Of a stretch of 64,000 bases of DNA, positions 1 through 64,000 are shown piece by piece. Below the pieces are notes generated by a model, which saw only the letters and a program-made list of their open reading frames with translations, had not been told where the DNA came from and ran no database searches. The position numbers and the translations under genes were made by a program. Every line of letters begins with the position of its first letter. The first letter of the stretch is position 1. Source of the DNA: Pseudopedobacter saltans DSM 12145 (GTDB lineage Bacteria; Bacteroidota; Bacteroidia; Sphingobacteriales; Sphingobacteriaceae); NCBI RefSeq assembly GCF_000190735.1, contig NC_015177.1:2046001-2110000 (forward strand), written 5' to 3'.

Positions 1-357
1 CATTTTCTCTTCCATTATTTTGTAGTCCAAAATCTCTTTACCAACATAATTAATAGCCAACAGGATATACTTATCGTTACCTGTTAAAAATGAATACAAA
101 AGATCTTGTTTGTTATTTCTATAAGCTTCCTTAATCCTTCTTTTAATCAGATTTCGGTCAACGCTATGCTTAAATCTTTTTTTGGGAGCACTTATAAGTA
201 CCTGAGCAGGAAATTGTTGTTCCGAAATGGTATTTTCTTTCCAGACAACTCTATAAGGATAAAATAAAAAAGAAGAACCATTGTCATATAAAAAAGCGAT
301 AAGCTTTTTACTGCACAACCGTTCTTCTTTCTTAAAAGTCTTGTTTTCTATTGCCAT
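1..357 (-). CDS. rnpA: Ribonuclease P protein component (partial, cut by left edge)
   Basis: This is the basic protein subunit of RNase P, which binds the catalytic RNA and helps remove 5' leaders from pre-tRNAs. The frame is open from an ATG at 357 to the first base of the window, giving 119 residues without a stop, so the C-terminus lies outside. The signature basic helix (RNLIKRRIKEAYR, about residues 68-80) with the preceding KKRFKHSVDR is the RNR motif of the family. It lies 59 bp downstream of rpmH on the same strand, the near-universal rpmH-rnpA order. The visible length already matches a full family member (110-130 residues), so little should be missing. Confidence 0.96.
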   Translation of the reverse strand, partial: MAIENKTFKKEERLCSKKLIAFLYDNGSSFLFYPYRVVWKENTISEQQFPAQVLISAPKKRFKHSVDRNLIKRRIKEAYRNNKQDLLYSFLTGNDKYILLAINYVGKEILDYKIMEEKM

Positions 358-416
358 ATCCGACTAAATAGTTGCTATCGGATTTCCAACTCTAAAGAAC
401 TGGAAAAGCAATAAAA

Positions 417-575
417 TTATGCTTTATGACGACGCTCGTCTGATACTGTTAATCTTTTTCTGCCTTTAGCTCTTCTTGATGCTAGTACTCTTCTACCATT
501 TGCAGTAGCCATTCTTTCTCTGAAACCGTGCTTATTTCTTCTTTTTCTTTGAGAAGGCTGGAATGTTCTTTTCAT
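417..575 (-). CDS. rpmH: 50S ribosomal protein L34
   Basis: This encodes a 52-residue, strongly basic protein that begins [18 protein letters not shown] and ends DERRHKA, the classic L34 sequence. L34 is a small structural protein of the large ribosomal subunit. The start is fixed by the conserved MKRTFQPS N-terminus. The gene precedes rnpA on the same strand and has a good Bacteroidota promoter and a leader hairpin immediately upstream. Confidence 0.98.
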
Positions 576-600
576 GATTATTTATATATAATAATAAATT

Positions 601-622
601 CGCTCTAAAAAATTAAGAGCGC
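601..622 (-). promoter_or_regulatory. 5' leader hairpin of rpmH
   Basis: CGCTCT at 601-606 and AGAGCG at 617-622 form a 6-bp stem with a 10-nt A/T loop. Read on the minus strand it begins directly after the TATATTTG promoter box, so it would sit at or very near the 5' end of the rpmH-rnpA transcript, about 25 nt before the start codon. It may stabilise the mRNA or act in regulation. The role is inferred. Confidence 0.4.
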
Positions 623-652
623 AAATATAACCTTGTTTTTGATAAATTCAAA
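622..652 (-). promoter_or_regulatory. Bacteroidota-type promoter of rpmH-rnpA
   Basis: On the minus strand TTTG (649-652) is followed after 19 bp by TATATTTG (622-629). This matches the Bacteroidota sigma factor consensus TTG-N(17-23)-TAnnTTTG. It lies about 47 bp upstream of the rpmH start codon. This is the best full promoter match seen in the window. Confidence 0.65.
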
Positions 653-661
653 GTCATACAA

Positions 662-710
662 CAAAAAAATACAGAAATTTTCCACATGTACCAAAGGAAG
701 ATTTCTGTAT
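662..710 (-). terminator. Intrinsic terminator of mscL
   Basis: ATTTCTGTAT (701-710) and ATACAGAAAT (669-678) are perfectly complementary 10-bp arms, extended inward by GGAA/TTCC pairing. On the minus strand the hairpin is followed by a run of seven T residues (663-669). It starts about 10 bp after the mscL stop codon, as expected for a rho-independent terminator. Confidence 0.75.
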
Positions 711-719
711 GCTGATTAA

Positions 720-1127
720 TTATTTGTTTTTAAGAATATCTCTGATTTCAGTAAGCAAAGTTTCTTCTTTAGTAGGCGCAGGTGCAACTTCCGGAGCCGG
801 CTCCTCTTTTCTTTTCAAAGAATTCAGACCTTTAACGACACAAAAGATACAGAAAGCTACGATTAAAAATTGAATAACTACATTAATGAAGTTACCAAAA
901 TTAATAGCTACTTCAGGTGTTTTTGCAACCTCATCAGCAGCTTTTAATACGTATTTGATATCCGAAAAGTCCACTCCGCCTGTAATATATCCTATCGGAG
1001 GCATAATAACGTCGTCAACTAAAGAAGTAACAATCTTCCCAAAAGCGCCTCCAATAACTACACCGACAGCCAAATCTACCACGCTGCCACGCATTGCGAA
1101 TTCTTTAAATTCTTTTACAAAGCCCAT
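720..1127 (-). CDS. mscL: Large-conductance mechanosensitive channel MscL
   Basis: MscL is an inner-membrane pore that opens under membrane tension to release solutes during hypo-osmotic shock. The 135-residue protein has the family hallmark N-terminal amphipathic helix ([19 protein letters not shown]), a first transmembrane helix at about 15-37, the conserved loop DDVIMPPIG, a second helix at about 78-98, and a charged C-terminal bundle. A short Pro/Ala-rich linker (108-119) joins the second helix to the C-terminal helix. It appears monocistronic and has its own terminator. Confidence 0.97.
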
Positions 1128-1274
1128 ATTTTCAAATTTCTTAGTGTTATACTAATTTGGTTATAAAATCAAAAAAATGAAATAAAGTTTTAAAAATAAA
1201 AAAATTAATAAAACAAAGTACGCTTTTTTCGCTTTAGCTAATAAAAACCGGTGAATATATAACGCATTTTATAT

Positions 1275-1282
1275 TAACTTTG
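1275..1282 (+). promoter_or_regulatory. Putative -7 box upstream of rpoN
   Basis: TAACTTTG matches TAnnTTTG and lies 22 bp before the rpoN start codon. No convincing TTG element is seen at the usual distance upstream, so this is a weaker call. Confidence 0.4.
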
Positions 1283-1304
1283 TGATGATTGATAAGTCTT
1301 ATTT

Positions 1305-2774
1305 ATGCTAAAACAGAATCTTCAACAAAAACTTTTACAGAAGCTTTCCCCGCAGCAAATTCAATTTATAAAACTGCTGCAAGTACCAACCGTTGCGCTA
1401 GATACTAGAATCAAAGAAGAGTTAGAAGAAAATCCTGCGCTTGAAGACATCAGTCTGGCAGATATGAATGAAGCTCCAGAAGATTATCCAGACCGTGATC
1501 CGGATGATGAATACAACTCCGATGAAGGTGGAGACGATCTCGATGATTTCAATATCGAAGATTACCTACAGGAAGATAATTTAAATGATTACGGGAACAG
1601 GTATGATAATGATGATGACGAAGACAGAAAGGAATTACCAATTGCCGTAAGCAATACCTTTTTCGAAAATCTGCAAGCACAATTGGACTTAATTCCTTTG
1701 GATGATAAATCCTATATGATTGCCCAGCAAATCATAGGCAGTCTGGACGACGATGGATACCTTAGGAGATCTATAGCATCATTGGTAGATGACCTGGCCT
1801 TTTCGCAGAATGTTATTGCCGAAGACGAAGAAGCAGAAGAAATGCTGAAAGTTATTCAGACATTTGATCCGCCCGGTATTGGCGCAAGAGATCTTCAGGA
1901 GTGTTTACTGATACAGCTTAGAAAAAAAGACGCCTCCAACCCTATCGTCAAAAATGCAGTCAACATTATAGAAAACCACTTAGAAGAGTTTACAAAAAAA
2001 CATTACGATAAGCTGGAAAAAATGCTGGGTTTAAGTCCTGAAGAACTTAAGGATTCCATAAACGAAATATTAAAGCTTAACCCAAAACCGGGCGATTCTG
2101 GTATTTCCAATATCAAACAGCTGCAAATCATTCCCGATTTTCATATTACTAAAACGGATAATACACTTACCCTTACTCTAAACTCCAAAAATGCACCGGA
2201 ATTAAGAGTAAGCAGATCGTATCAGGAAATGCTGGAGCATTATGAAAAGTCTTCAGAAAAAGATAAAAAACTTAAAGAAGCAGTTCATTTTGTAAAACAG
2301 AAGCTTGACTCTGCAAAATGGTTTATCGATGCCATAAAACAAAGACAACAAACTTTGTTAAAAACCATGAACGCTATTATGCAATACCAATACGAGTATT
2401 TTCTAAATGATGGAGACGAGCGTTATTTAAAACCAATGATACTTAAGGATATTGCAGATAAGATCGGCATGGATATTTCCACTGTTTCCCGTGTTGCAAA
2501 CTCCAAATATGTACAGACTGAATTTGGCACTTATCTTTTAAAATCCTTTTTCTCCGAAGCTATACAAACCGAAACGGGAGAAGAGGTTTCGAATAAAGAA
2601 GTTAAGAAAATTCTTGAGGAATGTATCGGTCAGGAGAACAAGAAAAAACCCCTGGCAGACGAAAAACTAACAGAAATTTTAAAGGAAAAAGGCTACAATA
2701 TAGCCCGTAGAACAGTCGCCAAATACAGAGAACAACTTGGTATACCCGTAGCCAGGTTGCGAAAAGAACTATAA
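1305..2774 (+). CDS. rpoN: RNA polymerase sigma-54 factor
   Basis: This sigma factor directs RNA polymerase to -24/-12 promoters that need enhancer-binding ATPases. At 489 residues it has the full family layout. The Gln-rich activator-interacting region (about 1-50) starts LKQNLQQKLLQKLSPQQIQF. A very acidic linker (about 55-115) follows, then the core-binding region, a helix-turn-helix near 380-405 (DIADKIGMDISTVSRVANS), and the terminal RpoN box ARRTVAKYRE (467-476) that reads the -24 element. The acidic linker is typical of Bacteroidota RpoN. No dependent promoter was confidently found in this window. Confidence 0.97.
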   Translation: MLKQNLQQKLLQKLSPQQIQFIKLLQVPTVALDTRIKEELEENPALEDISLADMNEAPEDYPDRDPDDEYNSDEGGDDLDDFNIEDYLQEDNLNDYGNRYDNDDDEDRKELPIAVSNTFFENLQAQLDLIPLDDKSYMIAQQIIGSLDDDGYLRRSIASLVDDLAFSQNVIAEDEEAEEMLKVIQTFDPPGIGARDLQECLLIQLRKKDASNPIVKNAVNIIENHLEEFTKKHYDKLEKMLGLSPEELKDSINEILKLNPKPGDSGISNIKQLQIIPDFHITKTDNTLTLTLNSKNAPELRVSRSYQEMLEHYEKSSEKDKKLKEAVHFVKQKLDSAKWFIDAIKQRQQTLLKTMNAIMQYQYEYFLNDGDERYLKPMILKDIADKIGMDISTVSRVANSKYVQTEFGTYLLKSFFSEAIQTETGEEVSNKEVKKILEECIGQENKKKPLADEKLTEILKEKGYNIARRTVAKYREQLGIPVARLRKEL

Positions 2775-2784
2775 GGGTTAACAA

Positions 2785-3448
2785 CTTATTTAATTGCTAA
2801 AAACCTTATCCTCCCAAAGGAAACTTCGGGAGGATACTACTTACTACTTGATAATGAACTTCCCCACTCGTGTCATCCCAACCGCAGTGTAGGGTTCTCC
2901 GCGTTCATCTACACACCCTTAATAAAAACAATGACTAAAGAACAAAAGGATAAAGATAAAAGATTAATGTGTCGAAGTTACTGGGGGCATCTACTAGAAT
3001 ATCTATTCAGGAAACTTAAGAAAAAATGCCAGCCATTCACTCCTCACCTTTCAAAATCCCCTATTAAGCATTCAACATTAACTCCGTCCCCCGACTTTAT
3101 ACTTTCCACTTTTAAACTTTCTACTCACTATCAACTACGGACAATCGTCTATGGGCAGTCACCTCTCTACTTTCAGCCCCCTATTCATTAATGACTACTC
3201 AGTGCCAAAGGCTCCGAAGGAATCCATTTGGAAATCCACTTGGATATCCCTTCGGGAAACTCCAAACTCCCACCACTATGCACTATGGACAATCGTCTAT
3301 GGACCAACAAACTTCCAACCTCGGTCCCCCTACCCCGGACTTACTACTTACTACTTACTACTTCTACTTACTAACGAACTAATTTATTTCTAAAACAAGA
3401 AACAACTAAATGATTTTTAAGTTGTTAAGACTTATAAAAACAACTGCT
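2785..3448 (+). other. Gene-free stretch with hairpins and degenerate repeats
   Basis: No credible gene is seen here. The first part holds a hairpin, TATCCTCCC (2807-2815) with GGGAGGATA (2828-2836), which may end rpoN transcription although no T-tract follows. The rest is degenerate intergenic repeat: CTATGGGC/CTATGGAC motifs near 3135-3160 and 3285-3305, an element with CCGAAGG and CCTTCGGG arms (3204-3262), and a TTACTACTTACTACT run near 3340-3370. Open frames in this stretch have no recognisable protein features. Confidence 0.6.
3204..3262 (+). repeat. Dispersed CCGAAGG...CCTTCGGG hairpin element, copy 1
   Basis: CCGAAGG (3214-3220) and CCTTCGGG (3249-3256) bracket a spacer resembling the one in two tandem copies near 35.4 kb (GAATCCATT...GGA...CCC). 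The stem is conserved while the spacer drifts. This points to a dispersed palindromic element rather than a gene fragment. Confidence 0.55.
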
Positions 3449-4078
3449 ATGAAAAAAATATTTGGTTTAAGCGCATTGGTATTATTCATGATCTATTCAT
3501 CATGTAATAGTACGCGGCTGGTTTCTTCCTGGAAAGCTCCAGAAAGTACTTTGAATAAATACAACAGAATTCTGGTTATTGGCTTAATGGGGGCTAAGGA
3601 CCGGGAAATAAGGGAAAGTGTAGAAAACGCAATGGTAACCAATCTTCAATCACATGGTATCAATGCGGGTTCAGCTTATGCTGAATATGGCCCCGCGGCA
3701 TTTAATAAGATGGAAGAAAAAGATGTGGCTAATAAAATTAAAAACAAAGGTTACGACGGGGTCTTTACTATAGTTTTGCTTGATAAAGAAAAAGAATTCA
3801 ATTACACGCCTAGCATGATAAACTATACCCCATACACTTACTATAACCGGTTTTGGGGATATTATCAAACCATGTACGCCAGAATCTACACTCCGGGCTA
3901 TTACACTGTGTCAACTAATTATATGCTGGAAGGAAATTTTTATTATTTGGCAGAAGACAAACTTGAGTATTCTGCACAAACTCGCTCTTTTGATCCCTCC
4001 AGTGCTCAAAAATTAGCTTTAGAATTTAGTAATATAGTAGTAGAGGATATGATTAAAAAGCAAATAATTCAACAATAA
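3449..4078 (+). CDS. Hypothetical lipoprotein
   Basis: This is a 209-residue exported protein of unknown function. The start chosen is the second in-frame ATG (the frame opens at 3410), because it places a clean lipoprotein signal at the N-terminus: Lys-Lys, a hydrophobic core, then YSSC with the lipid-attachment Cys at about 19. The mature part starts NSTRLVSSWKAP, is tyrosine-rich in the middle (TPYTYYNRFWGYYQ) and resembles small outer-membrane lipoproteins common in Bacteroidota. No enzyme motif is visible. It stands alone, with a REP-like hairpin downstream. Confidence 0.75.
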   Translation: MKKIFGLSALVLFMIYSSCNSTRLVSSWKAPESTLNKYNRILVIGLMGAKDREIRESVENAMVTNLQSHGINAGSAYAEYGPAAFNKMEEKDVANKIKNKGYDGVFTIVLLDKEKEFNYTPSMINYTPYTYYNRFWGYYQTMYARIYTPGYYTVSTNYMLEGNFYYLAEDKLEYSAQTRSFDPSSAQKLALEFSNIVVEDMIKKQIIQQ

Positions 4079-4140
4079 TCAATAGGAGCTTTTCATCTAG
4101 CACAAAACCAAGAAACTGCCTAAAAATATTTTGGCAAACT

Positions 4141-4196
4141 GGAGAAATCTCTATCATACTTTATGAGGAGATTTCTCCTATCGTCGGAATGACAAA
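4141..4196 (+). repeat. REP-like hairpin after the lipoprotein gene
   Basis: GGAGAAATCTC (4141-4151) and GAGATTTCTCC (4168-4178) make a perfect 11-bp stem, followed by CGTCGGAATGACA. This is the form of a dispersed intergenic repeat common in Bacteroidota and could also act as a terminator for the lipoprotein gene 60 bp upstream. Confidence 0.5.
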
Positions 4197-4376
4197 GTGT
4201 AATATTAAAAATTTCCTAACAATAGCTTTAGGACGCCCTTTGGAAATAATCTTTTCATTGTAGCCAATTAAAATTCAAAACCAGCAAAAGCCCTTGAACA
4301 GAAATAAGCCATAAATAGAAATCACTCTCGCCCCCTGTTTCCCTCCGCTATTTACAAAAATAGTTTGTCCACTTAC

Positions 4377-4529
4377 TCATTTCGAAATAGAAGCAAAATA
4401 CAGAATTGCTCCAGCAATATCTTCTGGTTTCCCTAAAATGTTTGGACTTGTTGATTCTCGCATGGACATAATAAATATAATAGAACCATATCTATCATTT
4501 TTCAGATAAGGTACACGAAATTTGCATAA
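4377..4529 (-). pseudogene. Remnant of a short-chain dehydrogenase/reductase (SDR)
   Basis: On the minus strand this translates as VPYLKNDRYGSIIFIMS followed directly by NILGKPEDIAGAILYFAS and a stop at 4377-4379. The first part matches the SDR segment before the catalytic Ser (PYLK..GSIIFISS). The second matches the C-terminal LG.PEDIA.AILYFAS motif. The Tyr-x-x-x-Lys catalytic block that should lie between is missing, and no in-frame start exists upstream (a stop occurs at 4533-4535). This is therefore an internally deleted, decayed gene end. Confidence 0.6.
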
Positions 4530-4660
4530 CCTTCATCCTGTAAAACAATTAACAGAACAATAGAGCTTTTTAAACCGATATTTATCTAGTTTACACTTAT
4601 ATAACGTAGCTTCACAATTATCGTAAAAAACATCAATATTCCTATTTCTATTAAAACAAA

Positions 4661-4774
4661 ATGAAGCATCAAACATTATCTACTTTAGATTTGATTGCTT
4701 TAGAAACTCAAGAAATTCCCGTAAATAACATTCCCAACCAAAGCATTTATCATAAAAAAATAAACAAAAGATGA
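4661..4774 (+). CDS. Small 37-residue ORF overlapping the dps start
   Basis: An ATG at 4661 opens 37 codons (MKHQTLSTLDLIALETQEI...) whose TGA overlaps the dps ATG as ATGA (4771-4774). The arrangement suggests translational coupling: ribosomes finishing the small ORF could restart on dps. The peptide has an N-terminal amphipathic look, and no domain or signal is recognised. It may be a leader peptide, a tiny conserved protein, or chance. Confidence 0.4.
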   Translation: MKHQTLSTLDLIALETQEIPVNNIPNQSIYHKKINKR

Positions 4775-5247
4775 AAGCAGCAATAGGAATAAACGACACA
4801 GACAGGCAAACTGTTGCCACCGAATTGGCAAAAGTATTAGCTGACGAAACAGTACTCTACATCAAAACAAAAAATGCTCACTGGAATATTGAAGGCGTAG
4901 ACTTTTATGAGAAACATCGCTTTTTCGAGGCACAATTTGGGCAACTGGATGAAATTATAGATCGTATAGCAGAACGTATTCGTTCCATTGGTCATTATGC
5001 GCCTGCAACATTGAAATCTTATTTAGATTTAACCCATCTTACCGAAAATACCCGAGACAAAAATGACAGCCAAGGATTTATCAAAGAGCTTTTAGCAGAT
5101 CATGAAAGCCTGATTATTATTCTTCGCGAACACATCAAGGATTTCGCAAATAATTGCCATGATTTTGGGACCAGTGATTTTATTACCGGTATTATGGAAA
5201 CCCACGAAAAAATGGCTTGGTTTTTACGTTCACATTTAAACCATTAA
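4771..5247 (+). CDS. dps: Dps-family DNA-binding ferritin-like protein
   Basis: Dps forms a dodecameric shell that oxidises and stores iron with H2O2 and protects DNA in starvation or oxidative stress. The 158-residue protein carries the inter-subunit ferroxidase ligands at the family spacing: His37 (AHWNIEG), His49, Asp64 and Glu68 (LDEIIDRIAERI). The N-terminus is short and only weakly basic, so DNA binding may differ from the E. coli protein. It overlaps a small upstream ORF by 4 bp and lies 3 bp before a SHOCT membrane protein, with a shared terminator. Confidence 0.95.
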   Translation: MKAAIGINDTDRQTVATELAKVLADETVLYIKTKNAHWNIEGVDFYEKHRFFEAQFGQLDEIIDRIAERIRSIGHYAPATLKSYLDLTHLTENTRDKNDSQGFIKELLADHESLIIILREHIKDFANNCHDFGTSDFITGIMETHEKMAWFLRSHLNH

Positions 5248-5250
5248 ATC

Positions 5251-5463
5251 ATGTTCTACGATAATTATTATTTTTTTGGAATGAATCTCATTTGGTGGTT
5301 CGTTTGGCTAATTTTACTCTTTTGGATTTTCGTCACCCCTTACGATATTCCCGGACAAAGAACCAAGAAAGATACACCGCTTGATATTCTAAAAAAAAGA
5401 TTCGCCGCAGGTCAAATCAATAAAGAGGAATTTCAGGAAAACAAAAAAATTCTCGAAGAATAA
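5251..5463 (+). CDS. Small SHOCT-domain membrane protein
   Basis: This 70-residue protein has one aromatic-rich transmembrane helix (about 10-29, NLIWWFVWLILLFWIFV). It ends in a SHOCT domain (about 43-69: LDILKKRFAAGQINKEEF), a short C-terminal helical hairpin found in many bacterial small proteins and thought to mediate oligomerisation. It begins 3 bp after the dps stop, so it is almost certainly cotranscribed. A role in envelope stress alongside Dps is inferred. Confidence 0.8.
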   Translation: MFYDNYYFFGMNLIWWFVWLILLFWIFVTPYDIPGQRTKKDTPLDILKKRFAAGQINKEEFQENKKILEE

Positions 5464-5545
5464 CTTAAATCTGATGAGGATAGCTCTCATTCAAATAAAT
5501 TTAAGAGAAACTGATATAGTTTCTACTAAATAATTAGTGATACAT

Positions 5546-5582
5546 TTTCCTGTATCATTTAAAATGATACAGGAAACATTTT
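5546..5582 (+). terminator. Palindromic terminator after the dps-SHOCT operon
   Basis: TTTCCTGTATCATT (5546-5559) and AATGATACAGGAAA (5563-5576) form a perfect 14-bp stem with a 3-nt loop, about 80 bp after the SHOCT gene, followed by CATTTTATT. This fits an intrinsic terminator. The rest of 5464-5783 shows no gene. Confidence 0.6.
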
Positions 5583-5783
5583 ATTAAGAGCTTTTGCCCC
5601 AACCCATTCATCTTACTCAATCACATTCGCTGGTGTTTAACTGTAATTCATTTCTATTACAATTTTTCAAACGCGACCAGAGAAAAACGATAGTTAGGAG
5701 CGAATAGAAAAAAAACACTGAAAAAGTCAGAATTAGAGCGAGAAAGCAGTATCCCACATATTAAAAACAATAAAGTATGAGCT

Positions 5784-6458
5784 ATGAAAAAAGAAGTTAA
5801 TTCTGCTGAAAGACCTAAAGCTGACAAGCTGAAAAACATAGCTGTTATCGTAGCACATCCAGACGATGAGACATTATGGGCTGGTGGAACGATTCTTAAC
5901 CACTACGATTGGCAAGTGTTTGTATTAAGCCTCTGCCGCGGCGACGATGCCGATCGGGCGCCAAAATTTAAGCTGGCTCTAAAAACCCTTCGAGCAAAAG
6001 GAGCAATGGGATGTCTGGATGATGGAGTACAGCAAACTCCACTCACACCATATGAAATTCAGAATACCATACTCAATTTATTACCGGCAAAAGTGTATGA
6101 TCTGGTAATCACTCACAATCCTTCCGGAGAATATACTTATCACCGCAGACATATTGAAGTGAGTGAAGCGGTGATTAACATGTGGAAAACACACCAAATA
6201 AGAAGCAAGGAACTTTGGACATTTGCCTATTATGACGGAGAAAAAAAATTTTATCCCCGAGCCAATAAAAAAGCGCCTATACGAATTCAATTAACCCTCC
6301 CTATTTATGATATTAAATATGAGATAATAAACAAGATTTACGGTTATCCAAAAGAAGGATGGGAAGCCTGTACTACGCCCAGCACAGAGGCTTTTTGGTC
6401 ATTTAAAGATCCGGAAGAAGCAGTTCAATGGTTAGAAAAAGGAGGAGTTCTAGAATGA
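5784..6458 (+). CDS. PIG-L family (LmbE-like) deacetylase
   Basis: PIG-L proteins are zinc-dependent hydrolases that remove N-acetyl groups from GlcNAc-type glycoconjugates. The 224-residue protein has the metal motif AHPDDE (24-29) followed by LWAGGTIL, and the distal histidines in GEYTYHRRHIEV (His120/His123). No signal peptide is present, so it acts in the cytoplasm. Its stop overlaps the start of the next gene (ATGA at 6455-6458), making a coupled operon with a GT4 glycosyltransferase and a GH100-like enzyme. A PIG-L/GT4 pair recalls bacillithiol or mycothiol chemistry (BshB/BshA), but no ligase is visible and the product is unknown. Confidence 0.9.
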   Translation: MKKEVNSAERPKADKLKNIAVIVAHPDDETLWAGGTILNHYDWQVFVLSLCRGDDADRAPKFKLALKTLRAKGAMGCLDDGVQQTPLTPYEIQNTILNLLPAKVYDLVITHNPSGEYTYHRRHIEVSEAVINMWKTHQIRSKELWTFAYYDGEKKFYPRANKKAPIRIQLTLPIYDIKYEIINKIYGYPKEGWEACTTPSTEAFWSFKDPEEAVQWLEKGGVLE

Positions 6459-7597
6459 AGGTACTTGTATTGTATGATTATCCCCCATCTCCCGGTGGGC
6501 TTTCCACGCAGGGCAGCCTCCTCTATCAGGGATTAAGATCCATTGGTGTAGATGCTCATGCTGCGCATTGGCAATCCGATCAGGAGAAAGAATGGTACTA
6601 CAACTGGTTTAAACCAGATGTTGTAGTAGGTGTTGGTTATTGGGGGTATACACCTTCCATCATAACCCATCCTCAACGTTTTGGTGTTCAACCCGTTCCA
6701 TGGCTGGTTGCGGATGGCTATGTTGCCAATTATCAAGACATACTTAATCAGTTACCACTCATACTGGTTACATCCAACTGGGTAAAAGAAATGTACGTCA
6801 GAGATGGAATTTGCGGAAATAATATCGAAGTACTACCTGTAGGCTGTGATACAGACTCTTTCATTCCATATTTAACAGATGATCCTAAGATACTTGCTAT
6901 CAGAGAAGGATTAGGTATTTCTCCAGAAGAACTCATGATCCTGACCGTTGGTGGTGATGCTGCATCAAAGGGATCAAACGAAGTCATGCAGGCGCTTGCT
7001 TTGATAGACAGAGAGGTACCGCCATGGAAATATGTTTGCAAAGTATGGCCACAACCAAGAACCATCTCACAAAATCAAAGCGATCAGGATCTCGCGAAGA
7101 TTTTGGGAATAGATAAAAAAGTAATTTATGCTACCAATACTGTTTCCCGAGACTTTATGCCCTACCTGATTGGAGCTTGTGATATTTATGCAGCACCGTC
7201 TCGCTTAGAGGGCTTTGGAATGCCTCAAGTGGAGGCCGGAGCATGTTCTAAGCCTGTAATAGGCATCAATGCCATGGGTATGTTGGATACGCTAATTCAT
7301 GGAGAAACAGCCTTTTTATCCAGCATAGCAAGAAAAATAGTAATTAATGAAGTTACATTAGGAAAAGAGTCTGGTTATGACGACAATCATACCATACAAT
7401 TTGAAATTCCAAGAACGGTAGATTATCGGGCCGACGTAATATCTATCGCTGACAGCCTACTTTCTCTCATGAAAAATAGTACACTCCGTACTAATATGGG
7501 GATAGCCGGCCGAAAAAGAGTAGAAGAGAATTTCGACTATCGCGTAGTAGCGAAACGCTTTGTAGAAATAATCCAAACCAAATTAGGTATTAGCTAA
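6455..7597 (+). CDS. Glycosyltransferase family 4 protein
   Basis: This GT-B retaining glycosyltransferase of 380 residues probably uses a nucleotide sugar in the cytoplasm. The ATG at 6455 was chosen because it overlaps the upstream stop and starts the Rossmann strand MKVLVLYDYPPSPGG with the Gly-rich acceptor-site loop. The C-terminal domain has the GT4 donor motif E-x7-E in SRLEGFGMPQVEAGAC (Glu252 and Glu260) and TVGGDAASKG before it. The acceptor is not predictable. It is placed between a PIG-L deacetylase (4-bp overlap) and a GH100-like glycosidase (10-bp gap). Confidence 0.88.
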   Translation: MKVLVLYDYPPSPGGLSTQGSLLYQGLRSIGVDAHAAHWQSDQEKEWYYNWFKPDVVVGVGYWGYTPSIITHPQRFGVQPVPWLVADGYVANYQDILNQLPLILVTSNWVKEMYVRDGICGNNIEVLPVGCDTDSFIPYLTDDPKILAIREGLGISPEELMILTVGGDAASKGSNEVMQALALIDREVPPWKYVCKVWPQPRTISQNQSDQDLAKILGIDKKVIYATNTVSRDFMPYLIGACDIYAAPSRLEGFGMPQVEAGACSKPVIGINAMGMLDTLIHGETAFLSSIARKIVINEVTLGKESGYDDNHTIQFEIPRTVDYRADVISIADSLLSLMKNSTLRTNMGIAGRKRVEENFDYRVVAKRFVEIIQTKLGIS

Positions 7598-7607
7598 TAA
7601 AAGAAAA

Positions 7608-8744
7608 ATGCTAACAAAAGAACAATCTGAGGCTATTGAGTCAGCAAAAATTGCGGCAGAAAAAGTATTGTTATATAATAGCAAAGGACCATATGATGAT
7701 CTTCCCCGCACAGCCGGTTGGGGATATCCGGAACCATATACCCGGGACCTATTATTTTCTATACTGGGTATTGCTGTAACCCAGAACGAGCAACTGCATC
7801 ATAGCATAAAAAGGGTATTAGAAGTTTTGGCTCTTAATCAAACCAAACATGGACATATTCCTTCCATCATTAATGATCCAAAAAATGTAGGTGCTAGTGA
7901 TACAACACCACTTTTCTTAATGGCCACAGGCATTTACAGAAAGATTACAGGTTATTACGATTTTTTGCAAGAAGCAACCACTAAAGCTTTAAGTTGGATG
8001 GCACATCAAAATCCAACTGACCACATGATGGCCGCGCAACAGCCAACCAGTGATTGGCGGGACGAGCAATGGGTTTTAGGTTATGGCCTATATGTAAACA
8101 CATTGTATTATAGTGGACTCCAATTATTAGGGTTGCATAAAAAGGCAAATCAACTCGCTAACGATATTAATAAACAGCTGACAGTATCTGGGGAGCATTA
8201 TGCTTTATGGGTATATAAATTATACAACAGTAACCGTTTTGATCTGTTAGGTAATAGTTTGGCAATTATATCTGGAATAGCCTCTCCCAAAAAAGCAAAA
8301 CGTATCATTTCATGGATAGAGAACTCCTGTAAAGATATGATGAACGAAGGTTTACTAGGAGCAGATCTTCCTCCTAATTTTTTCCCCTTCATTCACCCTA
8401 AAGACCCCGATTGGCATCCCAGATATGAAGAATTTAACCTACCCGGTGATTATCACAATGGCGGTATTTGGCCATTTATTTGTGGATTATACATCGCAGC
8501 CCTGGTTAGCGCTAAAGAATTTGATTTGGCTGAAAAAAAACTTTTGAACCTCACACATCTGGTAAAAAAAGCAGTCAATAGAGAGTTGGAATATGGCTTT
8601 AATGAATGGATAAAAAGTCAAAGTGGTTTACCCCAAGGACAGGACTGGCAAACCTGGAGTGCAGCATTATATTTATATGCTGCAAAATGTGTAGAAACAA
8701 AAACAACGCCCTTTTTTGATCATTTACCGCTTAAACATACTTAA
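7608..8744 (+). CDS. GH100-like (alpha/alpha)6-barrel glycosidase
   Basis: This 378-residue cytoplasmic protein resembles GH100 alkaline/neutral invertases and related amylo-alpha-1,6-glucosidase-like enzymes. Recognisable blocks are PTSDWRDEQWVLGYG (about 146-160, with Asp150 as candidate acid), GDYHNGGIWPF (280-290), and FNEWIKSQSG...QDWQTWSAALYLYA (about 331-358), where Glu333 aligns with the invertase nucleophile position before the QTWS motif. It is shorter than plant and cyanobacterial invertases (about 450-470). Sucrose as substrate is therefore only a possibility. It is the third gene of the PIG-L/GT4 operon, so it may trim or recycle the glycoside made by the neighbours. Confidence 0.7.
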   Translation: MLTKEQSEAIESAKIAAEKVLLYNSKGPYDDLPRTAGWGYPEPYTRDLLFSILGIAVTQNEQLHHSIKRVLEVLALNQTKHGHIPSIINDPKNVGASDTTPLFLMATGIYRKITGYYDFLQEATTKALSWMAHQNPTDHMMAAQQPTSDWRDEQWVLGYGLYVNTLYYSGLQLLGLHKKANQLANDINKQLTVSGEHYALWVYKLYNSNRFDLLGNSLAIISGIASPKKAKRIISWIENSCKDMMNEGLLGADLPPNFFPFIHPKDPDWHPRYEEFNLPGDYHNGGIWPFICGLYIAALVSAKEFDLAEKKLLNLTHLVKKAVNRELEYGFNEWIKSQSGLPQGQDWQTWSAALYLYAAKCVETKTTPFFDHLPLKHT

Positions 8745-8919
8745 AGAACACCTGATTTTTGGATACTGGCAATGGATGCAGAACAATTTTTCGCGATGTA
8801 TATATTGCTTATTTATTTTAAAATATGAAGGCAAAAACCAACTCATTGGACAATAGTATTAATAACAAAAAAACAGAAATTATGAATTAGCACAGTTCAC
8901 ACCTTCACTTTAACACAAG

Positions 8920-9558
8920 ATGACCATTTTAAATGCCGTGGATAAAAAATATAGTGTCCTTATTCTGCTTAGACATGGGCAATCTTTATGGAACTTAGAG
9001 AACCGATTTACAGGTTGGCAAGATATTGATATTACAAAAAAGGGAGAAGAGGAAGCTTTACATGCCGGAAAACTCTTAAAAAATGAGAAAATAGATATTG
9101 CTTTTACCTCTACACTTAAAAGAGCACAACATACACTGGAAATTATTTTAAAAGAGTGTGGAATAGAAAACATCCCTGTAATTATAGATAAAAGGTTAAA
9201 TGAAAGATCTTATGGAGATCTCGAAGGATTAAACAAATCCGATACTGCTTTAAAATATGGCTCAGATCAGGTGATGATCTGGAGACGTTCTTATGATGTT
9301 GCCCCACCAGGTGGCGAGAGCCTTAAAAACACTGCCCAGAGGGTGCTTCCTTATTTCCATAAGACCATTGCGCCGAAATTAATGGAGGGTAAAACCGTAT
9401 TGATTGTGGCACATGGAAATAGTTTAAGAGCATTAATGATGTTCCTTGAAAACTTAAGTCCCGAAGAAATTGCAAACACAGAAATTCCTACTGGAATTCC
9501 AAGAAAATACGTTATGAACAGAAATTTGCAGGTTCTCGATATAACAATGGAAAATTAA
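8920..9558 (+). CDS. gpmA: 2,3-bisphosphoglycerate-dependent phosphoglycerate mutase
   Basis: This enzyme interconverts 3- and 2-phosphoglycerate in glycolysis through a phosphohistidine. The 212-residue protein has the RHG motif (Arg18-His19-Gly20, with His19 the phospho-acceptor), SLWNLENRFTGWQDIDIT (dPGM signature), the acid residue in LNERSYGDLEGLNK (Glu95), and the second His in VAHGNSLR (His165). Its C-terminal IPTGIP matches true GpmA. It is slightly shorter than the E. coli enzyme (250), as in many Bacteroidota. It lies 175 bp after the GH100-like gene, so it is probably a separate unit. Confidence 0.9.
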   Translation: MTILNAVDKKYSVLILLRHGQSLWNLENRFTGWQDIDITKKGEEEALHAGKLLKNEKIDIAFTSTLKRAQHTLEIILKECGIENIPVIIDKRLNERSYGDLEGLNKSDTALKYGSDQVMIWRRSYDVAPPGGESLKNTAQRVLPYFHKTIAPKLMEGKTVLIVAHGNSLRALMMFLENLSPEEIANTEIPTGIPRKYVMNRNLQVLDITMEN

Positions 9559-9668
9559 TATCATTAGCGAAAAAGCGTTTTAAAGAAACTCAAGCCAGAA
9601 TTCCCTTAATTAAGAAACAATATCAACAGCTCTTTCCCTTTGCAATTAACTGTCGTCTTTAGTATTAA

Positions 9669-10538
9669 TTATGCAAACAGCCAAAGCCATCCAAAGTAGA
9701 ACAGCATTAGACTGGCGCTTAACAAAGTCATGCGCATCGTATTTTTGTATGAAGCTTGCTTTTCATCTTTAATGCATTGGTAAAACCACCAGCTAAAATA
9801 AAATAACATGGGGAGTGCAAATAAGATAAATACATAAAACTTAAACAATTGACTGTGCATTAACCAATAATTATACAGCAATACAAAACCGGTTATAAAT
9901 ACCAGCGCAGAAAAAATAAAAGAACCTTTAATTCCTAAAAGAATACTTAGGGTAATATCTCCTCTTCTGTTATCCTCTTCATGCTGGTAAATCTGTGTAA
10001 GCGGATAAGAAGCCCCTATCAGACAGGAACAAATCATACCTGCCACGATCACATCCATATTTAATTGATAAGTATAAGAAGAGATGCCATTGTAGCAGGC
10101 ATAGAAAATAAAAAAGCCTTGAAAAATAAAAATCACTAAAAAACTTAAAACAGGATGTTTTTTAATCCTGATTTTAGGATGACTGTAAGCTTTAGAAAAA
10201 GAATTGTAAATAATCATAGCGAATGCAAATTCCAGGCTAACTAATAAAGATAGCAATACGCCACCCCACTCCAATATATTCGAGGTAATAAAAAGTGATT
10301 TATTTACTTTCGGCGGATTTTTTAAGAGGGCAATACTCGCTTCATCTTTATCAAAATAACTATTATAGGCATTACTTGCAGGATATATGAATAAATGGAG
10401 AATTAAGAAAACCAGTATAGCTTTATAATTGTTAACCAATGGAGATTGGGACAGTGCAAACAGAAAGACAGGTAAGAGAAACAATGAAAACGGAAGACGT
10501 AAGTGTAATAAGATCGACTTTAAATTTCCCGAAATCAT
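9669..10538 (-). CDS. UbiA-family prenyltransferase
   Basis: This is a 289-residue polytopic membrane protein of the UbiA superfamily, which transfers isoprenyl chains to aromatic or other acceptors. It has the first Asp-rich motif NAYNSYFDKDE (56-66) and a second acidic region YQHEEDNRRGDIT (about 185), separated by hydrophobic helices. The family member is short and divergent, so the acceptor cannot be named. It is transcribed away from a type III polyketide synthase, with only 40 bp between the two start codons. A shared promoter region and a role in prenylating or modifying the polyketide are inferred. Confidence 0.82.
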   Translation of the reverse strand: MISGNLKSILLHLRLPFSLFLLPVFLFALSQSPLVNNYKAILVFLILHLFIYPASNAYNSYFDKDEASIALLKNPPKVNKSLFITSNILEWGGVLLSLLVSLEFAFAMIIYNSFSKAYSHPKIRIKKHPVLSFLVIFIFQGFFIFYACYNGISSYTYQLNMDVIVAGMICSCLIGASYPLTQIYQHEEDNRRGDITLSILLGIKGSFIFSALVFITGFVLLYNYWLMHSQLFKFYVFILFALPMLFYFSWWFYQCIKDEKQASYKNTMRMTLLSASLMLFYFGWLWLFA

Positions 10539-10578
10539 AGGCCTGTGTATAAATCTAATTTACGAAAACAATTCGAAG

Positions 10579-11682
10579 ATGAGTAGCATTATTTCTGCCA
10601 TAGGTATCAGTACCCCTCCCTATCAATTTGCACAAAATCGTATCCTCGAATTTATGAAAGAAGCACATAAATTGGATGTCATTAATTCCCGCCGACTGGA
10701 AAAGCTGTATCAGGTATCAGGTATTGCTTATCGGCACTCGGTAATCGAAGACTTCGGAAAAAATAGAGGAAATTATACTTTCTTTGGTAACAACGATAGA
10801 TTGGAGCCATTTCCAACAACTTCATTAAGAAGTACATGTTATGAACAAGCAGCCTTACCACTAAGTTTGGAAGCCATTGAAAATTGTTTAAAGCCAATTA
10901 ATTTCGATCCTATTGCCATCACTCATTTAATTACGGTAAGCTGTACAGGTATGTATGCTCCAGGTTTAGATATTGAGCTTGTCGAAAGCCTACATCTCAA
11001 TCCCGCAGTTGAACGTACCTGCATCAATTTTATGGGTTGTTACGGCGCTTTTAATGCCCTCAAAGTGGCTGATTATATTTGCAGGGCGCAACATCATGCA
11101 AAGGTTTTAATTGTTGATGTGGAATTATGCACCATACATTTCCAAAGAGAAAATACCTTAGATAACTGGCTGGCCAATTCTTTATTCGCAGATGGCGCAG
11201 CCGCTGTATTGATACAGCATGAAGGCACAACTGATCATAAACTTTACCACATTAAATCTTTTTATACCGAGGTAATTACTGGCGCAAAAAAAGAAATGGC
11301 TTGGCGCATTGGCAATTTCGGATACCAAATGCAACTCAGCAACAAAATAGCTGACCATATAAAGGACGGAATAAAAGGCGTTACAGACCGCTTGTTAAAA
11401 AAGGCAAATATTGCTTTGGAAGATATTGGACAATTTGCTATCCACCCTGGAGGAAGAAAAATATTAGAAGTTTGCGATGAAGCTTTTTCTTTAAATAGTG
11501 AACAAAATGCACACGCTTATCAGGTGCTTCACGATTACGGAAATATGTCTTCCGTTACTATTCTTTTTGTTTTAGATGCACTGGGAAAAAAATTAAAAAC
11601 AAAGCGACGGGCTGAGCAAATACTCAGCTTTGCTTTTGGCCCGGGCTTAACCGTCGAAAGTATGCTATTAGCCTATGCCTGA
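10579..11682 (+). CDS. Type III polyketide synthase (alkylresorcinol/chalcone-synthase-like)
   Basis: This 367-residue homodimeric ketosynthase extends an acyl-CoA starter with malonyl-CoA and cyclises the chain. The catalytic triad is complete: Cys154 in INFMGCYGAF, His289 in FAIHPGGRKIL and Asn322 in HDYGNMSSV. The C-terminal FAFGPGLTVE matches the family GFGPG loop. The ATG at 10579 was chosen because the thiolase-fold strand begins at MSSIISAIGISTPP; the frame is open further upstream only by overlap with the divergent gene. The next two genes overlap in series (methyltransferase, FAD oxidoreductase), the same order of functions as the Streptomyces srsABC phenolic-lipid operon. Confidence 0.92.
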   Translation: MSSIISAIGISTPPYQFAQNRILEFMKEAHKLDVINSRRLEKLYQVSGIAYRHSVIEDFGKNRGNYTFFGNNDRLEPFPTTSLRSTCYEQAALPLSLEAIENCLKPINFDPIAITHLITVSCTGMYAPGLDIELVESLHLNPAVERTCINFMGCYGAFNALKVADYICRAQHHAKVLIVDVELCTIHFQRENTLDNWLANSLFADGAAAVLIQHEGTTDHKLYHIKSFYTEVITGAKKEMAWRIGNFGYQMQLSNKIADHIKDGIKGVTDRLLKKANIALEDIGQFAIHPGGRKILEVCDEAFSLNSEQNAHAYQVLHDYGNMSSVTILFVLDALGKKLKTKRRAEQILSFAFGPGLTVESMLLAYA

Positions 11683-12370
11683 TTTTAGAAGAAGAAGCAA
11701 GCAAAAAGAAATCATGGATAATTTTGCTTTAGCATCGCAAGAGATAGATCCCGTTTTGCAAGAACTAGAAATCATCAATAAACTATTGGGTGGTTTTTCT
11801 GTCTTTTACAATGCTTTTAATATGATTAAACTGCACAATGGCGACTGTATATGCGATTGGGGCTGCGGAGGAGGAGATAGTTTAAAAGCATTGAACGTCT
11901 ATTTTTCTACAAAAACCCTTCAGCTTAGCTTTATGGGTATAGATGCTACACCTGCTGCTATTACTTTTGCTAAACGCACACATCAAAGGATTACTAATCT
12001 TCATTTCAGGCAAGCCAATGTTTTAACAGAAGAATTTAAACCCGACGAGTTTGACGTCATCATTAGCAGTCTCTTTACCCATCATTTTGATGATGATGAA
12101 TGGATAAATTTAATCAAGAGAATGGTATTTTCTGCAAAGAAGGCCGTTGTAATTAATGATTTACATCGGCATTGGCTGGCCTATTATTCTATTGCCCTCT
12201 TAACACAATTATTCTCCAAATCCCTAATGGTACAGCATGACAGTAAAATTTCAGTGTTACGTGGCTTCAAGAAAAAAGAATTAATTGCGCTTCTGCAAAA
12301 AGCAGGTATTAAAAGTTACCGCATCAAATGGATGTGGGCATTCCGATGGCAGGTAATTATCTATAAATGA
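11675..12370 (+). CDS. SAM-dependent methyltransferase of the type III PKS operon
   Basis: This class I methyltransferase of 231 residues has the SAM-binding motif CDWGCGGGDS (about 60-69), an acidic residue after strand 2 (MGIDATPAAI), and FDVIISSLFTHHF as motif IV. The first ATG (11675) overlaps the polyketide synthase stop by 8 bp; an ATG at 11714 (MDNFALASQ) is an alternative start. It overlaps the following oxidoreductase by 4 bp (ATGA), so all three are translated together. By analogy with SrsB it probably O-methylates a polyketide-derived phenol. That role is inferred from position. Confidence 0.85.
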   Translation: MPDFRRRSKQKEIMDNFALASQEIDPVLQELEIINKLLGGFSVFYNAFNMIKLHNGDCICDWGCGGGDSLKALNVYFSTKTLQLSFMGIDATPAAITFAKRTHQRITNLHFRQANVLTEEFKPDEFDVIISSLFTHHFDDDEWINLIKRMVFSAKKAVVINDLHRHWLAYYSIALLTQLFSKSLMVQHDSKISVLRGFKKKELIALLQKAGIKSYRIKWMWAFRWQVIIYK

Positions 12371-13494
12371 AAAAGAAGCCAAGTATATTTATCATAGGCG
12401 GCGGACTGGCCGGTCTTAGCAATGCTATCCTGCTAAGCAGGGCGGGTTTTATGGTGAGTTTGGCCGAAAGGAAAAACTACCCTTTTCATAAAGTTTGTGG
12501 AGAATATGTGAGCAATGAGACTTTAGCCTTTTTAGCTGATCTGGGTTTGTATCCGGGAGACTTAAATGCATCTGCTATCCATACATTGATGATTAGCAGC
12601 CCTTCCGGCAATCTGTTAGAGGCTCCATTGACCATGGGTGGCTTTGGAGTGAGCAGGTATGCGCTAGATCATTCATTATACCAAATTGCCCTGGCAGAAG
12701 GTGTTCAATTTATCACTGGAGAAAAAATAAACGACATTAGTTTTACAACAGAACAGTTCGATATATATTCGGCAAATAATGGCTATCATGCCGATATTGT
12801 AATAGCAGCCTATGGAAAACGATCTAATTTAGATCAGAAACTAAACCGCCAGTTCTTTTATAAAAGAAGCCCCTATATGGCGGTAAAATATCATATTCGC
12901 ACAGATTTCCCTGCAGATACCATACGTCTGGATAATTTTGAAGGAGGTTATTGTGGGCTTAATAAAATTGAAGATGATCTTTATTGCCTCTGCTATCTCT
13001 TAGAAAACAAGCATTTAAAAAAACACGGCGCTATAGCCGAAATGGAGAAAAAGGTATTGATGAAGAACCCCTTTTTAAAAAAGATTTTTGAGCAGTCCGA
13101 ATTTATTTGGGACAAACCGGAAACTATCAATGAAATTGCTTTTGAAAGGAAACCTTTAATAGAAAATCACATTTTAATGTGTGGTGATACTGCCGGAATG
13201 ATAGCTCCTCTATGTGGTAATGGCATGGCCATGGCATTTCATGCAGCAAAGATCTTAGCCCATACCATTATCAGGCATTGTAATGATGGTTTTGATGAAA
13301 AAATCAGAAATAACTTGGAGCAGGCTTACCGGATGGAGTGGCATCAACAATTTGCTTTTCGCTTAAGTAAGGGAAGATTTATTCAGCGACTTTTTGGTCA
13401 TCATTTGATGTCTGAAGTTGCAGTAGAAAGCTTAAAGCACTTTCCTTTTTTAACGCGTTATTTAGTAGGCCAGACACACGGTAATGGATTTTGA
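12367..13494 (+). CDS. FAD-dependent oxidoreductase/monooxygenase of the PKS operon
   Basis: This 375-residue flavoprotein belongs to the geranylgeranyl-reductase/aromatic hydroxylase group. It has the FAD dinucleotide motif IGGGLAGLSNAILLSRAG (10-27), the downstream HKVCGEYVS block with the conserved Cys-Gly-Glu, and the second FAD motif LMCGDTAGMIAPLCGNGMA (about 270). It is the last gene of the polyketide operon. By comparison with SrsC it may hydroxylate the resorcinol ring to give an alkylquinone. A reductase acting on an isoprenoid chain is the main alternative, given the UbiA neighbour. Confidence 0.85.
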   Translation: MKKKPSIFIIGGGLAGLSNAILLSRAGFMVSLAERKNYPFHKVCGEYVSNETLAFLADLGLYPGDLNASAIHTLMISSPSGNLLEAPLTMGGFGVSRYALDHSLYQIALAEGVQFITGEKINDISFTTEQFDIYSANNGYHADIVIAAYGKRSNLDQKLNRQFFYKRSPYMAVKYHIRTDFPADTIRLDNFEGGYCGLNKIEDDLYCLCYLLENKHLKKHGAIAEMEKKVLMKNPFLKKIFEQSEFIWDKPETINEIAFERKPLIENHILMCGDTAGMIAPLCGNGMAMAFHAAKILAHTIIRHCNDGFDEKIRNNLEQAYRMEWHQQFAFRLSKGRFIQRLFGHHLMSEVAVESLKHFPFLTRYLVGQTHGNGF

Positions 13495-13754
13495 CATGAG
13501 AATAATCCCTACTAAATCAAAATAGCCCCTCCGAGTTCCTACCTGAGGGTATTTGTGTGGTTAACCGCTTAATTTAAAACAGCCAATAATAACTGCGAAC
13601 TAACTTCACAAGTTATTGTATCATTTTGACATTTAACATCTCTATAGGTTGTTTTTTGTAAACCTTGCTTTACAATCTCTTAATCTAATTTTTTAACGAT
13701 TAATAAAAACATTATCTTGATAAATTAATTAATAAAAATAATTATTGTTTGAAT

Positions 13755-14453
13755 ATGAGAACAGAATTAATAAAAGACATTATTGGTTGGGATATCACCA
13801 ACTGGTCTAAATCTATTGATTATTGGAGTCAAAAAACGGATATTAAAGATAAAAATTATAATTGCTTAGAAATTGGTGCCGAGCGAGGTGGTTTATCTTT
13901 ATGGCTTGCTTTAAATGGCAACAAAGTTATCTGTACGGATTATAGTTATTTTGATCAGCCTCACATTCTCCAAAAAGCCAAAAAATTACATAGCAAGTAT
14001 AACTCCGAGAGAAAAATCACTTATCAACCACTAAGTGCCCTTGAAATTCCTTATGATAATTACTTTGATATAATAGTGTTTAAATCTGTTTTGGGAGGTA
14101 TTGGTTCTTGTAAAATAAAAGACGCAGACCAAATCGTAATCAGCCAAATTTATAAAGCCTTAAAGCCTGGTGGGAAATTGTTATTTGCAGAAAACACCCA
14201 AGCTTCTCTATTGCATAAATACTCTAGAAAATTTTTTATTAGATGGTATAAAGAATGGAATTATTCTAAATTAAAGGATATTGTAAAGCTTTTTTCAGAA
14301 TATAAAACTCTTAATTACAAAACAGTAGGTTTTTTAGGTACTTTTGGAAGAAACGAAAAGCAAAGGATATTCTTAGGTAAAATTGATTCCATCTGTGATT
14401 TTTTAATCCCAAAATCTAATCGATATATAGTAATTGGTGTAGCCGAAAAATAA
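13755..14453 (+). CDS. Orphan class I SAM-dependent methyltransferase
   Basis: This 232-residue cytoplasmic methyltransferase has motif I CLEIGAERGGLSLWLA (about 42-57), ICTDYS after strand 2, YFDIIVFKSVLGGIG as motif IV and KALKPGGKLLFAE as motif V. The ATG at 13755 was preferred to a TTG two codons upstream. The gene is more AT-rich than its neighbours and is isolated, 260 bp after the polyketide operon and convergent with the T9SS pair. It could be a recent acquisition. Such proteins often act on sugars or small molecules, but the substrate is unknown. Confidence 0.78.
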   Translation: MRTELIKDIIGWDITNWSKSIDYWSQKTDIKDKNYNCLEIGAERGGLSLWLALNGNKVICTDYSYFDQPHILQKAKKLHSKYNSERKITYQPLSALEIPYDNYFDIIVFKSVLGGIGSCKIKDADQIVISQIYKALKPGGKLLFAENTQASLLHKYSRKFFIRWYKEWNYSKLKDIVKLFSEYKTLNYKTVGFLGTFGRNEKQRIFLGKIDSICDFLIPKSNRYIVIGVAEK

Positions 14454-14475
14454 ACTTTAAGGGAACTTCACCCCC

Positions 14476-15438
14476 TCACCACTTCACCCCCAGCACCAGC
14501 TCATGCGTACCATTCGAAACCGTTCGTAATTCCGACTGAGTAAAATCGTACGCATATCCCACGTCGAATACCTTACTTACAGTAAACCCAAAAATAGCCG
14601 AGAAAGCATCCTTCTTCCGATACGATCCGCCCAACCATACATTGTTTCTAAAAGCGACTTTGAGGTTAAGATCTATAGAAGAAGGCAAAGGTTCAACATA
14701 CTTCAGCATAACCGAAGGCATAAAAGAAAAGTCCTGTCCCAGCCAGAAGCGATAACCAGCAGTAAAAAAATAATGAGGTACCTCTTCACTCTGATAATCC
14801 TGAGCAAAAGACACCTTCTGTTTCATTATCTGCTGCATAGAGACCCCGGCAAAAAAATTAGCACCATACAAATAAACACCAGCATTAACATCCGGCGACC
14901 ATCTGATGGAATTACCCTGAGCAATAAGCGGTTCAAAGCCATCTTCAAACCTTAACTCCTGGACATTCAAAGAAATACGACCTATACCGGCACCCACACC
15001 CAAAGATAAATTTGCCATATCACCCAGAGCAATATGATAAGCATAGGTCAAATTAGCAGATGCTCGTGACAGGCTCCCCGTCCGGTCATCCAATACCATC
15101 ATCCCAATACCATGATGATTTTCAGAGGCATAATAGCTGTCCCTTTCGTCTTTAGTACCTACATCCTCTATCCCAAAATCCGCGGAACCCGCCGTTAGTA
15201 TATCCTTATCGATATTCAAAGGAGCCGAAACAGTAATATAATTGGTTTTAGGCGCACTTTCTAAACCTAGCCACTGATTTCTGGAAGCTGCCTTTACATA
15301 AATGCCATGGTAAATACCGCTTAAAGCAGGATTAATGACCTGCATATTTTGCATATACTGAGTGTACTGAGGCTTCTGTTGAGCCAATGCTCCGGTAGAA
15401 ATAATAACTACCACAAATAAAAAAGCAAACCATCTCAT
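14476..15438 (-). CDS. PorP/SprF-family type IX secretion membrane protein
   Basis: This 320-residue outer-membrane beta-barrel protein has a signal peptide (cleavage after GALAQ) and the family opening QKPQYTQYMQNMQVINPALSG, with a C-terminal barrel strand ending LVLGVKW. PorP/SprF proteins are type IX secretion components or dedicated partners that help export and anchor a neighbouring type B sorted adhesin. The start overlaps the stop of the 1186-residue surface protein by 4 bp, so the pair is coupled. It is best read as an SprF-like partner rather than the core PorP, since other T9SS core genes are absent here. Confidence 0.9.
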   Translation of the reverse strand: MRWFAFLFVVVIISTGALAQQKPQYTQYMQNMQVINPALSGIYHGIYVKAASRNQWLGLESAPKTNYITVSAPLNIDKDILTAGSADFGIEDVGTKDERDSYYASENHHGIGMMVLDDRTGSLSRASANLTYAYHIALGDMANLSLGVGAGIGRISLNVQELRFEDGFEPLIAQGNSIRWSPDVNAGVYLYGANFFAGVSMQQIMKQKVSFAQDYQSEEVPHYFFTAGYRFWLGQDFSFMPSVMLKYVEPLPSSIDLNLKVAFRNNVWLGGSYRKKDAFSAIFGFTVSKVFDVGYAYDFTQSELRTVSNGTHELVLGVKW

Positions 15439-18400
15439 CGCAGCAAAGTTAAAGAGCCACTATATTTAGCCCGCCCATTATGAGGTTCAATAATATAATA
15501 GTACACACCAACAGGTAAATCCTGCCCCTTCATTTTTCCATCCCAGGCATCAGTATAACGTTTCGAATAAAACACTTCCTGCCCATACCTGTTAAATATG
15601 CGGATATCGGCATTCACAAAAGTTTCCAGATATTTAATATTCCATTTATCATTAATCCCGTCTCCGTTTGGACTAAATGCATTTGGAATATCCGGATCAA
15701 GATGCACATTCACCTGCACCTCATAGCTGTTCACACAACCTGCCTCATTAGACAGCGTCAGGATATATCTGGTACTCATTTCAGGACTAACTATTGGATT
15801 AAGAATATTGTCCGCACTCAATCCCGCCGACGGATACCATTGATAGCTCACATTCCCTCCCGGATTCAGCTTCAAATCAAGCTGCTTTTCACCGCCAAGA
15901 AGAATATCAAAAGTCTTTTCCTCGACAAGCTCCGGCTTTGCCACCACTTCTATATAGCGCTTTAAGGTATCTGTACAACCGGATGCGCTTAGAAAAGTAT
16001 AGACAAGCTCATGGCGTCCAACTCCCGCTTTTTCAGGATCAAAAACTCCCGCAGCAACGCCATCCCCTGCAATTTTTTCCTGGCCGGTAATCGCTGTAGT
16101 CTTGTTTTCCGCAGCCAGCTTAAAAGGCTCAGCATTTACACAGATTTGTTTATCAAGCTTAAATGACAATGCCGGCTCACCATACACTTTAATCTTTACA
16201 GGTGTGGTTTCCCGATAACAGTTTACACCAGAATAAGCCCGGAGAACTACCTGATATTCCTTATCCTGAGGCAAAGAGGGATACTTAAATTCATAAACTT
16301 TATCTGCTTGAGGATTGGCATCAATAAGGGTGAAAGAAAGATTTCCCCCGTAATCGAAGAACCACTCCAATTTGCTTATAATACCCTCCAGGTTAGTAGA
16401 TTGATTGGTGACAATTAATTGATTATCACCACAAATAGCAGACATAGCAATTTTAAATTTAGGTAAGGGATTGTCTCCGCTGATAATTACATCCTTTTTC
16501 ACAACAGATAAACAGCCTTCCCTGGATAATGCTTTCAAAACAACCTGATAAGTGCCAGGATGTGCATATTGATGTTGCGCTACCATTTTAAACTTCTGCG
16601 AAAGGTCATTGCTGGAATCGCCAAAATCCCACTCCCATGAACTTACCTGCCCGCTTAGCGCTTTAGCAGAAAAAGTGACAATATCCGAGGTACAGGAACG
16701 CTCATTTTCAAAAGAAAGAGAAGCAGGTTCATTTATAAAAATAGTCTTTCTGAATGAGTTGCTGCAACCATATTGATTGGTAACCAAAAGCGTCACCTCA
16801 TAATTTCCTCCTTTTGCATATTGATGGACAGGATGTTGTTGCGTACTGCTTTGCTGATCGCCAAAATCCCATAACCAGGTAACTTTATCCTGACTCGAAT
16901 AAATGGTCTTATCTTCAAACTGGACGCCCTCATTTAAACAGAGAACTGCAGCCGTTTGCCATAATGGTTCTTTTTGCTCATATATATTGACTACTTGCAC
17001 ATAAGCATCAGAAATACAACCTGCTGTACTACCCAGTATTAAGCTCACAGAAAATTGGCCTGCTTTTATATAAACATGTTTTGGATTAACTTCTGTAGAT
17101 GTTGTCCCATCTCCAAAATCCCATAGCCACGAATTTACAGTTCGGCCAATATACTGCTCCTGATAATTGAAACTAACCTCTTTTCCAATACAACTAGCTT
17201 CCGGAGCCTTGAAGCTTGCAACAGGCAGGTCAATAACCTCAAAATCAAAATTGATTGTTTCCGCTTCATTTAATTGGCAAACATTTGCAGAAGGTGGAGG
17301 TAAAGCTTTCACCAGTATCGACTTCACTCCCGACGAGCCAAAAGTCTTCCCTGCAGACAGCTTGTATTCGTACAAAACTTTACCGTTTATAGTTATGTTT
17401 TTAGCAATAGGTGCCGATACCACAACTTCAGGATCAGATGGACCTAATAACCATGAAATAGACTGAGCCTGATAAGGCAATATCAACTTAAAATCATAAG
17501 CATTATTGACACACCCTTCCCGGGTCACAACATCCGTTCCCACTTTTAATGCATTAACAATCTTTGTTGCGGCCAGACTAGTTCCGGCAGAATATGCATA
17601 CGATTCCACGTTCCCAAAGCCATAAGCAATAGCCGTAAATCCGGTATCAGCTGATAAGCTAAAATTAGTCTCCCCTTTCTGCAAAGCAATTTGCGCATAA
17701 GAGTAAGAACCATACCCCGGAATAGGTGTAAAAGAGCCGGGCATCCCTACATTATTCAATTTAAAAGAACCAACCTTTTCACTCGGGATAGTTACATTGA
17801 TATACTGTTCCCGGATCGCTTCTTTCGTAGAAGAATACAGTGTGATCTGATCAATACTATATTCTAAGGGATTCAAAATAACCATATCGGGATCACTGGG
17901 AATAACATCGGTAGAACTTCCGATTTGATTTCTTAAATCGGCACAATACTGGGTAAGTGCATATTGAGCAACCATAATGGGTTTATTGCTCTTTACTATC
18001 CCCACATCATATGTTGCATCCATCTGCATATAGTCACCTGCTTTGGATATAATAGTTTTATTTCCATTATACTCAATTTCAGTATTATCCTCACTGGCCA
18101 ACGCTCTGTAAATACTTCCTGTTAACCGATTATAAAACGGTACCAAGGCAAAGGTTTTACCCCAGCTGTCTATTGGATATAATTGCTGAAACAATGGATC
18201 AGCCGAATTATTTTTATCTGGATTGCAACTAGCATTTGTAATGCTGAGCGCACTGCTACCAGAAAAAACCGCGATTTTTTTACATGGATTACTTGGATCT
18301 ACCTCAATGACAGACCCGGTAATATCTTTACTATTTTGATAAGAATATACATCACCTTTCCTGTTGAGCGTTATTACCTCAGATTTTTGCTTAACCTTAT

Positions 18401-18995
18401 TAAGAACAGGAGTAATCAAAATCCTTGTATCGTCTTCAACGGCAACAACATTGAACTGAGAATATAAATTCACACTATCCTTTTCTCCAATGGCCTGCTT
18501 ACCTCTATTTTGAGTATAAGATATGGCATAATATTTCTGTCCCAAAGCTTCTGTAGGCAATATTAAACTAGCGGCAGAGCGTGCTCCCGCAAATATATGT
18601 GCATAAGCTACCACTTTCGGTCGACCTGCATCAACTTTTATATTGATTCCCTTATTCTCGCTGTAAGTCACTTCATTCTCTATATATGCCTGATCCCGCG
18701 GTAGAATAATTTCTATAACCTCATTGGCAGATACAACAAATCTTTTCGAAAAGGCTCCACAGGTTACCGTTCCCGAAGAGTTACTTTTTGAAGTGACAAA
18801 TACCGAAATATTGGCTAATCTGACTTCCGGAGGCTTAGTGTTAGTAAGAGACGGAACATGCGAAGGAAAGCAAACCCAAAAGTCTGTACCTTCATTAGAT
18901 ATATTCTGGGCCAGCACTCCCAGACTACAAAAAATAAAAACTATAAATAATGTAAAGTGTCTTCTTACATCAATTCCTTGTCGTTTAAAAATCAA
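15435..18995 (-). CDS. T9SS type B sorted surface protein with IgGFc-binding-like and PKD domains
   Basis: This 1186-residue exported protein has a signal peptide ending VLAQ and an IgGFc-binding-like N-terminal region that starts NEGTDFWVCFPSH (about 32-480). Three PKD-type repeats follow, each with WxWDFGD (near 620, 710 and 800), then a further beta-rich region and the C-terminal gliding-motility/T9SS type B domain (about 1105-1186; IPNAFSPNGDGINDKW, IFNRYGQEVF, LPVGVYYY). The frame begins with TTG at 18995 directly after an in-frame stop, and no ATG is available before the signal peptide. A TTG start is therefore required. It is probably a cell-surface adhesin or gliding-associated protein. 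Confidence 0.88.
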   Translation of the reverse strand: MIFKRQGIDVRRHFTLFIVFIFCSLGVLAQNISNEGTDFWVCFPSHVPSLTNTKPPEVRLANISVFVTSKSNSSGTVTCGAFSKRFVVSANEVIEIILPRDQAYIENEVTYSENKGINIKVDAGRPKVVAYAHIFAGARSAASLILPTEALGQKYYAISYTQNRGKQAIGEKDSVNLYSQFNVVAVEDDTRILITPVLNKVKQKSEVITLNRKGDVYSYQNSKDITGSVIEVDPSNPCKKIAVFSGSSALSITNASCNPDKNNSADPLFQQLYPIDSWGKTFALVPFYNRLTGSIYRALASEDNTEIEYNGNKTIISKAGDYMQMDATYDVGIVKSNKPIMVAQYALTQYCADLRNQIGSSTDVIPSDPDMVILNPLEYSIDQITLYSSTKEAIREQYINVTIPSEKVGSFKLNNVGMPGSFTPIPGYGSYSYAQIALQKGETNFSLSADTGFTAIAYGFGNVESYAYSAGTSLAATKIVNALKVGTDVVTREGCVNNAYDFKLILPYQAQSISWLLGPSDPEVVVSAPIAKNITINGKVLYEYKLSAGKTFGSSGVKSILVKALPPPSANVCQLNEAETINFDFEVIDLPVASFKAPEASCIGKEVSFNYQEQYIGRTVNSWLWDFGDGTTSTEVNPKHVYIKAGQFSVSLILGSTAGCISDAYVQVVNIYEQKEPLWQTAAVLCLNEGVQFEDKTIYSSQDKVTWLWDFGDQQSSTQQHPVHQYAKGGNYEVTLLVTNQYGCSNSFRKTIFINEPASLSFENERSCTSDIVTFSAKALSGQVSSWEWDFGDSSNDLSQKFKMVAQHQYAHPGTYQVVLKALSREGCLSVVKKDVIISGDNPLPKFKIAMSAICGDNQLIVTNQSTNLEGIISKLEWFFDYGGNLSFTLIDANPQADKVYEFKYPSLPQDKEYQVVLRAYSGVNCYRETTPVKIKVYGEPALSFKLDKQICVNAEPFKLAAENKTTAITGQEKIAGDGVAAGVFDPEKAGVGRHELVYTFLSASGCTDTLKRYIEVVAKPELVEEKTFDILLGGEKQLDLKLNPGGNVSYQWYPSAGLSADNILNPIVSPEMSTRYILTLSNEAGCVNSYEVQVNVHLDPDIPNAFSPNGDGINDKWNIKYLETFVNADIRIFNRYGQEVFYSKRYTDAWDGKMKGQDLPVGVYYYIIEPHNGRAKYSGSLTLLR

Positions 18996-19512
18996 TTATA
19001 ACATCGGTTTAGTACATGTGAAATTAATCAGTTTTCACAATATTCCTATTTTTTAAATCGCTTTTTTATTAAAATTAAACCATGGCTTAACTTCATGCAA
19101 ATACGAAACGAACTCGGACAAGCTACAAAGACGGAAAGCCTTGTGCAAGGGGAAAGAAAAGAGTAAAACAATGAAATATTGACAACAGAAGTCATTAACA
19201 CAGAGATCTTTCGACTCCGCTCCTTTAGATTTGTTATTGTTAAATTTAGAATGAGAAAGGAAGCAAAAGTACACTAAGACAAGCGCTCCGAGTTAATAAC
19301 TCATACGTTGATTCAGACTTTTGCCTCCCTTTCATCAAGAACTCAAATAGAAATTAGGGTTAATAACCCATTATCAAGGAGTTGAGTTAAATTGATGAGC
19401 TTCTCATTTCATTTCCCTAATATCAAATTTATGAAAAAGATCATTATTGGCATGACAGCATGGAGATGAGACAACAAAGATTAATTCATAGAACCGTACC
19501 AAGAATGCTTTA

Positions 19513-19560
19513 TGGCATTATAAGATTTGGAGACCCTGTCCCGACTTTACTTTGCATTCG
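19513..19560 (+). repeat. Truncated 5' end of the composite repeat element
   Basis: GGCATTATAAGATTTGG begins here as in the full copies and runs to GTCCCGACTTTAC. The sequence then switches to unrelated DNA where the other copies continue CGTCGGGAG. It marks a broken copy at the left margin of the array. Confidence 0.6.
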
Positions 19561-19619
19561 AACAAAAAGCATCGGAAACATAGAGAAGCTACCATTTTAT
19601 CACTTCTGTCCCTTCATTT

Positions 19620-19670
19620 TTTGGCCTTCTCCATGAGGGAGAAGGTGCCCAAAGGGCGGATGAGGGGCTA
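19620..19670 (+). repeat. REP-like palindrome (CTTCTCC-ATGA-GGGAGAAG type)
   Basis: CTTCTCCATGAGGGAGAAG is followed by GTGCCCAAAGGGCGGATGAGGGG, which contains a second small palindrome (GCCCAAAGGGC). The same element recurs at 36934-36981, at 37395-37441, and in diverged form at 44355-44540. It is a dispersed intergenic repeat. Confidence 0.7.
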
Positions 19671-19921
19671 CTTTCGAGAAAACCACGTATACTCTACCGA
19701 AGCGAGTTCGGGACAAGCTAATGAAGACGGAAAGCCTTGAGCAATAGAAAAGAAAAAGGTAAAACAATGAAATATTGACAGCAGAAGTCATTAACACAGA
19801 GATCCCTGCCGGCCGATACAAGACAGAGCTAAAGCAGGCGGGCTTCAACTACGCTCAGGATGACAGCATAGAGATGAGACAACGAAGATTAATTCACAGA
19901 ACCATCCCCAAGAGCACCTAT

Positions 19922-20174
19922 GACATTATAAGATTTGGAGACCCTGTCCCGACTTTACGTCGGGAGTAATCAGATAAATCTTTGTGCACAAACAGTAAAT
20001 AAGCAAATCCAAGCAATCCAATGTGCAGTAGAGAGTAACATAAAGCAATAACATTCACACATATCCGGATTGCACTAATTAAAGATTTATCCAGATGGAG
20101 CGACAAATGTTATACGCCACGGCTTTTTTGGATACTTTTTCAGCTGAAGGAAAAAGTATCTAAGCCTGTCTGGC
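19922..20174 (+). repeat. Composite structured repeat, copy 1
   Basis: This copy runs from CATTATAAGATTTGG to the AAGCC-GTCTGGC end. It holds a small hairpin CCCGAC-TTTAC-GTCGGG (19948-19964). A long nested inverted repeat follows, with outer arms ATAAATCTTT and AAAGATTTAT and inner arms GCAATCC and GGATTGC (core 19969-20096). A third hairpin is GATACTTTTT...AAAAAGTATC (20131-20160). Confidence 0.75.
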
Positions 20175-20353
20175 TATTGAAGACGGAAAGCCTTGTGCAT
20201 AAGAAAATATCAATGCAACACTTTACCTGTGAGGTCCCTGCCGGCCGATACAAGACAGAGCTAAGGCAGGCGGGCTTTGACTGCGCTCAGGATGACAGCG
20301 TGAAGATGAGACAACGAAGATTAATTCACAGAACCATACCAAGAACGATTTAT

Positions 20354-20640
20354 GGCATTATAAGATTTGGAAGCCGTAATCAGATAAATCTTTGTGCACA
20401 AACAGTAAACAAGCAAATCCAAGCAATCCAATGTGCAGTAGAGAGTAACATAAAGCAATAACATTCACACATATCCGGATTGCACTAATTAAAGATTTAT
20501 CCAGATGGAGCGACAAATGTTATACGCCACGGCTTTTTTGGATACTTTTTCAGCTGGAGGAAAAATGCTTCAGCATTCTTGAAGGCCAAACAGAAATATA
20601 AAGGCCTTCTGAAAAAAGTTTCTAGGCCAGCCGCCGGCCA
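20354..20640 (+). repeat. Composite structured repeat, copy 2
   Basis: This has the same layout as copy 1, with the core at 20379-20506, 410 bp after the core of copy 1. The CCCGAC...GTCGGG hairpin is missing. The third hairpin is expanded by two nested stems (ATGCTTCAGCAT and GAAGGCC...GGCCTTC) before TCTAGGCC. Confidence 0.75.
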
Positions 20641-21041
20641 TGAGGCGGACTAACTTTCATGCTTTGCATAAGCAGCATTCCTTTGTTCAGAAACAACTAA
20701 AAGAATTATCCTAAAAAACGGGATTTGTCCTTTTTTACTAAAAATGCGGAGCATTCTTGAGGGCAAAATAAAAACATAAAATACTTTCTAAAAAAAGAAC
20801 CAGGCCCGTCTGGATCCCGAAACGAGTTCGGGACAAGCTAATGAAGACGGAAAGCCTTGAGCAATAGAAAAGAAAAAGGTAAAACAATGAAATATTGACA
20901 GCAGAAGTCATTAACACAGAGATCCCTGCCGGCCGATACAAAACAGAGCTAAAGCAGGCGGGCTTCAACTACGCTCAGGATGACAGCATAGAGATGAGAC
21001 AACGAAGATTAATTCACAGAACCATCCCCAAGAGCACCTAT

Positions 21042-21350
21042 GACATTATAAGATTTGGAGACCCTGCCCCGACTTTACGTCGGGAGTAATCAGATAAATC
21101 TTTGTGCGCAAACAGCAAATAACCAACAACCAAGCAATCCAATGTGCTGCAAAAAGCATCACAAAGCAATGACATTCGCACATATCCGGATTACACTGAT
21201 TAAAGATTTATTCAGATGGAGCGACAAATGTTATACGCCACGGCTTTTTTGGATACTTTTTCAGCTGAAGGAAAAATGCTTCAGCATTCTTGAAGGCCAA
21301 ACAGAAATATAAAGGCCTTCTGAAAAAAGTTTCTAGGCCAGCCGCCGGCC
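21042..21350 (+). repeat. Composite structured repeat, copy 3
   Basis: The core lies at 21089-21217. The tail, including the expanded third hairpin and the flanking CCGCCGGCCATGAGGCGG, is essentially identical to that of copy 2. This indicates a recent duplication of a block of about 700 bp. Confidence 0.75.
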
Positions 21351-21570
21351 ATGAGGCGGACTAACTTTCATGCTTTGTATCACACCACTATAACAGCACA
21401 TTCCAAATTCCCTAAACTTATTTTTCTTTTTATAAAAAAACAGCAAACCGACTGATAATCTATATGTTAATAAAAACACGCATGTTAACAAATAAATAAC
21501 AACAAAACAACAAACTATTGATTTACAAAACCTTACATTTATATAGCTTTTCATCTTAAACAACAACAAT

Positions 21571-22044
21571 ATGAGTTGGAGAAAATTCAGTGGAGAAAAG
21601 ATCAATCTGCCCATAACAACAGAAGTAGAAACGGCTATAAAAAAAGAAAATGAAAAAGGTAACAAACTCAAAGTTTGTATAGGCACAGACTCACAGGTAA
21701 AAGGTTCAACTATTCATTTTGCAACGGCAATAGTTTTTTTACGCGAGCACAAAGGTGGATTCATGTATATCAACCAGGACAGATATACCATGAAAATGGG
21801 AATAAAAGAACGCATGCTGGCAGAAGTTCAGAAATCTATAGAAACAGCTTATGCACTATGTGATTTATTAGACACCTACAATGTAGAACTTGAAGTACAT
21901 GCCGATATCAACACAAGCCCTCAATTCAAATCAAACGCAGCTTTACACGAAGCGATGGGTTACATTTTAAGCATGGGATTTGTATTCAAGGCAAAACCCG
22001 AAGCTTTTGCCAGCTCTACCTGCGCCAATAAACTGGTGCAGTAG
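21571..22044 (+). CDS. RNase H-like YkuK-family protein (DUF458)
   Basis: This 157-residue protein matches the YkuK/DUF458 family, which has a ribonuclease H-like fold and no firmly known function. The diagnostic blocks are VCIGTDSQVKG (about 35-45, with the first metal-binding Asp), HFATAIVFLREHKGG, and LEVHADINTSPQFKSN (about 111-126). No signal peptide is present. It is the only real gene inside the repeat array. The 3' part of a repeat element begins within 10 bp of its stop, so the repeat may supply its transcript end. Confidence 0.85.
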   Translation: MSWRKFSGEKINLPITTEVETAIKKENEKGNKLKVCIGTDSQVKGSTIHFATAIVFLREHKGGFMYINQDRYTMKMGIKERMLAEVQKSIETAYALCDLLDTYNVELEVHADINTSPQFKSNAALHEAMGYILSMGFVFKAKPEAFASSTCANKLVQ

Positions 22045-22051
22045 TGATAAA

Positions 22052-22170
22052 AACATTAACATTCACACATATCCGGATTGCACCAATTAAAGATTTATTC
22101 AGATGGAACGACAAAGATTATACGGCCTAAGCATTTTGGTCCTTTTTTGCTCAAAAAGGACTAGGCCTGT
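22052..22170 (+). repeat. Composite structured repeat, 3' part only
   Basis: Only the right half is present: inner right arm GGATTGC, outer right arm AAAGATTTAT, then the third hairpin GTCCTTTTTT-GCTC-AAAAAGGAC and TAGGCC. The left half is replaced by the end of the YkuK-family gene. Confidence 0.65.
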
Positions 22171-22354
22171 CTGGCCATTGAAGACGGAAAGCCTTGTGCA
22201 TAAGAAAATATCAATGCAACACTTTACCTGTGAGGTCCCTGCCAGCCGATACAAGACAGAGCTAAGGCAGGTGGGCTTCGGCTGTCCTCAGGATGACGAG
22301 GTCAGAGTAAATGCAATACACTCCAGCCAACTAAAAATCCACAAGAACGCCCAC

Positions 22355-22560
22355 GGCATTTTAAGATTTGGATAGCCTGTCCCGACTTTACGTCGGGAGT
22401 AATCAGATAAATATTTGTGTACAAACGACCAATAAGCAAATCCAAGCAATCCAATGTGCTCCAAAAAGTGACATAAAGCAGTAACATTCACACATATCCG
22501 GATTGCACCAATTAAAGATTTATTTAGATGGAGCGACAAAGATTATACGGCCTAAGCACT
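22355..22560 (+). repeat. Composite structured repeat, copy 4 (3' truncated)
   Basis: The core is at 22402-22529, with the CCCGAC...GTCGGG hairpin before it. The element breaks off after GGCCTAAGCACTTTGG, where the other copies have the third hairpin. Confidence 0.65.
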
Positions 22561-22638
22561 TTGGAACGAGTCATGAAGTGAAATGACCATTTTTAGATGG
22601 ACACTGCAAATTCATTATTCTTTTGATAGTGCGAATCT

Positions 22639-22860
22639 GGCATTATAAGATTTGGAAGAGGAATCGGATAAATCTTTGTGCACAAACAGCAAATAACCAC
22701 TAACCTAGCAATCCAATGTGCTGCAAAAAGTAACATAAAGCAGTAACATTCACACATATCCGGATTGCACCAATTAAAGATTTATTCAGATGGAACGACA
22801 AAGATTATACGGCCTAAGCATTTTGGTCCTTTTTTGCTCAAAAAGGACTAGGCCTGTCTG
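22639..22860 (+). repeat. Composite structured repeat, copy 5
   Basis: The core is at 22663-22791. The third hairpin is GTCCTTTTTT-GCTC-AAAAAGGAC, followed by TAGGCC. The small CCCGAC hairpin is absent, as in copy 2. Confidence 0.7.
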
Positions 22861-23041
22861 GCCATTGAAGACGGAAAGCCTTGTGCATAAGAAAATATCA
22901 ATGCAACACTTTACCTGTGAGGTCCCTGCCAGCCGATACAAGACAGAGCTAAGGCAGGCGGGCTTCGGCTGTCCTCAGGATGACGAGGCCAGAGTAAATG
23001 CAGTACACTCCAGCCAACTAAAAATCCACAAGAACGCCCAC

Positions 23042-23287
23042 GGCATGATAAGATTTGGAGTCCCTGTCCCGACTTTACGTCGGGAGTAATCAGATAAATA
23101 TTTGTGTACAAACGACCAATAAGCAAATCCAAGCAATCCAATGTGCTCCAAAAAGTGACATAAAGCAGTAACATTCACACATATCCGGATTGCACCAATT
23201 AAAGATTTATTTAGATGGAGCGACAAAGATTATACGGCCTAAGCATTTTGGTCCTTTTTTGCTCAAAAAGGACTAGGCCCGTCTGGC
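23042..23287 (+). repeat. Composite structured repeat, copy 6
   Basis: This is a complete copy with the small hairpin, the core at 23089-23216 and the GTCC...GGAC third hairpin. It is nearly identical to copy 4 over their shared part. Confidence 0.7.
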
Positions 23288-23547
23288 TCCCGAAGCGAGT
23301 TCAGGACAAGCTAATGAAGACGGAAAGCCTTGTGCAAGGGGAAAGAAAAGAGTAAAACAATGGAATATTGACGACAGAAGTCTTTAACACAGAGGTCCCT
23401 GCCGGCCGACATAAGTACATAGCTAAGGCAGGTGGGCTTCGGCTGTCTTCAACATAAATACTACCCCAAAAAAAGAATTAAACTGACGGAAATCCTTAAG
23501 AAAAAGAAAAAATATATACCAAGAAAAATTAACCCCTCACAACAACG

Positions 23548-24498
23548 CTACACAAACTCCCTATACCTTGCCCCTTGCACAACCCCTCTCCGCTCAATTT
23601 CAGAATCCATATAATTTTGTATCTGCGATTTTTTCAATCCCCAATTAGGAGCAATCAGCATATCCAGATCAGACAAACCAAACAATCTCTGAATCACAAT
23701 ATCCTCACGAACCAAAGGCAATAGCTCACAAATAAAATCCGTATATTCTTCCAGAGAAAACAATTTGAATGGATCCTTTTTGTACTTAACCCCCATGATA
23801 GAACCTTCAACAATATGCAGGTGATGAAATTTAACAAATTTTATTTGTTTAAATCTATTAATCTCATCCGCGTAACGCAGCATCATATCCTTGGTTTCTC
23901 CTGGTAAACCAAAAATAGTATGTACACAAATATCTAACTTAGAGTTCTCCAGCATATCCATAGTCGAAATAAACTCGTCATGCGAACAACCTCTGTTTAT
24001 TTGAGATAAAGTTTCATTATAAATAGATTCCATTCCCATTTCCAGATCAACAACCAATCTATCCGTGTAACTTTCCAACAAAGCTATCTTTTCAAAATCC
24101 AGACAATCCGGACGGGTACCAACAGAAAGCCCAACAACATCTGCGGGATTTACATTAAGCGCCTCGTCATATAAAGTTTTCAGGTAGTGTGCCGGGGCGT
24201 AAGTATTAGTATTAGGCTGAAAATAAATAATAAACTTCTCGGCTTTATAATTCTTCATTGCCCGTTCCATACCGAATTCAATCTGCTCCTTCATAGACTC
24301 CATAGTCCTCGATGCAGGAGTAAACGAATCTACATTACAGTATGTACATCCGCCATAACCCTTGGAACCATCCCTATTCGGACAAGTAAATCCACCATCA
24401 ACAATTACCTTATAAACCTTCTTACCATCGAACTTATCTTTCAGATAAGCGCCGTAATAATTGTAATTTTTCTCACCGAACGCCAAAGATTTTTCCAC
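23548..24498 (-). CDS. TIGR01212-family radical SAM protein (YhcC-like)
   Basis: This 316-residue radical SAM enzyme has its [4Fe-4S] cysteines spaced C-x11-C-x2-C (Cys39, Cys51, Cys54 in CPNRDGSKGYGGCTYC), the spacing of the YhcC/Elp3-like subgroup. A Gly-rich SAM-binding segment (VGLSVGTRPDCL) and the DLEMGMESI and HTIFGLPGET blocks follow. The family is widespread but its reaction is unproven; tRNA modification is often suggested. A TATCTTTG promoter box lies 35 bp upstream of the start, between it and the divergent corA gene. Confidence 0.9.
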   Translation of the reverse strand: MEKSLAFGEKNYNYYGAYLKDKFDGKKVYKVIVDGGFTCPNRDGSKGYGGCTYCNVDSFTPASRTMESMKEQIEFGMERAMKNYKAEKFIIYFQPNTNTYAPAHYLKTLYDEALNVNPADVVGLSVGTRPDCLDFEKIALLESYTDRLVVDLEMGMESIYNETLSQINRGCSHDEFISTMDMLENSKLDICVHTIFGLPGETKDMMLRYADEINRFKQIKFVKFHHLHIVEGSIMGVKYKKDPFKLFSLEEYTDFICELLPLVREDIVIQRLFGLSDLDMLIAPNWGLKKSQIQNYMDSEIERRGVVQGARYREFV

Positions 24499-24532
24499 CT
24501 TAAAATTTAAAATTTATTTTTGCAAAGATAAG

Positions 24533-24540
24533 AAATGATA
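24533..24540 (-). promoter_or_regulatory. Putative -7 box of the radical SAM gene
   Basis: TATCTTTG on the minus strand matches TAnnTTTG. It lies 35 bp upstream of the radical SAM start and 23 bp from the divergent corA ATG. No TTG is seen at ideal spacing. Confidence 0.4.
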
Positions 24541-24562
24541 TTTCAATCTCTATCTTGCACTT

Positions 24563-25516
24563 ATGCTTAGAATCTACTACAAAAAAAACACGCGCTTAGC
24601 CAAAGAAACAGACATAGATCTTTTAAGGGAAATACCTATTGAAAGTCTGATTTGGGTAGATCTGCAGAATCCTACGATTGAGGAAAAAGTGACTATAGAG
24701 ACTTATTTCGACATCAAATACTCGTCTGAAGAAGAAACGCAGGAAATTGAAAGCTCGTCGCGTTTCAGTGAACTTGACAATGAAATCATCATCAATTCTA
24801 GTTTTTTGTCAGTCAGACAGCATGGCTTCGAGTATTGCCCGGTATCTATGATTTTGGAGAAAGGAATCCTATTTACCTACAGAGATGATGATATCAAAAC
24901 CTTTAGTGAGTCGGTAAAGAAAATAAAATCCAACCCGACCTCTTATACCAACGGTTACCAGATATTATGTACTTTACTCGAAATTTGTATCGATCAGGAT
25001 GCGGACCTTATAGAAAATATTGCCAAGGAAATTTCTGAGCTTAACAAAATATTAAAGGCGACCAACGAAAAAGTAGATGAGCAGGATTTATTGAAAATAT
25101 CTTCCCTTCAAAATGACAACATGTTATTGCGGGAAAATATTATAGATAAGCAAAGGATGGTCTCTGCCCTGCTTAAATCTAATTCCTTTCCCTATGATAA
25201 GATTGATCTGTTAAGAATTATGATTAAGGATATCAGCTCCCTTTTAGAACATAATAAATTTGCCTTCGAACGTCTCGAATTCCTTCAGGACACCTTCATG
25301 GGTTTGATCAATATTGAACAGAACAGAATCATTAAGATCTTCACAGTTGCTACAGTTGCATTTATGCCACCAACATTAATTGCGAGCATTTACGGCATGA
25401 ACTTTACGAATATGCCTGAATTAAATTGGAAGTATGGCTATGGCACCGCAATTTTGTTAATGTTGATTTCATCTTTTGGAACCATAATTTACTTCAAAAA
25501 GAAGAAATGGCTGTAG
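24563..25516 (+). CDS. corA: CorA-family magnesium/cobalt transporter
   Basis: CorA is a pentameric inner-membrane channel for Mg2+. The 317-residue protein has a long cytoplasmic alpha/beta N-terminal part. Two C-terminal transmembrane helices follow, the first ending in the selectivity motif YGMN (277-280, with NMPELNWKYG as the loop), then a basic KKKKWL tail. This is the canonical layout. It is transcribed divergently from the radical SAM gene and followed by a porin with its own promoter. Confidence 0.95.
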   Translation: MLRIYYKKNTRLAKETDIDLLREIPIESLIWVDLQNPTIEEKVTIETYFDIKYSSEEETQEIESSSRFSELDNEIIINSSFLSVRQHGFEYCPVSMILEKGILFTYRDDDIKTFSESVKKIKSNPTSYTNGYQILCTLLEICIDQDADLIENIAKEISELNKILKATNEKVDEQDLLKISSLQNDNMLLRENIIDKQRMVSALLKSNSFPYDKIDLLRIMIKDISSLLEHNKFAFERLEFLQDTFMGLINIEQNRIIKIFTVATVAFMPPTLIASIYGMNFTNMPELNWKYGYGTAILLMLISSFGTIIYFKKKKWL

Positions 25517-25571
25517 ACCAATAATTAATATTTTGTTAACACAAACTTAACATTCAAAGAATTCTTATTCA

Positions 25572-25579
25572 TAGTTTTG
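25572..25579 (+). promoter_or_regulatory. Putative -7 box of the porin gene
   Basis: TAGTTTTG matches TAnnTTTG and lies 34 bp before the porin start codon in an AT-rich intergenic region. Confidence 0.4.
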
Positions 25580-25613
25580 CATCAATTTAACATTGGTTAC
25601 ACATTAACTTAAC

Positions 25614-26831
25614 ATGAATAAAAGAATCGCGATTTTTTTCTTAACATTTGCTACGATATTCTTTTCCCATGCTGCTTTTTCGGAAACAGCAGATTCTTTA
25701 AAACAAAATAGTTTGGGAAACCGTAAATGGTTTGAAGTTATTTCTTTGAGAGGTTATGGACAAGTTCGCTATAACAGATTGTTGGAAACTAATGAAAAAT
25801 TAGGCTGCGATCAGTGCGACAAATCCTGGGGAAATGACGGAGGTCTTTTCATTCGACGACTAAGATTAGTTTTTTATGGATGGGTAAATGAACGTATCTA
25901 CTTCTACGTTCAACCGGATTTCGCCAGTTCCTCTGGCTCTACCTTAAACTATCTGCAACTTAGAGATGCGTTTGTAGATTTGGGTATAGATAAAGAAAAC
26001 ATATTCAGAGTAAGAATAGGACAAAGTAAAGTCCCTTATGGTTTTGAAAACGCGCAGTCGAGCCAGAACAGATTGACAATAGACAGAGCTGACGGCACAA
26101 ACAGTGCTTTTGTAAACGAAAGAGATTTAGGCGTTTTTATTTACTGGACTCCTAAAATCGTTCAGGAAAGATTCGAAACCATCAGTACACTTAAATTAAA
26201 AGGCTCTGGGAATTTCGGTATGGCAGGATTTGGTTTCTTCAACGGACAGGGAGCAAACAAGGCCGACCTTAATAAAAAGCAGCATATCGTAGGCCGTTTC
26301 ACCTATCCCCTGCTTTTCGGCAAACAATTTATAGAGCCAGGAATACAGGCTTATACAGGAGATTTCACTATGCCTTCTGATTTATTAAGCAATGGGGTAA
26401 AAACCAATTTAGACAAGACCTACAAAGACGAAAGAATTGGGGCAACTCTGGTAATTTACCCTCAACCAATAGGTATCCAGGCAGAATACAATATTGGTAA
26501 AGGCCCACAATACAACAAACAAACAGATTCTATAGAAGTAAGAAATCTAAAAGGCGGTTATATTACTTTAAATGCCAAAGCCAATATTGGTAAGGACTTA
26601 ATTTATCCTTACTTCAAGTATAATTATTACGATGGAGGTAAGAAATTTGAAAAGGATGCAAGAAGCTATTTAGTAAAAGAATTTGAGACGGGGATAGAAT
26701 GGCAACCTAACAAGTTTTTAGAACTGGTTGTAGCTTACACCATTTCAGATCGCACTTACGAAGATTTTGTTTTAAGAAATAACCGACAAAAAGGAAATTT
26801 ACTGCGTATCCAAGCACAATTTAATTTCTAG
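25614..26831 (+). CDS. Phosphate-selective porin O/P family outer-membrane protein
   Basis: This 405-residue outer-membrane barrel has a signal peptide (cleavage near HAAFSE). It shows the OprO/OprP family pattern: LRGYGQVRYNRL as the first strand, FIRRLRLVFYGWVNERIYFYVQPDF, then RIGQSKVPYGFENAQSS, and a terminal strand ending in Phe (RIQAQFNF). Members take up phosphate or other anions, but in Bacteroidota most are uncharacterised. It shares a bidirectional terminator with clpC. Confidence 0.85.
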   Translation: MNKRIAIFFLTFATIFFSHAAFSETADSLKQNSLGNRKWFEVISLRGYGQVRYNRLLETNEKLGCDQCDKSWGNDGGLFIRRLRLVFYGWVNERIYFYVQPDFASSSGSTLNYLQLRDAFVDLGIDKENIFRVRIGQSKVPYGFENAQSSQNRLTIDRADGTNSAFVNERDLGVFIYWTPKIVQERFETISTLKLKGSGNFGMAGFGFFNGQGANKADLNKKQHIVGRFTYPLLFGKQFIEPGIQAYTGDFTMPSDLLSNGVKTNLDKTYKDERIGATLVIYPQPIGIQAEYNIGKGPQYNKQTDSIEVRNLKGGYITLNAKANIGKDLIYPYFKYNYYDGGKKFEKDARSYLVKEFETGIEWQPNKFLELVVAYTISDRTYEDFVLRNNRQKGNLLRIQAQFNF

Positions 26832-26921
26832 ACAACAGATAGATTCACAATAATAACATTGTCGTTTGAGAGATATTGTGACTATGAACTATTGACTATT
26901 GAAATTGAACTAATAAAACAC

Positions 26922-26957
26922 AAAAAGGGCGCCTTCATCATTAAAGCGCCCTTTTCT
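26922..26957 (+). terminator. Bidirectional terminator between the porin and clpC
   Basis: AAAAGGGCGC (26923-26932) and GCGCCCTTTT (26946-26955) form a perfect 10-bp GC-rich stem with U-runs on both strands. It lies between two convergent genes, 90 bp after the porin stop and 8 bp beyond the clpC stop. Confidence 0.88.
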
Positions 26958-26964
26958 CATTTAT

Positions 26965-29508
26965 TTATTCGCCACTTTCCTTTTCCTCTTCTTTTTTCTT
27001 ATTCTTCTTAGCAGCTTTAGAACTTACCTTTATTTCATCTTTACTTTTATCGTAATCCACTTCTATCGAATCACCTTCGTTCAGTTCACCTTTCAAAATC
27101 TCCTCAGCAATCGGATCTTCAAGGAACTTCTGAATGGCTCTTTTCAATGGACGGGCACCAAAACTGGAATCAAAACCTTTCTCGGCAATGTATTCTTTAG
27201 CAGCTTCTGTAAGATTAACTTTGTAACCTAAACCTTGTACTCTTCCGAAAAGCGCTTTCAGTTCGATATCGATAATTTTGAAGATTTCTTCTTTTTCCAA
27301 AGAATTAAATACAATCACATCATCTATCCTGTTCAAAAACTCTGGAGCAAAAGCTCTTTTCAAAGCAGTTTCAATAACTGTTTTATTATGATCCTCAGCC
27401 TGTGATGTTCTTGCAGAAGTAGCAAAACCTACACCTTGGCCAAATTCTTTCAATTGTCTTGCACCAATATTAGAAGTCATAATGATGATCGTATTTCTAA
27501 AATCAACTTTTCTGCCTAACGAGTCTGTCAGCTGACCTTCATCTAACACTTGCAATAGGATATTGAATACATCCGGATGCGCTTTTTCAATCTCATCGAG
27601 TAAGACTACTGCATAAGGCTTTCTTCTAACTTTTTCAGTTAATTGTCCACCTTCTTCATAACCAACATATCCTGGAGGCGCACCAACTAGTCTTGAAACC
27701 GCGAATTTCTCCATATACTCGCTCATGTCGATTTGAATCAAAGCGTCATCTGCATCGAACATGAAACGGGCAAGCTCCTTAGCCAATTCTGTTTTACCAA
27801 CACCTGTTGGACCTAAGAATATGAAAGAACCAATTGGTTTCTTAGGATCTTTCAGACCTGCTCTGGTACGTTGGATAGCTTTACTCAGTTTCTTGATAGC
27901 CTCATCCTGACCAATGATTTTCTCGTTGATCTTGTCAAACATACCCAATAACTTTTGGCTATCTGTTTGTCCAACTTTTTGTAACGGAATACCGGTCATC
28001 ATAGAAACAACCTCCGCCACATTATCTTCAGTTACCGTATATCTTTTAGATTTCGTTTCCGCTTCCCAGTCAGATTTCGCTTTCTCTAATTCTTCGATAA
28101 GATTCTTCTCAGTATCACGAAGTTTAGCAGCTTCCTCATATTTCTGGCTACGAACAACCTTATTCTTCTCAACCTTAACATCTTCTATCTTCTGCTCGAT
28201 TTCGATGATATTCTGAGGAACATGAATGTTCGTTAAATGCACACGAGAACCAGCTTCGTCTAAGGCATCTATCGCTTTATCCGGTAAAAATCTGTCTGTA
28301 ATGTATCTAGTTGTCAAATTCACACAAGCCTGAATTGCTTCATCTGTGTAATTTACTCCATGGTGCTCTTCGTACTTATCTTTAATTCTGTTTAAAATCT
28401 CAACCGTTTCATCAGGTGTTGCTGGCTCAATCATCACCTTTTGGAAACGGCGATCCAAAGCCCCGTCCTTTTCGATAAACTGACGATATTCATCTAAAGT
28501 GGTTGCACCTATACATTGTATTTCTCCCCTGGCCAAAGCCGGTTTAAACATATTTGATGCATCTAAAGAGCCAGAAGCTCCACCTGCTCCAACTATAGTG
28601 TGAATCTCATCGATAAACAAAATCACATCCGGAGATTTCTCGAGTTCGTTCATTACCGCCTTCATACGTTCTTCAAACTGACCACGGTATTTTGTACCGG
28701 CAACCAGCGATGCAAGATCCAGAGTTACCACACGCTTGTTAAACAACACACGGGAAACTTTACGTTGAACAATACGCAAGGCCAATCCCTCTGCAATGGC
28801 AGACTTACCAACTCCCGGTTCTCCAATTAAAATTGGATTATTCTTTTTCCTGCGGGATAAGATCTGCGAAACCCTTTCAATCTCCTTCTCGCGACCAACG
28901 ATGGGGTCTAACTTACCGTCTTCAGCCATTTTGGTTAAATCTCTACCAAAATTATCTAAAACCGGAGTTTTGGATTTGATATCCGAAACTTTCTTCGGTT
29001 GAGAAAAAGATTCCTCCTCTCTATACTCATCATCACCACTAGCTGTTGAGTTGGAAGGTTCATCTCTGAAATTTCCTTTATTCAACTCAACCTCAGATTT
29101 AATGACTTCGTAATTCAGATCGAACTGCGCCAATATCTGCGAAGCAATATTATCTTCTTCTCGCAGGATAGAAAGCAATAAATGCTCTGTACCTATCACA
29201 TCACTTTTAAAGATTTTTGCTTCTAAATAGGTTATCTTCAATACTTTTTCGGCTTGTTTAGTCAACGGAATATTACCCAAATTAACGGTAATACCAGAAG
29301 TGCCTTTAACAGCATCTTCTACTGCTTTTCTAAGCTTTGTAGTATCAACACCCAAAGATTTTAAAATCTTTATCGCTACACCATCTCCTTCTCTGATCAA
29401 TCCAAGTAACAAGTGTTCAGTACCAATATAATCGTGACCCAATCTTAAAGCTTCTTCTCGACTGTAGGAAATCACGTCTTTTACTCTGGGCGAAAATTTA
29501 GCTTCCAT
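26965..29508 (-). CDS. clpC: ATP-dependent Clp protease ATP-binding subunit ClpC
   Basis: ClpC is an AAA+ unfoldase that feeds proteins to ClpP. The 847-residue protein has two Clp N repeats (about 1-145), AAA1 with Walker [10 protein letters not shown] and Walker B LFIDEIHT, a middle coiled coil with a UVR motif (about 430-465, [15 protein letters not shown]), and AAA2 with [14 protein letters not shown] and [12 protein letters not shown] Lys/Glu-rich tail ends the protein. The UVR motif and the short middle domain separate ClpC from ClpB. It is monocistronic and bounded by the strong terminator. Confidence 0.97.
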
Positions 29509-29698
29509 TATTATACCTTTCTTCTAAGTGTTGAACGCTCTAATGTATCAATTTGTTCTTAATAGCAAAGCGCCCTTATTAAAGTATTTATCAACAATAC
29601 GTCCAAAAATCAAAAATCTGCTATACGTTGTACCAATTAAATAAAATTTACCCATTTGTGACTTAATTATCGATATTTGAAGATTAAATCAAGAAACA

Positions 29699-31378
29699 AT
29701 GTCAGACGAGAAAATCATCTTTTCAATGGCTGGTGTAAATAAGATTTACCCACCTCAGAAACAGGTTTTAAAGAATATTTATTTATCATTTTTTTACGGT
29801 GCCAAGATCGGTGTCATCGGTCTTAACGGCTCAGGGAAATCATCTTTATTAAAAATTATTGCTGGTTTAGACAAATCTTATCAGGGAGAAGTGGTGTTTT
29901 CTCCGGGTTATTCTGTAGGCTATTTAGCTCAGGAGCCGGAACTTGACAATACCAAGACAGTAAAAGAAGTTGTTGAAGAAGGGGCTAAAGAAATAGTTGA
30001 CATCTTAAAAGAGTACGAAGAAATTAACGAAAAGTTTGGCCTGCCCGAAGTTTATGAAGATGCTGATGCAATGGATAAACTGATGACGAGACAGGGAGAG
30101 CTTCAGGATAAAATTGATGCAGTGAATGCATGGGAACTGGATTCTAAACTTGAAAGGGCTATGGACGCATTACGTTGTCCAGAACCAGACACTAAAATAG
30201 CCACTTTGTCAGGTGGTGAACGCAGACGTGTGGCATTATGTCGCCTTTTAATTCAACAACCTGATGTATTGTTGTTGGACGAGCCCACCAACCACTTGGA
30301 TGCGGAATCGATAGATTGGTTGGAACTGCACTTACAACAATACCCGGGAACAGTAATAGCTGTAACCCACGACAGGTATTTCCTGGATAACGTTGCCGGA
30401 TGGATTTTAGAACTGGACCGTGGCGAAGGTATTCCATGGAAAGGGAACTATTCTTCCTGGTTAGAACAAAAAGCAAAACGCCTGTCTCAGGAAGAAAAAA
30501 CGGAAAGCAAGCGCCAGAAAACATTAGAACGCGAATTGGAATGGGTAAGAATGGCACCTAAAGCTCGTCACGCAAAATCGAAAGCGCGTTTAAGCAATTA
30601 CGAAAAACTGGCATCAGAAGAAACAAAAGAAAGGGAAGAAAAACTGGAGCTCTTTATCCCTCCAGGTCCACGATTAGGAAATGTAGTTATCGAAGCTACT
30701 GGAGTGTCCAAAGCTTATGGAGATAAAGTTCTTTTCGACAATTTGACTTTTTCTTTACCGCCTGCCGGCATCGTAGGAATTATCGGCCCGAATGGTGCAG
30801 GAAAAACCACACTCTTCAGATTAATTACTGGTCAGGAACAACCTGATTCTGGAACATTTAGAGTCGGAGAAACTGTAAAACTGGGGTATGTAGACCAAAT
30901 GCATCACGATTTGGATCCTGAAAAATCGGTATGGGAGAACATCACCGGCGGACACGAGACTATGATTTTAGGAAATCGTTCGGTAAACTCGAGAGCCTAT
31001 GTTTCCAAATTCAATTTCAATGGCGCCGATCAGCAGAAAAAAATTAGTGTATTATCTGGCGGTGAAAGAAACAGAGCGCATTTAGCGATTACTTTAAAAG
31101 AAGGTTCTAATGTATTATTATTGGATGAACCTACCAATGATATCGACGTAAATACATTACGGGCTCTGGAAGAAGCCTTAGAAAACTTTGGAGGCTGTGC
31201 GGTAATCATTTCCCACGACCGTTGGTTTTTAGACCGTATTTGTACACATATTATGGCTTTTGAGGGCGATTCGCAGGTTTACTTTTTCGAAGGTAATTAC
31301 ACCGAATACGAAGAGAACCGTAAAAAACGCCTGGGAGATGTTGCCCCTAAAAGAATCAAGTATAAAAAATTGGCATAG
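29699..31378 (+). CDS. ettA: Energy-dependent translational throttle protein EttA
   Basis: EttA is an ABC-F ATPase that binds the ribosomal E site and gates the first peptide bond according to the ATP/ADP ratio. The 559-residue protein has two ABC domains without membrane segments. The first has Walker A GLNGSGKSS, signature LSGGERRRVALC and DEPTNHLD. The second has GPNGAGKTT, LSGGERNRAHLA and DEPTNDID. An arm insertion follows the first Walker A, with the basic inter-domain linker WVRMAPKARHAKSKARL between. Length and these blocks match EttA rather than Uup or Vga. Confidence 0.95.
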   Translation: MSDEKIIFSMAGVNKIYPPQKQVLKNIYLSFFYGAKIGVIGLNGSGKSSLLKIIAGLDKSYQGEVVFSPGYSVGYLAQEPELDNTKTVKEVVEEGAKEIVDILKEYEEINEKFGLPEVYEDADAMDKLMTRQGELQDKIDAVNAWELDSKLERAMDALRCPEPDTKIATLSGGERRRVALCRLLIQQPDVLLLDEPTNHLDAESIDWLELHLQQYPGTVIAVTHDRYFLDNVAGWILELDRGEGIPWKGNYSSWLEQKAKRLSQEEKTESKRQKTLERELEWVRMAPKARHAKSKARLSNYEKLASEETKEREEKLELFIPPGPRLGNVVIEATGVSKAYGDKVLFDNLTFSLPPAGIVGIIGPNGAGKTTLFRLITGQEQPDSGTFRVGETVKLGYVDQMHHDLDPEKSVWENITGGHETMILGNRSVNSRAYVSKFNFNGADQQKKISVLSGGERNRAHLAITLKEGSNVLLLDEPTNDIDVNTLRALEEALENFGGCAVIISHDRWFLDRICTHIMAFEGDSQVYFFEGNYTEYEENRKKRLGDVAPKRIKYKKLA

Positions 31379-31400
31379 TTGCCTAAATAAATTTATCACC

Positions 31401-31438
31401 GGAGTACCTGAAAGTGTTCTTTTCCAGGTACTCCCTTT
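31401..31438 (+). terminator. Intrinsic terminator of ettA
   Basis: GGAGTACCTG (31401-31410) and CAGGTACTCC (31425-31434) form a perfect 10-bp stem with a 14-nt loop, followed by CTTT, 22 bp after the ettA stop. Confidence 0.7.
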
Positions 31439-31565
31439 AAATGATCTTTCAGAAAGGACAAACAAGAACATACCCGCCACTTTTCCACTTTCTACTTTTT
31501 ACTTTTTACTTCATCCGACTCTCCCGAATGCTTAACATTACCCAAAAACTTATCTTTTGATTTTC

Positions 31566-31573
31566 TAACTTTG
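31566..31573 (+). promoter_or_regulatory. Putative -7 box of the aldo/keto reductase gene
   Basis: TAACTTTG matches TAnnTTTG and lies 19 bp upstream of the start codon at 31593. Confidence 0.45.
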
Positions 31574-31592
31574 AGTTTAGATTTTATGCGAC

Positions 31593-32576
31593 ATGAATTA
31601 TAGATTATTAGGTAAGACCGGTTTTAACATATCTGAAGTTAGCCTGGGTACATGGCAGGTTGGCGGTAAGTGGGGAGAAAAATTCGACCATTCTAATGCC
31701 GAAAAAATACTGAATTCCGCCATTGATAATGGAATCAATTTTATTGATACTGCTGATGTTTACGGTGATGGAGAGAGTGAAAAAGCCGTTGGAAATGTAG
31801 TAAGATCCAGATCGGAAGAAATTTTTGTTGCAACAAAATGCGGAAGAAAGTTCTCTCCACATATCAACGAATCTTATACTGTAGAAGCGCTGCGCAAATG
31901 TGTCGAATACTCACTCGCAAATATGAAATTGGATGTAATTGATCTTATTCAGTTGCATTGCCCACCAACTGAGGTCTTCTATAGAGACGAAATCTTCGAG
32001 CTTTTTGACAGATTGAAAGACGAAGGAAAAATCAGAAACCTGGGCGTAAGTATCGAAAAGGTATCAGAAGGGTTGCAGGCGATGAAATACGAGAATGTTA
32101 CGTCAATTCAATTTATCTTCAATATGTTCAGACAGAAACCTATTGATGAATTATTTGCTGCAGTGAAAGCCAATAACGTAGGTTTAATTGCCCGTGTACC
32201 ATTAGCCAGTGGATTATTAACGGGAAAATTCTCAGAAACCACTAATTTCGGTAAAGATGACCATCGTTTTTTCAACAGGAATGGAGAAGCCTTTGATAAG
32301 GGTGAAACATTTTCTGGTGTAGATTATCAACTAGGATTAGAGGCCGTTAACGATTTAAAATCTATTTTCCCTGGTCAGGAACTGGCTCTGGTAGCGTTAA
32401 AATGGATTTTACAGTTTAATGAAATCAGCTGCGTTATACCAGGCGCTTCTACTCCTGCCCAAATTGAAAACAACCTGAAGGTAGAACAGATAAGCGACCT
32501 CACCGAAGATCAAATGCAGGCTGTTAAAGCAGTTTACGAAAATAAAATCAAAAAATACGTTCATCATCTCTGGTAA
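31593..32576 (+). CDS. Aldo/keto reductase
   Basis: This 327-residue NADPH-dependent oxidoreductase has a TIM-barrel fold. The catalytic tetrad can be seen as Asp and Tyr in FIDTADVYGDGESEKAVG, Lys in FVATKCGRKFS, and His in LIQLHCPP. The cofactor-binding segment near the C-terminus is CVIPGASTPAQIENNL. It resembles the YdjG/general-stress-69 type that acts on small aldehydes. It stands alone, just upstream of the LacI-type operator of the amino-sugar operon, so it is probably not part of that regulon. Confidence 0.9.
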   Translation: MNYRLLGKTGFNISEVSLGTWQVGGKWGEKFDHSNAEKILNSAIDNGINFIDTADVYGDGESEKAVGNVVRSRSEEIFVATKCGRKFSPHINESYTVEALRKCVEYSLANMKLDVIDLIQLHCPPTEVFYRDEIFELFDRLKDEGKIRNLGVSIEKVSEGLQAMKYENVTSIQFIFNMFRQKPIDELFAAVKANNVGLIARVPLASGLLTGKFSETTNFGKDDHRFFNRNGEAFDKGETFSGVDYQLGLEAVNDLKSIFPGQELALVALKWILQFNEISCVIPGASTPAQIENNLKVEQISDLTEDQMQAVKAVYENKIKKYVHHLW

Positions 32577-32650
32577 AACCGAGAGTAATAAGAAGCCATC
32601 AAAAAAGTGTTCTTTAAACAATCTCTATCTATATAAATAACACATAAATT

Positions 32651-32674
32651 GAGAACGCTATCGAGAACGTTCTC
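32651..32674 (+). promoter_or_regulatory. LacI-type operator upstream of the nagP-like/nagA operon
   Basis: The perfect palindrome GAGAACGTTCTC (32663-32674) is preceded by a half-site repeat GAGAACGCTATC. It lies 77 bp before the transporter start. Related AACGTT-centred sites occur upstream of four other units in the window. Confidence 0.55.
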
Positions 32675-32750
32675 ATTCATTTTTATAGCCTAAAGCTATA
32701 ATTAACACGCTTATTTAGATAGTTTAGCTTCTACAACCTAAGTCAATATT

Positions 32751-34064
32751 ATGCAGGCAGTAGAAGCTAATTATTTAAGTAAGAGAGACACTACTATTTC
32801 AATTCTAATTATTGGATTGTTATTCTTTATTTTCGGTTTTGTGTCATGGGTAAATGCTATCTTGATTCCCTATTTCAAAATCGCATGCGAATTAACCAAT
32901 TTTCAATCGTACCTGGTGGCGTTCGCTTTTTATATTTCCTATTTCGTGGTATCCGTTCCATCATCCTACTTACTAAAATCTGTTGGTTTTAAAAAAGGAA
33001 TGATGATTGGCTTCTGGATTATGGCCATTGGCGCATTTATATTTGTTCCCGCAGCCTATACCCGGACCTATGAAGTCTTCCTCCTTGGATTATTTTCTCT
33101 GGGCGCCGGTTTAGCTATTTTACAAACTGCAGCAAACCCTTACATTACAGTTTTGGGTCCAAAAGAAAGAGCAGCCCAACGTATAAGCATTATGGGAATT
33201 TGCAATAAAGGTGCAGGTATTTTAGCCCCAATATTATTTGCCGCCGTTATTCTAAAGTCAACCGATGGAGAATTATTCAAGCAGATTCCATTAATGTCCA
33301 ACGCAGAACGTGAGATCGTATTGAATGAATTAATAAGAAGGGTTATCCTTCCGTATTCTGTTGTGGGTACAGTACTGCTTGGCCTTGGAATATTCGTATT
33401 ATATTCTCCTCTTCCAGAAATCAATACAGAAGCAGAAGATGCTACATTAGCCGAATCAAACTCTACCAAAACCAGTATTTTCCAATTCCCGCATTTAATT
33501 TTAGGAGCATTAGCGATTTTTCTGCATGTAGGTACACAAGTCGTAGCAATAGACACGATTATTGGCTATGCATCTTCTATGGGAATAGAACTTATGGAAG
33601 CGAAAACTTTCCCCTCCTACACACTTGGAGCTACCATTATCGGCTACATAATAGGTATTGTGACCATACCCCGTTTCATCAGTCAAAAAAATGCGCTAAG
33701 ACTATGCACCGTTTTGGGTACATTGTTTACCTTGCTTATTATTTTTTCAAACGGGGAAGTGACCATACTTGGCCATACGACAGATGTTTCTATCTGGTTT
33801 GTGGTTTTACTTGGACTGGCTAACTCTTTAGTTTGGGCCGGCATCTGGCCTTTGGCTTTGGATGGATTAGGCAGATTTACAAAATTAGGAGCTTCTATTA
33901 TGATTATGGGCTTATGCGGAAATGCGATTATCCCACTTTTTTATGGCCATTTTGCGGATATCCATAGTACAAGACAGGCTTATTGGGTATTGTTGCCATG
34001 TTATCTTTTTTTAGTATTTTATGCTATGCGTGGTTATAAACTAAAAAGGTGGACCATCAACTAA
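32751..34064 (+). CDS. Sugar MFS transporter (FucP/NagP-like)
   Basis: This is a 437-residue inner-membrane sugar:H+ symporter of the FHS family with 12 predicted helices. It starts with the family pattern ISILIIGLLFFIFGFVSWVNAILIPYFK. AANPYITVLGPKERAAQRISIMGICNKGAG follows helix 4, with the typical Asn and Glu residues that bind the sugar. Relatives import fucose, glucose or N-acetylglucosamine. Because nagA starts 6 bp downstream, GlcNAc or GalNAc is the likely substrate. It is expected to be under a LacI-type operator. Confidence 0.85.
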   Translation: MQAVEANYLSKRDTTISILIIGLLFFIFGFVSWVNAILIPYFKIACELTNFQSYLVAFAFYISYFVVSVPSSYLLKSVGFKKGMMIGFWIMAIGAFIFVPAAYTRTYEVFLLGLFSLGAGLAILQTAANPYITVLGPKERAAQRISIMGICNKGAGILAPILFAAVILKSTDGELFKQIPLMSNAEREIVLNELIRRVILPYSVVGTVLLGLGIFVLYSPLPEINTEAEDATLAESNSTKTSIFQFPHLILGALAIFLHVGTQVVAIDTIIGYASSMGIELMEAKTFPSYTLGATIIGYIIGIVTIPRFISQKNALRLCTVLGTLFTLLIIFSNGEVTILGHTTDVSIWFVVLLGLANSLVWAGIWPLALDGLGRFTKLGASIMIMGLCGNAIIPLFYGHFADIHSTRQAYWVLLPCYLFLVFYAMRGYKLKRWTIN

Positions 34065-34070
34065 TTGAAT

Positions 34071-35264
34071 ATGAGTAAATATTTAAAAATACATAATGGT
34101 GATATCATTACACCTTACAAAATCATTAAATCCGGCACAATTTTAATTAAGGGCAGTAAAATTATTGATATCCAGGCAGGAGATATTGATATTCCCGATT
34201 GTGAAAGTATAGATGCCGGTGGAAATTACATCTCACCAGGCTTTATAGATATCCACGTTCACGGCGGTGGCGGACATGATTTTATGGATGGCACTGCTGA
34301 TGCATTCCTTAAAATTGCAGAAGCACATGCTAGATATGGCACCACTGCATTGTCTCCAACCACATTAACGAGCGAAAAAGAAGATCTTTTTAAAACACTG
34401 GATAATTATGAAGCTGCCAATAAAAGCAACTTAAAAGGTGCGCAATTTATTGGAATGCATCTGGAAGGGCCTTATTTTGCTATGAGCCAGCGTGGCGCTC
34501 AGGATCCTCGCTATATACGCAATCCGGATCCTGCTGAATATGAAGAAATTCTAAATTACTCTAAATCCATTAGCAGATGGAGCGCGGCACCGGAATTGAA
34601 AGGTGCAATAGAATTTGGACGATATCTGAAATCTAAAGGAATATTGGTTGCCCTTGCCCATACCGATGCGATTTATGAAGAAGCTCTGGAAGCTTTTGAA
34701 AATGGTTATTCACTGGCCACACATTTCTATTCGTCTATGTCTGGTGTTACCCGAAGAGATGCTTACAGGTATGCCGGAGTCGTTGAAGCAGGTTACTTGA
34801 TTGATGAAATGGATGTAGAGATTATTGCCGATGGCATACATCTTCCTGCTCCCCTGCTAAAACTCATTTACAAGATAAAAGGCCCTGATAAAACCGCATT
34901 AATTACGGATGCTATGAGAGGTGCAGGAATGCCTGAAGGGGATAGTATCCTGGGAAGTTTGAAGAATGGTCTAAAAGTTATTATTGAAGGCGGAGTTGCC
35001 AAATTACCAGACAAAAGTTCTTTCGCCGGAAGTGTGGCAACTTTTGATAGATTGGTAAGGAACATGATTACGCTGGCCGATGTTCCATTGATAGAAGCTA
35101 TCAGAATGGCTGCGACTACACCTGCCAGAATTATGGGGATAGCCGATAAAAAAGGTTCTTTAAATTTGGGTAAAGATGCTGATATCGTTTTGTTTGATAA
35201 AGACATTAATATCCAGCGGACTATTATTCAGGGGCGGGAGGTGTTCAACTCGCAAACCTCTTAA
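34071..35264 (+). CDS. nagA: N-acetylglucosamine-6-phosphate deacetylase
   Basis: NagA hydrolyses GlcNAc-6-P to GlcN-6-P and acetate, the first committed step of amino-sugar catabolism. The 397-residue amidohydrolase has the metal motif FIDIHVHGGGGHDFMDG, GMHLEGPYF with the metal-binding Glu, AHTDA and THFYSSM with further metal histidines, and the catalytic Asp in LITDAMRGAG. The ATG at 34071 was preferred over a TTG two codons upstream. It is cotranscribed with the transporter, while its partner nagB lies 5 kb away in a second operon. Confidence 0.93.
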   Translation: MSKYLKIHNGDIITPYKIIKSGTILIKGSKIIDIQAGDIDIPDCESIDAGGNYISPGFIDIHVHGGGGHDFMDGTADAFLKIAEAHARYGTTALSPTTLTSEKEDLFKTLDNYEAANKSNLKGAQFIGMHLEGPYFAMSQRGAQDPRYIRNPDPAEYEEILNYSKSISRWSAAPELKGAIEFGRYLKSKGILVALAHTDAIYEEALEAFENGYSLATHFYSSMSGVTRRDAYRYAGVVEAGYLIDEMDVEIIADGIHLPAPLLKLIYKIKGPDKTALITDAMRGAGMPEGDSILGSLKNGLKVIIEGGVAKLPDKSSFAGSVATFDRLVRNMITLADVPLIEAIRMAATTPARIMGIADKKGSLNLGKDADIVLFDKDINIQRTIIQGREVFNSQTS

Positions 35265-35374
35265 ATCTTTCATCTGTTCGCTCTCATTGCCAAAATCCGT
35301 TTAATTGGCAATGGGGCGAATTTTATCTAAAGCACCAAAAGCTTAAAGAGAAATCACTAATAAACCATTTCAAC

Positions 35375-35500
35375 TAACTCGCCGAAGGTGCCGAAAGCAT
35401 TCACTTGGACATTCCTTCGGGAAACCAATGAACTATTCCAACCAATGAACTAACTTGCCGAAGGTTCCAAAGGAATCCATTAGGACACCCCTTCGGGGAA
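35375..35500 (+). repeat. Dispersed CCGAAGG...CCTTCGGG hairpin element, tandem copies 2 and 3
   Basis: Two tandem copies (35375-35424 and 35449-35500) each start ACTAACTYGCCGAAGGT and end CCTTCGGG. The stems are conserved and the spacers differ. The second ends at the stop of the minus-strand oxidoreductase gene and may act as its terminator. Copy 1 is at 3204-3262. Confidence 0.6.
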
Positions 35501-36703
35501 TTAACTAACTCCATACTCATTTTTCCAGTATTGAAATGTCTGAGTGTCCATTGCCGCATTCGCCATATGTACAGCTATTGCACCATATTTACCAGCCTTA
35601 ACATCAGCAAATGGCCTTTTATTCTCTCTGATACATTGAGCAAAATCTAATAATGCATAAGATGTTGGATCTCTTTTTTCGCTGTCCTGATATTCAAACT
35701 TCAGAGGAACTGCCTCTCCTTGTGTTGCATTTAAAAGTGTCGCTCCGGTAACTCCATCTACCGTACCGATCTGCTTTTTAACCGCCTCGGAATATAAAAA
35801 CGCTTCATCTCTTTGAATCTGTAAGGTGGCCTTTGAACCCAAAATCCTTATCTCATATCCGTGATAAGCATTGGAAAGGATTGAAGATACATTTGCTTTT
35901 ACTCCACCGGGATATTCGAAAATAGCTCTGACATTATCATAAGTTTCCCTACCATCTTTCCAAAAGTCAATCCCGCCTATTCCGGTTACTTTCTCGGGGT
36001 GAGAACCAGTCATCCAATTCACAATATCTATCTGGTGTCCGCATAGCTCAGCCATTAGCCCTCCCGAATATTCCTTATACATTCTCCAGTTTACCAAACG
36101 CTCAGTTCCGGGAGTTTTTACTGGAAATCTCCAGTCAGAATTACGATGATACTGACATTCAAAATGTGTCACCTCACCTAACCATTTATTATCGATCGCT
36201 TTTTTTACAGCATGGTATAATTGAAAATACCGGTACTGATGCCCTACCTGAAATATAAGTTTTGACCGATTTACCCTTTTCTCCAGATCTATTGCCTGCG
36301 GAATATCATAAGTCATCGACTTTTCCAGGTATACATGTTTTCCGGCATCTAAAGCATCAACAGCCATTGGATAATGAAGGTATAAAGGTGTTGCTACTAT
36401 AACCGCGTCCACGTTCTTATCTTCCAGTAAACGTCTGTAATCTATATATTTTTGGGTGTTGGGTGGAGTATGCGTTAATATTCCGGTTAAATTATCAGGC
36501 ATAATATCACAACAAGCTGTAACACTTAAACCCGGAAGCTTTTTTAATAGCTTAGCAATTCCGGTACCTCTTGTTCCTGCCCCAATAATTCCCAGACGTA
36601 CAACATCGCCCGTTCCTGAAACAGCCGCAAAATTAGTATAAGGCAAAGCCATTGCTGAACTAACAAGTACCCCATTTTTTATAAACTTTCTTCTGGACAG
36701 CAT
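35501..36703 (-). CDS. Gfo/Idh/MocA-family oxidoreductase (exported)
   Basis: This 400-residue NAD(P)-binding protein has an N-terminal Tat-like signal (MLSRRKFIKNGVL). A Rossmann fold with VRLGIIGAGTRGTGIAKLL (about 35-53) and the family motif HVYLEKSMTYDI follow. The C-terminal domain contains GGLMAELCGHQIDIVNWM, where the His is the usual catalytic residue. Exported Gfo/Idh/MocA proteins in Bacteroidota oxidise or rearrange sugars, and some are GH109 glycosidases. The specific substrate is not predictable. An AACGTTCTC half operator lies 77 bp upstream, placing it in the local sugar regulon. Confidence 0.85.
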   Translation of the reverse strand: MLSRRKFIKNGVLVSSAMALPYTNFAAVSGTGDVVRLGIIGAGTRGTGIAKLLKKLPGLSVTACCDIMPDNLTGILTHTPPNTQKYIDYRRLLEDKNVDAVIVATPLYLHYPMAVDALDAGKHVYLEKSMTYDIPQAIDLEKRVNRSKLIFQVGHQYRYFQLYHAVKKAIDNKWLGEVTHFECQYHRNSDWRFPVKTPGTERLVNWRMYKEYSGGLMAELCGHQIDIVNWMTGSHPEKVTGIGGIDFWKDGRETYDNVRAIFEYPGGVKANVSSILSNAYHGYEIRILGSKATLQIQRDEAFLYSEAVKKQIGTVDGVTGATLLNATQGEAVPLKFEYQDSEKRDPTSYALLDFAQCIRENKRPFADVKAGKYGAIAVHMANAAMDTQTFQYWKNEYGVS

Positions 36704-36779
36704 AATCTGAATATTTGTTTTTCTCTAATTTAGAGAATTATAAGCCGTTTATCGCTATGCTTTTAGGAGATAAAAAGCG

Positions 36780-36791
36780 GAAACGTTCTCG
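36780..36791 (-). promoter_or_regulatory. LacI-type operator upstream of the Gfo/Idh gene
   Basis: GAAACGTTCTCG matches one full half and the centre of the GAGAACGTTCTC palindrome found at 32663. It lies 77 bp upstream of the minus-strand oxidoreductase start. Confidence 0.45.
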
Positions 36792-36933
36792 AAATCCGTA
36801 AGATGTCGGAAGTCCGAAGCAGAGAGACTGAAGACCGAAGTTTGATAGATTAATAGCTAAGTGTACAAAGCTATACGAATGGACCTTAAAAAAAGCAGAA
36901 AACCTAATTTATCACTACTATCCATTCATCTTT

Positions 36934-36981
36934 TCCCCTTCTCCATGAGGGAGAAGGTGTCCAACGGACGGATGAGGGGCT
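36934..36981 (+). repeat. REP-like palindrome, left copy of a direct repeat
   Basis: CTTCTCCATGAGGGAGAAG is followed by GTGTCCAACGGACGGATGAGGGG. Together with the 30 bp before it (ATCACTACTATCCATTCATC), it is repeated almost exactly at 37370-37441. Confidence 0.7.
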
Positions 36982-37050
36982 TAATCTGTTCTATATTATA
37001 ATCCTGACAATAGGAAGGATCTCTTTTAATCGTATTACTTTTTCCCTTTA

Positions 37051-37324
37051 CACAGGGCTTTCCGTCCTCATTAGCTTGTCCCGAACTCGCTTCGGGAGCC
37101 GGACAGGGCCTAGTTCTTTCCCTTCAGCTGGAAAGAACCAAAGAGCCGTCGGCGAATAATCTTTGTTGCTTCATCTCAATCAATCTTTTGTGAATGCAAT
37201 CTCCACACGTGTGTATGGTAGTGGTTTATTGTTGTTTATGCTCCACGTCAGATTGCGGTGGCAGTGCTTTATCTAGGATCTGCAAAAAGATTGATTGGAT
37301 TACGCTGCCAAATCTTATTATGCC
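37051..37324 (-). repeat. Diverged inverted copy of the composite structured repeat
   Basis: Read on the minus strand it starts CATAATAAGATTTGGCAGCGTAATC like the array copies. The outer arms are CAATCAATCTTTT/AAAAGATTGATTG (37285-37297 and 37177-37189), the inner arms GCAATCT/AGATTGC (37250-37256 and 37196-37202), and the third hairpin GTTCTTTCC...GAAAGAAC (37113-37138). TAGGCC and the GACGGAAAGCC module follow. The arm bases differ from the array copies but remain paired. Confidence 0.75.
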
Positions 37325-37394
37325 GAGTTCGTTCTATCAACGGAAGTATAAAATTTAAAAAGCCTGTATTTTATCACTACTATCCATTCATCTT

Positions 37395-37441
37395 TTCCCC
37401 TTCTCCATGAGGGAGAAGGTGTCCAAAGGACGGATGAGGGG
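37395..37441 (+). repeat. REP-like palindrome, right copy of a direct repeat
   Basis: CTTCTCCATGAGGGAGAAG is followed by GTGTCCAAAGGACGGATGAGGGG, the right member of the pair that flanks the inverted composite repeat. Confidence 0.7.
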
Positions 37442-37633
37442 GAATTTTCTCTTAATGGACGACAATTGGCACAAGCTGCTTACAGAGTACATTCTAATAT
37501 ACTAACGAACCAATTATCCAGCAAGACAGGCACTAACAACAAACCTACTAACAATTATTACGTCCACTTCGCCCTTGCGTATCAAATTAATATTTAATAT
37601 TTTCACAACAATCAATTTTGATACGATCACTTC

Positions 37634-38650
37634 ATGAAGCGCTTCATTACCATTAAAGATATAGCCAGAGAACTCAATATTTCTGTTTCCACAGTGTCCA
37701 GAGCACTAAGAGATACTTATGATGTTAATAAAGAGACCAGAGAGCGTGTTTTGGAAATGGCGGCAAAATTAAATTACAAACCTAACTTCAATGCAACCGG
37801 ACTGGCAAAAAGAAACAGTCATAATATAGCAGTCATTTTACCTTTTATCACCAATTACTACTTTTCTACAGTAATTACCGGTATACAAGAGGTGGCATAT
37901 GAGAATGGGTACAATATTGTGCTGTATGTTACCAATGATTCCCCTGACAGGGAACTTTCTATTATCGATAATCTTCCAATCACAAGCTTAGACGGACTAT
38001 TAGTGTCCGTAGCTTCAAACTCAGATGCTATAGATCATTTCGAAGAAGTAATGGCTAATGGAATTCCTATCGTTTTTTTCGATCGGGTTGTAAACAACAT
38101 GGAAGCATCTAAAGTAATGCAGGATGATTATAACGGCGCATTTGAAGGTGTAGAACATTTGATTAATAATGGTTACAAAAAAATCGCTCATATAGCTGGT
38201 CCTATCGGACTCACCTTTACTCAAAATCGTTTAAAAGGCTATATAGATGCGATGACAAAACATCAGCTTCCAATTCATGAAGAATGGATAATCCATTCTG
38301 GTTTCTCGCAGGAAGATGGAAAAAAAGATGCCGAAAAGCTTATGGAGTGTAAGGATAAACCAGATGCCATATTTGCTGCTAATGATCGTAAAGCCATTGG
38401 CGCTATGATGCTTCTAAAAAGTAAAGGTATAGCAATTGGAAAAGAGATTGGAATTATCGGTTTTACCAACGACCCTTCATCAGAAATCATATCCCCTTCT
38501 TTAACTACCATTGCCGAACCCGCTTTAGATATAGGCAGAAAAAGTTGTGAATTGCTTTTAAAACATATTACCAAAACTTATTTTCATCCCCAGGAAGTGG
38601 TTTTCCCTGGCAGACTGATAGTCAGAGAATCCAGTGTAAAAGAGTCTTAA
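37634..38650 (+). CDS. LacI-family transcriptional regulator (amino-sugar region)
   Basis: This 338-residue repressor-type regulator has a LacI helix-turn-helix at about 6-27 (IKDIARELNISVSTVSRALR), the hinge LNYKPNFNATGLA, and a periplasmic-binding-protein-like effector domain (about 60-335). It lies between a Gfo/Idh gene and the GH109/nagB operon, both with AACGTT-type sites upstream. It is therefore the best candidate to control nagP-like/nagA, nagB and neighbours. An amino sugar or its phosphate is the presumed effector. It has no such palindrome close to its own start. Confidence 0.92.
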   Translation: MKRFITIKDIARELNISVSTVSRALRDTYDVNKETRERVLEMAAKLNYKPNFNATGLAKRNSHNIAVILPFITNYYFSTVITGIQEVAYENGYNIVLYVTNDSPDRELSIIDNLPITSLDGLLVSVASNSDAIDHFEEVMANGIPIVFFDRVVNNMEASKVMQDDYNGAFEGVEHLINNGYKKIAHIAGPIGLTFTQNRLKGYIDAMTKHQLPIHEEWIIHSGFSQEDGKKDAEKLMECKDKPDAIFAANDRKAIGAMMLLKSKGIAIGKEIGIIGFTNDPSSEIISPSLTTIAEPALDIGRKSCELLLKHITKTYFHPQEVVFPGRLIVRESSVKES

Positions 38651-38706
38651 TTTAGTATCAAGTACCAAGACTGAGGCGAGATTAGTTCATTAGTATCTTT
38701 ATCGTA

Positions 38707-38843
38707 CCAGACTTCGGACACCGGTCTTTCAGTCTTCGGACTTTTTCAGTTCATTAGTAGATTTACTATGGACTATGGACTATCGACCATAGACTATCGA
38801 CAACCAGACTTCGGACACCGGTCTTTCAGTCTTCGGACTTTTC
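38707..38843 (+). repeat. Pair of 39-bp direct repeats around a CTATGGAC tract
   Basis: Both copies read CCAGACTTCGG-ACACCGGTC-TTTCAGTC-TTCGGAC and contain the near-palindromic ACCGGT and repeated CTTCGGAC. A related sequence in inverted orientation lies at 36803-36840, so the family brackets the LacI gene. Confidence 0.65.
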
Positions 38844-38890
38844 CATTAAACATTAATAGTCATTTGTGCCTGTATTCCGACAACGGTATC

Positions 38891-38902
38891 GATAACGTTC
38901 TC
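38891..38902 (+). promoter_or_regulatory. LacI-type operator upstream of the GH109/nagB operon
   Basis: GATAACGTTCTC, preceded by CGGTATC, combines the half-sites seen at 32663 (GTTCTC) and 46347 (GATAAC). It lies 113 bp before the GH109-like start. Confidence 0.45.
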
Positions 38903-39015
38903 GCTATTTTATTCTATAAAAGGTATCCAAACCTTGTTTTCTATTTAATACATTTGAGAAACAAGCTCATAAAAAGCCTATTTGTAATATCATTTTAGCA
39001 CCTAAAATTATAAAT

Positions 39016-40458
39016 ATGAAGAATAACCGTAGAGAATTCCTGAAGTTTACCGGATTGGCTGGTGCAAGTATCGCTGGTTCAAATTTATTACAAGGTTTTA
39101 CAAACCCGACAAACTTAAAATCAAATCATCCATTTGCAGAAAGTATTTCCGGATCTCAAACCTTCAATATGTCTGGTTATGCTGCACCAAAACTAGACAC
39201 TGTAAGAGTAGGCTTTATTGGTGTTGGAAACCGTGGTTCGGCAGCGGTTTTCAGAGTTTCTCATATAGAAGGGGTTGATATTAAAGCGATATGTGATATC
39301 AGATCTGAAAAAGCAAATGCCGCGAAACAAAAATTAAATGGAAGTAAACATAGCCCAACTATATACACCGACAAGGAAAATGAATGGAAAAAACTTTGTG
39401 AACGGGCAGATATAGACCTGGTTTATATCTCTACACCATGGCATTTACATACTCCAATGGCGGTTTACGCTATGAACCACGGGAAACATGTTTGTGTTGA
39501 GGTGCCGGCAGCGAAAACCATAGATGAATGTTGGGAATTGGTAGAAACGTCTGAAAAAACCAAAAAGCATTGTATGATGCTTGAAAACTGTTGTTACGGA
39601 TTCTTCGAGTTGTTAACTCTGAATATGGCCAGACAAGGATTTTTTGGTGATATTATACATTGTGAAGGTGCGTATATCCACGATTTACTAGAGGGAAATT
39701 TTTCAAAAGAAAAGTATTGGGAACAGTGGCGTTTAAAAGAGAACCTTCGTAATGGAAACCTCTATCCTACCCACGGTCTTGGTCCTGTAAGCCAGATTAT
39801 GAATCTAAACCGTGGCGATAAAATGGATTATCTGGTTTCCTTGTCGTCTAATGATTTTATGATGGGGAATATGGCAAGGGAGCTGGCAGAAACAGATCCT
39901 TCATACAAGACTTATGTAAACAAGTCTTTCAGAGGAAATATGAATACCAGTATTATTAAAACCAGCAAGGGTAGATCATTAATGATACAGCATGATGTAA
40001 CTTCTCCACGCCCCTACTCACGTATACATTTAGTAAGCGGAACTAAAGCTTCTGCACAGGGATTTCCTCTCCCAGAAAAGATTGCTATGGGACATAAGTG
40101 GGCTACCGATGAAGAATTTAAAGCTTTACAGGAAAAATACAGACCAGAGATATCTAAAAAAATTGGAGACATAGCCAAGAAGTTTGGAGGACATGGAGGT
40201 ATGGATTTCATTATGGATTGGAGAACAATCGACTGTCTCCGAAATGGGATTCCATTTGACATTGATGTTTATGATACTGCACTTTGGAGTGCTCTTGGAC
40301 CACTTAGCGAACAATCTGTGAATAACAGGTCAAATTCTATTGATGTACCCGATTTTACAAGAGGAAAATGGCAAACTAACGAACCTGTTGACGTTAAACT
40401 ACTCGCGGGAGGTAATACAGGAGTACTACCTAAAAGAGGCAGTAATACAACATTTTAA
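39016..40458 (+). CDS. GH109-like Gfo/Idh/MocA protein (putative alpha-N-acetylgalactosaminidase)
   Basis: This 480-residue exported protein has a Tat-like signal (NNRREFLKFTGLAGAS) and a Rossmann domain with RVGFIGVGNRGSAAVF (about 64-79). The GH109-type blocks HLHTPMAVYAMNHGKHVCVEVP, EGAYIHDLL and YPTHGLGPVSQIMNLNRGD are all present. GH109 enzymes use bound NAD+ in a transient redox mechanism to cleave terminal alpha-GalNAc. Length and the YPTHGLGP block fit that family better than the other Gfo/Idh protein at 35.5 kb. It is first in an operon with nagB and a putative glycosidase, which supports release and use of an N-acetylhexosamine. Confidence 0.82.
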   Translation: MKNNRREFLKFTGLAGASIAGSNLLQGFTNPTNLKSNHPFAESISGSQTFNMSGYAAPKLDTVRVGFIGVGNRGSAAVFRVSHIEGVDIKAICDIRSEKANAAKQKLNGSKHSPTIYTDKENEWKKLCERADIDLVYISTPWHLHTPMAVYAMNHGKHVCVEVPAAKTIDECWELVETSEKTKKHCMMLENCCYGFFELLTLNMARQGFFGDIIHCEGAYIHDLLEGNFSKEKYWEQWRLKENLRNGNLYPTHGLGPVSQIMNLNRGDKMDYLVSLSSNDFMMGNMARELAETDPSYKTYVNKSFRGNMNTSIIKTSKGRSLMIQHDVTSPRPYSRIHLVSGTKASAQGFPLPEKIAMGHKWATDEEFKALQEKYRPEISKKIGDIAKKFGGHGGMDFIMDWRTIDCLRNGIPFDIDVYDTALWSALGPLSEQSVNNRSNSIDVPDFTRGKWQTNEPVDVKLLAGGNTGVLPKRGSNTTF

Positions 40459-40486
40459 TATTTTTTAACAAATAATTTTTTAATAC

Positions 40487-41242
40487 ATGAAAATCACTAT
40501 TTCTGAAAACCCGTCTAAACTTGGCGAGGTTGCAGGGAAATATGCGGCCGATTTAATCAAAAAAACGATTGAAGAAAAAGGGCAGGCAAACGTTATACTT
40601 GCGACAGGAACCAGTCAGTTCGAGACAATCAATCAACTCATTAGAGAAGGCATAAACTGGAGTAAAGTTGTTATGTTTCATCTTGATGAATATATAGGCT
40701 TACCGGTAACTGAACCTGCCAGCTTTAGAAAATATTTAAAAGAGCGCTTTTTAGATAAGGTTTCTCCTTTAAAAGAAGCTTATCTGATTAATGGTGAAGT
40801 AAATGCTGAAGAGGAAATCGCAAAATTAAAAGCCCTTATTGAAAAACACCCTATTGATGTTGCTTTAGTTGGGATTGGTGAAAATGGCCACTTAGCATTC
40901 AACGATCCTCCGGCAGATTTTGACACAGAAGAACCTTATTTAATTGTTAATCTTGACGAACAATGCCGTCAACAACAATTTGGCGAGGGTTGGTTTACTT
41001 CTATAGACGAAGTTCCCGCACAAGCTATCAGCATGTCTGTAAAACAGATTATGAAATCTAAACATATCATTTGCTCTGTACCAGACGAAAGAAAGGCTAA
41101 AGCAGTAAAAGATAGTTTGGAAGAAAGAGTAAGCAACCTATTTCCGGCGAGTATCTTACAGTTACATCCAAATTGCAGCTTCTATTTAGATAAAGCTTCA
41201 GCTAGTTTACTATCTTCGGTTGCAGAAGCAAAAGAAGCATAA
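40487..41242 (+). CDS. nagB: Glucosamine-6-phosphate deaminase
   Basis: NagB converts GlcN-6-P to fructose-6-P and ammonia. The 251-residue protein shows the family core FHLDEYIGLP (catalytic Asp in the DEY segment), the GIGENGHLAFNDPPADFDT active-site loop with the catalytic His/Glu, and ISMSVKQIMKSKHII near the end. It has no fused C-terminal domain, unlike some Bacteroidota paralogues. It follows the GH109-like gene by 28 bp and precedes the putative glycosidase by 17 bp. Confidence 0.92.
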   Translation: MKITISENPSKLGEVAGKYAADLIKKTIEEKGQANVILATGTSQFETINQLIREGINWSKVVMFHLDEYIGLPVTEPASFRKYLKERFLDKVSPLKEAYLINGEVNAEEEIAKLKALIEKHPIDVALVGIGENGHLAFNDPPADFDTEEPYLIVNLDEQCRQQQFGEGWFTSIDEVPAQAISMSVKQIMKSKHIICSVPDERKAKAVKDSLEERVSNLFPASILQLHPNCSFYLDKASASLLSSVAEAKEA

Positions 41243-41259
41243 TCTAAAAGTATAAACAG

Positions 41260-42447
41260 ATGAAAAAGAACATCCTGTTAAGCCTTTTCGCATTTGCCTT
41301 GTCTACCAATATATTTGCTCAGGACAAGGCAAATTTGTTTAATCAGGTTCCATTAAACGGTATTCCTTTAGCCCAGATTTTTGACAATCAAATAAAAGAC
41401 AAATCCCTATATCAGCAGAACCAAAATAAAGTATATTATATCTGGGGTTCACGTTTGGCTCAACAACCTGCTGGGGTTACAGGCAGTAAATATTTTCCAT
41501 CTATCCGTAATCCGGACAGAAAATTGGATATCAAATGGTATCAGGAAAATCACCCCGACTGGATTATGTACCAGGAAGACAAGAAAACTCCCGCATATGG
41601 ATACATTTATAGCTATGGAGGGCTCGTACCGTTAGATGTTTCTAATCCGGAAGTACGTGAATTTTATCTGCAGAAGTTTATTCTTCCGGCAGTAAATTCC
41701 GGATATAAAATGGTCGCTATGGATAATGTTGATCTGGGTAACTGGCCAAAAGCAGTTGGCAGATATTCTGCAGAAAAATGGGTGCAACTATATACTGGCC
41801 AAAGAAACGATCCTGCTTTCCATAAAAGTATGATGGAGTGGATGCAATTTTTAAAAGAAAGATTGAATCCTTTAGGTGTAGCTGTAGTAGCCAATATTAA
41901 AGCCACCACAGCACCTGAAAATGTAGTGCTAAATACTATTAACGCCGTTGACGCCTGGTTAGATGAGAATGGTTTTGTACATAGAGGTATAAAAATAACC
42001 GATAAGAAATGGGAAGAAGCCATAGCTATTATCAATAAAATCGCTTCTGAAAAAGGTTATATTTCTATTAACCAACTGAAAGGTGAAAGTGCCGCAGACT
42101 GGCCAAAAGACCAGGTAGAATACGCCATTGGCAGTTATTTATTGAGCAGAGGTCCTAAAAGCCTTTTAGCGATGGTGGGTTATACAGATAAAACCATTTA
42201 CCATCATTATCTGTACAGGAAGGAAATGGATACTGATATTGGTGAGCCTATAGCAGAACCCGTAAAACTGGATTCGGGCTTATGGATTCGAAAATTTTCA
42301 AAAGGGATGGTTATTGTCAATCCATCCTCAAAAGAGGTGCGTTCCTTTAGCCTTCCCAAAGGAAACTGGAAAACTTTAGATGACGATAGTTTAAAAGGAA
42401 ACATTACCATTCCCGCTGCTTCAGCAAAAGTTCTGTCGATCAAATAA
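41260..42447 (+). CDS. Putative exported glycosidase (GHL15-like TIM barrel)
   Basis: This 395-residue secreted or periplasmic protein has a signal peptide ending IFAQ. The body looks like a TIM-barrel of the hypothetical glycosyl hydrolase GHL15/GH114-like group: KVYYIWGSRLAQQ, WYQENHPDWIMYQEDKK, LVPLDVSNPEVREFYLQKFI, YKMVAMDNVDLGNW (candidate catalytic Asp) and AVDAWLDENGFVHRG (candidate Glu/Asp). A short beta domain ends the protein. No member of this group with proven activity is recalled here, so the reaction is unknown. Its position behind GH109 and nagB suggests a glycan with N-acetylhexosamine. Confidence 0.65.
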   Translation: MKKNILLSLFAFALSTNIFAQDKANLFNQVPLNGIPLAQIFDNQIKDKSLYQQNQNKVYYIWGSRLAQQPAGVTGSKYFPSIRNPDRKLDIKWYQENHPDWIMYQEDKKTPAYGYIYSYGGLVPLDVSNPEVREFYLQKFILPAVNSGYKMVAMDNVDLGNWPKAVGRYSAEKWVQLYTGQRNDPAFHKSMMEWMQFLKERLNPLGVAVVANIKATTAPENVVLNTINAVDAWLDENGFVHRGIKITDKKWEEAIAIINKIASEKGYISINQLKGESAADWPKDQVEYAIGSYLLSRGPKSLLAMVGYTDKTIYHHYLYRKEMDTDIGEPIAEPVKLDSGLWIRKFSKGMVIVNPSSKEVRSFSLPKGNWKTLDDDSLKGNITIPAASAKVLSIK

Positions 42448-42819
42448 GTTAGCCTTTAAAAAATAAAAACGGTTGGCTTAAAAGTTCTCGTCACCCCATC
42501 TAAATTTAAGAAATAAAAGTTTTTAGTCTGCGCAGGGCCTTCTGAATGAAGGCCCTGCTTTGCCATATAATAAATCAGGATAGCGACAATAATTCCCGTT
42601 CCGGGACAGCGGTCTTCCAAGGTAAATCTGCGACAAAGAAAAATACTTAGGTCCTCGCAGCAAACATAGAGATAAGACAGGTTGAGGAATAAACCCTAAT
42701 ATATTCGATTGAAACTCGGATGAAACTCGGATAAAAGACGGATGAAACTCGGACAAAACAGGGAAAATATCCCTATTTTGCCCGAGTTCAATCCTTGTTT
42801 GTCCTGTATTTAATTACTG
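42448..42819 (+). other. Intergenic stretch before the IS element
   Basis: No gene is supported. It contains the structured repeat at 42526-42640. It also contains a degenerate tandem of TGAAACTCGGA (42710-42755) whose first unit pairs with CCGAGTTCAAT further on (42783-42793), giving a long imperfect hairpin. Small open frames through this tandem repeat are artefacts. Confidence 0.6.
42526..42640 (+). repeat. Structured repeat flanking the IS element, left copy
   Basis: This copy starts GTCTGCGCAGGG. It holds a perfect 11-bp hairpin GCAGGGCCTTC/GAAGGCCCTGC (42532-42542 and 42548-42558), continues through AGCGACAATAATT and CAGCGGTCTTCC, and ends CTGCGACAAAGAA. The same order of motifs recurs at 44561-44676. 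Confidence 0.7.
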
Positions 42820-42934
42820 TGTCCTATACTAGATTTACTTGACAAATTTGGACGGTAATTACTAATTTTGGTTTACAATTTATATTATTTTCCCGATATT
42901 ACTTTACACTAAATTTTATTTTCCTGATTTCACT

Positions 42935-43785
42935 TTACCATGCATTACTTGATGCATGTTTTGCTTGTGGTGTTTGAAGCTGGCAAGAGAAGTGGGGTCT
43001 GATCTGGTTATAACTGATAATTGCGTTTTCTACTGCATCTTTAGCTTTTTGGTATGAGTCAAAAGATTGGTATAGATTAAATTCTTGTTTTAAAATACCA
43101 TTCACCCGCTCTGCGATAGCATTATCATAAGGGCTTCCATTTTGCGTCATGCTAATTTGTACATTTTGGCTGATCAATAATTGGACATAATCGTCACAGC
43201 AGTATTGAATTCCCCTGTCAGAGTGATGAATAAGAGGTCTTTTTGGGTATAATCTTGATTTTAACGCCATCTGAAATGCTTTTATGCATCCTTCTGCTTT
43301 TAAGTTTCGACTTAAGTTATAACCTACAATTTTTCTTGAATAAGCATCTGTAATCAAACTAAGATAGATAAAACCTTTTTTGTTTTTAAATAGGTAATAT
43401 CGCTCACCCATATTTCTTCTGCCATTATAGCTTTACGTCTTTGCACCAGATCCGGCCATTTCTTAAAATGATGAAAGGAATTGGTCGTTCTGGCATATAA
43501 TCTCCGGGGCTTAACCAGCAAATTATTTTCCTTTAATAAGCAGAAAAAAGCATCTCTTCCCATCGAAATCTGATGAGCAGATAGGAATTTTTGCAGCATG
43601 GAGTGCATCTTAAGGCCGCCGATGTGGGGCAATTCACTTTTTATTTGTCGAACCTGTTCTATCACTAAAGTTCTTTGTAGTTGTTTCTGTCCCTTATTTT
43701 CAGCTAGCTGATACCAACCTTGACGACTTTTACCAAACAAAGCACAAATTGTTGTTAGGGAAATTTCATGATATATTTCTTTCAT
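42935..43785 (-). pseudogene. IS3-family transposase orfB, split by a -1 frame change
   Basis: The integrase-like transposase reads in two frames. Residues from 43785 to about 43375 give the HTH-linked N-terminal part and the first catalytic Asp (WVSDITYLKTKK). From about 43381 to 42935 the other frame gives YLSLITDAYSRKIVGY, the second Asp in HHSDRGIQY and the Glu in NAIAERVNGILKQEF. Together they make one complete DDE enzyme. The change of frame is -1 and falls at A-AAA-AAG (43381-43375 on the minus strand), a known slippery heptamer, with T-TTA-AAA just before it. It may be an inactivating indel in a homopolymer or a true frameshift site. Confidence 0.8.
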
Positions 43786-43790
43786 TTGTC

Positions 43791-44147
43791 CTACTGTTTG
43801 GTACCAGGCTTTTTTACAATATCTACCCCCATTTCCCGTTCGGCATTACGAATGAGCATTTCTAATGCGGTGATCTTAAGTTTTGCCAACGCTAATTCCT
43901 CTTCAAGCTTAGCGGTGTTTGAGGGCGTTAATTCCGCAGGAGAACTTGTCTCTGGGGCTGGGTCAGGATGATGCTTATTGTACCACTTTACAAAGTAAAA
44001 TACATTGTCTGAATTTAAATTGTATTTCTTGCCAACCTGACTGGCGCTATAGTCACCCAAAATATATTCTCGGGCAACTGCAATTTTAAAACTGTCTTCG
44101 AATAAAGGAGTACGACCTTTGCTCTTTCCTTTTCTTGGTTTTTCCAT
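43791..44147 (-). CDS. IS3-family transposase orfA (HTH protein)
   Basis: This 118-residue protein has an N-terminal helix-turn-helix of the transposase_8 type (FKIAVAREYILGDYSASQVGKKY, about 20-42) and a C-terminal leucine-zipper-like coil (KLEEELALAKLKITALEMLI). OrfA binds the terminal repeats. It ends 5 bp before orfB rather than overlapping it, so there is no classical orfA/orfB frameshift window. The basic N-terminus (KPRKGKSKGR) is typical. Confidence 0.88.
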   Translation of the reverse strand: MEKPRKGKSKGRTPLFEDSFKIAVAREYILGDYSASQVGKKYNLNSDNVFYFVKWYNKHHPDPAPETSSPAELTPSNTAKLEEELALAKLKITALEMLIRNAEREMGVDIVKKPGTKQ

Positions 44148-44354
44148 TGTTCTTTAAAGTTAGGATTTTGTCCAAACTTGTAAAGTGGATTTAGGAACGG
44201 ACATATGTCTCTCGAATCATTTATATATCAATCCATAATCTGTCTGAAGGAAGTGTTTAGTGAAAGGTTTCTACGGATAGTAATGTTTATCAACAAAAGA
44301 GTTGTTAGATTTTGATTAATTAAAGAAGTAAACAATACGACCTCGCTTAATCTC

Positions 44355-44540
44355 CCTCATCCGCTTTCAGCCACCTTCTCCCTTCCGGAAGGGACTCCTT
44401 TGTTCCGAGGGAACCCCTTGGAGGAGCATAGAGAAGGACAATTCGAAAATTAACATTACTGCCACATGACAGCTTGCGTTACCTCTCCTATAATCGCCTT
44501 CTACCTCTGGGAGAAGGTGCCCAAAGGGCGGATAAGGGGT
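44355..44540 (+). repeat. Diverged REP-like palindromes
   Basis: CCTCATCCGC...CACCTTCTCCC (44358-44390) and GGGAGAAGGTGCCCAAAGGGCGGAT (44510-44534) are opposite orientations of the REP-like element seen at 19.6 and 37 kb. They enclose CTTCCGGAAGG and TTCCGAGGGAACCCC small palindromes. Confidence 0.6.
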
Positions 44541-44560
44541 AATCTTGATATGTTTTTTTG

Positions 44561-44676
44561 GTTTGCGCAGGGTCTTCTTTGTGAAAGACCCCGCTTGGAC
44601 AGTATAACAAACCCGGACAGCGACAAATAATTGTCGTCCGAGCAGCGGTCTCTCAAAGAGGACCCTGCGACAAAGA
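44561..44676 (+). repeat. Structured repeat flanking the IS element, right copy
   Basis: GTTTGCGCAGGGTC at the left end pairs with GACCCTGCGACAAA at the right end, making a long inverted-repeat element of about 115 bp. Inside are hairpins GGGTCTT...AAGACCC, GCGACAAATAATTGTCG and GGTC...GACC. The first hairpin has T-A where the left copy has C-G, so pairing is kept. Confidence 0.7.
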
Positions 44677-44728
44677 ACTGATTACCAAAATGATATTCAA
44701 TTATGAAACATGCTGCGTAGCGCTAAGT

Positions 44729-45499
44729 TCACTTAAGATACTCTGTTACAGCCAGCTTCTGTTCTTTCATAGACTTTGCCGCTAATTCTGCAATCTTTCT
44801 TGCACCTTCAACACATAAATGGCTATCATCCTTTTTACCTTCCGGAAACTTGGAAAAACGTCCAGGTTCTATATGCAAAAACAGTTCTTTAGATTTCTCT
44901 ATGCCATAGTTTTGAACCAATTCGGCGCTTAATTTATTAAGATCTACCAAAGGAACATTTAATTCTTTTGCAACATCACGTACAGCAAGTATGTAATCGC
45001 CATAAGTATCTACCAGTTTACCATTCTTATCGAATTTACGTCTAACAATAGAAGTAAATAATATAGGATTAGCGCCAAGCTTTTTCGACTCGTTTACATA
45101 ATTTATCAGGTTTTGCTTATAGGTAGTCCAGGGATCAGTATGGCGTAAGGTATCTGGTTTTTGATCATTTCCGCCAAACATGATGAACACATAATCTCCA
45201 GGTTTTATCTGCGCTTTCACTTTATCCCAAAACCCCTCATCTCTAAAACTTTTCGAACTTCTTCCACTTCTCGCAGCATTGTTTATCTTAACACCAGGTT
45301 TAACAAATTCCGGCATCATTTGCATCCAACCCCTAATTGGGTAACCTTCTCCTCCGAATTTATTAAGGTAACTCTCCTCAAAATTACACATCGTAGAATC
45401 TCCTATAGAGTGAATTACAGGTGTTTCTTTATACCATTTAAAAGCAAACAGTGCTATTAAGACTATAATAAATGAATATTTAATTCCTGTTTTTCTCAT
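44729..45499 (-). CDS. Rhamnogalacturonan acetylesterase, CE12-type (second of pair)
   Basis: This 256-residue SGNH-fold esterase removes acetyl groups from rhamnogalacturonan or pectin. It has an N-terminal hydrophobic anchor/signal (about 8-22). The blocks are IGDSTM (nucleophile Ser), IRGWMQMMPEF, NNAARSGRSSKSF with the oxyanion Gly, VFIMFGGNDQKPD with the oxyanion Asn, and KDDSHLCVEGA with the catalytic Asp-x-x-His. It overlaps its paralogue by 4 bp and is the downstream gene. Its block III reads GGND where the paralogue has GHND, so specificity may differ. Confidence 0.9.
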   Translation of the reverse strand: MRKTGIKYSFIIVLIALFAFKWYKETPVIHSIGDSTMCNFEESYLNKFGGEGYPIRGWMQMMPEFVKPGVKINNAARSGRSSKSFRDEGFWDKVKAQIKPGDYVFIMFGGNDQKPDTLRHTDPWTTYKQNLINYVNESKKLGANPILFTSIVRRKFDKNGKLVDTYGDYILAVRDVAKELNVPLVDLNKLSAELVQNYGIEKSKELFLHIEPGRFSKFPEGKKDDSHLCVEGARKIAELAAKSMKEQKLAVTEYLK

Positions 45500-46251
45500 T
45501 TTACAAGGTATTTAGCTAATGGATTTTTTATTTCTTTAAGGCCTTGTGTGGCTAATTCTGCAACTTTCAGAGCGCCTGCTTCGCATAAATGAGTATCGTC
45601 TTTCTTTCCTTTAGGAAGCTTAGCTGTAACGCCCGGCTCGACATACATATACAGTTTTTTTGACTCTTCAGGACCAAGATTTTCTACCAATTCAGCAGTT
45701 TTTTTGTTTAAGTCAATTAAGGGTACATTCATTTCTCTTGCGAGATCTCTGACTACCGTAACATATTCACCATGGGTGTCTACCAGTTTTCCACTCTTGT
45801 CAAAGTTTCTTCTTACGATAGAAGTCAATAAAATTGGGTTTGCTTTTTTCGCCCTTACTTCATTCACATAGTTTCTGATATTTTCTTTAAAAGTTGTTTG
45901 AGGATCTGTATGACGCAGTGTATCTTCTTTTGCATCATTATGTCCAAATTGGATAAATACATAATCACCTTCTTTTACTCGGTTAATCACTTTGTTCCAT
46001 AATCCTTCATTTCTATAAGATTTAGAACTGCGTCCGCTAGCTCCCTGATTCACAATATTTATAGAACCATCAAAAAACTGATCTATCATCTGCATCCAAC
46101 CTCTGCCAGGATAATTATCAGCAGTATTAGCCTTGCTCATGGTGGAATCACCAATGGAATAAAGTGTAACCTTATCTTTTTGCATATTGAATCCACACAT
46201 AATCAAAAAGATTCCAATAAAGATCAGCCTTCTATCAAACTTACTCATCAT
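45496..46251 (-). CDS. Rhamnogalacturonan acetylesterase, CE12-type (first of pair)
   Basis: This 251-residue SGNH esterase is paralogous to the following gene. It has a short hydrophobic N-terminus (LIFIGIFLIMCGFNMQ, about 9-24), the nucleophile in SIGDSTMSKANT, PGRGWMQMIDQFFDG, GASGRSSKSYRNEGLW, VFIQFGHNDAKED, and KDDTHLCEAGALKVAEL for the catalytic pair. The two genes are translationally coupled and divergent from susC across a region with LacI-type sites. This marks the pectin locus as directed at acetylated rhamnogalacturonan. Confidence 0.92.
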   Translation of the reverse strand: MMSKFDRRLIFIGIFLIMCGFNMQKDKVTLYSIGDSTMSKANTADNYPGRGWMQMIDQFFDGSINIVNQGASGRSSKSYRNEGLWNKVINRVKEGDYVFIQFGHNDAKEDTLRHTDPQTTFKENIRNYVNEVRAKKANPILLTSIVRRNFDKSGKLVDTHGEYVTVVRDLAREMNVPLIDLNKKTAELVENLGPEESKKLYMYVEPGVTAKLPKGKKDDTHLCEAGALKVAELATQGLKEIKNPLAKYLVK

Positions 46252-46346
46252 AAAAACATTTAGGTTATTATTAATTAACTACTTAAATATCGGATACCTG
46301 ATTCAAAAACCCGAAAAAAGTACCAATAGATTGTTTCAAAATCGCC

Positions 46347-46376
46347 GATAACGTTATCGATAGCGTTTCCGAGAAC
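46347..46376. promoter_or_regulatory. LacI-type operator between the CE12 pair and susC
   Basis: The perfect palindrome GATAACGTTATC (46347-46358) is followed by GATAGCGTTTCC and GAGAACGC half-sites. The cluster lies 96 bp from the CE12 start on the minus strand and 190 bp from susC on the plus strand, so one site group could serve both directions. Confidence 0.55.
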
Positions 46377-46537
46377 GCTTGCATTAATTTTTTGACGGTT
46401 TTAAATCACTTCCTCGTCAGAAAAATGTAATCTTGTTTTAACACACTGAGGACTGGAGCAGTATCAAAACATCGGGACGAAAAATCTTAATGTTTTTCAA
46501 GTCTTTAAATAATTGATAACCTATAAACTTATTAAAT

Positions 46538-49500
46538 ATGATGCTAAAACTGCTTAAATTTATCGTTGTACTTGTCATTAGCAGCTCGGGGCTGTTACAT
46601 GCTCAAACTAAAATAAGGGGTAAGGTATTGAGTAAAGGTGATAGAGGACCTTTAATTGGAGCTAGTGTAGGTATAAAAGGTGATACCCAGGGCACATTAA
46701 CCGATCAAACTGGTAGTTTCTCTTTAAATATACAAAAAGGAAAGACTGATGTTATATTGGTTGCCAGATATATTGGGTTTATTCCTCAGGAAGTTTCTTT
46801 AAAGGACCAAACAGAAATCAATTTCTTACTGGAAGAAGAGCCTTTACAGCTAAAAGAAGTTGTTGCAATTGGTTACGCAACTGTTGAACGTAAAGATTTA
46901 ACTGGTTCTGTATCTTCTATCAATGAAAAACAACTCAAAGATATTCCTGTAAATTCTGCAGCCGAAGCACTTACGGGCCGTCTTGCCGGAGTTCAGGTAA
47001 CTACCTCCGAAGGAAGCCCGGGAGCAGAAGTACAGATAAAAGTACGCGGAGGTGGTTCCATAACACAAAGTAACGATCCTTTATACATTATAGATGGTGT
47101 ACAGGTAGAAGATGGTTTAGCGAGCTTATCCCCTCAGGATATTGCTTCTGTAGATGTTCTAAAAGACGCATCGGCAACTTCCATCTACGGAGCCAGAGGC
47201 GCTAACGGAGTAGTCATTATTACCACTAAAGGCGGTAAAGAAATGAAAACCCAGGTGAATTACAATAACATATTTGGTATAAAAACCCTTGCCAATAAGC
47301 TGGATGTGATGAAACCCTATGATTTTGTTCTTTACCAATACGAACGTTCAAGAGGATTAAGCAATACTGAAACTGCCTTTGAAACCAGATATGGTACATG
47401 GGCTAATATAGAACAATATAAACAAACTCCATTTATAGACTGGCAGGAAAGAACTTTTGGCAATGATGCCTTTATGCAAACTCACAATGTGAGCGTAGTT
47501 GGCGGGACCAAAGCCACACAATACAACCTCAGCGTAACCAGTAACAACGATGATGGTATTATGCTTAACTCCAGCTTCGACAGAAAGTTGGTAAATTTCA
47601 AATTCGATAACAAAGTAAGCAATAAGCTAAGAGTTGGATTTAATGTAAGATACACTAAGCAAAATATTTTAGGAGCCGGTACTTCTGATGCGGGGGCCAC
47701 CACCTATAATATGCTTCGACATACGATTAAATATATGCCATTAAACATAGGCAACCTTGCAGAAGATGAAATTGACGAAAGTTATTATGAAGACACTAAT
47801 ACCGGAAATGCTATTGGTATAATTAACCCTGTTGCGTTAAGCAATGCCCAATACCGAAACAGGGAAATGCAAATTACCAACCTTAACGGATACCTCAATT
47901 ATAACTTTAACAAAGTTCTTTCTTTTAGAAGCACATTTGGTGTTAATTATAACAGGCAATCTACCGAAAATTTCGAAGATGGCATTACATCCCGGTCGAG
48001 GGTATTGGGTGCCCGTTTACCAATGGCCGGTGTACTTGATGCCAATAAAGACAACTTAACTTTTTCTAACGTATTAACGTTTAATCTAAAAAAACTTAAA
48101 GATCACAAATTAGATATTTTGCTGGGCAATGAGTTTTATAATATTGACTATAAAAGCTCTGAAATCCAATTAAAAAACTTCCCTGCAGGAATTCCGGCCG
48201 AAAAAGCCCTGGGACAGCTAAATCTTGGAACCTTACTTACATCTCCGGAACTCTACCCTCTAACATACAAGTCGGCCACAAGGACGCTATCTTTCTTTAA
48301 CCGTACCAATTACAGCTATAAAGATAAGTTTTTAGCAACTGTCAGTTTTAGAACAGATGCCTCTTCCAGGTTCGCAGAGGGTAACAGATGGGGGTATTTC
48401 CCTTCAGGATCTGTGGCATGGCGGATTTCGCAGGAAGACTTTATGAAAGATATTCCTCTGATTTCTGATATGAAACTACGTCTGAGTTATGGTTCTTCCG
48501 GTAACGACCGTATAGACGATTACCTGTTCATGAACGTATACAAAGGAAATGCAAAGTATGCACTGAACGAAGAGATTATCCCCGGATATGCCGTTGAAGA
48601 ACTTGCCAATAAAAATCTGGTGTGGGAAACTACCGTTTCGAAAAACATTGGACTAGATCTCTCTTTATTAAGAAACCGTATACAACTTACAGTAGACGCT
48701 TATCAGAACAAGGTACATGATTTACTAATCCGCGTTCCAATTCCGTCTACATCAGGTTTTACCTCACAACTGCAAAATATAGGCAGAACGGCCAACAAAG
48801 GGCTGGAATTCCAGATTACAGCCACTCCCGTAAGCAACAGAAATTTTAGCTGGAATACCAATTTCAATATGGCTTTTAACAGAAACAAAATTGAGAAAAT
48901 ATCTGACAGGCAAGACTTTTATTTCCAGAACTCCGGCTTTGGTATTTCAGGACAACCTGCAGACTATATCGTTCAGGTAGGACAGCCTGTTGGAGCTATG
49001 TACGGTTTTGTATCTGATGGGTTTTATACTACAGATGACTTTGATTATGATGCAGCAACGTCACGATACACACTTAAAGCAGGTATGACAGATGTATCGG
49101 GTGTTATTGGTATAGCTCAACCGGGTTGGATGAAACTGAAAGATCTTGATGGCAACCATGTGATTGATGAGAATGACAAAACCATTATTGGAAATGCAAA
49201 CCCCAAATTTACAGGAGGACTAAACCAGCAGTTCACTTATAAAAACTTCGACATGAGCATTTTTGTGAATTTTGTTGTTGGCAACGATGTTTACAATGCC
49301 AACAAAATAGAATTTACGAATGCCTATAGTTCCTATGCCAACTCTTTGGATATGGTTTCTAACCGTTGGAAAACCATTGACCAAAATGGTAACAGGATAC
49401 AACAGGTAGAAACTATTGGCGGACAACAATATGTGACAGGAGTTGCACCTGAAATATTATCAGCGATAAATAAAGATGCTTCTATGTGGATACCAATTAG

Positions 49501-49789
49501 CGGTACAGGAGCATGGTACCCAACATCGTGGGCTATGGAAGATGGGTCTTTTCTGAGAATAAATAACATTACACTCGGTTATACCTTTCCAACAAAACTT
49601 GTAAACCGTTTCAAAATTAATAAACTAAGAGTATATGGAACAGTCAATAACCTGGCAGTATTTACCAATTACTCGGGCTACGACCCTGAAGTAAATACCA
49701 GAAGAGCTATACCCGTAACTCCGGGAGTCGATTACGCAGCTTATCCGCGCAGCAAGACATTCATATTCGGACTTAATCTCTCATTATAA
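46538..49789 (+). CDS. SusC/RagA-family TonB-dependent outer-membrane transporter
   Basis: This 1083-residue outer-membrane receptor imports oligosaccharides with a SusD lipoprotein. It has a signal peptide ending LLHAQ and a carboxypeptidase-regulatory-like beta domain (about 25-105; IRGKVLSKGDRGPLIGASV). The TonB box region and plug follow (KDLTGSVSSINEKQL, VRGGGSI, LYIIDGV, SIYGARGANGVVIITTKGG), then a 22-strand barrel ending in FIFGLNLSL. No STN signalling domain is present, so regulation is not through an anti-sigma factor. susD follows at 12 bp. Pectin-derived oligosaccharides are the likely ligand from the neighbours. Confidence 0.96.
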   Translation: MMLKLLKFIVVLVISSSGLLHAQTKIRGKVLSKGDRGPLIGASVGIKGDTQGTLTDQTGSFSLNIQKGKTDVILVARYIGFIPQEVSLKDQTEINFLLEEEPLQLKEVVAIGYATVERKDLTGSVSSINEKQLKDIPVNSAAEALTGRLAGVQVTTSEGSPGAEVQIKVRGGGSITQSNDPLYIIDGVQVEDGLASLSPQDIASVDVLKDASATSIYGARGANGVVIITTKGGKEMKTQVNYNNIFGIKTLANKLDVMKPYDFVLYQYERSRGLSNTETAFETRYGTWANIEQYKQTPFIDWQERTFGNDAFMQTHNVSVVGGTKATQYNLSVTSNNDDGIMLNSSFDRKLVNFKFDNKVSNKLRVGFNVRYTKQNILGAGTSDAGATTYNMLRHTIKYMPLNIGNLAEDEIDESYYEDTNTGNAIGIINPVALSNAQYRNREMQITNLNGYLNYNFNKVLSFRSTFGVNYNRQSTENFEDGITSRSRVLGARLPMAGVLDANKDNLTFSNVLTFNLKKLKDHKLDILLGNEFYNIDYKSSEIQLKNFPAGIPAEKALGQLNLGTLLTSPELYPLTYKSATRTLSFFNRTNYSYKDKFLATVSFRTDASSRFAEGNRWGYFPSGSVAWRISQEDFMKDIPLISDMKLRLSYGSSGNDRIDDYLFMNVYKGNAKYALNEEIIPGYAVEELANKNLVWETTVSKNIGLDLSLLRNRIQLTVDAYQNKVHDLLIRVPIPSTSGFTSQLQNIGRTANKGLEFQITATPVSNRNFSWNTNFNMAFNRNKIEKISDRQDFYFQNSGFGISGQPADYIVQVGQPVGAMYGFVSDGFYTTDDFDYDAATSRYTLKAGMTDVSGVIGIAQPGWMKLKDLDGNHVIDENDKTIIGNANPKFTGGLNQQFTYKNFDMSIFVNFVVGNDVYNANKIEFTNAYSSYANSLDMVSNRWKTIDQNGNRIQQVETIGGQQYVTGVAPEILSAINKDASMWIPISGTGAWYPTSWAMEDGSFLRINNITLGYTFPTKLVNRFKINKLRVYGTVNNLAVFTNYSGYDPEVNTRRAIPVTPGVDYAAYPRSKTFIFGLNLSL

Positions 49790-49801
49790 AATTGATTCAT
49801 A

Positions 49802-51559
49802 ATGAAAAGAAAAACTTATTCGTATCATTTTATAGCACTAGGCTGCTTGTTAATGATTACAACGGCTTCATGTAAAAAATATTTAAACTCAGATCCTTCT
49901 TCTGCTTTTGATGAAAGTTACGTATTCAGTACAGTTCCCAATGCAACAAGTGCAGTTCTGGGGGCTTATGACAGACTTGCAGGATTACAGGCATACGGCA
50001 GTCGTTTGAGTTTAATGTATCCTTATGACAATGATGAGATGGTAGGCGTACTAAATACCACAGCACCAGATAACAGCTCAAGAGATTTATCAAGGTATAA
50101 TGTACAACCAACTAATGCGCAACTGAAATTACCTTTCGAACAATTGTATTCAGGAATAGAACGAGCCAACTCCTGCATTAAGAATATTCCTGCTATGGCA
50201 TTATACCAAAATGGTTCTGAAGAAGAGAAGAAACAGCTAAGAAGATTACACGGTGAAGCATTAACGCTAAGAGCCCAATTCTATTTTGAATTGATAAGAA
50301 ATTGGGGCGATATTCCTGCTCCTTTTGAACCATCTATAGATCAGCCGGATTTATTTTTGGGAAGGACCGACAGAGACACCATTTACAACAGGCTTATAGC
50401 AGACCTTGAAAAAGCAACAGAATTAGTACCCTGGAGAACTGAGGTAGCTTCTGATGAAAGAATAACGAAAGGTGCTGTAAAAGCCTTACGAGCAAGGCTG
50501 GCTATCCATAGAGCAGGTTATTCTTTAAGAAGAGCTTCGGGTATGATGGAACAACGTACCGATTCTTTAAAATATTACAAGATTGCGAGAGATGAGTGTT
50601 ATGACATTATGCAACGTCGTGATCAGCATACACTAAATCCAAGCTTCAAAGCTGTATTTAAAGATGGAATTGATTCTTATAAGATTGATCCTTATGGAGA
50701 AGTTTTATTTGAAGTAGCTATGGGCCGCGAAACAGACAGTAATATCGGCTATTATGATGGTCCAAGATTTTACGTTCCGGGAAATACATCTTTACTAGGC
50801 AACGGGCAAATAAGAGTTATACCTAGTTATTTCTATGATTTTGATTCTTTGGATGTAAGAAGAGATGTTACCTGTGCTCCTTATTATAACAGTCCTGAAT
50901 ATTATAAAACAGTGCAACCATTATTAAATATGACTAGTGGCAAATTCCGTTCAGACTGGATTACTCCAAAACTAAGTTCTGCAATACAGGCAACAGGATT
51001 AAACTGGCCATTAATAAGATTCTCAGATGTACTGCTTATGTTTGCTGAAGCAGAGAATGCTTTAAATCCAGCAGCACCTACCAGAGCTGCTATTGAAGCT
51101 TTTGAAGAAGTAAGAATAAGAGGGTTTGGTGGAAATGCTTCTTTAATTGGAACAACACCGACGACACATGATGCTTTTCGCACTGCTATTGTTAATGAAA
51201 GATCTTTTGAATTCGGTGGAGAGGGCATCAGAAAATATGACCTGATAAGGTGGAACCTCCTGGGGCAGAAGATTACCGAAGTAAGAGAAAAGCTGACTAA
51301 AATGAGGCTTAAACAGGCTCCGTATAACAACCTACCGCAATATATGTATTACAAACCGTCGTCTACTGAAGTTATCTGGAGCCATTCTTTGTACAAGCCG
51401 ACTCCAAGCAAAGCTCCTACAGGTTTTACCCGGGTTAACTGGATTGTAGCCCTAACTGATACATGGATTACCAATGTTGCCCAATTGTTTCGGCCTAATC
51501 ACAGCGAACTATATCCATTGCCTCAATCAGCCACAGATGCTAATCCAAACCTAAAATAA
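49802..51559 (+). CDS. SusD/RagB-family nutrient-binding outer-membrane lipoprotein
   Basis: This 585-residue surface lipoprotein has a lipobox TTASC (Cys24) and the SusD pattern: CKKYLNSDPSSAFDESYVF at the N-terminus, TPR-like helices (RLHGEALTLRAQFYFELIRNWGDIP), and a C-terminal part with VLLMFAEAEN, AIVNERSFEFGGEGIRKYDLIRWN and LYPLP. It forms the lid of the SusC barrel and binds the oligosaccharide. It is cotranscribed with susC and followed by a terminator-like hairpin. Confidence 0.95.
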   Translation: MKRKTYSYHFIALGCLLMITTASCKKYLNSDPSSAFDESYVFSTVPNATSAVLGAYDRLAGLQAYGSRLSLMYPYDNDEMVGVLNTTAPDNSSRDLSRYNVQPTNAQLKLPFEQLYSGIERANSCIKNIPAMALYQNGSEEEKKQLRRLHGEALTLRAQFYFELIRNWGDIPAPFEPSIDQPDLFLGRTDRDTIYNRLIADLEKATELVPWRTEVASDERITKGAVKALRARLAIHRAGYSLRRASGMMEQRTDSLKYYKIARDECYDIMQRRDQHTLNPSFKAVFKDGIDSYKIDPYGEVLFEVAMGRETDSNIGYYDGPRFYVPGNTSLLGNGQIRVIPSYFYDFDSLDVRRDVTCAPYYNSPEYYKTVQPLLNMTSGKFRSDWITPKLSSAIQATGLNWPLIRFSDVLLMFAEAENALNPAAPTRAAIEAFEEVRIRGFGGNASLIGTTPTTHDAFRTAIVNERSFEFGGEGIRKYDLIRWNLLGQKITEVREKLTKMRLKQAPYNNLPQYMYYKPSSTEVIWSHSLYKPTPSKAPTGFTRVNWIVALTDTWITNVAQLFRPNHSELYPLPQSATDANPNLK

Positions 51560-51593
51560 ACTGATGGATATTAATTGATTTAACATATAAATA

Positions 51594-51628
51594 ATCCGGT
51601 AGAATAACAAACTACCGGATATATATAT
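51594..51628 (+). terminator. Terminator-like hairpin after susD
   Basis: ATCCGGTAG (51594-51602) and CTACCGGAT (51612-51620) form a perfect 9-bp stem with a 9-nt loop, followed by ATATATATAT rather than a pure T run. It lies 35 bp after the susD stop and may reduce read-through into the lyase gene. Confidence 0.55.
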
Positions 51629-51722
51629 ACCAATTATAAACACTACCCTAACCGTCTATAAGGTTGGAAAAGGAAATTTTACACCTATAATTTCTAATCA
51701 CATACTTAAAACATGACCAGTT

Positions 51723-54700
51723 ATGAAAAGAAATTTACACATTCTGCTTATACTTTTGTGCTTTACTTTTTATAAAGTAAACGCTCAAACAGCCGCAAAT
51801 GCTTCATGGTCGCTTACCAGCAATCAAAATGCAGTAACAAGTGGTTCTGTAACAGCAACAAATCAGTTATTACATACACTAAACCATTTTGATTATATCA
51901 GTGGAGGTGAAAGAACTATTCCTTCAGGAAATACCTGGCCCGCAGAAAGTTCGTATAATGCTACGCGGTACATGGAATATGCCATAGCACCCGCAAGCGG
52001 TTACACACTCAATATTTCGGAGATTGAAGCATCATTGAGTTTCAACGGATCTGGTGCAGGCAGGGCAAGCATTTTCTGGTCAACAGACAAGAGCAATTTC
52101 ACACCAATATCTGGTACTATTATACTCAATTCGTCTTCCTCTCCCACTCCATACACATTCGATAATCTCAACATTGACATTCATGATGGAGATACATTAT
52201 TTCTCCGTATTTTTCCGTGGACTACATCTGTTATTACCGGGAAGTATCTTGTCGCTAAAAATATTAAAATCACCGGAACTGCCAGTACAGCTCCTCAGGT
52301 TACATGGCCTTTAACGGCAAATCAAAGTGCTGTTTCTTCTGGCAACATCGCCGCGCATAATCAAAAACTAAACAACCTTACAGTTAATAACTATATATCG
52401 GGCAATGGTGGTCAACGGATTTTACCATCTTCAGGTACATGGCCGGCTGAGTCTGTTCCAAACACCAACAGATTTATTGAATACAAAATCAGCCCTTCAA
52501 ATGCTCATGACATGACCATTAAGGAGCTAAGTATTCCGCTGAGCTTTAACTCATCTTCTTATGCACATGCCAGAATAGCCTGGTCATCAGACAGTGTTAA
52601 TTTTACAAACTTAGCTACCGATATTTCCGTTGCTACGGGTTCGGTTCCTGTAGAACATAAATTTGAAAATCTCCATATCGAAATCCCTTTTGGAAAAGCC
52701 TTCTACTTAAGAGTATATCCATGGACAACATCGTCTATAAGCGACAAGTATCTTGTTTCTAAAAATGTCAGGATAAAGGTCCAGACGAATATAATTTCGC
52801 AAATAGCGTTTCCGGAAGCCGAGGGTGGCGGAAGAAATGCATCTGGTGGCCGGGGTGGTCAAATATACTATGTCACTAATCTGAATAATTCAGGAACGGG
52901 CAGTTTACGCGATGCCGTGAGCGAAGGAAACAGAACCATATTATTTAAAACTTCGGGTACTATATTTCTTGAGAGTCCTATTGTCATTCAGAAAGATAAC
53001 ATTACGATTGCTGGACAAACTGCTCCCGGAGACGGCATCTGTTTAGCCAATTACGGTCTGGCTATCAGCGCTAGCAACGTTATCATCAGATATTTAAGAT
53101 CCCGCCCCGGAGACATAATTACCCGTCCGGGTGATTCTACTAAAACGGTAGATGCCATGTACAATACATTCGGTACACCTATACAAAATCCATTTCGAAA
53201 TATTATTGTAGATCATTGTTCGCTAAGCTGGTCTACAGACGAGGCAGCTTCTTTCTATGCTATTGCAGCCTTTACATTACAATGGAGTATCATTAGCGAA
53301 AGCTTGTACAGGGCCGCACACCCAAAACCAACTCCACATGGATATGGAGGTATATGGGGAGGTCAAAACGCTTCTTTTCATCACAACCTATTGGCCAGCC
53401 ATAGTAATCGTAACCCCAGATTTTCTGGAAGCGAAAATAATGGACAACCTGAACTGGAATATGTGGATTTCAGGAACAATGTCATTTTCAATTGGTACGG
53501 TGGAACTTACGGTGGAATTGGGGGACATCAGAACATGGTAAATAACTATTATAAAGGTGGTCCTGCTACAGCAGGTACATTTCGAAAAAAACGTATTTTA
53601 AGCTACAGTAACGCTACCACTATTCAGCATGGAAAATTCTATATAGATGGTAATTATGTAAACGGATTTCCAGATGTTACTGCAGATAATTGGACCGGAA
53701 TTGACATAGCCTCTGGTATACCTGTAGATTCAATAAAGGCAACTACTCCATTTAGTTATACTGCCGTTAATACCCAAAGCGCAACAGATGCTTATTCATC
53801 TGTACTTAACAGCGCCGGAGCAATATTGCCAAGACGAGATACGGTAGACAGGCGTATTGTGAAAGAGGTGCAAACGGGTGTTACTACTTTTGCAGATACC
53901 AGCTTCTCTGTTTCGGGAATGGATTCTCCGTCGGGTATCATAGACAGCCAAACTACTGTTGGTGGTTGGCCAACGCTCAATACGACAATCTATCCTAAAG
54001 ATAGCGATAATGACGGTTTACCTGACTGGTGGGAAGCTAAACAAAATGGAAACAGCACAGACTCTACCAGTGTAAACCGCAATGCATACGCTACTGATGG
54101 ATATACATTTTTGGAAAAATACATTAACAGTATTCCCTCTCCGGACCAACAGGTAGTTTTTGAAAATGTAAACGGTGCCAGACTCAATAATAGTGACACT
54201 GTTCAAGTTAATTTTAACGTTGATTGGGGAAAAGATCAGTATAAATTCGAGCTGTACCGTTCTAGTGATAACAATACCTTCAGTAAGATTAAGGAGATCA
54301 ATGGTGATATCAACAAGACCAATTACTTCTTTCAGGATATATTTTCTACCGAAACTCCTGTTTATTACAAAATAGGCAGTATCAGAAATGACCATACCGG
54401 AAGTATTTTTTATAGTAATACTATTCAATTACCGAGCGAAGAAAGTACGCTTTCTATAAAAGCCTTATCACCGGAAACAAAAAATCAGATACAGAAGAAT
54501 CAATTCAGTTTATATCCAAATCCGGCAGATAAACAAATTATTATAAAGCACAATGCTGCTTTAGCGGGTTCGGTAATTTTTGTTTCGGATATGAGCGGAA
54601 AAATTCGATCTAAACATATACCCGATTTAAATGATACCAGCAGTACTATCGAAATACATCATCTTCCTGTGGGAATTTATGTGCTGTCTTTCAAAAATTC

Positions 54701-54737
54701 ATCTGACCAGAAAAGCATACTGTTTTATAAGAAATAA
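51723..54737 (+). CDS. T9SS-secreted pectate lyase (PL1-like) with duplicated N-terminal domains
   Basis: This 1004-residue extracellular enzyme has a signal peptide ending VNAQ. Two homologous beta-rich domains of about 165 residues follow (from Trp29 and from Trp195; shared W.LT.NQ.AV.SG, NTWPAES/GTWPAES, RI.PWTTS..(G/D)KYLV.KN). A right-handed beta-helix lyase domain comes next (about 361-650; FPEAEGGGRNASGGRGG, GTGSLRDAV, IAGQTAPGDGI, VIIRYLRSRPGD, DHCSLSWSTDE, NRNPRFSG). The protein ends in a type A T9SS sorting domain (SLYPNPADKQ). PL1 enzymes cleave polygalacturonate by beta-elimination. The N-terminal pair probably binds glycan, but the family is not recognised. Confidence 0.87.
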   Translation: MKRNLHILLILLCFTFYKVNAQTAANASWSLTSNQNAVTSGSVTATNQLLHTLNHFDYISGGERTIPSGNTWPAESSYNATRYMEYAIAPASGYTLNISEIEASLSFNGSGAGRASIFWSTDKSNFTPISGTIILNSSSSPTPYTFDNLNIDIHDGDTLFLRIFPWTTSVITGKYLVAKNIKITGTASTAPQVTWPLTANQSAVSSGNIAAHNQKLNNLTVNNYISGNGGQRILPSSGTWPAESVPNTNRFIEYKISPSNAHDMTIKELSIPLSFNSSSYAHARIAWSSDSVNFTNLATDISVATGSVPVEHKFENLHIEIPFGKAFYLRVYPWTTSSISDKYLVSKNVRIKVQTNIISQIAFPEAEGGGRNASGGRGGQIYYVTNLNNSGTGSLRDAVSEGNRTILFKTSGTIFLESPIVIQKDNITIAGQTAPGDGICLANYGLAISASNVIIRYLRSRPGDIITRPGDSTKTVDAMYNTFGTPIQNPFRNIIVDHCSLSWSTDEAASFYAIAAFTLQWSIISESLYRAAHPKPTPHGYGGIWGGQNASFHHNLLASHSNRNPRFSGSENNGQPELEYVDFRNNVIFNWYGGTYGGIGGHQNMVNNYYKGGPATAGTFRKKRILSYSNATTIQHGKFYIDGNYVNGFPDVTADNWTGIDIASGIPVDSIKATTPFSYTAVNTQSATDAYSSVLNSAGAILPRRDTVDRRIVKEVQTGVTTFADTSFSVSGMDSPSGIIDSQTTVGGWPTLNTTIYPKDSDNDGLPDWWEAKQNGNSTDSTSVNRNAYATDGYTFLEKYINSIPSPDQQVVFENVNGARLNNSDTVQVNFNVDWGKDQYKFELYRSSDNNTFSKIKEINGDINKTNYFFQDIFSTETPVYYKIGSIRNDHTGSIFYSNTIQLPSEESTLSIKALSPETKNQIQKNQFSLYPNPADKQIIIKHNAALAGSVIFVSDMSGKIRSKHIPDLNDTSSTIEIHHLPVGIYVLSFKNSSDQKSILFYKK

Positions 54738-54762
54738 AGTCTTTAACCTTAAATCATTAGAT

Positions 54763-56685
54763 ATGAAAAAATTATTTACGCTTTTATTAGCTATTTGTTG
54801 CTTTTCGCAACTGAAGGCACAGATAAGTGGAGATTATCGCTCTGTAAAGTCTGGGAATTGGAATGACATCGGTGTCTGGGAGATATACTCCACATCCTGG
54901 AAAGCTGCTACCACAAAGCCCGGAAGCTCCAGAAATGTAACTGTAACAGCTGGACACACAGTGACATTAGACGGCAGCAATAGTTGTAACAACTTAACTG
55001 TTGAAGCTGGCGCAACTCTAAATTCTAGTGTAAATGCTGCGGAAGAGGCTTATTTTTTACGAGTAGGCGGTGTAAGTGGAAGTAATGCCATTGTACAAAA
55101 TAACGGCTTAATTGGTTCTACAAACGGAACTGGTGATGGTATTATGTTAGAAGCTGCCGCAAACGCAGCCAGCGTCATTATAAGAGGTTCAGGAATATGT
55201 CAGGTCGAGCGTTTACGAGCAGTTTCTGGGAACAATAATAACTTCGTGATGGAAATAGATCAGGATATAACAGTTACAGCTGAAAATGCCGCTGCTTTTA
55301 CGGCTTATTACAATAATAGTGCGAACAAATCAACAGATAATTATACAATAACTATTAATGAAGGAAAAACAGTTAGGATATTAAATAATAGTGGATATTT
55401 TCATTTTGCAAGTAACTCAACTTCCTACCCGGGGGGTAACTATACCTATAATATCAATGGAATATTGGATATCAGCAATTCAACAGTAACATCTCACATC
55501 ATTCCTGTCTCTAACAGCGCCTCAGATAAAAATGTAATTCTTAACATAAATGGCCTTTTAAAACTCGGCACAGGCTTAAACCTTATCAACTCCTCGCCTT
55601 CCGGAAACAATGATGGAAAAGTTGTCATCAACGTAAACAACGGTGGACTTATAGACGCCACTAAAACCACGACACTTACTACCGGAGACAATTATTTCAG
55701 ATTGGCAGGAAATGGTTCCCTAAAAAGAAAAGTTGACAATAATGATGTCCTATTCCCTATCGGCTTACAATCAGGATCTTCTGCTAATTCTGTCATTTTA
55801 AATAATTCAGGTACAGAGACCAATTTCACTGTAAATCTTGTGAGTACATTTGATGTGAATCCGGCCAGTACACAAATTGTTAACAGACAATGGAATATCA
55901 CAACGGAAGATGCAGGTGCAAATACTAATATAAAACTTAACTGGAAAGCCGCCGATCAAGGTTCGGGATTCGATCTTTTGCAAGGTGTATCTTTAGCCAG
56001 ATTAGATGGAAGTTCGTGGACTCCTGTTGCAACTTCATTAACTACAGGTCCGGATGCCTCAGGCTTTTATCAGGCTGAACATTCGGGAATTACTTCTTTT
56101 GGTAGTTTTTCTTTACAGAATACCTCTACTTTGCCTTTAGACTTTGTAAATTTTAGTTTAGCTCTTAAAAAAAACACAGTATTTTCTTCAGTTGCACTGA
56201 ACTGGATTACAGCAAACGAGATCAACACGAAAGACTTCCTAATTGAACGCGGTACTGATCGAAATAACTTTATTACTGTTGGAACGATATCTTCTAAAAA
56301 TAATGCAGGCTTGAATTATTACAGCTTTAATGACAACTCGCCTTCTTATGGCACTAATTACTATCGTTTAAAACAGATAGATAACGATGGTAAATTTAGT
56401 TTTAGCAAGATTTTAAGTATAAATATTGATAACAAAATTGATATAGTCACCTATCCTAATCCCTCTTCAAAAGATTTACACATTTCATATCCTGCAAAAG
56501 CTTTTAATCATACTGTCATCACTATTTCTGATATGACAGGAAAGATTATCAGGAAAATAGACAATTATGATGTTAACGATTCCAGTCAATTTCTATATAA
56601 CATAGAAGATCTAAAACCACAAATTTATCTCCTAACTGTCTCTAATGCAGTAATCTTTAAGAGTATTAAATTTGTAAAGAATTGA
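54763..56685 (+). CDS. T9SS-secreted protein of unknown function in the pectin locus
   Basis: This 640-residue protein has a signal peptide (MKKLFTLLLAICCFSQLKAQ), so the ATG at 54763 is preferred over upstream ones inside the lyase gene. The N-terminal half begins SGNWNDIGVWEIYSTSW and NVTVTAGHTVTLDGSNSCNNLTV and looks like a parallel beta-helix. A beta-sandwich-like part around 470-560 (VNFSLALKKNTVFSSVALNW) follows, then a type A sorting domain (YPNPSSKDLHISYP). No catalytic motif is recognised. It begins 25 bp after the lyase stop, so it is probably cosecreted with it. Confidence 0.78.
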   Translation: MKKLFTLLLAICCFSQLKAQISGDYRSVKSGNWNDIGVWEIYSTSWKAATTKPGSSRNVTVTAGHTVTLDGSNSCNNLTVEAGATLNSSVNAAEEAYFLRVGGVSGSNAIVQNNGLIGSTNGTGDGIMLEAAANAASVIIRGSGICQVERLRAVSGNNNNFVMEIDQDITVTAENAAAFTAYYNNSANKSTDNYTITINEGKTVRILNNSGYFHFASNSTSYPGGNYTYNINGILDISNSTVTSHIIPVSNSASDKNVILNINGLLKLGTGLNLINSSPSGNNDGKVVINVNNGGLIDATKTTTLTTGDNYFRLAGNGSLKRKVDNNDVLFPIGLQSGSSANSVILNNSGTETNFTVNLVSTFDVNPASTQIVNRQWNITTEDAGANTNIKLNWKAADQGSGFDLLQGVSLARLDGSSWTPVATSLTTGPDASGFYQAEHSGITSFGSFSLQNTSTLPLDFVNFSLALKKNTVFSSVALNWITANEINTKDFLIERGTDRNNFITVGTISSKNNAGLNYYSFNDNSPSYGTNYYRLKQIDNDGKFSFSKILSINIDNKIDIVTYPNPSSKDLHISYPAKAFNHTVITISDMTGKIIRKIDNYDVNDSSQFLYNIEDLKPQIYLLTVSNAVIFKSIKFVKN

Positions 56686-56740
56686 TATTCCAGAGAAAAT
56701 TAAAACTGGTAAAACAAATAAAATTCAGTAAAAACATCAT

Positions 56741-56850
56741 GTCACTGCGAACGGAACGCGGCAGTCTCTTATAAAAATCATTACAAATGAGATTGCTTGC
56801 GTTCCCGAATCAAGTTTGGGACAGGATATCCTTCCCCGCAAGGACAATAA
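56741..56850 (+). repeat. Dispersed intergenic repeat (GTCACTGCGAAC...GAGATTGC type)
   Basis: GCAGTCTC (56761-56768) and GAGATTGC (56789-56796) pair as arms around an AT-rich loop. GTTCCCGAATCAAGTTTGGGACA follows, with a CCCGAA/TTTGGG hairpin also seen as CCCGAA-GCGAG-TTCGGG in the 20-kb array. It lies between convergent genes and is a REP-like element, not a gene. Confidence 0.6.
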
Positions 56851-56877
56851 TGTTTGACTTTTTTAAGACAGCCTTTT

Positions 56878-59076
56878 CTATTTCAAAACAGATTTTTCGT
56901 TTATTATTTTACTGAAATAATCATAATAAATAGCACCGTATATCTTAGAACCATCGTCTCCTGTTCTAACGTGGCATCCATCTGCACTCCAGTTTTTAGT
57001 TGAAAACCTGATTTGAATTTTGCCCGAAGCTGGTGCATTCTTAAGGAAAACAAGTTCCATCTTTTGGTTAATTTTTTGATTCGCCCTCACTCCTTCTTTT
57101 CGGTAATCCATATTAAGCGTACCTTTTTTAAGACTAAAGTCTACGCCATAAGCATATGGGTTCCGAACCAAAGCATCAATTCCATAAACATTTTTACCAT
57201 TTACTATCACCTCATAATTCTGACGATTTTTACCATCAAATCGGTCTATTTGCGTTTCCAGATAACCAGTTAATGGATTAACCTGTAATTTCTCCGCGTC
57301 TATAATAATCTCGTTATCCCTTTTTTGTGAATATTGATAGTCATAAAAAGGTTTAACCTCTAAATTTTCGATTTTTATTTCTTTAGAAATTTCGTTCATC
57401 AAATCCCAATACCCCCATAATTCTCTGGCACCAATAACCGGCAACGGATTAACCATGGAAGCAATCTTTATTTCAGGTTTTAATTTCCTCATATGACCAA
57501 CAAACTTTCTAAAATCCTGCTCGAAAACGGACAAAGACCTGATCCTGATTTCCATCCCATTAAGAACATCGATATTGTCATAAATCAACTCTTCAGAAGT
57601 TATAGGTCTGTCAAAAAATATCTGATGACTGGCTTCATCATATTTTTTAACTTTTCTTACGATGTATTCTTTATTATTAGAATAGTATCCTCCAAGAAAG
57701 ACATAATCGCCTGGTTTGGGTGCCGTATCTATTTTATGATGTCCGTCTACTAAGAAGTAGGCACTGTTTTTCGTTATTTTATTTATTTTACCTACCCATT
57801 TTTGGAAGTTATAGATATCCGAAGCTTGATTATATGCTATAGATTTAATAGGCAATGTCCTGATAGATTGCAACTCACGCAAAGAGAAATTCGGATACTC
57901 GGTATAGAGCTTATATCCATTTACATTCCAATCGTCATTTGGTGTCGTCTCCATATATAAAATATCCGGCGAGAAGCTTGCTATTTTCGTATAACTGCGG
58001 TGAAAATCAGCGGGATTATTAAAGAATGCTAGTTTCCATCCCCCAATGCCCGCATTTTGGAAAGAAAAAAATCTGTTAGTTGCAAAATTGAAAATAAAAT
58101 AAGGCAGATCTTTTGCATTCTTATAATTGCCTTTGATCTTTAATTCCACATTCCGCTTTTTAATATCTTTAAATCGGTAAGTTTTAACTGCTCTGTCATC
58201 TGTTTCTCTATAATCCAAACCGCTGGAAACCCTGGTTGGCTTAGTGATATCAAAAGATACATCCCCATCACCGAAAGGACTCTCTAATTCACCTTTATCA
58301 GATTTTCCTATTGTAGTTTTCTCGTAACTGATTTCCTCACCATAAGAAAAAGAAATTGCCAATTTATCTCCCTTTCCCAAAGCATTTTTCAAAGAAATCC
58401 AATGGTGAACTTCAGGATTTCCATTTTTATCCTTACCATATTTCCTGATAACCAGATAATCTAAATCTTTAGGGATATCTCCTCCTCCATAGCCTCCCTT
58501 ATTATGGTCTCCTTTTAATAAATTATTATTAAGAAGTATTTTATGTGCAAAAGTAAAAGCCCGTCCCAAATCAAATTGCTTATTTATGCCATTTCCAATA
58601 AACTCCTTTTTATCTGTACCGATTGATGTCGTATTCCAGTTATTAATCGTATCATATAAATTACCATCTATATATACTTCAATTTCTGATGCAGAATTAT
58701 TATCCCTTTCTATACCTTGTACAATTGTTATTTCATCGCCAACAATCGTAAATTTGATACTCGAATTTACACCAGTGATTTTTAAAGCCTCTCCTCCGAA
58801 ATATTTTTGATCATTAGGCCCGTTTAAGTAAGATTTAGTACCTTTTACCTTTACCATTTTGGGTTCTATGGTAGTAGCTTTCTGTCTCTGGATATTCAAA
58901 ATCGCTTCCCTTACCAATCCAGACTGTAAAAAACCACCTCCCCACGTAACAGAAGATCCGGCAAAACTTATTCGCCAATTCTTAGATGCAACATGGGAGA
59001 TATCTGGGTTTTGCTGGCCAAAACAAATCAATGAAACCAGAATAAATAACAAAATAACTTGAAATTTCTTGTTCAT
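56878..59076 (-). CDS. Divergent SGNH/GDSL-like exported protein of the pectin locus
   Basis: This 732-residue secreted protein has a signal peptide ending ICFGQ. Near the N-terminus WRISFAGSSVTWGGGFLQSG (about 33-52) resembles SGNH block I, with Gly-Ser-Ser in place of Gly-Asp-Ser. The middle FSPDILYMETTPNDDW recalls block III with the oxyanion Asn. A large insertion separates them, and an Asp/His block is not obvious (WSADGCHVRTGDD near the C-terminus is the best candidate). It is likely an esterase or lyase-accessory enzyme acting on pectin substituents. It is divergent from a LacI gene, with an AACGTT palindrome 9 bp before its start. Confidence 0.65.
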   Translation of the reverse strand: MNKKFQVILLFILVSLICFGQQNPDISHVASKNWRISFAGSSVTWGGGFLQSGLVREAILNIQRQKATTIEPKMVKVKGTKSYLNGPNDQKYFGGEALKITGVNSSIKFTIVGDEITIVQGIERDNNSASEIEVYIDGNLYDTINNWNTTSIGTDKKEFIGNGINKQFDLGRAFTFAHKILLNNNLLKGDHNKGGYGGGDIPKDLDYLVIRKYGKDKNGNPEVHHWISLKNALGKGDKLAISFSYGEEISYEKTTIGKSDKGELESPFGDGDVSFDITKPTRVSSGLDYRETDDRAVKTYRFKDIKKRNVELKIKGNYKNAKDLPYFIFNFATNRFFSFQNAGIGGWKLAFFNNPADFHRSYTKIASFSPDILYMETTPNDDWNVNGYKLYTEYPNFSLRELQSIRTLPIKSIAYNQASDIYNFQKWVGKINKITKNSAYFLVDGHHKIDTAPKPGDYVFLGGYYSNNKEYIVRKVKKYDEASHQIFFDRPITSEELIYDNIDVLNGMEIRIRSLSVFEQDFRKFVGHMRKLKPEIKIASMVNPLPVIGARELWGYWDLMNEISKEIKIENLEVKPFYDYQYSQKRDNEIIIDAEKLQVNPLTGYLETQIDRFDGKNRQNYEVIVNGKNVYGIDALVRNPYAYGVDFSLKKGTLNMDYRKEGVRANQKINQKMELVFLKNAPASGKIQIRFSTKNWSADGCHVRTGDDGSKIYGAIYYDYFSKIINEKSVLK

Positions 59077-59082
59077 AATCAG

Positions 59083-59105
59083 AAAACGTTAACGTTACCG
59101 AAAAC
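59083..59105 (-). promoter_or_regulatory. LacI-type operator between the SGNH-like gene and LacI gene 2
   Basis: AACGTTAACGTT (59085-59096) is a perfect 12-bp palindrome with TACCGAAAAC beside it. It begins 9 bp upstream of the SGNH-like start codon, so a bound repressor would block its transcription or early elongation. It lies 153 bp before the LacI gene on the other strand. Confidence 0.55.
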
Positions 59106-59219
59106 AATTATATAAATAATTTTTAACAAATGAAATCACAGCTCCTCTTATTTTAGTTATAAACAACCTGATACTTAGCTATTACTTTTTACTTTATTAT
59201 AATTATATGAAGAAATTAA

Positions 59220-59227
59220 TACATTTG
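59220..59227 (+). promoter_or_regulatory. Putative -7 box of LacI gene 2
   Basis: TACATTTG matches TAnnTTTG and lies 21 bp before the ATG at 59249. Confidence 0.45.
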
Positions 59228-59248
59228 CTTAGTTAAATAAACGATGTA

Positions 59249-60301
59249 ATGGCGAAAAAGGTAGTAAGAATAAAAGATATCGCTTTAAAATCTGGAGTAT
59301 CAACCGGTACGGTTGACAGAGTTTTACACAATAGAGGACGTGTTTCTGAGGATGCCAAAAAAAAGGTTTTAGCTGTAATCGATGAGCTTAACTACGAACC
59401 AAATCTTATTGCAAGAGCTTTAGGTAACAATAAAATTTTCACCATCGCCGCGCTTATTCCGGACGGTAAACTGGATACCTACTGGGAAGCACCTGCGTCG
59501 GGGATAAAACATGCCGAAAAAGAATTGAGAGGCTACGGTATTGCGGTGGAGCAGTTTTTATTTGACCCTTATAACGTAGAAAGCTTTATTAAACAGGCAA
59601 AACAAATTACTGCAGACAATTTTGAGGGTATACTGGTATCTCCTATTTTCTACAAAGAAGTGCTACCTTTCTTAGAATATTGGAGAGAAAACGATATCCC
59701 TTTCATATTTTTCAATACACAAATTGCCGATTTTGGGCCGCTAAGCTATATCGGGCAAGATTCATTCCAGAGCGGTCTGGTTGCTGCGAAACTAATCAGC
59801 AACAGTATTTCCAATGGGTACATAGTTATAGCCCATATCGATGAAAGTACTAAAAATGCAGCTCACTTGCTTGAAAAAGAAAACGGGTTCAACTCCTTCT
59901 TTAAGAATAAGAAGGAATTTCAAACTATCACTGCTGAACTTAACAACAGTACTGAAAAGGATTTTTTCGGACAATTAGACAAACTTTTTCAAAATAATAA
60001 AGATATAAAAGCCATATACGTTACGACATCCAAGGCCTACCACATTGCTAACTATTTACAAAAGAAGAAATTAAAAGACATCAAATTGGTTGGATATGAT
60101 TTGTTGGACAAAAACATCGAATATCTGGAAAACGGCCTGATAAAGTATCTTATTAACCAAAATCCATATGGACAGGGTTATTTAGGAATCTCATACTTAA
60201 CTGATTATCTTGTTTTTAAGAAAAAGGTTCCCGGTATTAAACATCTTCCCTTAGATATAATTATCGCAGAGAATGCGAAATATTACATCAATAAATATTA
60301 A
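59249..60301 (+). CDS. LacI-family transcriptional regulator (pectin locus)
   Basis: This 350-residue regulator has a LacI helix-turn-helix at about 7-28 (IKDIALKSGVSTGTVDRVLHNRG). The recognition helix reads STGTVDRV where most LacI proteins have STVSRA. A hinge (LNYEPNLIARALG) and a substrate-binding domain that begins FTIAALIPD follow. It is divergent from the SGNH-like gene across an AACGTT palindrome and precedes a CBM9-like gene. It probably senses a pectin-derived sugar such as rhamnose or an unsaturated uronide. That ligand is an inference. Confidence 0.9.
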   Translation: MAKKVVRIKDIALKSGVSTGTVDRVLHNRGRVSEDAKKKVLAVIDELNYEPNLIARALGNNKIFTIAALIPDGKLDTYWEAPASGIKHAEKELRGYGIAVEQFLFDPYNVESFIKQAKQITADNFEGILVSPIFYKEVLPFLEYWRENDIPFIFFNTQIADFGPLSYIGQDSFQSGLVAAKLISNSISNGYIVIAHIDESTKNAAHLLEKENGFNSFFKNKKEFQTITAELNNSTEKDFFGQLDKLFQNNKDIKAIYVTTSKAYHIANYLQKKKLKDIKLVGYDLLDKNIEYLENGLIKYLINQNPYGQGYLGISYLTDYLVFKKKVPGIKHLPLDIIIAENAKYYINKY

Positions 60302-60343
60302 AACAAAAACGCCTTATGTGCTCGTTAACACCACGGCTTTTTA

Positions 60344-60351
60344 TATATTTG
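60344..60351 (+). promoter_or_regulatory. Putative -7 box very close to the CBM9-like start
   Basis: TATATTTG matches TAnnTTTG and ends 7 bp before the ATG at 60359. If used, the transcript would have a very short leader or none. Confidence 0.4.
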
Positions 60352-60358
60352 CCGTAGT

Positions 60359-61003
60359 ATGAATACCATAGCTATACATTACAACTCTTTAGTAAACACA
60401 TCAAATAGTCCAGAGGATATCCACCTGTTATTAGACTCCGCCGAGAAACATTCCATTAATCAAAGTGCATGGCCTAATAAAAATTATCTCGGAAATTGTG
60501 ATTTCTCTATTTTATATGGCGATAACGCTTTAGCAATTAAGTATTTTGTATCGGAAGATGAAATCAGAGCAGTGTATAGCAACATCAATGATCCGGTATA
60601 CAAGGATTCCTGTGTCGAGTTTTTTGTCAGCTTAGACAATGAAAATTATTACAATTTCGAGTTCAATTGTAACGGCACATGTCTTGCTCAATACGGACCA
60701 GATAAAGCAAACAGAACTTTTTTATCACCTGTCGATATCCAGTCTATAAAAACAAATCGCAGTGTAAAACTTGTAAAAGCAAATCAATCTGATCTTGTAC
60801 ATTGGGAATTAACGGTAATTATTCCCTTTCATGTTTTTTCAAACGATAATATCGATTCTTTGAAAGGCGAATTACTGGGAATGAATTTTTATAAATGTGG
60901 GGACGATCTAATCCATCCGCATTATTTATCATGGAATAAAGTAAATACTCCGGCACCAAATTTTCACAGACCTGATTTTTTTGGACAAGGTATATTCAAA
61001 TAA
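60359..61003 (+). CDS. CBM9-like carbohydrate-binding protein (cytoplasmic)
   Basis: This 214-residue protein resembles the carbohydrate-binding family 9-like domain: CDFSILYGDNALAIKYFVSEDEI, DPVYKDSCVEFFVSLDNENYYNFEFNCNG (the typical D.VEFF...YYNFE core), and a C-terminal LLGMNFYKCGDDL...HYLSWNKV...PNFHRPDFFG. No signal peptide or lipobox is visible, so it should be cytoplasmic, unlike most CBM9 modules. It follows the LacI gene by 57 bp. Its role is unknown; sugar binding or sensing is an inference. Confidence 0.8.
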   Translation: MNTIAIHYNSLVNTSNSPEDIHLLLDSAEKHSINQSAWPNKNYLGNCDFSILYGDNALAIKYFVSEDEIRAVYSNINDPVYKDSCVEFFVSLDNENYYNFEFNCNGTCLAQYGPDKANRTFLSPVDIQSIKTNRSVKLVKANQSDLVHWELTVIIPFHVFSNDNIDSLKGELLGMNFYKCGDDLIHPHYLSWNKVNTPAPNFHRPDFFGQGIFK

Positions 61004-61091
61004 TTCTACGGGACCGTTAAAAACTTCAAAAAGCTTACGATAAAATAAACTTTTTGCTATTTTTATAACAGACATTTTCCTGTAGTTTTAT

Positions 61092-63119
61092 ATGCCCGTG
61101 TTTTCACATTTATCCGAAGAGAATAATAGATCCTTAAAAGAGCAATATGTTTTAGACACCTTCAAACCTATTTTTGAAAATCACTTTCTACCATTCTATG
61201 TTTGCAGTATAAAAGGTAAGATTATCTACTATAATGAAGCGGCCATAGATCTATGGGGTCATGAACCTCCTAAAAACGCAATCTGGACAGGGGCGCAAAA
61301 AACATATAATCTGGATGGAACCGTTTTACTTCCTAAAAATAGCGAGATGGCATGCTGTTTAAATTCAAACCAGCACTCCTCCGGTTTAGAAATCTTAATA
61401 GAACTTCCCGACTCTACATTAAAAAGAGTTATTTCCAATCCAAAAATCTTTTTTGATAAAAATAATTGCCCAATAGCAGTTCATAATACACTTTTGGATA
61501 TTACCCATAATAAGAAGGCTGAGGAACAACAGACTATATTTTCTGATATTGTAAAACATGCCTATAACGCCATAATCAGTAAAGACTTAAACGGTATAAT
61601 AACCAGTTGGAATACGGGTGCAGAAAAGATATTTGGATATACTGAAGAGGAAATGATTGGACAATCGATTACAAAATTGATTCCTAGAGATCGGTTCCAC
61701 GAAGAAGACAACATAATCGGTAGTATCAAGAGTGGCAAAAGGATCGACCATTACCAAACCGTAAGATTAAAGAAGGATGGTTCCGAGATTAATGTATCAA
61801 TAACCATCTCTCCTATTTTCAATACTGCAGGAGAAATAATTGGGGCTTCTAAAATTGCCCGCGATATAACACTGGAAATTTTGCATCAGCAAGCTTTTAA
61901 AAGATATTCGGAAAATCTTGAGGTTTTGAACTCTGTTGGCAGAGCAATTTCCGAAAAACTAGATGTACAAGCGATCCTTCAAAAAGTAATTGATGCTACT
62001 ACAAAGGTCACCGGAGCTAATTTTGGAGCATTTTTTTACAAAACGACAAATTCTTCTGGCGAGGAGATGATGTTATATAATTTATCGGGAGCGTCAAAAG
62101 ACATTTTTGAAAAAATGGAGATGCCACGGGAGACTTCTTTATTGCATCAGGCATTTAGCGGTAACTCGCCAATCCGGATTGATGATGTAACAAAAGATGA
62201 AAGATATGGTAAGAACGCTCCTTATAATGGAATACCCGAGGGACATTTTCCTGTAAAAAGCTATTTATCTATGCCAGTAAAATTAAATTCTGGCCGCGTA
62301 ATAGGAGGATTATTATTCGGGCATAAAAAAGCTGGTCAATTTACCGAAGAACACGAAAATATCGTTAGCAGTATCGCTTCTCAGGCTGCAATAGCCTTGG
62401 ATAACTCGGAATTATTTGAAGAGATTAAATCACTAAATCTAAAAAAAGACGAGTTTATTGCACTTGCAAGTCACGAATTAAAAACCCCATTAACTTCAAT
62501 AAAAGGGTATTTACAAATCCTGTCAAGAAGTACTCACGACAAGGAAATGAGTGATCTTTTCGTCAACAAAGCACTAATACAGGTAGGTAAACTGGAATCT
62601 TTAGTATCAGACCTTTTAAATGTATCAAAAATAGAAGCCGGTAAGCTGCAATTTAATATTGAGATTCTTGACTTGCGCCAATTGGTTTTAGAGAGTATTG
62701 AAAATTTCTCTTATACTTCCAGATCTCATAAAATCAATTTGGATGATATTAAATCTCCAGTGATCATAGAAGGTGATAAACAGCGTTTAGAACAGGTCAT
62801 CATAAATCTTCTAAGTAATGCCGTTAAATATTCTCCCAAATCAGATAAAGTAGATGTATTCTTAAGCTCTGATGAAAATAATGCTATAGTGAGCATCAAA
62901 GATACCGGGCTTGGGCTGTCCAATGAAAGCCAAAAAAATATATTCACCAGGTTTTATCGAGCCGAAGGAGTAAGCAATATCTCCGGACTCGGACTCGGCC
63001 TTTATCTCACCAAAGAAATAGTCGAACGTCATCACGGAAAAATAGAGGTTGAAAGCGAATTGGGGCAAGGAGCTGAATTCACATTTACCCTACCTCTTTT
63101 TAGAAAGAAATCCTATTAA
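61092..63119 (+). CDS. PAS-GAF sensor histidine kinase
   Basis: This 675-residue kinase has an N-terminal PAS-like region (about 25-140), a PAS domain (about 150-265; AIISKDLNGIITSWNTGAEKIFGYTEEEMIG with a following PAC segment), and a GAF domain (about 285-430). The HisKA dimer (ASHELKTPLTSIKGYLQIL with the phospho-His) and the HATPase domain follow (N box LLSNAVKYSP, G1 DTGLGLS, F box IFTRFYRAEG, G2 GLGLGLYLTKEI). No transmembrane segment is seen, so it senses a cytoplasmic signal. No response regulator is adjacent, so it is an orphan kinase in this window. Confidence 0.93.
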   Translation: MPVFSHLSEENNRSLKEQYVLDTFKPIFENHFLPFYVCSIKGKIIYYNEAAIDLWGHEPPKNAIWTGAQKTYNLDGTVLLPKNSEMACCLNSNQHSSGLEILIELPDSTLKRVISNPKIFFDKNNCPIAVHNTLLDITHNKKAEEQQTIFSDIVKHAYNAIISKDLNGIITSWNTGAEKIFGYTEEEMIGQSITKLIPRDRFHEEDNIIGSIKSGKRIDHYQTVRLKKDGSEINVSITISPIFNTAGEIIGASKIARDITLEILHQQAFKRYSENLEVLNSVGRAISEKLDVQAILQKVIDATTKVTGANFGAFFYKTTNSSGEEMMLYNLSGASKDIFEKMEMPRETSLLHQAFSGNSPIRIDDVTKDERYGKNAPYNGIPEGHFPVKSYLSMPVKLNSGRVIGGLLFGHKKAGQFTEEHENIVSSIASQAAIALDNSELFEEIKSLNLKKDEFIALASHELKTPLTSIKGYLQILSRSTHDKEMSDLFVNKALIQVGKLESLVSDLLNVSKIEAGKLQFNIEILDLRQLVLESIENFSYTSRSHKINLDDIKSPVIIEGDKQRLEQVIINLLSNAVKYSPKSDKVDVFLSSDENNAIVSIKDTGLGLSNESQKNIFTRFYRAEGVSNISGLGLGLYLTKEIVERHHGKIEVESELGQGAEFTFTLPLFRKKSY

Positions 63120-63133
63120 GGTGTCGTGTAAAT

Positions 63134-64000
63134 TTAGTTTTTAACAAAGTCTAAAAGAGGAGTAATAAATCTGTTAAAGACCTCTATATGTGGCAAATGA
63201 CCGACCCCATCCAATTCCACAAGTTTAGAACCAGAAATTAACTTCTGAGTTTTTCGGCCAAGCTCGTTATAAAGCCCCATCATTGGTTGTAACTCTTTTT
63301 TCGCTCTGTCTTTTCCTATTGCAGTTCTGTCACGCGTACCAATAATCAATAAAGTTGGAGTTTTAATATATTTAAATTCATAAACTACCGGCTGAGTAAA
63401 TATCATATCCGTAGTTAATGCAGCATTCCATGCTATAACCGGATAATCAGCATGTAGTGTCCAACCTGCTAAAAGATTCAACCATGGCTCGTACTCTGCC
63501 TTCCATTTATTATCGTAATAAAATCTTAGCTGATAATTCCTATATGTATCCACTGTATTTTTAAGTTCTGCCTTATAATTTTCGTCAATAGACTGATAAG
63601 GAGCAAATAATTTGTAATCTTCTAAACCTATAGGATTTTCCAGAATCAGTTTTTTAGTAAAGTCGGGATACATCAGTGCGAAACGGGTAGCCAACATCCC
63701 TCCCATGGAATGTCCCAGAACCATGGCATCTTTAATTTGCAGTTTATCTAAAATAGATTTAGTGTTTTCCGCCAGCTGATTAAAACTGTATTGATAACTT
63801 TGAGGCTTTGTTGATTTCCCAAAACCTATCTGATCCGGAACAATTACCCTGAATCCCTCTGTTGTTAGGAATTTTATTGTCCGTTCCCAATACGCTCCAT
63901 TAAAATTCTTACCATGAAGTAATAATATATTCCTCCCGTTAGGCTTTTCAGGCTGTATGTCCATATAAGCCATCTTTAGCGGTTGATTTTGCGATATAAA
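63134..64000 (-). CDS. Alpha/beta hydrolase (partial, cut by right edge)
   Basis: The alpha/beta-hydrolase fold is shown by LLLHGKNFNGAYWERT (oxyanion loop), IVPDQIGFGKS, the nucleophile elbow GHSMGG with the catalytic Ser, TLLIIGTRDRTAIGK with the acid Asp, and LDGVGHLPHIE with the catalytic His. An ATG exists at 63973, but the frame stays open to the window end and reads FISQNQPLK before MAYMDIQP. Relatives carry such an N-terminal extension with a signal peptide, so the true start probably lies outside. The substrate is unknown. It is convergent with the histidine kinase. Confidence 0.88.
   Translation of the reverse strand, partial: FISQNQPLKMAYMDIQPEKPNGRNILLLHGKNFNGAYWERTIKFLTTEGFRVIVPDQIGFGKSTKPQSYQYSFNQLAENTKSILDKLQIKDAMVLGHSMGGMLATRFALMYPDFTKKLILENPIGLEDYKLFAPYQSIDENYKAELKNTVDTYRNYQLRFYYDNKWKAEYEPWLNLLAGWTLHADYPVIAWNAALTTDMIFTQPVVYEFKYIKTPTLLIIGTRDRTAIGKDRAKKELQPMMGLYNELGRKTQKLISGSKLVELDGVGHLPHIEVFNRFITPLLDFVKN

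Follow-up and report, generated by a model that had tools for sequence, protein, structure and literature searches.

Large palindromic repeats are usually regarded as inert or as PCR markers, and the question raised by this locus is whether its many repeat copies are maintained by selection on their folding. The window, i.e. the whole 64-kb stretch of Pseudopedobacter saltans DSM 12145 DNA that was analysed, contains six full copies, two fragments and one diverged copy of an imperfect hairpin of about 175 nt (table 1). A sequence-only reading had described six near-complete copies and two fragments, with nested outer (ATAAATCTTT/AAAGATTTAT) and inner (GCAATCC/GGATTGC) arms and with paired changes in the copy at 37.1 kb (CAATCAATC../..GATTGATTG and GCAATCT/AGATTGC); all of this is borne out, the coordinates now being given by nhmmer and model matches. 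The third hairpin, said to vary in sequence and yet to keep pairing, does so in its GATAC..GTATC, GTCC..GGAC and GTTC..GAAC forms, but as a simple hairpin it is absent from some copies: in those at 20354 and 21042 its 3' arm is displaced by an insert of about 50 nt, and the copy at 22355 has a different sequence at this position. The 5'-end motif of the first fragment lies at genome positions 2065514-2065530. In the second fragment, the end of an RNase H-like gene stands in place of the 5' half, the 3' end of this gene adjoining the truncated copy and the model match overlapping the gene end.

Table 1. Repeat copies and associated features in the 64-kb window (positions counted from its first letter).
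Feature	Position	Strand	Match
Fragment, 5' end of core (GGCATTATAAGATTTGGA...), then flank-type sequence	about 19509-19762	+	nhmmer E 4.7e-10
Core copy 1, with optional hairpin CCCGAC-TTTAC-GTCGGG	19922-20118	+	166.6 bits with model R2
Pseudoknot module of copy 1: CGGCT strand, T run, hairpin GATACTTTTT-CAGCTGAAGG-AAAAAGTATC, AGCTG in loop	20119-20163	+	
Third hairpin of copy 1, GATAC..GTATC	20131-20160	+	
Core copy 2	20354-20528	+	
Core copy 3, with optional hairpin	21042-21239	+	
Host gene between copies, RNase H-like, PF04308; outside repeat	21571-22044	+	
Fragment, 3' part of core	21970-22127	+	50.2 bits
Third hairpin, GTCC..GGAC type, loop TGCT complementary to AGCA upstream	22139-22161	+	
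Core copy 4, with optional hairpin; without simple third hairpin	22355-22551	+	
Core copy 5 (match with R2 extends to 22814)	22639-22813	+	181.5 bits
Third hairpin of copy 5, GTCC..GGAC	22826-22848	+	
Core copy 6, with optional hairpin	23042-23238	+	
Third hairpin of copy 6, GTCC..GGAC	23251-23273	+	
Diverged core copy, both arms with paired changes	37151-37324	-	145.2 bits
Third hairpin of diverged copy (GTTCTTTCC..GGGAAAGAAC, GTTC..GAAC), loop AGCTG pairs with CGGCT upstream	37113-37138	-	

Three elements of the fold had been overlooked, i.e. the outermost GGC/GCC plus TATAA/TTATA stem, which makes the whole core one rod, a fourth hairpin that is optional (CCCGAC-TTTAC-GTCGGG) and the strand with which the loop of the third hairpin pairs in the pseudoknot. 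From the outside in, the rod of about 175 nt consists of a GGC/GCC stem, a variable 5-bp stem, a near-invariant TTTG/CAAA, stems of 9-10 and 7-8 bp and a loop; terminal inverted repeats are thus present, the rod being closed by GGC..GCC, TATAA/TTATA and TTTG/CAAA. On its 3' side follows a hairpin, the loop of which forms pairs with the bases directly after the rod (an H-type pseudoknot); in copy 1 this module was read from the sequence, and the pairing was tested over the copies. Internal loops and mismatches between the stems have the same place and size across genera (in an alignment that leaves out L037, with an arm deletion, and L097, which equals L061). Unpaired stretches recur between species, with one motif, about TTGYAGAAACTTTCATAAAGCAC, found by eye twice per rod, and a block of about 25 nt upstream of the rod is weakly conserved. 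Two apical pairs are poorly maintained (42.5% of cells paired in helix 6 and 79.9% in helix 7), and the extent of the repeat around the rod varies by lineage, so that the ends of the element are not fixed. Folding of a 291-nt stretch, which comprises the copy at 37.1 kb together with the hairpins downstream of it, exceeds chance, with z of -5.55 for RNA and -4.75 for DNA.

That covariation reflects selection on this folding had been proposed from the window, and the wider comparison supports it. In the cross-species alignment, two-sided changes occur at 31 of 34 pairs, with 547 such cells against 126.5 after shuffling and at most 139 after sliding. Fitting to the covariance model, as done for most alignments, favours G-U pairs (of 170 matches, the best 150 make up alignment A5); a structure-blind MAFFT alignment has two-sided change at 18 of 19 pairs (101 cells versus 31.4 shuffled and at most 36 slid). 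On a tree built from unpaired columns, about 149 two-sided pair-keeping changes were inferred (132 distinct rows) versus 3-16 in slid controls, and changes to or from the unpaired state number 151, compared with 283-386 in these controls. Within six genomes, 2.8% of paired but 12.7% of unpaired cells vary; in P. saltans alone covariation is thin, the 25 copies showing it in 4 cells on 4 pairs. Covariation is thus significant across species, and the copies lie in about 12 separate places of the genome as well as in many other species, which does not fit a single recent tandem expansion. The many cases in which both sides changed together suggest that the folded single strand itself is in use.

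A mutational origin of this pattern would need no selection on folding: arms stay complementary if, at quasi-palindromes, one arm is rewritten from the other through template switching, a mechanism described in PMC8794818. Such copying would suit the excess of two-sided over one-sided pair-keeping changes on the tree (149 versus 66) and the 28 of 97 branch-helix groups in which two to seven pairs changed together. The remaining 69 groups are changes of a single pair, however, the internal loops and mismatches are kept across genera rather than corrected to a perfect palindrome, and the wobbles are strand-asymmetric; we regard this explanation as improbable.

The asymmetry is seen both in tree events (57 G-T versus 19 A-C, p 1.5e-5) and within genomes (35 versus 19, p 0.04), and this preponderance of G-T wobbles over A-C mismatches points to one strand that folds. 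The pseudoknot pairing also covaries (9.68 versus 7.95 +/- 0.26 over 59 distinct pairs, 0 of 1000 shuffles) in a test on 90 copies, for which identical downstream flanks and flanks below 60 nt were removed and 26 were skipped as having no simple hairpin or one reaching into the first letters. A recount found the pairing in 72 of 116 distinct flanks versus 12.1 expected, seven loci having been dropped as duplicates for this and for the array orientations. Asymmetry and pseudoknot together make us lean towards a folded single strand, be it RNA or ssDNA.

How widespread is this element? A covariance model built from the copies finds 34 matches in the P. saltans genome, some of them partial, and in a sample of 350 genomes from the order the element occurs in 67, every one of which belongs to Sphingobacteriaceae (by named Pedobacter matches). 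In a sample of the phylum, 3 of 395 genomes carry it, again all Sphingobacteriaceae. Eight genomes have 2-34 matches each and two close relatives, G040 and G054, have 0, giving a range of 0-34 within the genus. A short pattern was found in 86 stretches in GTDB; with model R1, applied to 41 of these and to 3 viral contigs, four genomic loci match at E 0.001, all from Pedobacter or Sphingobacteriales, and the other 37 do not reach this level. Three of the four span the whole model and the fourth, L125, ends at the edge of its locus. Carriage by phages was considered, but R1 confirms none of the three viral contigs that share the short pattern (best E 0.19). Searches with blastn gave no plasmid match to copies from P. 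saltans and P. glucosidilyticus, and no phage match to copies from P. saltans and G081. Rfam at curated thresholds has 0 matches in the window, and the whole Rfam 15 library, run permissively on the cluster and ten other loci, yields only chance-level snoRNA or intron matches over the copies; searches of the open-licence PMC literature, outside of which lie most subscription papers, turned up no description of the repeat. The family is absent from every RNA or repeat catalogue searched in the present analysis. The initial proposal of a structured RNA or hairpin-dependent mobile element of an unrecognised family agrees with the lack of any Rfam match, and a new repeat family, so far only in Sphingobacteriaceae, is the best reading.

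The copies lie between genes: of 139, 12 overlap an open reading frame of at least 100 aa and 3 one of at least 150 aa (five loci dropped), and of the latter three, two are the upstream extension of a thioredoxin-like gene and the third has no Pfam match. Orientations of flanking genes show no bias (25/21/18/15, p 0.43, with at least three sites counted twice), and all 50 of 50 neighbours within 1 kb are arranged head-to-tail. A common neighbour gene, or a role as leader or terminator, was rejected, the contexts being mixed; two of them recur at apparently orthologous sites, dnaK-DUF1304 and accD-YciI-like (names read from sequence). The copy number of arrays differs at orthologous sites, and in the dnaK-DUF1304 gap the element is present or absent by genome, with rearranged flanks. 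The single site that differs between G108 and G084 likewise has rearranged flanks and is no clean insertion site, and neither a target duplication nor a clean filled/empty pair was found at the sites compared. Since sites are mostly common to two close species, that comparison does not support recent transposition. A search of the P. saltans genome for the same ends, with some solitary ends opened, revealed no autonomous parent. The one gene-bearing gap opened, at locus L034, holds an open reading frame read as histidine-kinase-like; the spacers of an eight-copy array in G081 contain no frame above 104 aa, and the cluster in the window has one host gene inside.

The scatter of copies between genes, their variable number and their amplification in individual species make us lean towards a mobile or repeat-type element. 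The copies could also represent a multi-copy structured noncoding RNA family, transcribed, with rod and pseudoknot binding protein or RNA and with arrays that raise dosage. The one-strand bias of G-T over A-C and the covarying pseudoknot could equally mark a transcribed RNA, and the recurrent unpaired stretches, including the motif seen twice per rod, and the weakly conserved upstream block are in line with this. However, inspection of the upstream flanks by eye showed no conspicuous promoter-like motif, there is neither a common neighbour gene nor an Rfam match, and 0 to 34 matches occur even inside the genus, and we consider such an RNA family rather unlikely. Tentatively, and at a little below even chances, we favour a palindromic repeat that is intergenic and non-autonomous, resembles MITEs in the way ERIC or YPAL does, and has one folded single strand as its working form. 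A trans-acting enzyme or an RNA-binding factor that recognizes the folded strand would drive its spread, after which arrays may grow through local tandem duplication.

No proven mobilizing enzyme was found. As a special case of the MITE-like reading, the repeat might be a very large REP-like element handled by an HUH (Y1/RAYT-type) endonuclease. The RAYT model NF047646 matches 25 of 27 carriers defined with R1 versus 83 of 174 others, and, with carriers defined by R2 in the same 201 genomes, 38 of 42 versus 70 of 159; outside the genus of the analysed genome the counts are 22 of 26 versus 68 of 157 (p 9e-5, carriers counted by hand), all three comparisons being uncorrected for kinship. In G103 (two genes), G113 and G001, genes of RAYT type are situated 2-3 kb away from copies, near but in none of these four cases flanked by them. 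Against this, the RAYT model finds nothing at E 0.001 in four carriers (G042, G107, G119 and G163), the non-carriers G040 and G054 have several each, and a hand count in eight genomes places only 3 of 40 Y1 genes within 5 kb of a listed copy, with about 1.1 expected (p 0.10). Y1_Tnp occurs in all 18 genomes of the genus, carriers and non-carriers alike. Carriers are enriched in RAYT genes, though these do not consistently lie near copies; with a size outside 20-40 nt and no conserved GTAG/CGTC at the foot of the stem as well, the HUH variant appears quite unlikely. G042 and G107 may be carriers with recent amplification yet without such an HUH gene.

REPs are described as 20-40 bp long and BIMEs as alternating REP orientation; the Pedobacter repeat shares with them scattered hairpins, amplification species by species and RAYT genes common in carriers, but is 175 nt long and head-to-tail in the terms of these descriptions, and membership was rejected on its 175-nt rod with a GGC foot, varying upstream letters and no conserved GTAG/CGTC at the stem foot. 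With the attC sites of integrons the repeat has in common hairpins folded from a single strand, their head-to-tail arrays and extra-helical bases that are conserved; an attC array was nevertheless rejected, the rod ending in GGC..GCC without RYYYAAC/GTTRRRY boxes and the arrays read containing no gene cassettes. ERIC (IRU, RU-1), described as 127 bp long and enterobacterial, is likewise palindromic, non-coding, intergenic, present in tens to hundreds of copies and common to related species, whereas the Pedobacter repeat is longer, lacks a terminal TA, belongs to another phylum and has arrays, a pseudoknot and many compensatory changes. YPAL (RU-2), the Yersinia palindromic sequences of about 168 bp, is reported in PMC2229807 from Yersinia and Erwinia, with target duplications of 3-26 bp. 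Compared by description, it is similar in size, intergenic, with internal inverted repeats and termini without TA, but the covarying pseudoknot module and head-to-tail arrays set the Pedobacter repeat apart. The Pedo-repair RNA, a predicted structure of Pedobacter listed as RF01715 (in PMC2864571), differs in that the Rfam 15 scan of the window and ten loci gives the copies no match.

A further-reaching reading, doubtful at present, is that the family represents a new class of mobile elements in Bacteroidota, which depend on a hairpin and a pseudoknot and are moved or copied in folded, single-stranded form (RNA or ssDNA), with a RAYT-type enzyme as candidate. In this reading, the rapidly changing hairpin of the pseudoknot would be a recognition module that can be exchanged, attached to a conserved rod of 175 nt. 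Overall, one bacterial family harbours a palindromic repeat for which about 149 compensatory changes are inferred, whose pseudoknot covaries and which is asymmetric between its strands, and the covariance model marks up to 34 places per genome. With this combination, selection as folded RNA, selection as folded ssDNA and correction by template switching become testable against each other in Pedobacter.

The core of this intergenic repeat, ~175 nt long, starts with GGC, ends with GCC and folds into a single rod that comprises, from the outside in, GGC/GCC, a variable 5-bp stem, TTTG/CAAA, a 9–10-bp stem, a 7–8-bp stem and an apical region with the closing pairs GTG/CAC. The outer and inner arms recognized in the sequence-only reading are the 9–10-bp and 7–8-bp stems of this rod, respectively. 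As judged by eye, two rod loops contain the same single-stranded motif (~TTGYAGAAACTTTCATAAAGCAC), and where an optional CCCGAC-TTTAC-GTCGGG hairpin is present the core reaches 197 nt. After removal of duplicates, the match spanned 173–182 nt in 112 of 136 copies (6 shorter, 18 longer), with full-length spans being partly built in because Infernal by default aligns to the whole model; shorter forms of ~154–167 nt were seen repeatedly, in several genomes that belong to two other genera.

Covariation, from which selection on folding had first been proposed, is thin in the P. saltans genome alone (4 cells). In 74 distinct rows from several species, both sides change in 29 of 34 pairs (221 cells versus 53 when shuffled), and in 134 rows in 31 of 34 (547 cells versus 126.5 shuffled and 60–139 with slid partners), both alignments having been fitted to the model. 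In a structure-blind MAFFT alignment of 33 distinct rows, with pairs taken from the RNAalifold structure, two-sided change was seen in 18 of 19 pairs (101 cells versus 31.4 shuffled and 13–36 slid), a test limited to the outer stems and the 9–10-bp stem because the inner stem was misaligned in several rows. When changes were inferred by parsimony on a FastTree tree made from unpaired columns only, 149 pairing-preserving two-sided changes were distributed over 30 of 34 pairs (3–16 with slid partners), and changes into or out of the unpaired state numbered 151 versus 283–386 slid. Apical helices 6 and 7 are less well kept, with 42.5% and 79.9% of their cells paired in the 134-row set.

A double-stranded DNA cruciform or symmetric template correction should produce about equal numbers of G-T and A-C cells. 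In element orientation, G-T outnumbers A-C between species (28 versus 6, and 20 versus 3 in a second set) and as tree events (57 versus 19); the count within six genomes is least touched by model fitting, yet weakest (35 versus 19, p 0.04, exact test).

A short strand directly 3' of the rod and the third hairpin's loop are complementary, in the types TTGAT/ATCAA, TTGAA/TTCAA, TTGAC/GTCAA, CGGCT/AGCTG, GCGGCT/AGCTGC and AGCA/TGCT. Complementarity was 9.68 versus 7.95 ± 0.26 with shuffled partners (59 distinct pairs; 90 copies used, 26 skipped), a value reached in 0 of 1000 shuffles, with some rows showing no such pairing. In 72 of 116 distinct flanks, the 60 letters that follow the first six contain a perfect 5-letter complement to part of those six, versus 12.1 expected from letter shuffling. 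On reading, many copies show a further candidate paired element downstream (CCGTCT/AGACGG, CCGCC/GGCGG). Since the pseudoknot hairpin is also present at places where no normal rod end precedes it, this module may be an independent repeat.

Features in the window and at other genomic loci (L numbers)
Feature	Sequence	Position	Strand	Remark
Element cluster	window	19.5-23.3 kb		one element in six full copies, plus two fragments
Diverged element copy	window	37,151-37,324	minus	
RNase H-like gene (PF04308)	window	21571-22044		3' end took the place of a repeat copy's first half
Separate repeat CTTCTCCATGAGGGAGAAGGTGYCCAA..CGGATGAGGGG	window	~19625-19668, 36936-36979, 37397-37441		three occurrences near copies; presumably a type found in many bacteria
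ACAGAGCTAAGGCAGGCGGGCTTCGACTGCGCTCA-type sequence (repeat family D8)	window	starts 19823, 20255, 20943, 22256, 22943, 23417		six copies, 35 nt each, between rods; we take it to resemble widespread Bacteroidota intergenic repeats
Cobalamin riboswitch (RF00174)	L032, P. saltans	4166-4366		103.6 bits; adjoins a four-copy cluster
Open frame, 609 aa	L057	643-2472	antisense to element	runs through two copies; thioredoxin-type family match at end only, residues ~455-585
Flavo-1 RNA match	L190	1307-1373	minus	below threshold (36.2 of 42 bits); beside an element
Missing rod	L274 (genome G094)	~1323-1332		
Pseudoknot hairpin TTGATTTTTG..ATCAAG..	L216	~13094		no normal rod end before it
Pseudoknot hairpin, same	L201, L212		minus	no normal rod end before it

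A genome-wide scan of P. saltans (a single 4.64-Mb contig, of which the window covers positions 2,046,001–2,110,000) with the covariance model R2 gave 34 matches, some partial, at about a dozen places, mostly as clusters. R1, a model built from 25 copies of this genome, had matches in 27 of the 201 genomes scanned from the family; for R2 the figures were 67 of 350 for the order, one genome (G011) matching at E 2.7e-4 only, and 3 of 395 for a phylum sample, all 67 and all 3 belonging to the window's family. Named records with the element are all Pedobacter, with model matches on loci of P. cryophilus, P. mendelii, P. miscanthi and Leaf170 and the element also in genomes assigned to P. puniceum, P. 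glucosidilyticus and Leaf41; model scans found zero copies in two genomes of the window's own genus (G040, G054).

Flanking genes show no preferred orientation (same/same 25, same/opposite 21, opposite/same 18, opposite/opposite 15; p 0.43, exact test) across 79 clusters that have a called ORF on either side, a count in which at least three sites figure twice. Neighbouring copies at most 1 kb apart are head-to-tail in 50 of 50 pairs. Between G108 and P. puniceum, all five comparable sites are shared, copy number differs at four, and one site has a copy in G108 only; two G108 clusters lie beyond the compared stretch. Among 27 loci of a DUF1304-like gene, dnaK was recognized within reach in 11, where the gap holds a rod in two (G303, G184), flanks alone in one and nothing in eight. 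In the flanks-only case, G094, the rod is missing between short CAG repeats, and GGCCTCAGCC and the pseudoknot hairpin remain. Elsewhere, this gap contains eight copies in G081 and one each in G013 and G240.

Classical REP, attC array and Rfam family were each rejected for the element on the features tested. It works in a manner similar to ERIC, and its size and missing terminal TA make it especially like YPAL/RU-2 (PMC2229807). We class it among palindromic repeats of the general ERIC and YPAL kind as a new family, a member of neither, because no target duplication was seen at the sites compared and no parent in an end search of the P. saltans genome.

RAYT genes, which encode REP-associated Y1-type (HUH) endonucleases, are commoner in R1 carriers (25 of 27 versus 83 of 174 others) and with R2 carriers added (38 of 42 versus 70 of 159), relatedness being a confounder in both comparisons; four carriers had no RAYT match, and among the genomes examined only G103, G113 and G001 have such a gene within ~3 kb of a copy. 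Overall, gene-indifferent dispersal, species-specific sequence and copy number, and lack in close relatives fit a spreading repeat, and the strand bias, together with the preserved fold, loops and pseudoknot, is in keeping with recognition of one folded single strand. We therefore favour a non-autonomous element, presumably mobile, which a putative trans-acting factor would recognize as a folded single strand and maintain in these genomes, and whose arrays would grow by tandem duplication.
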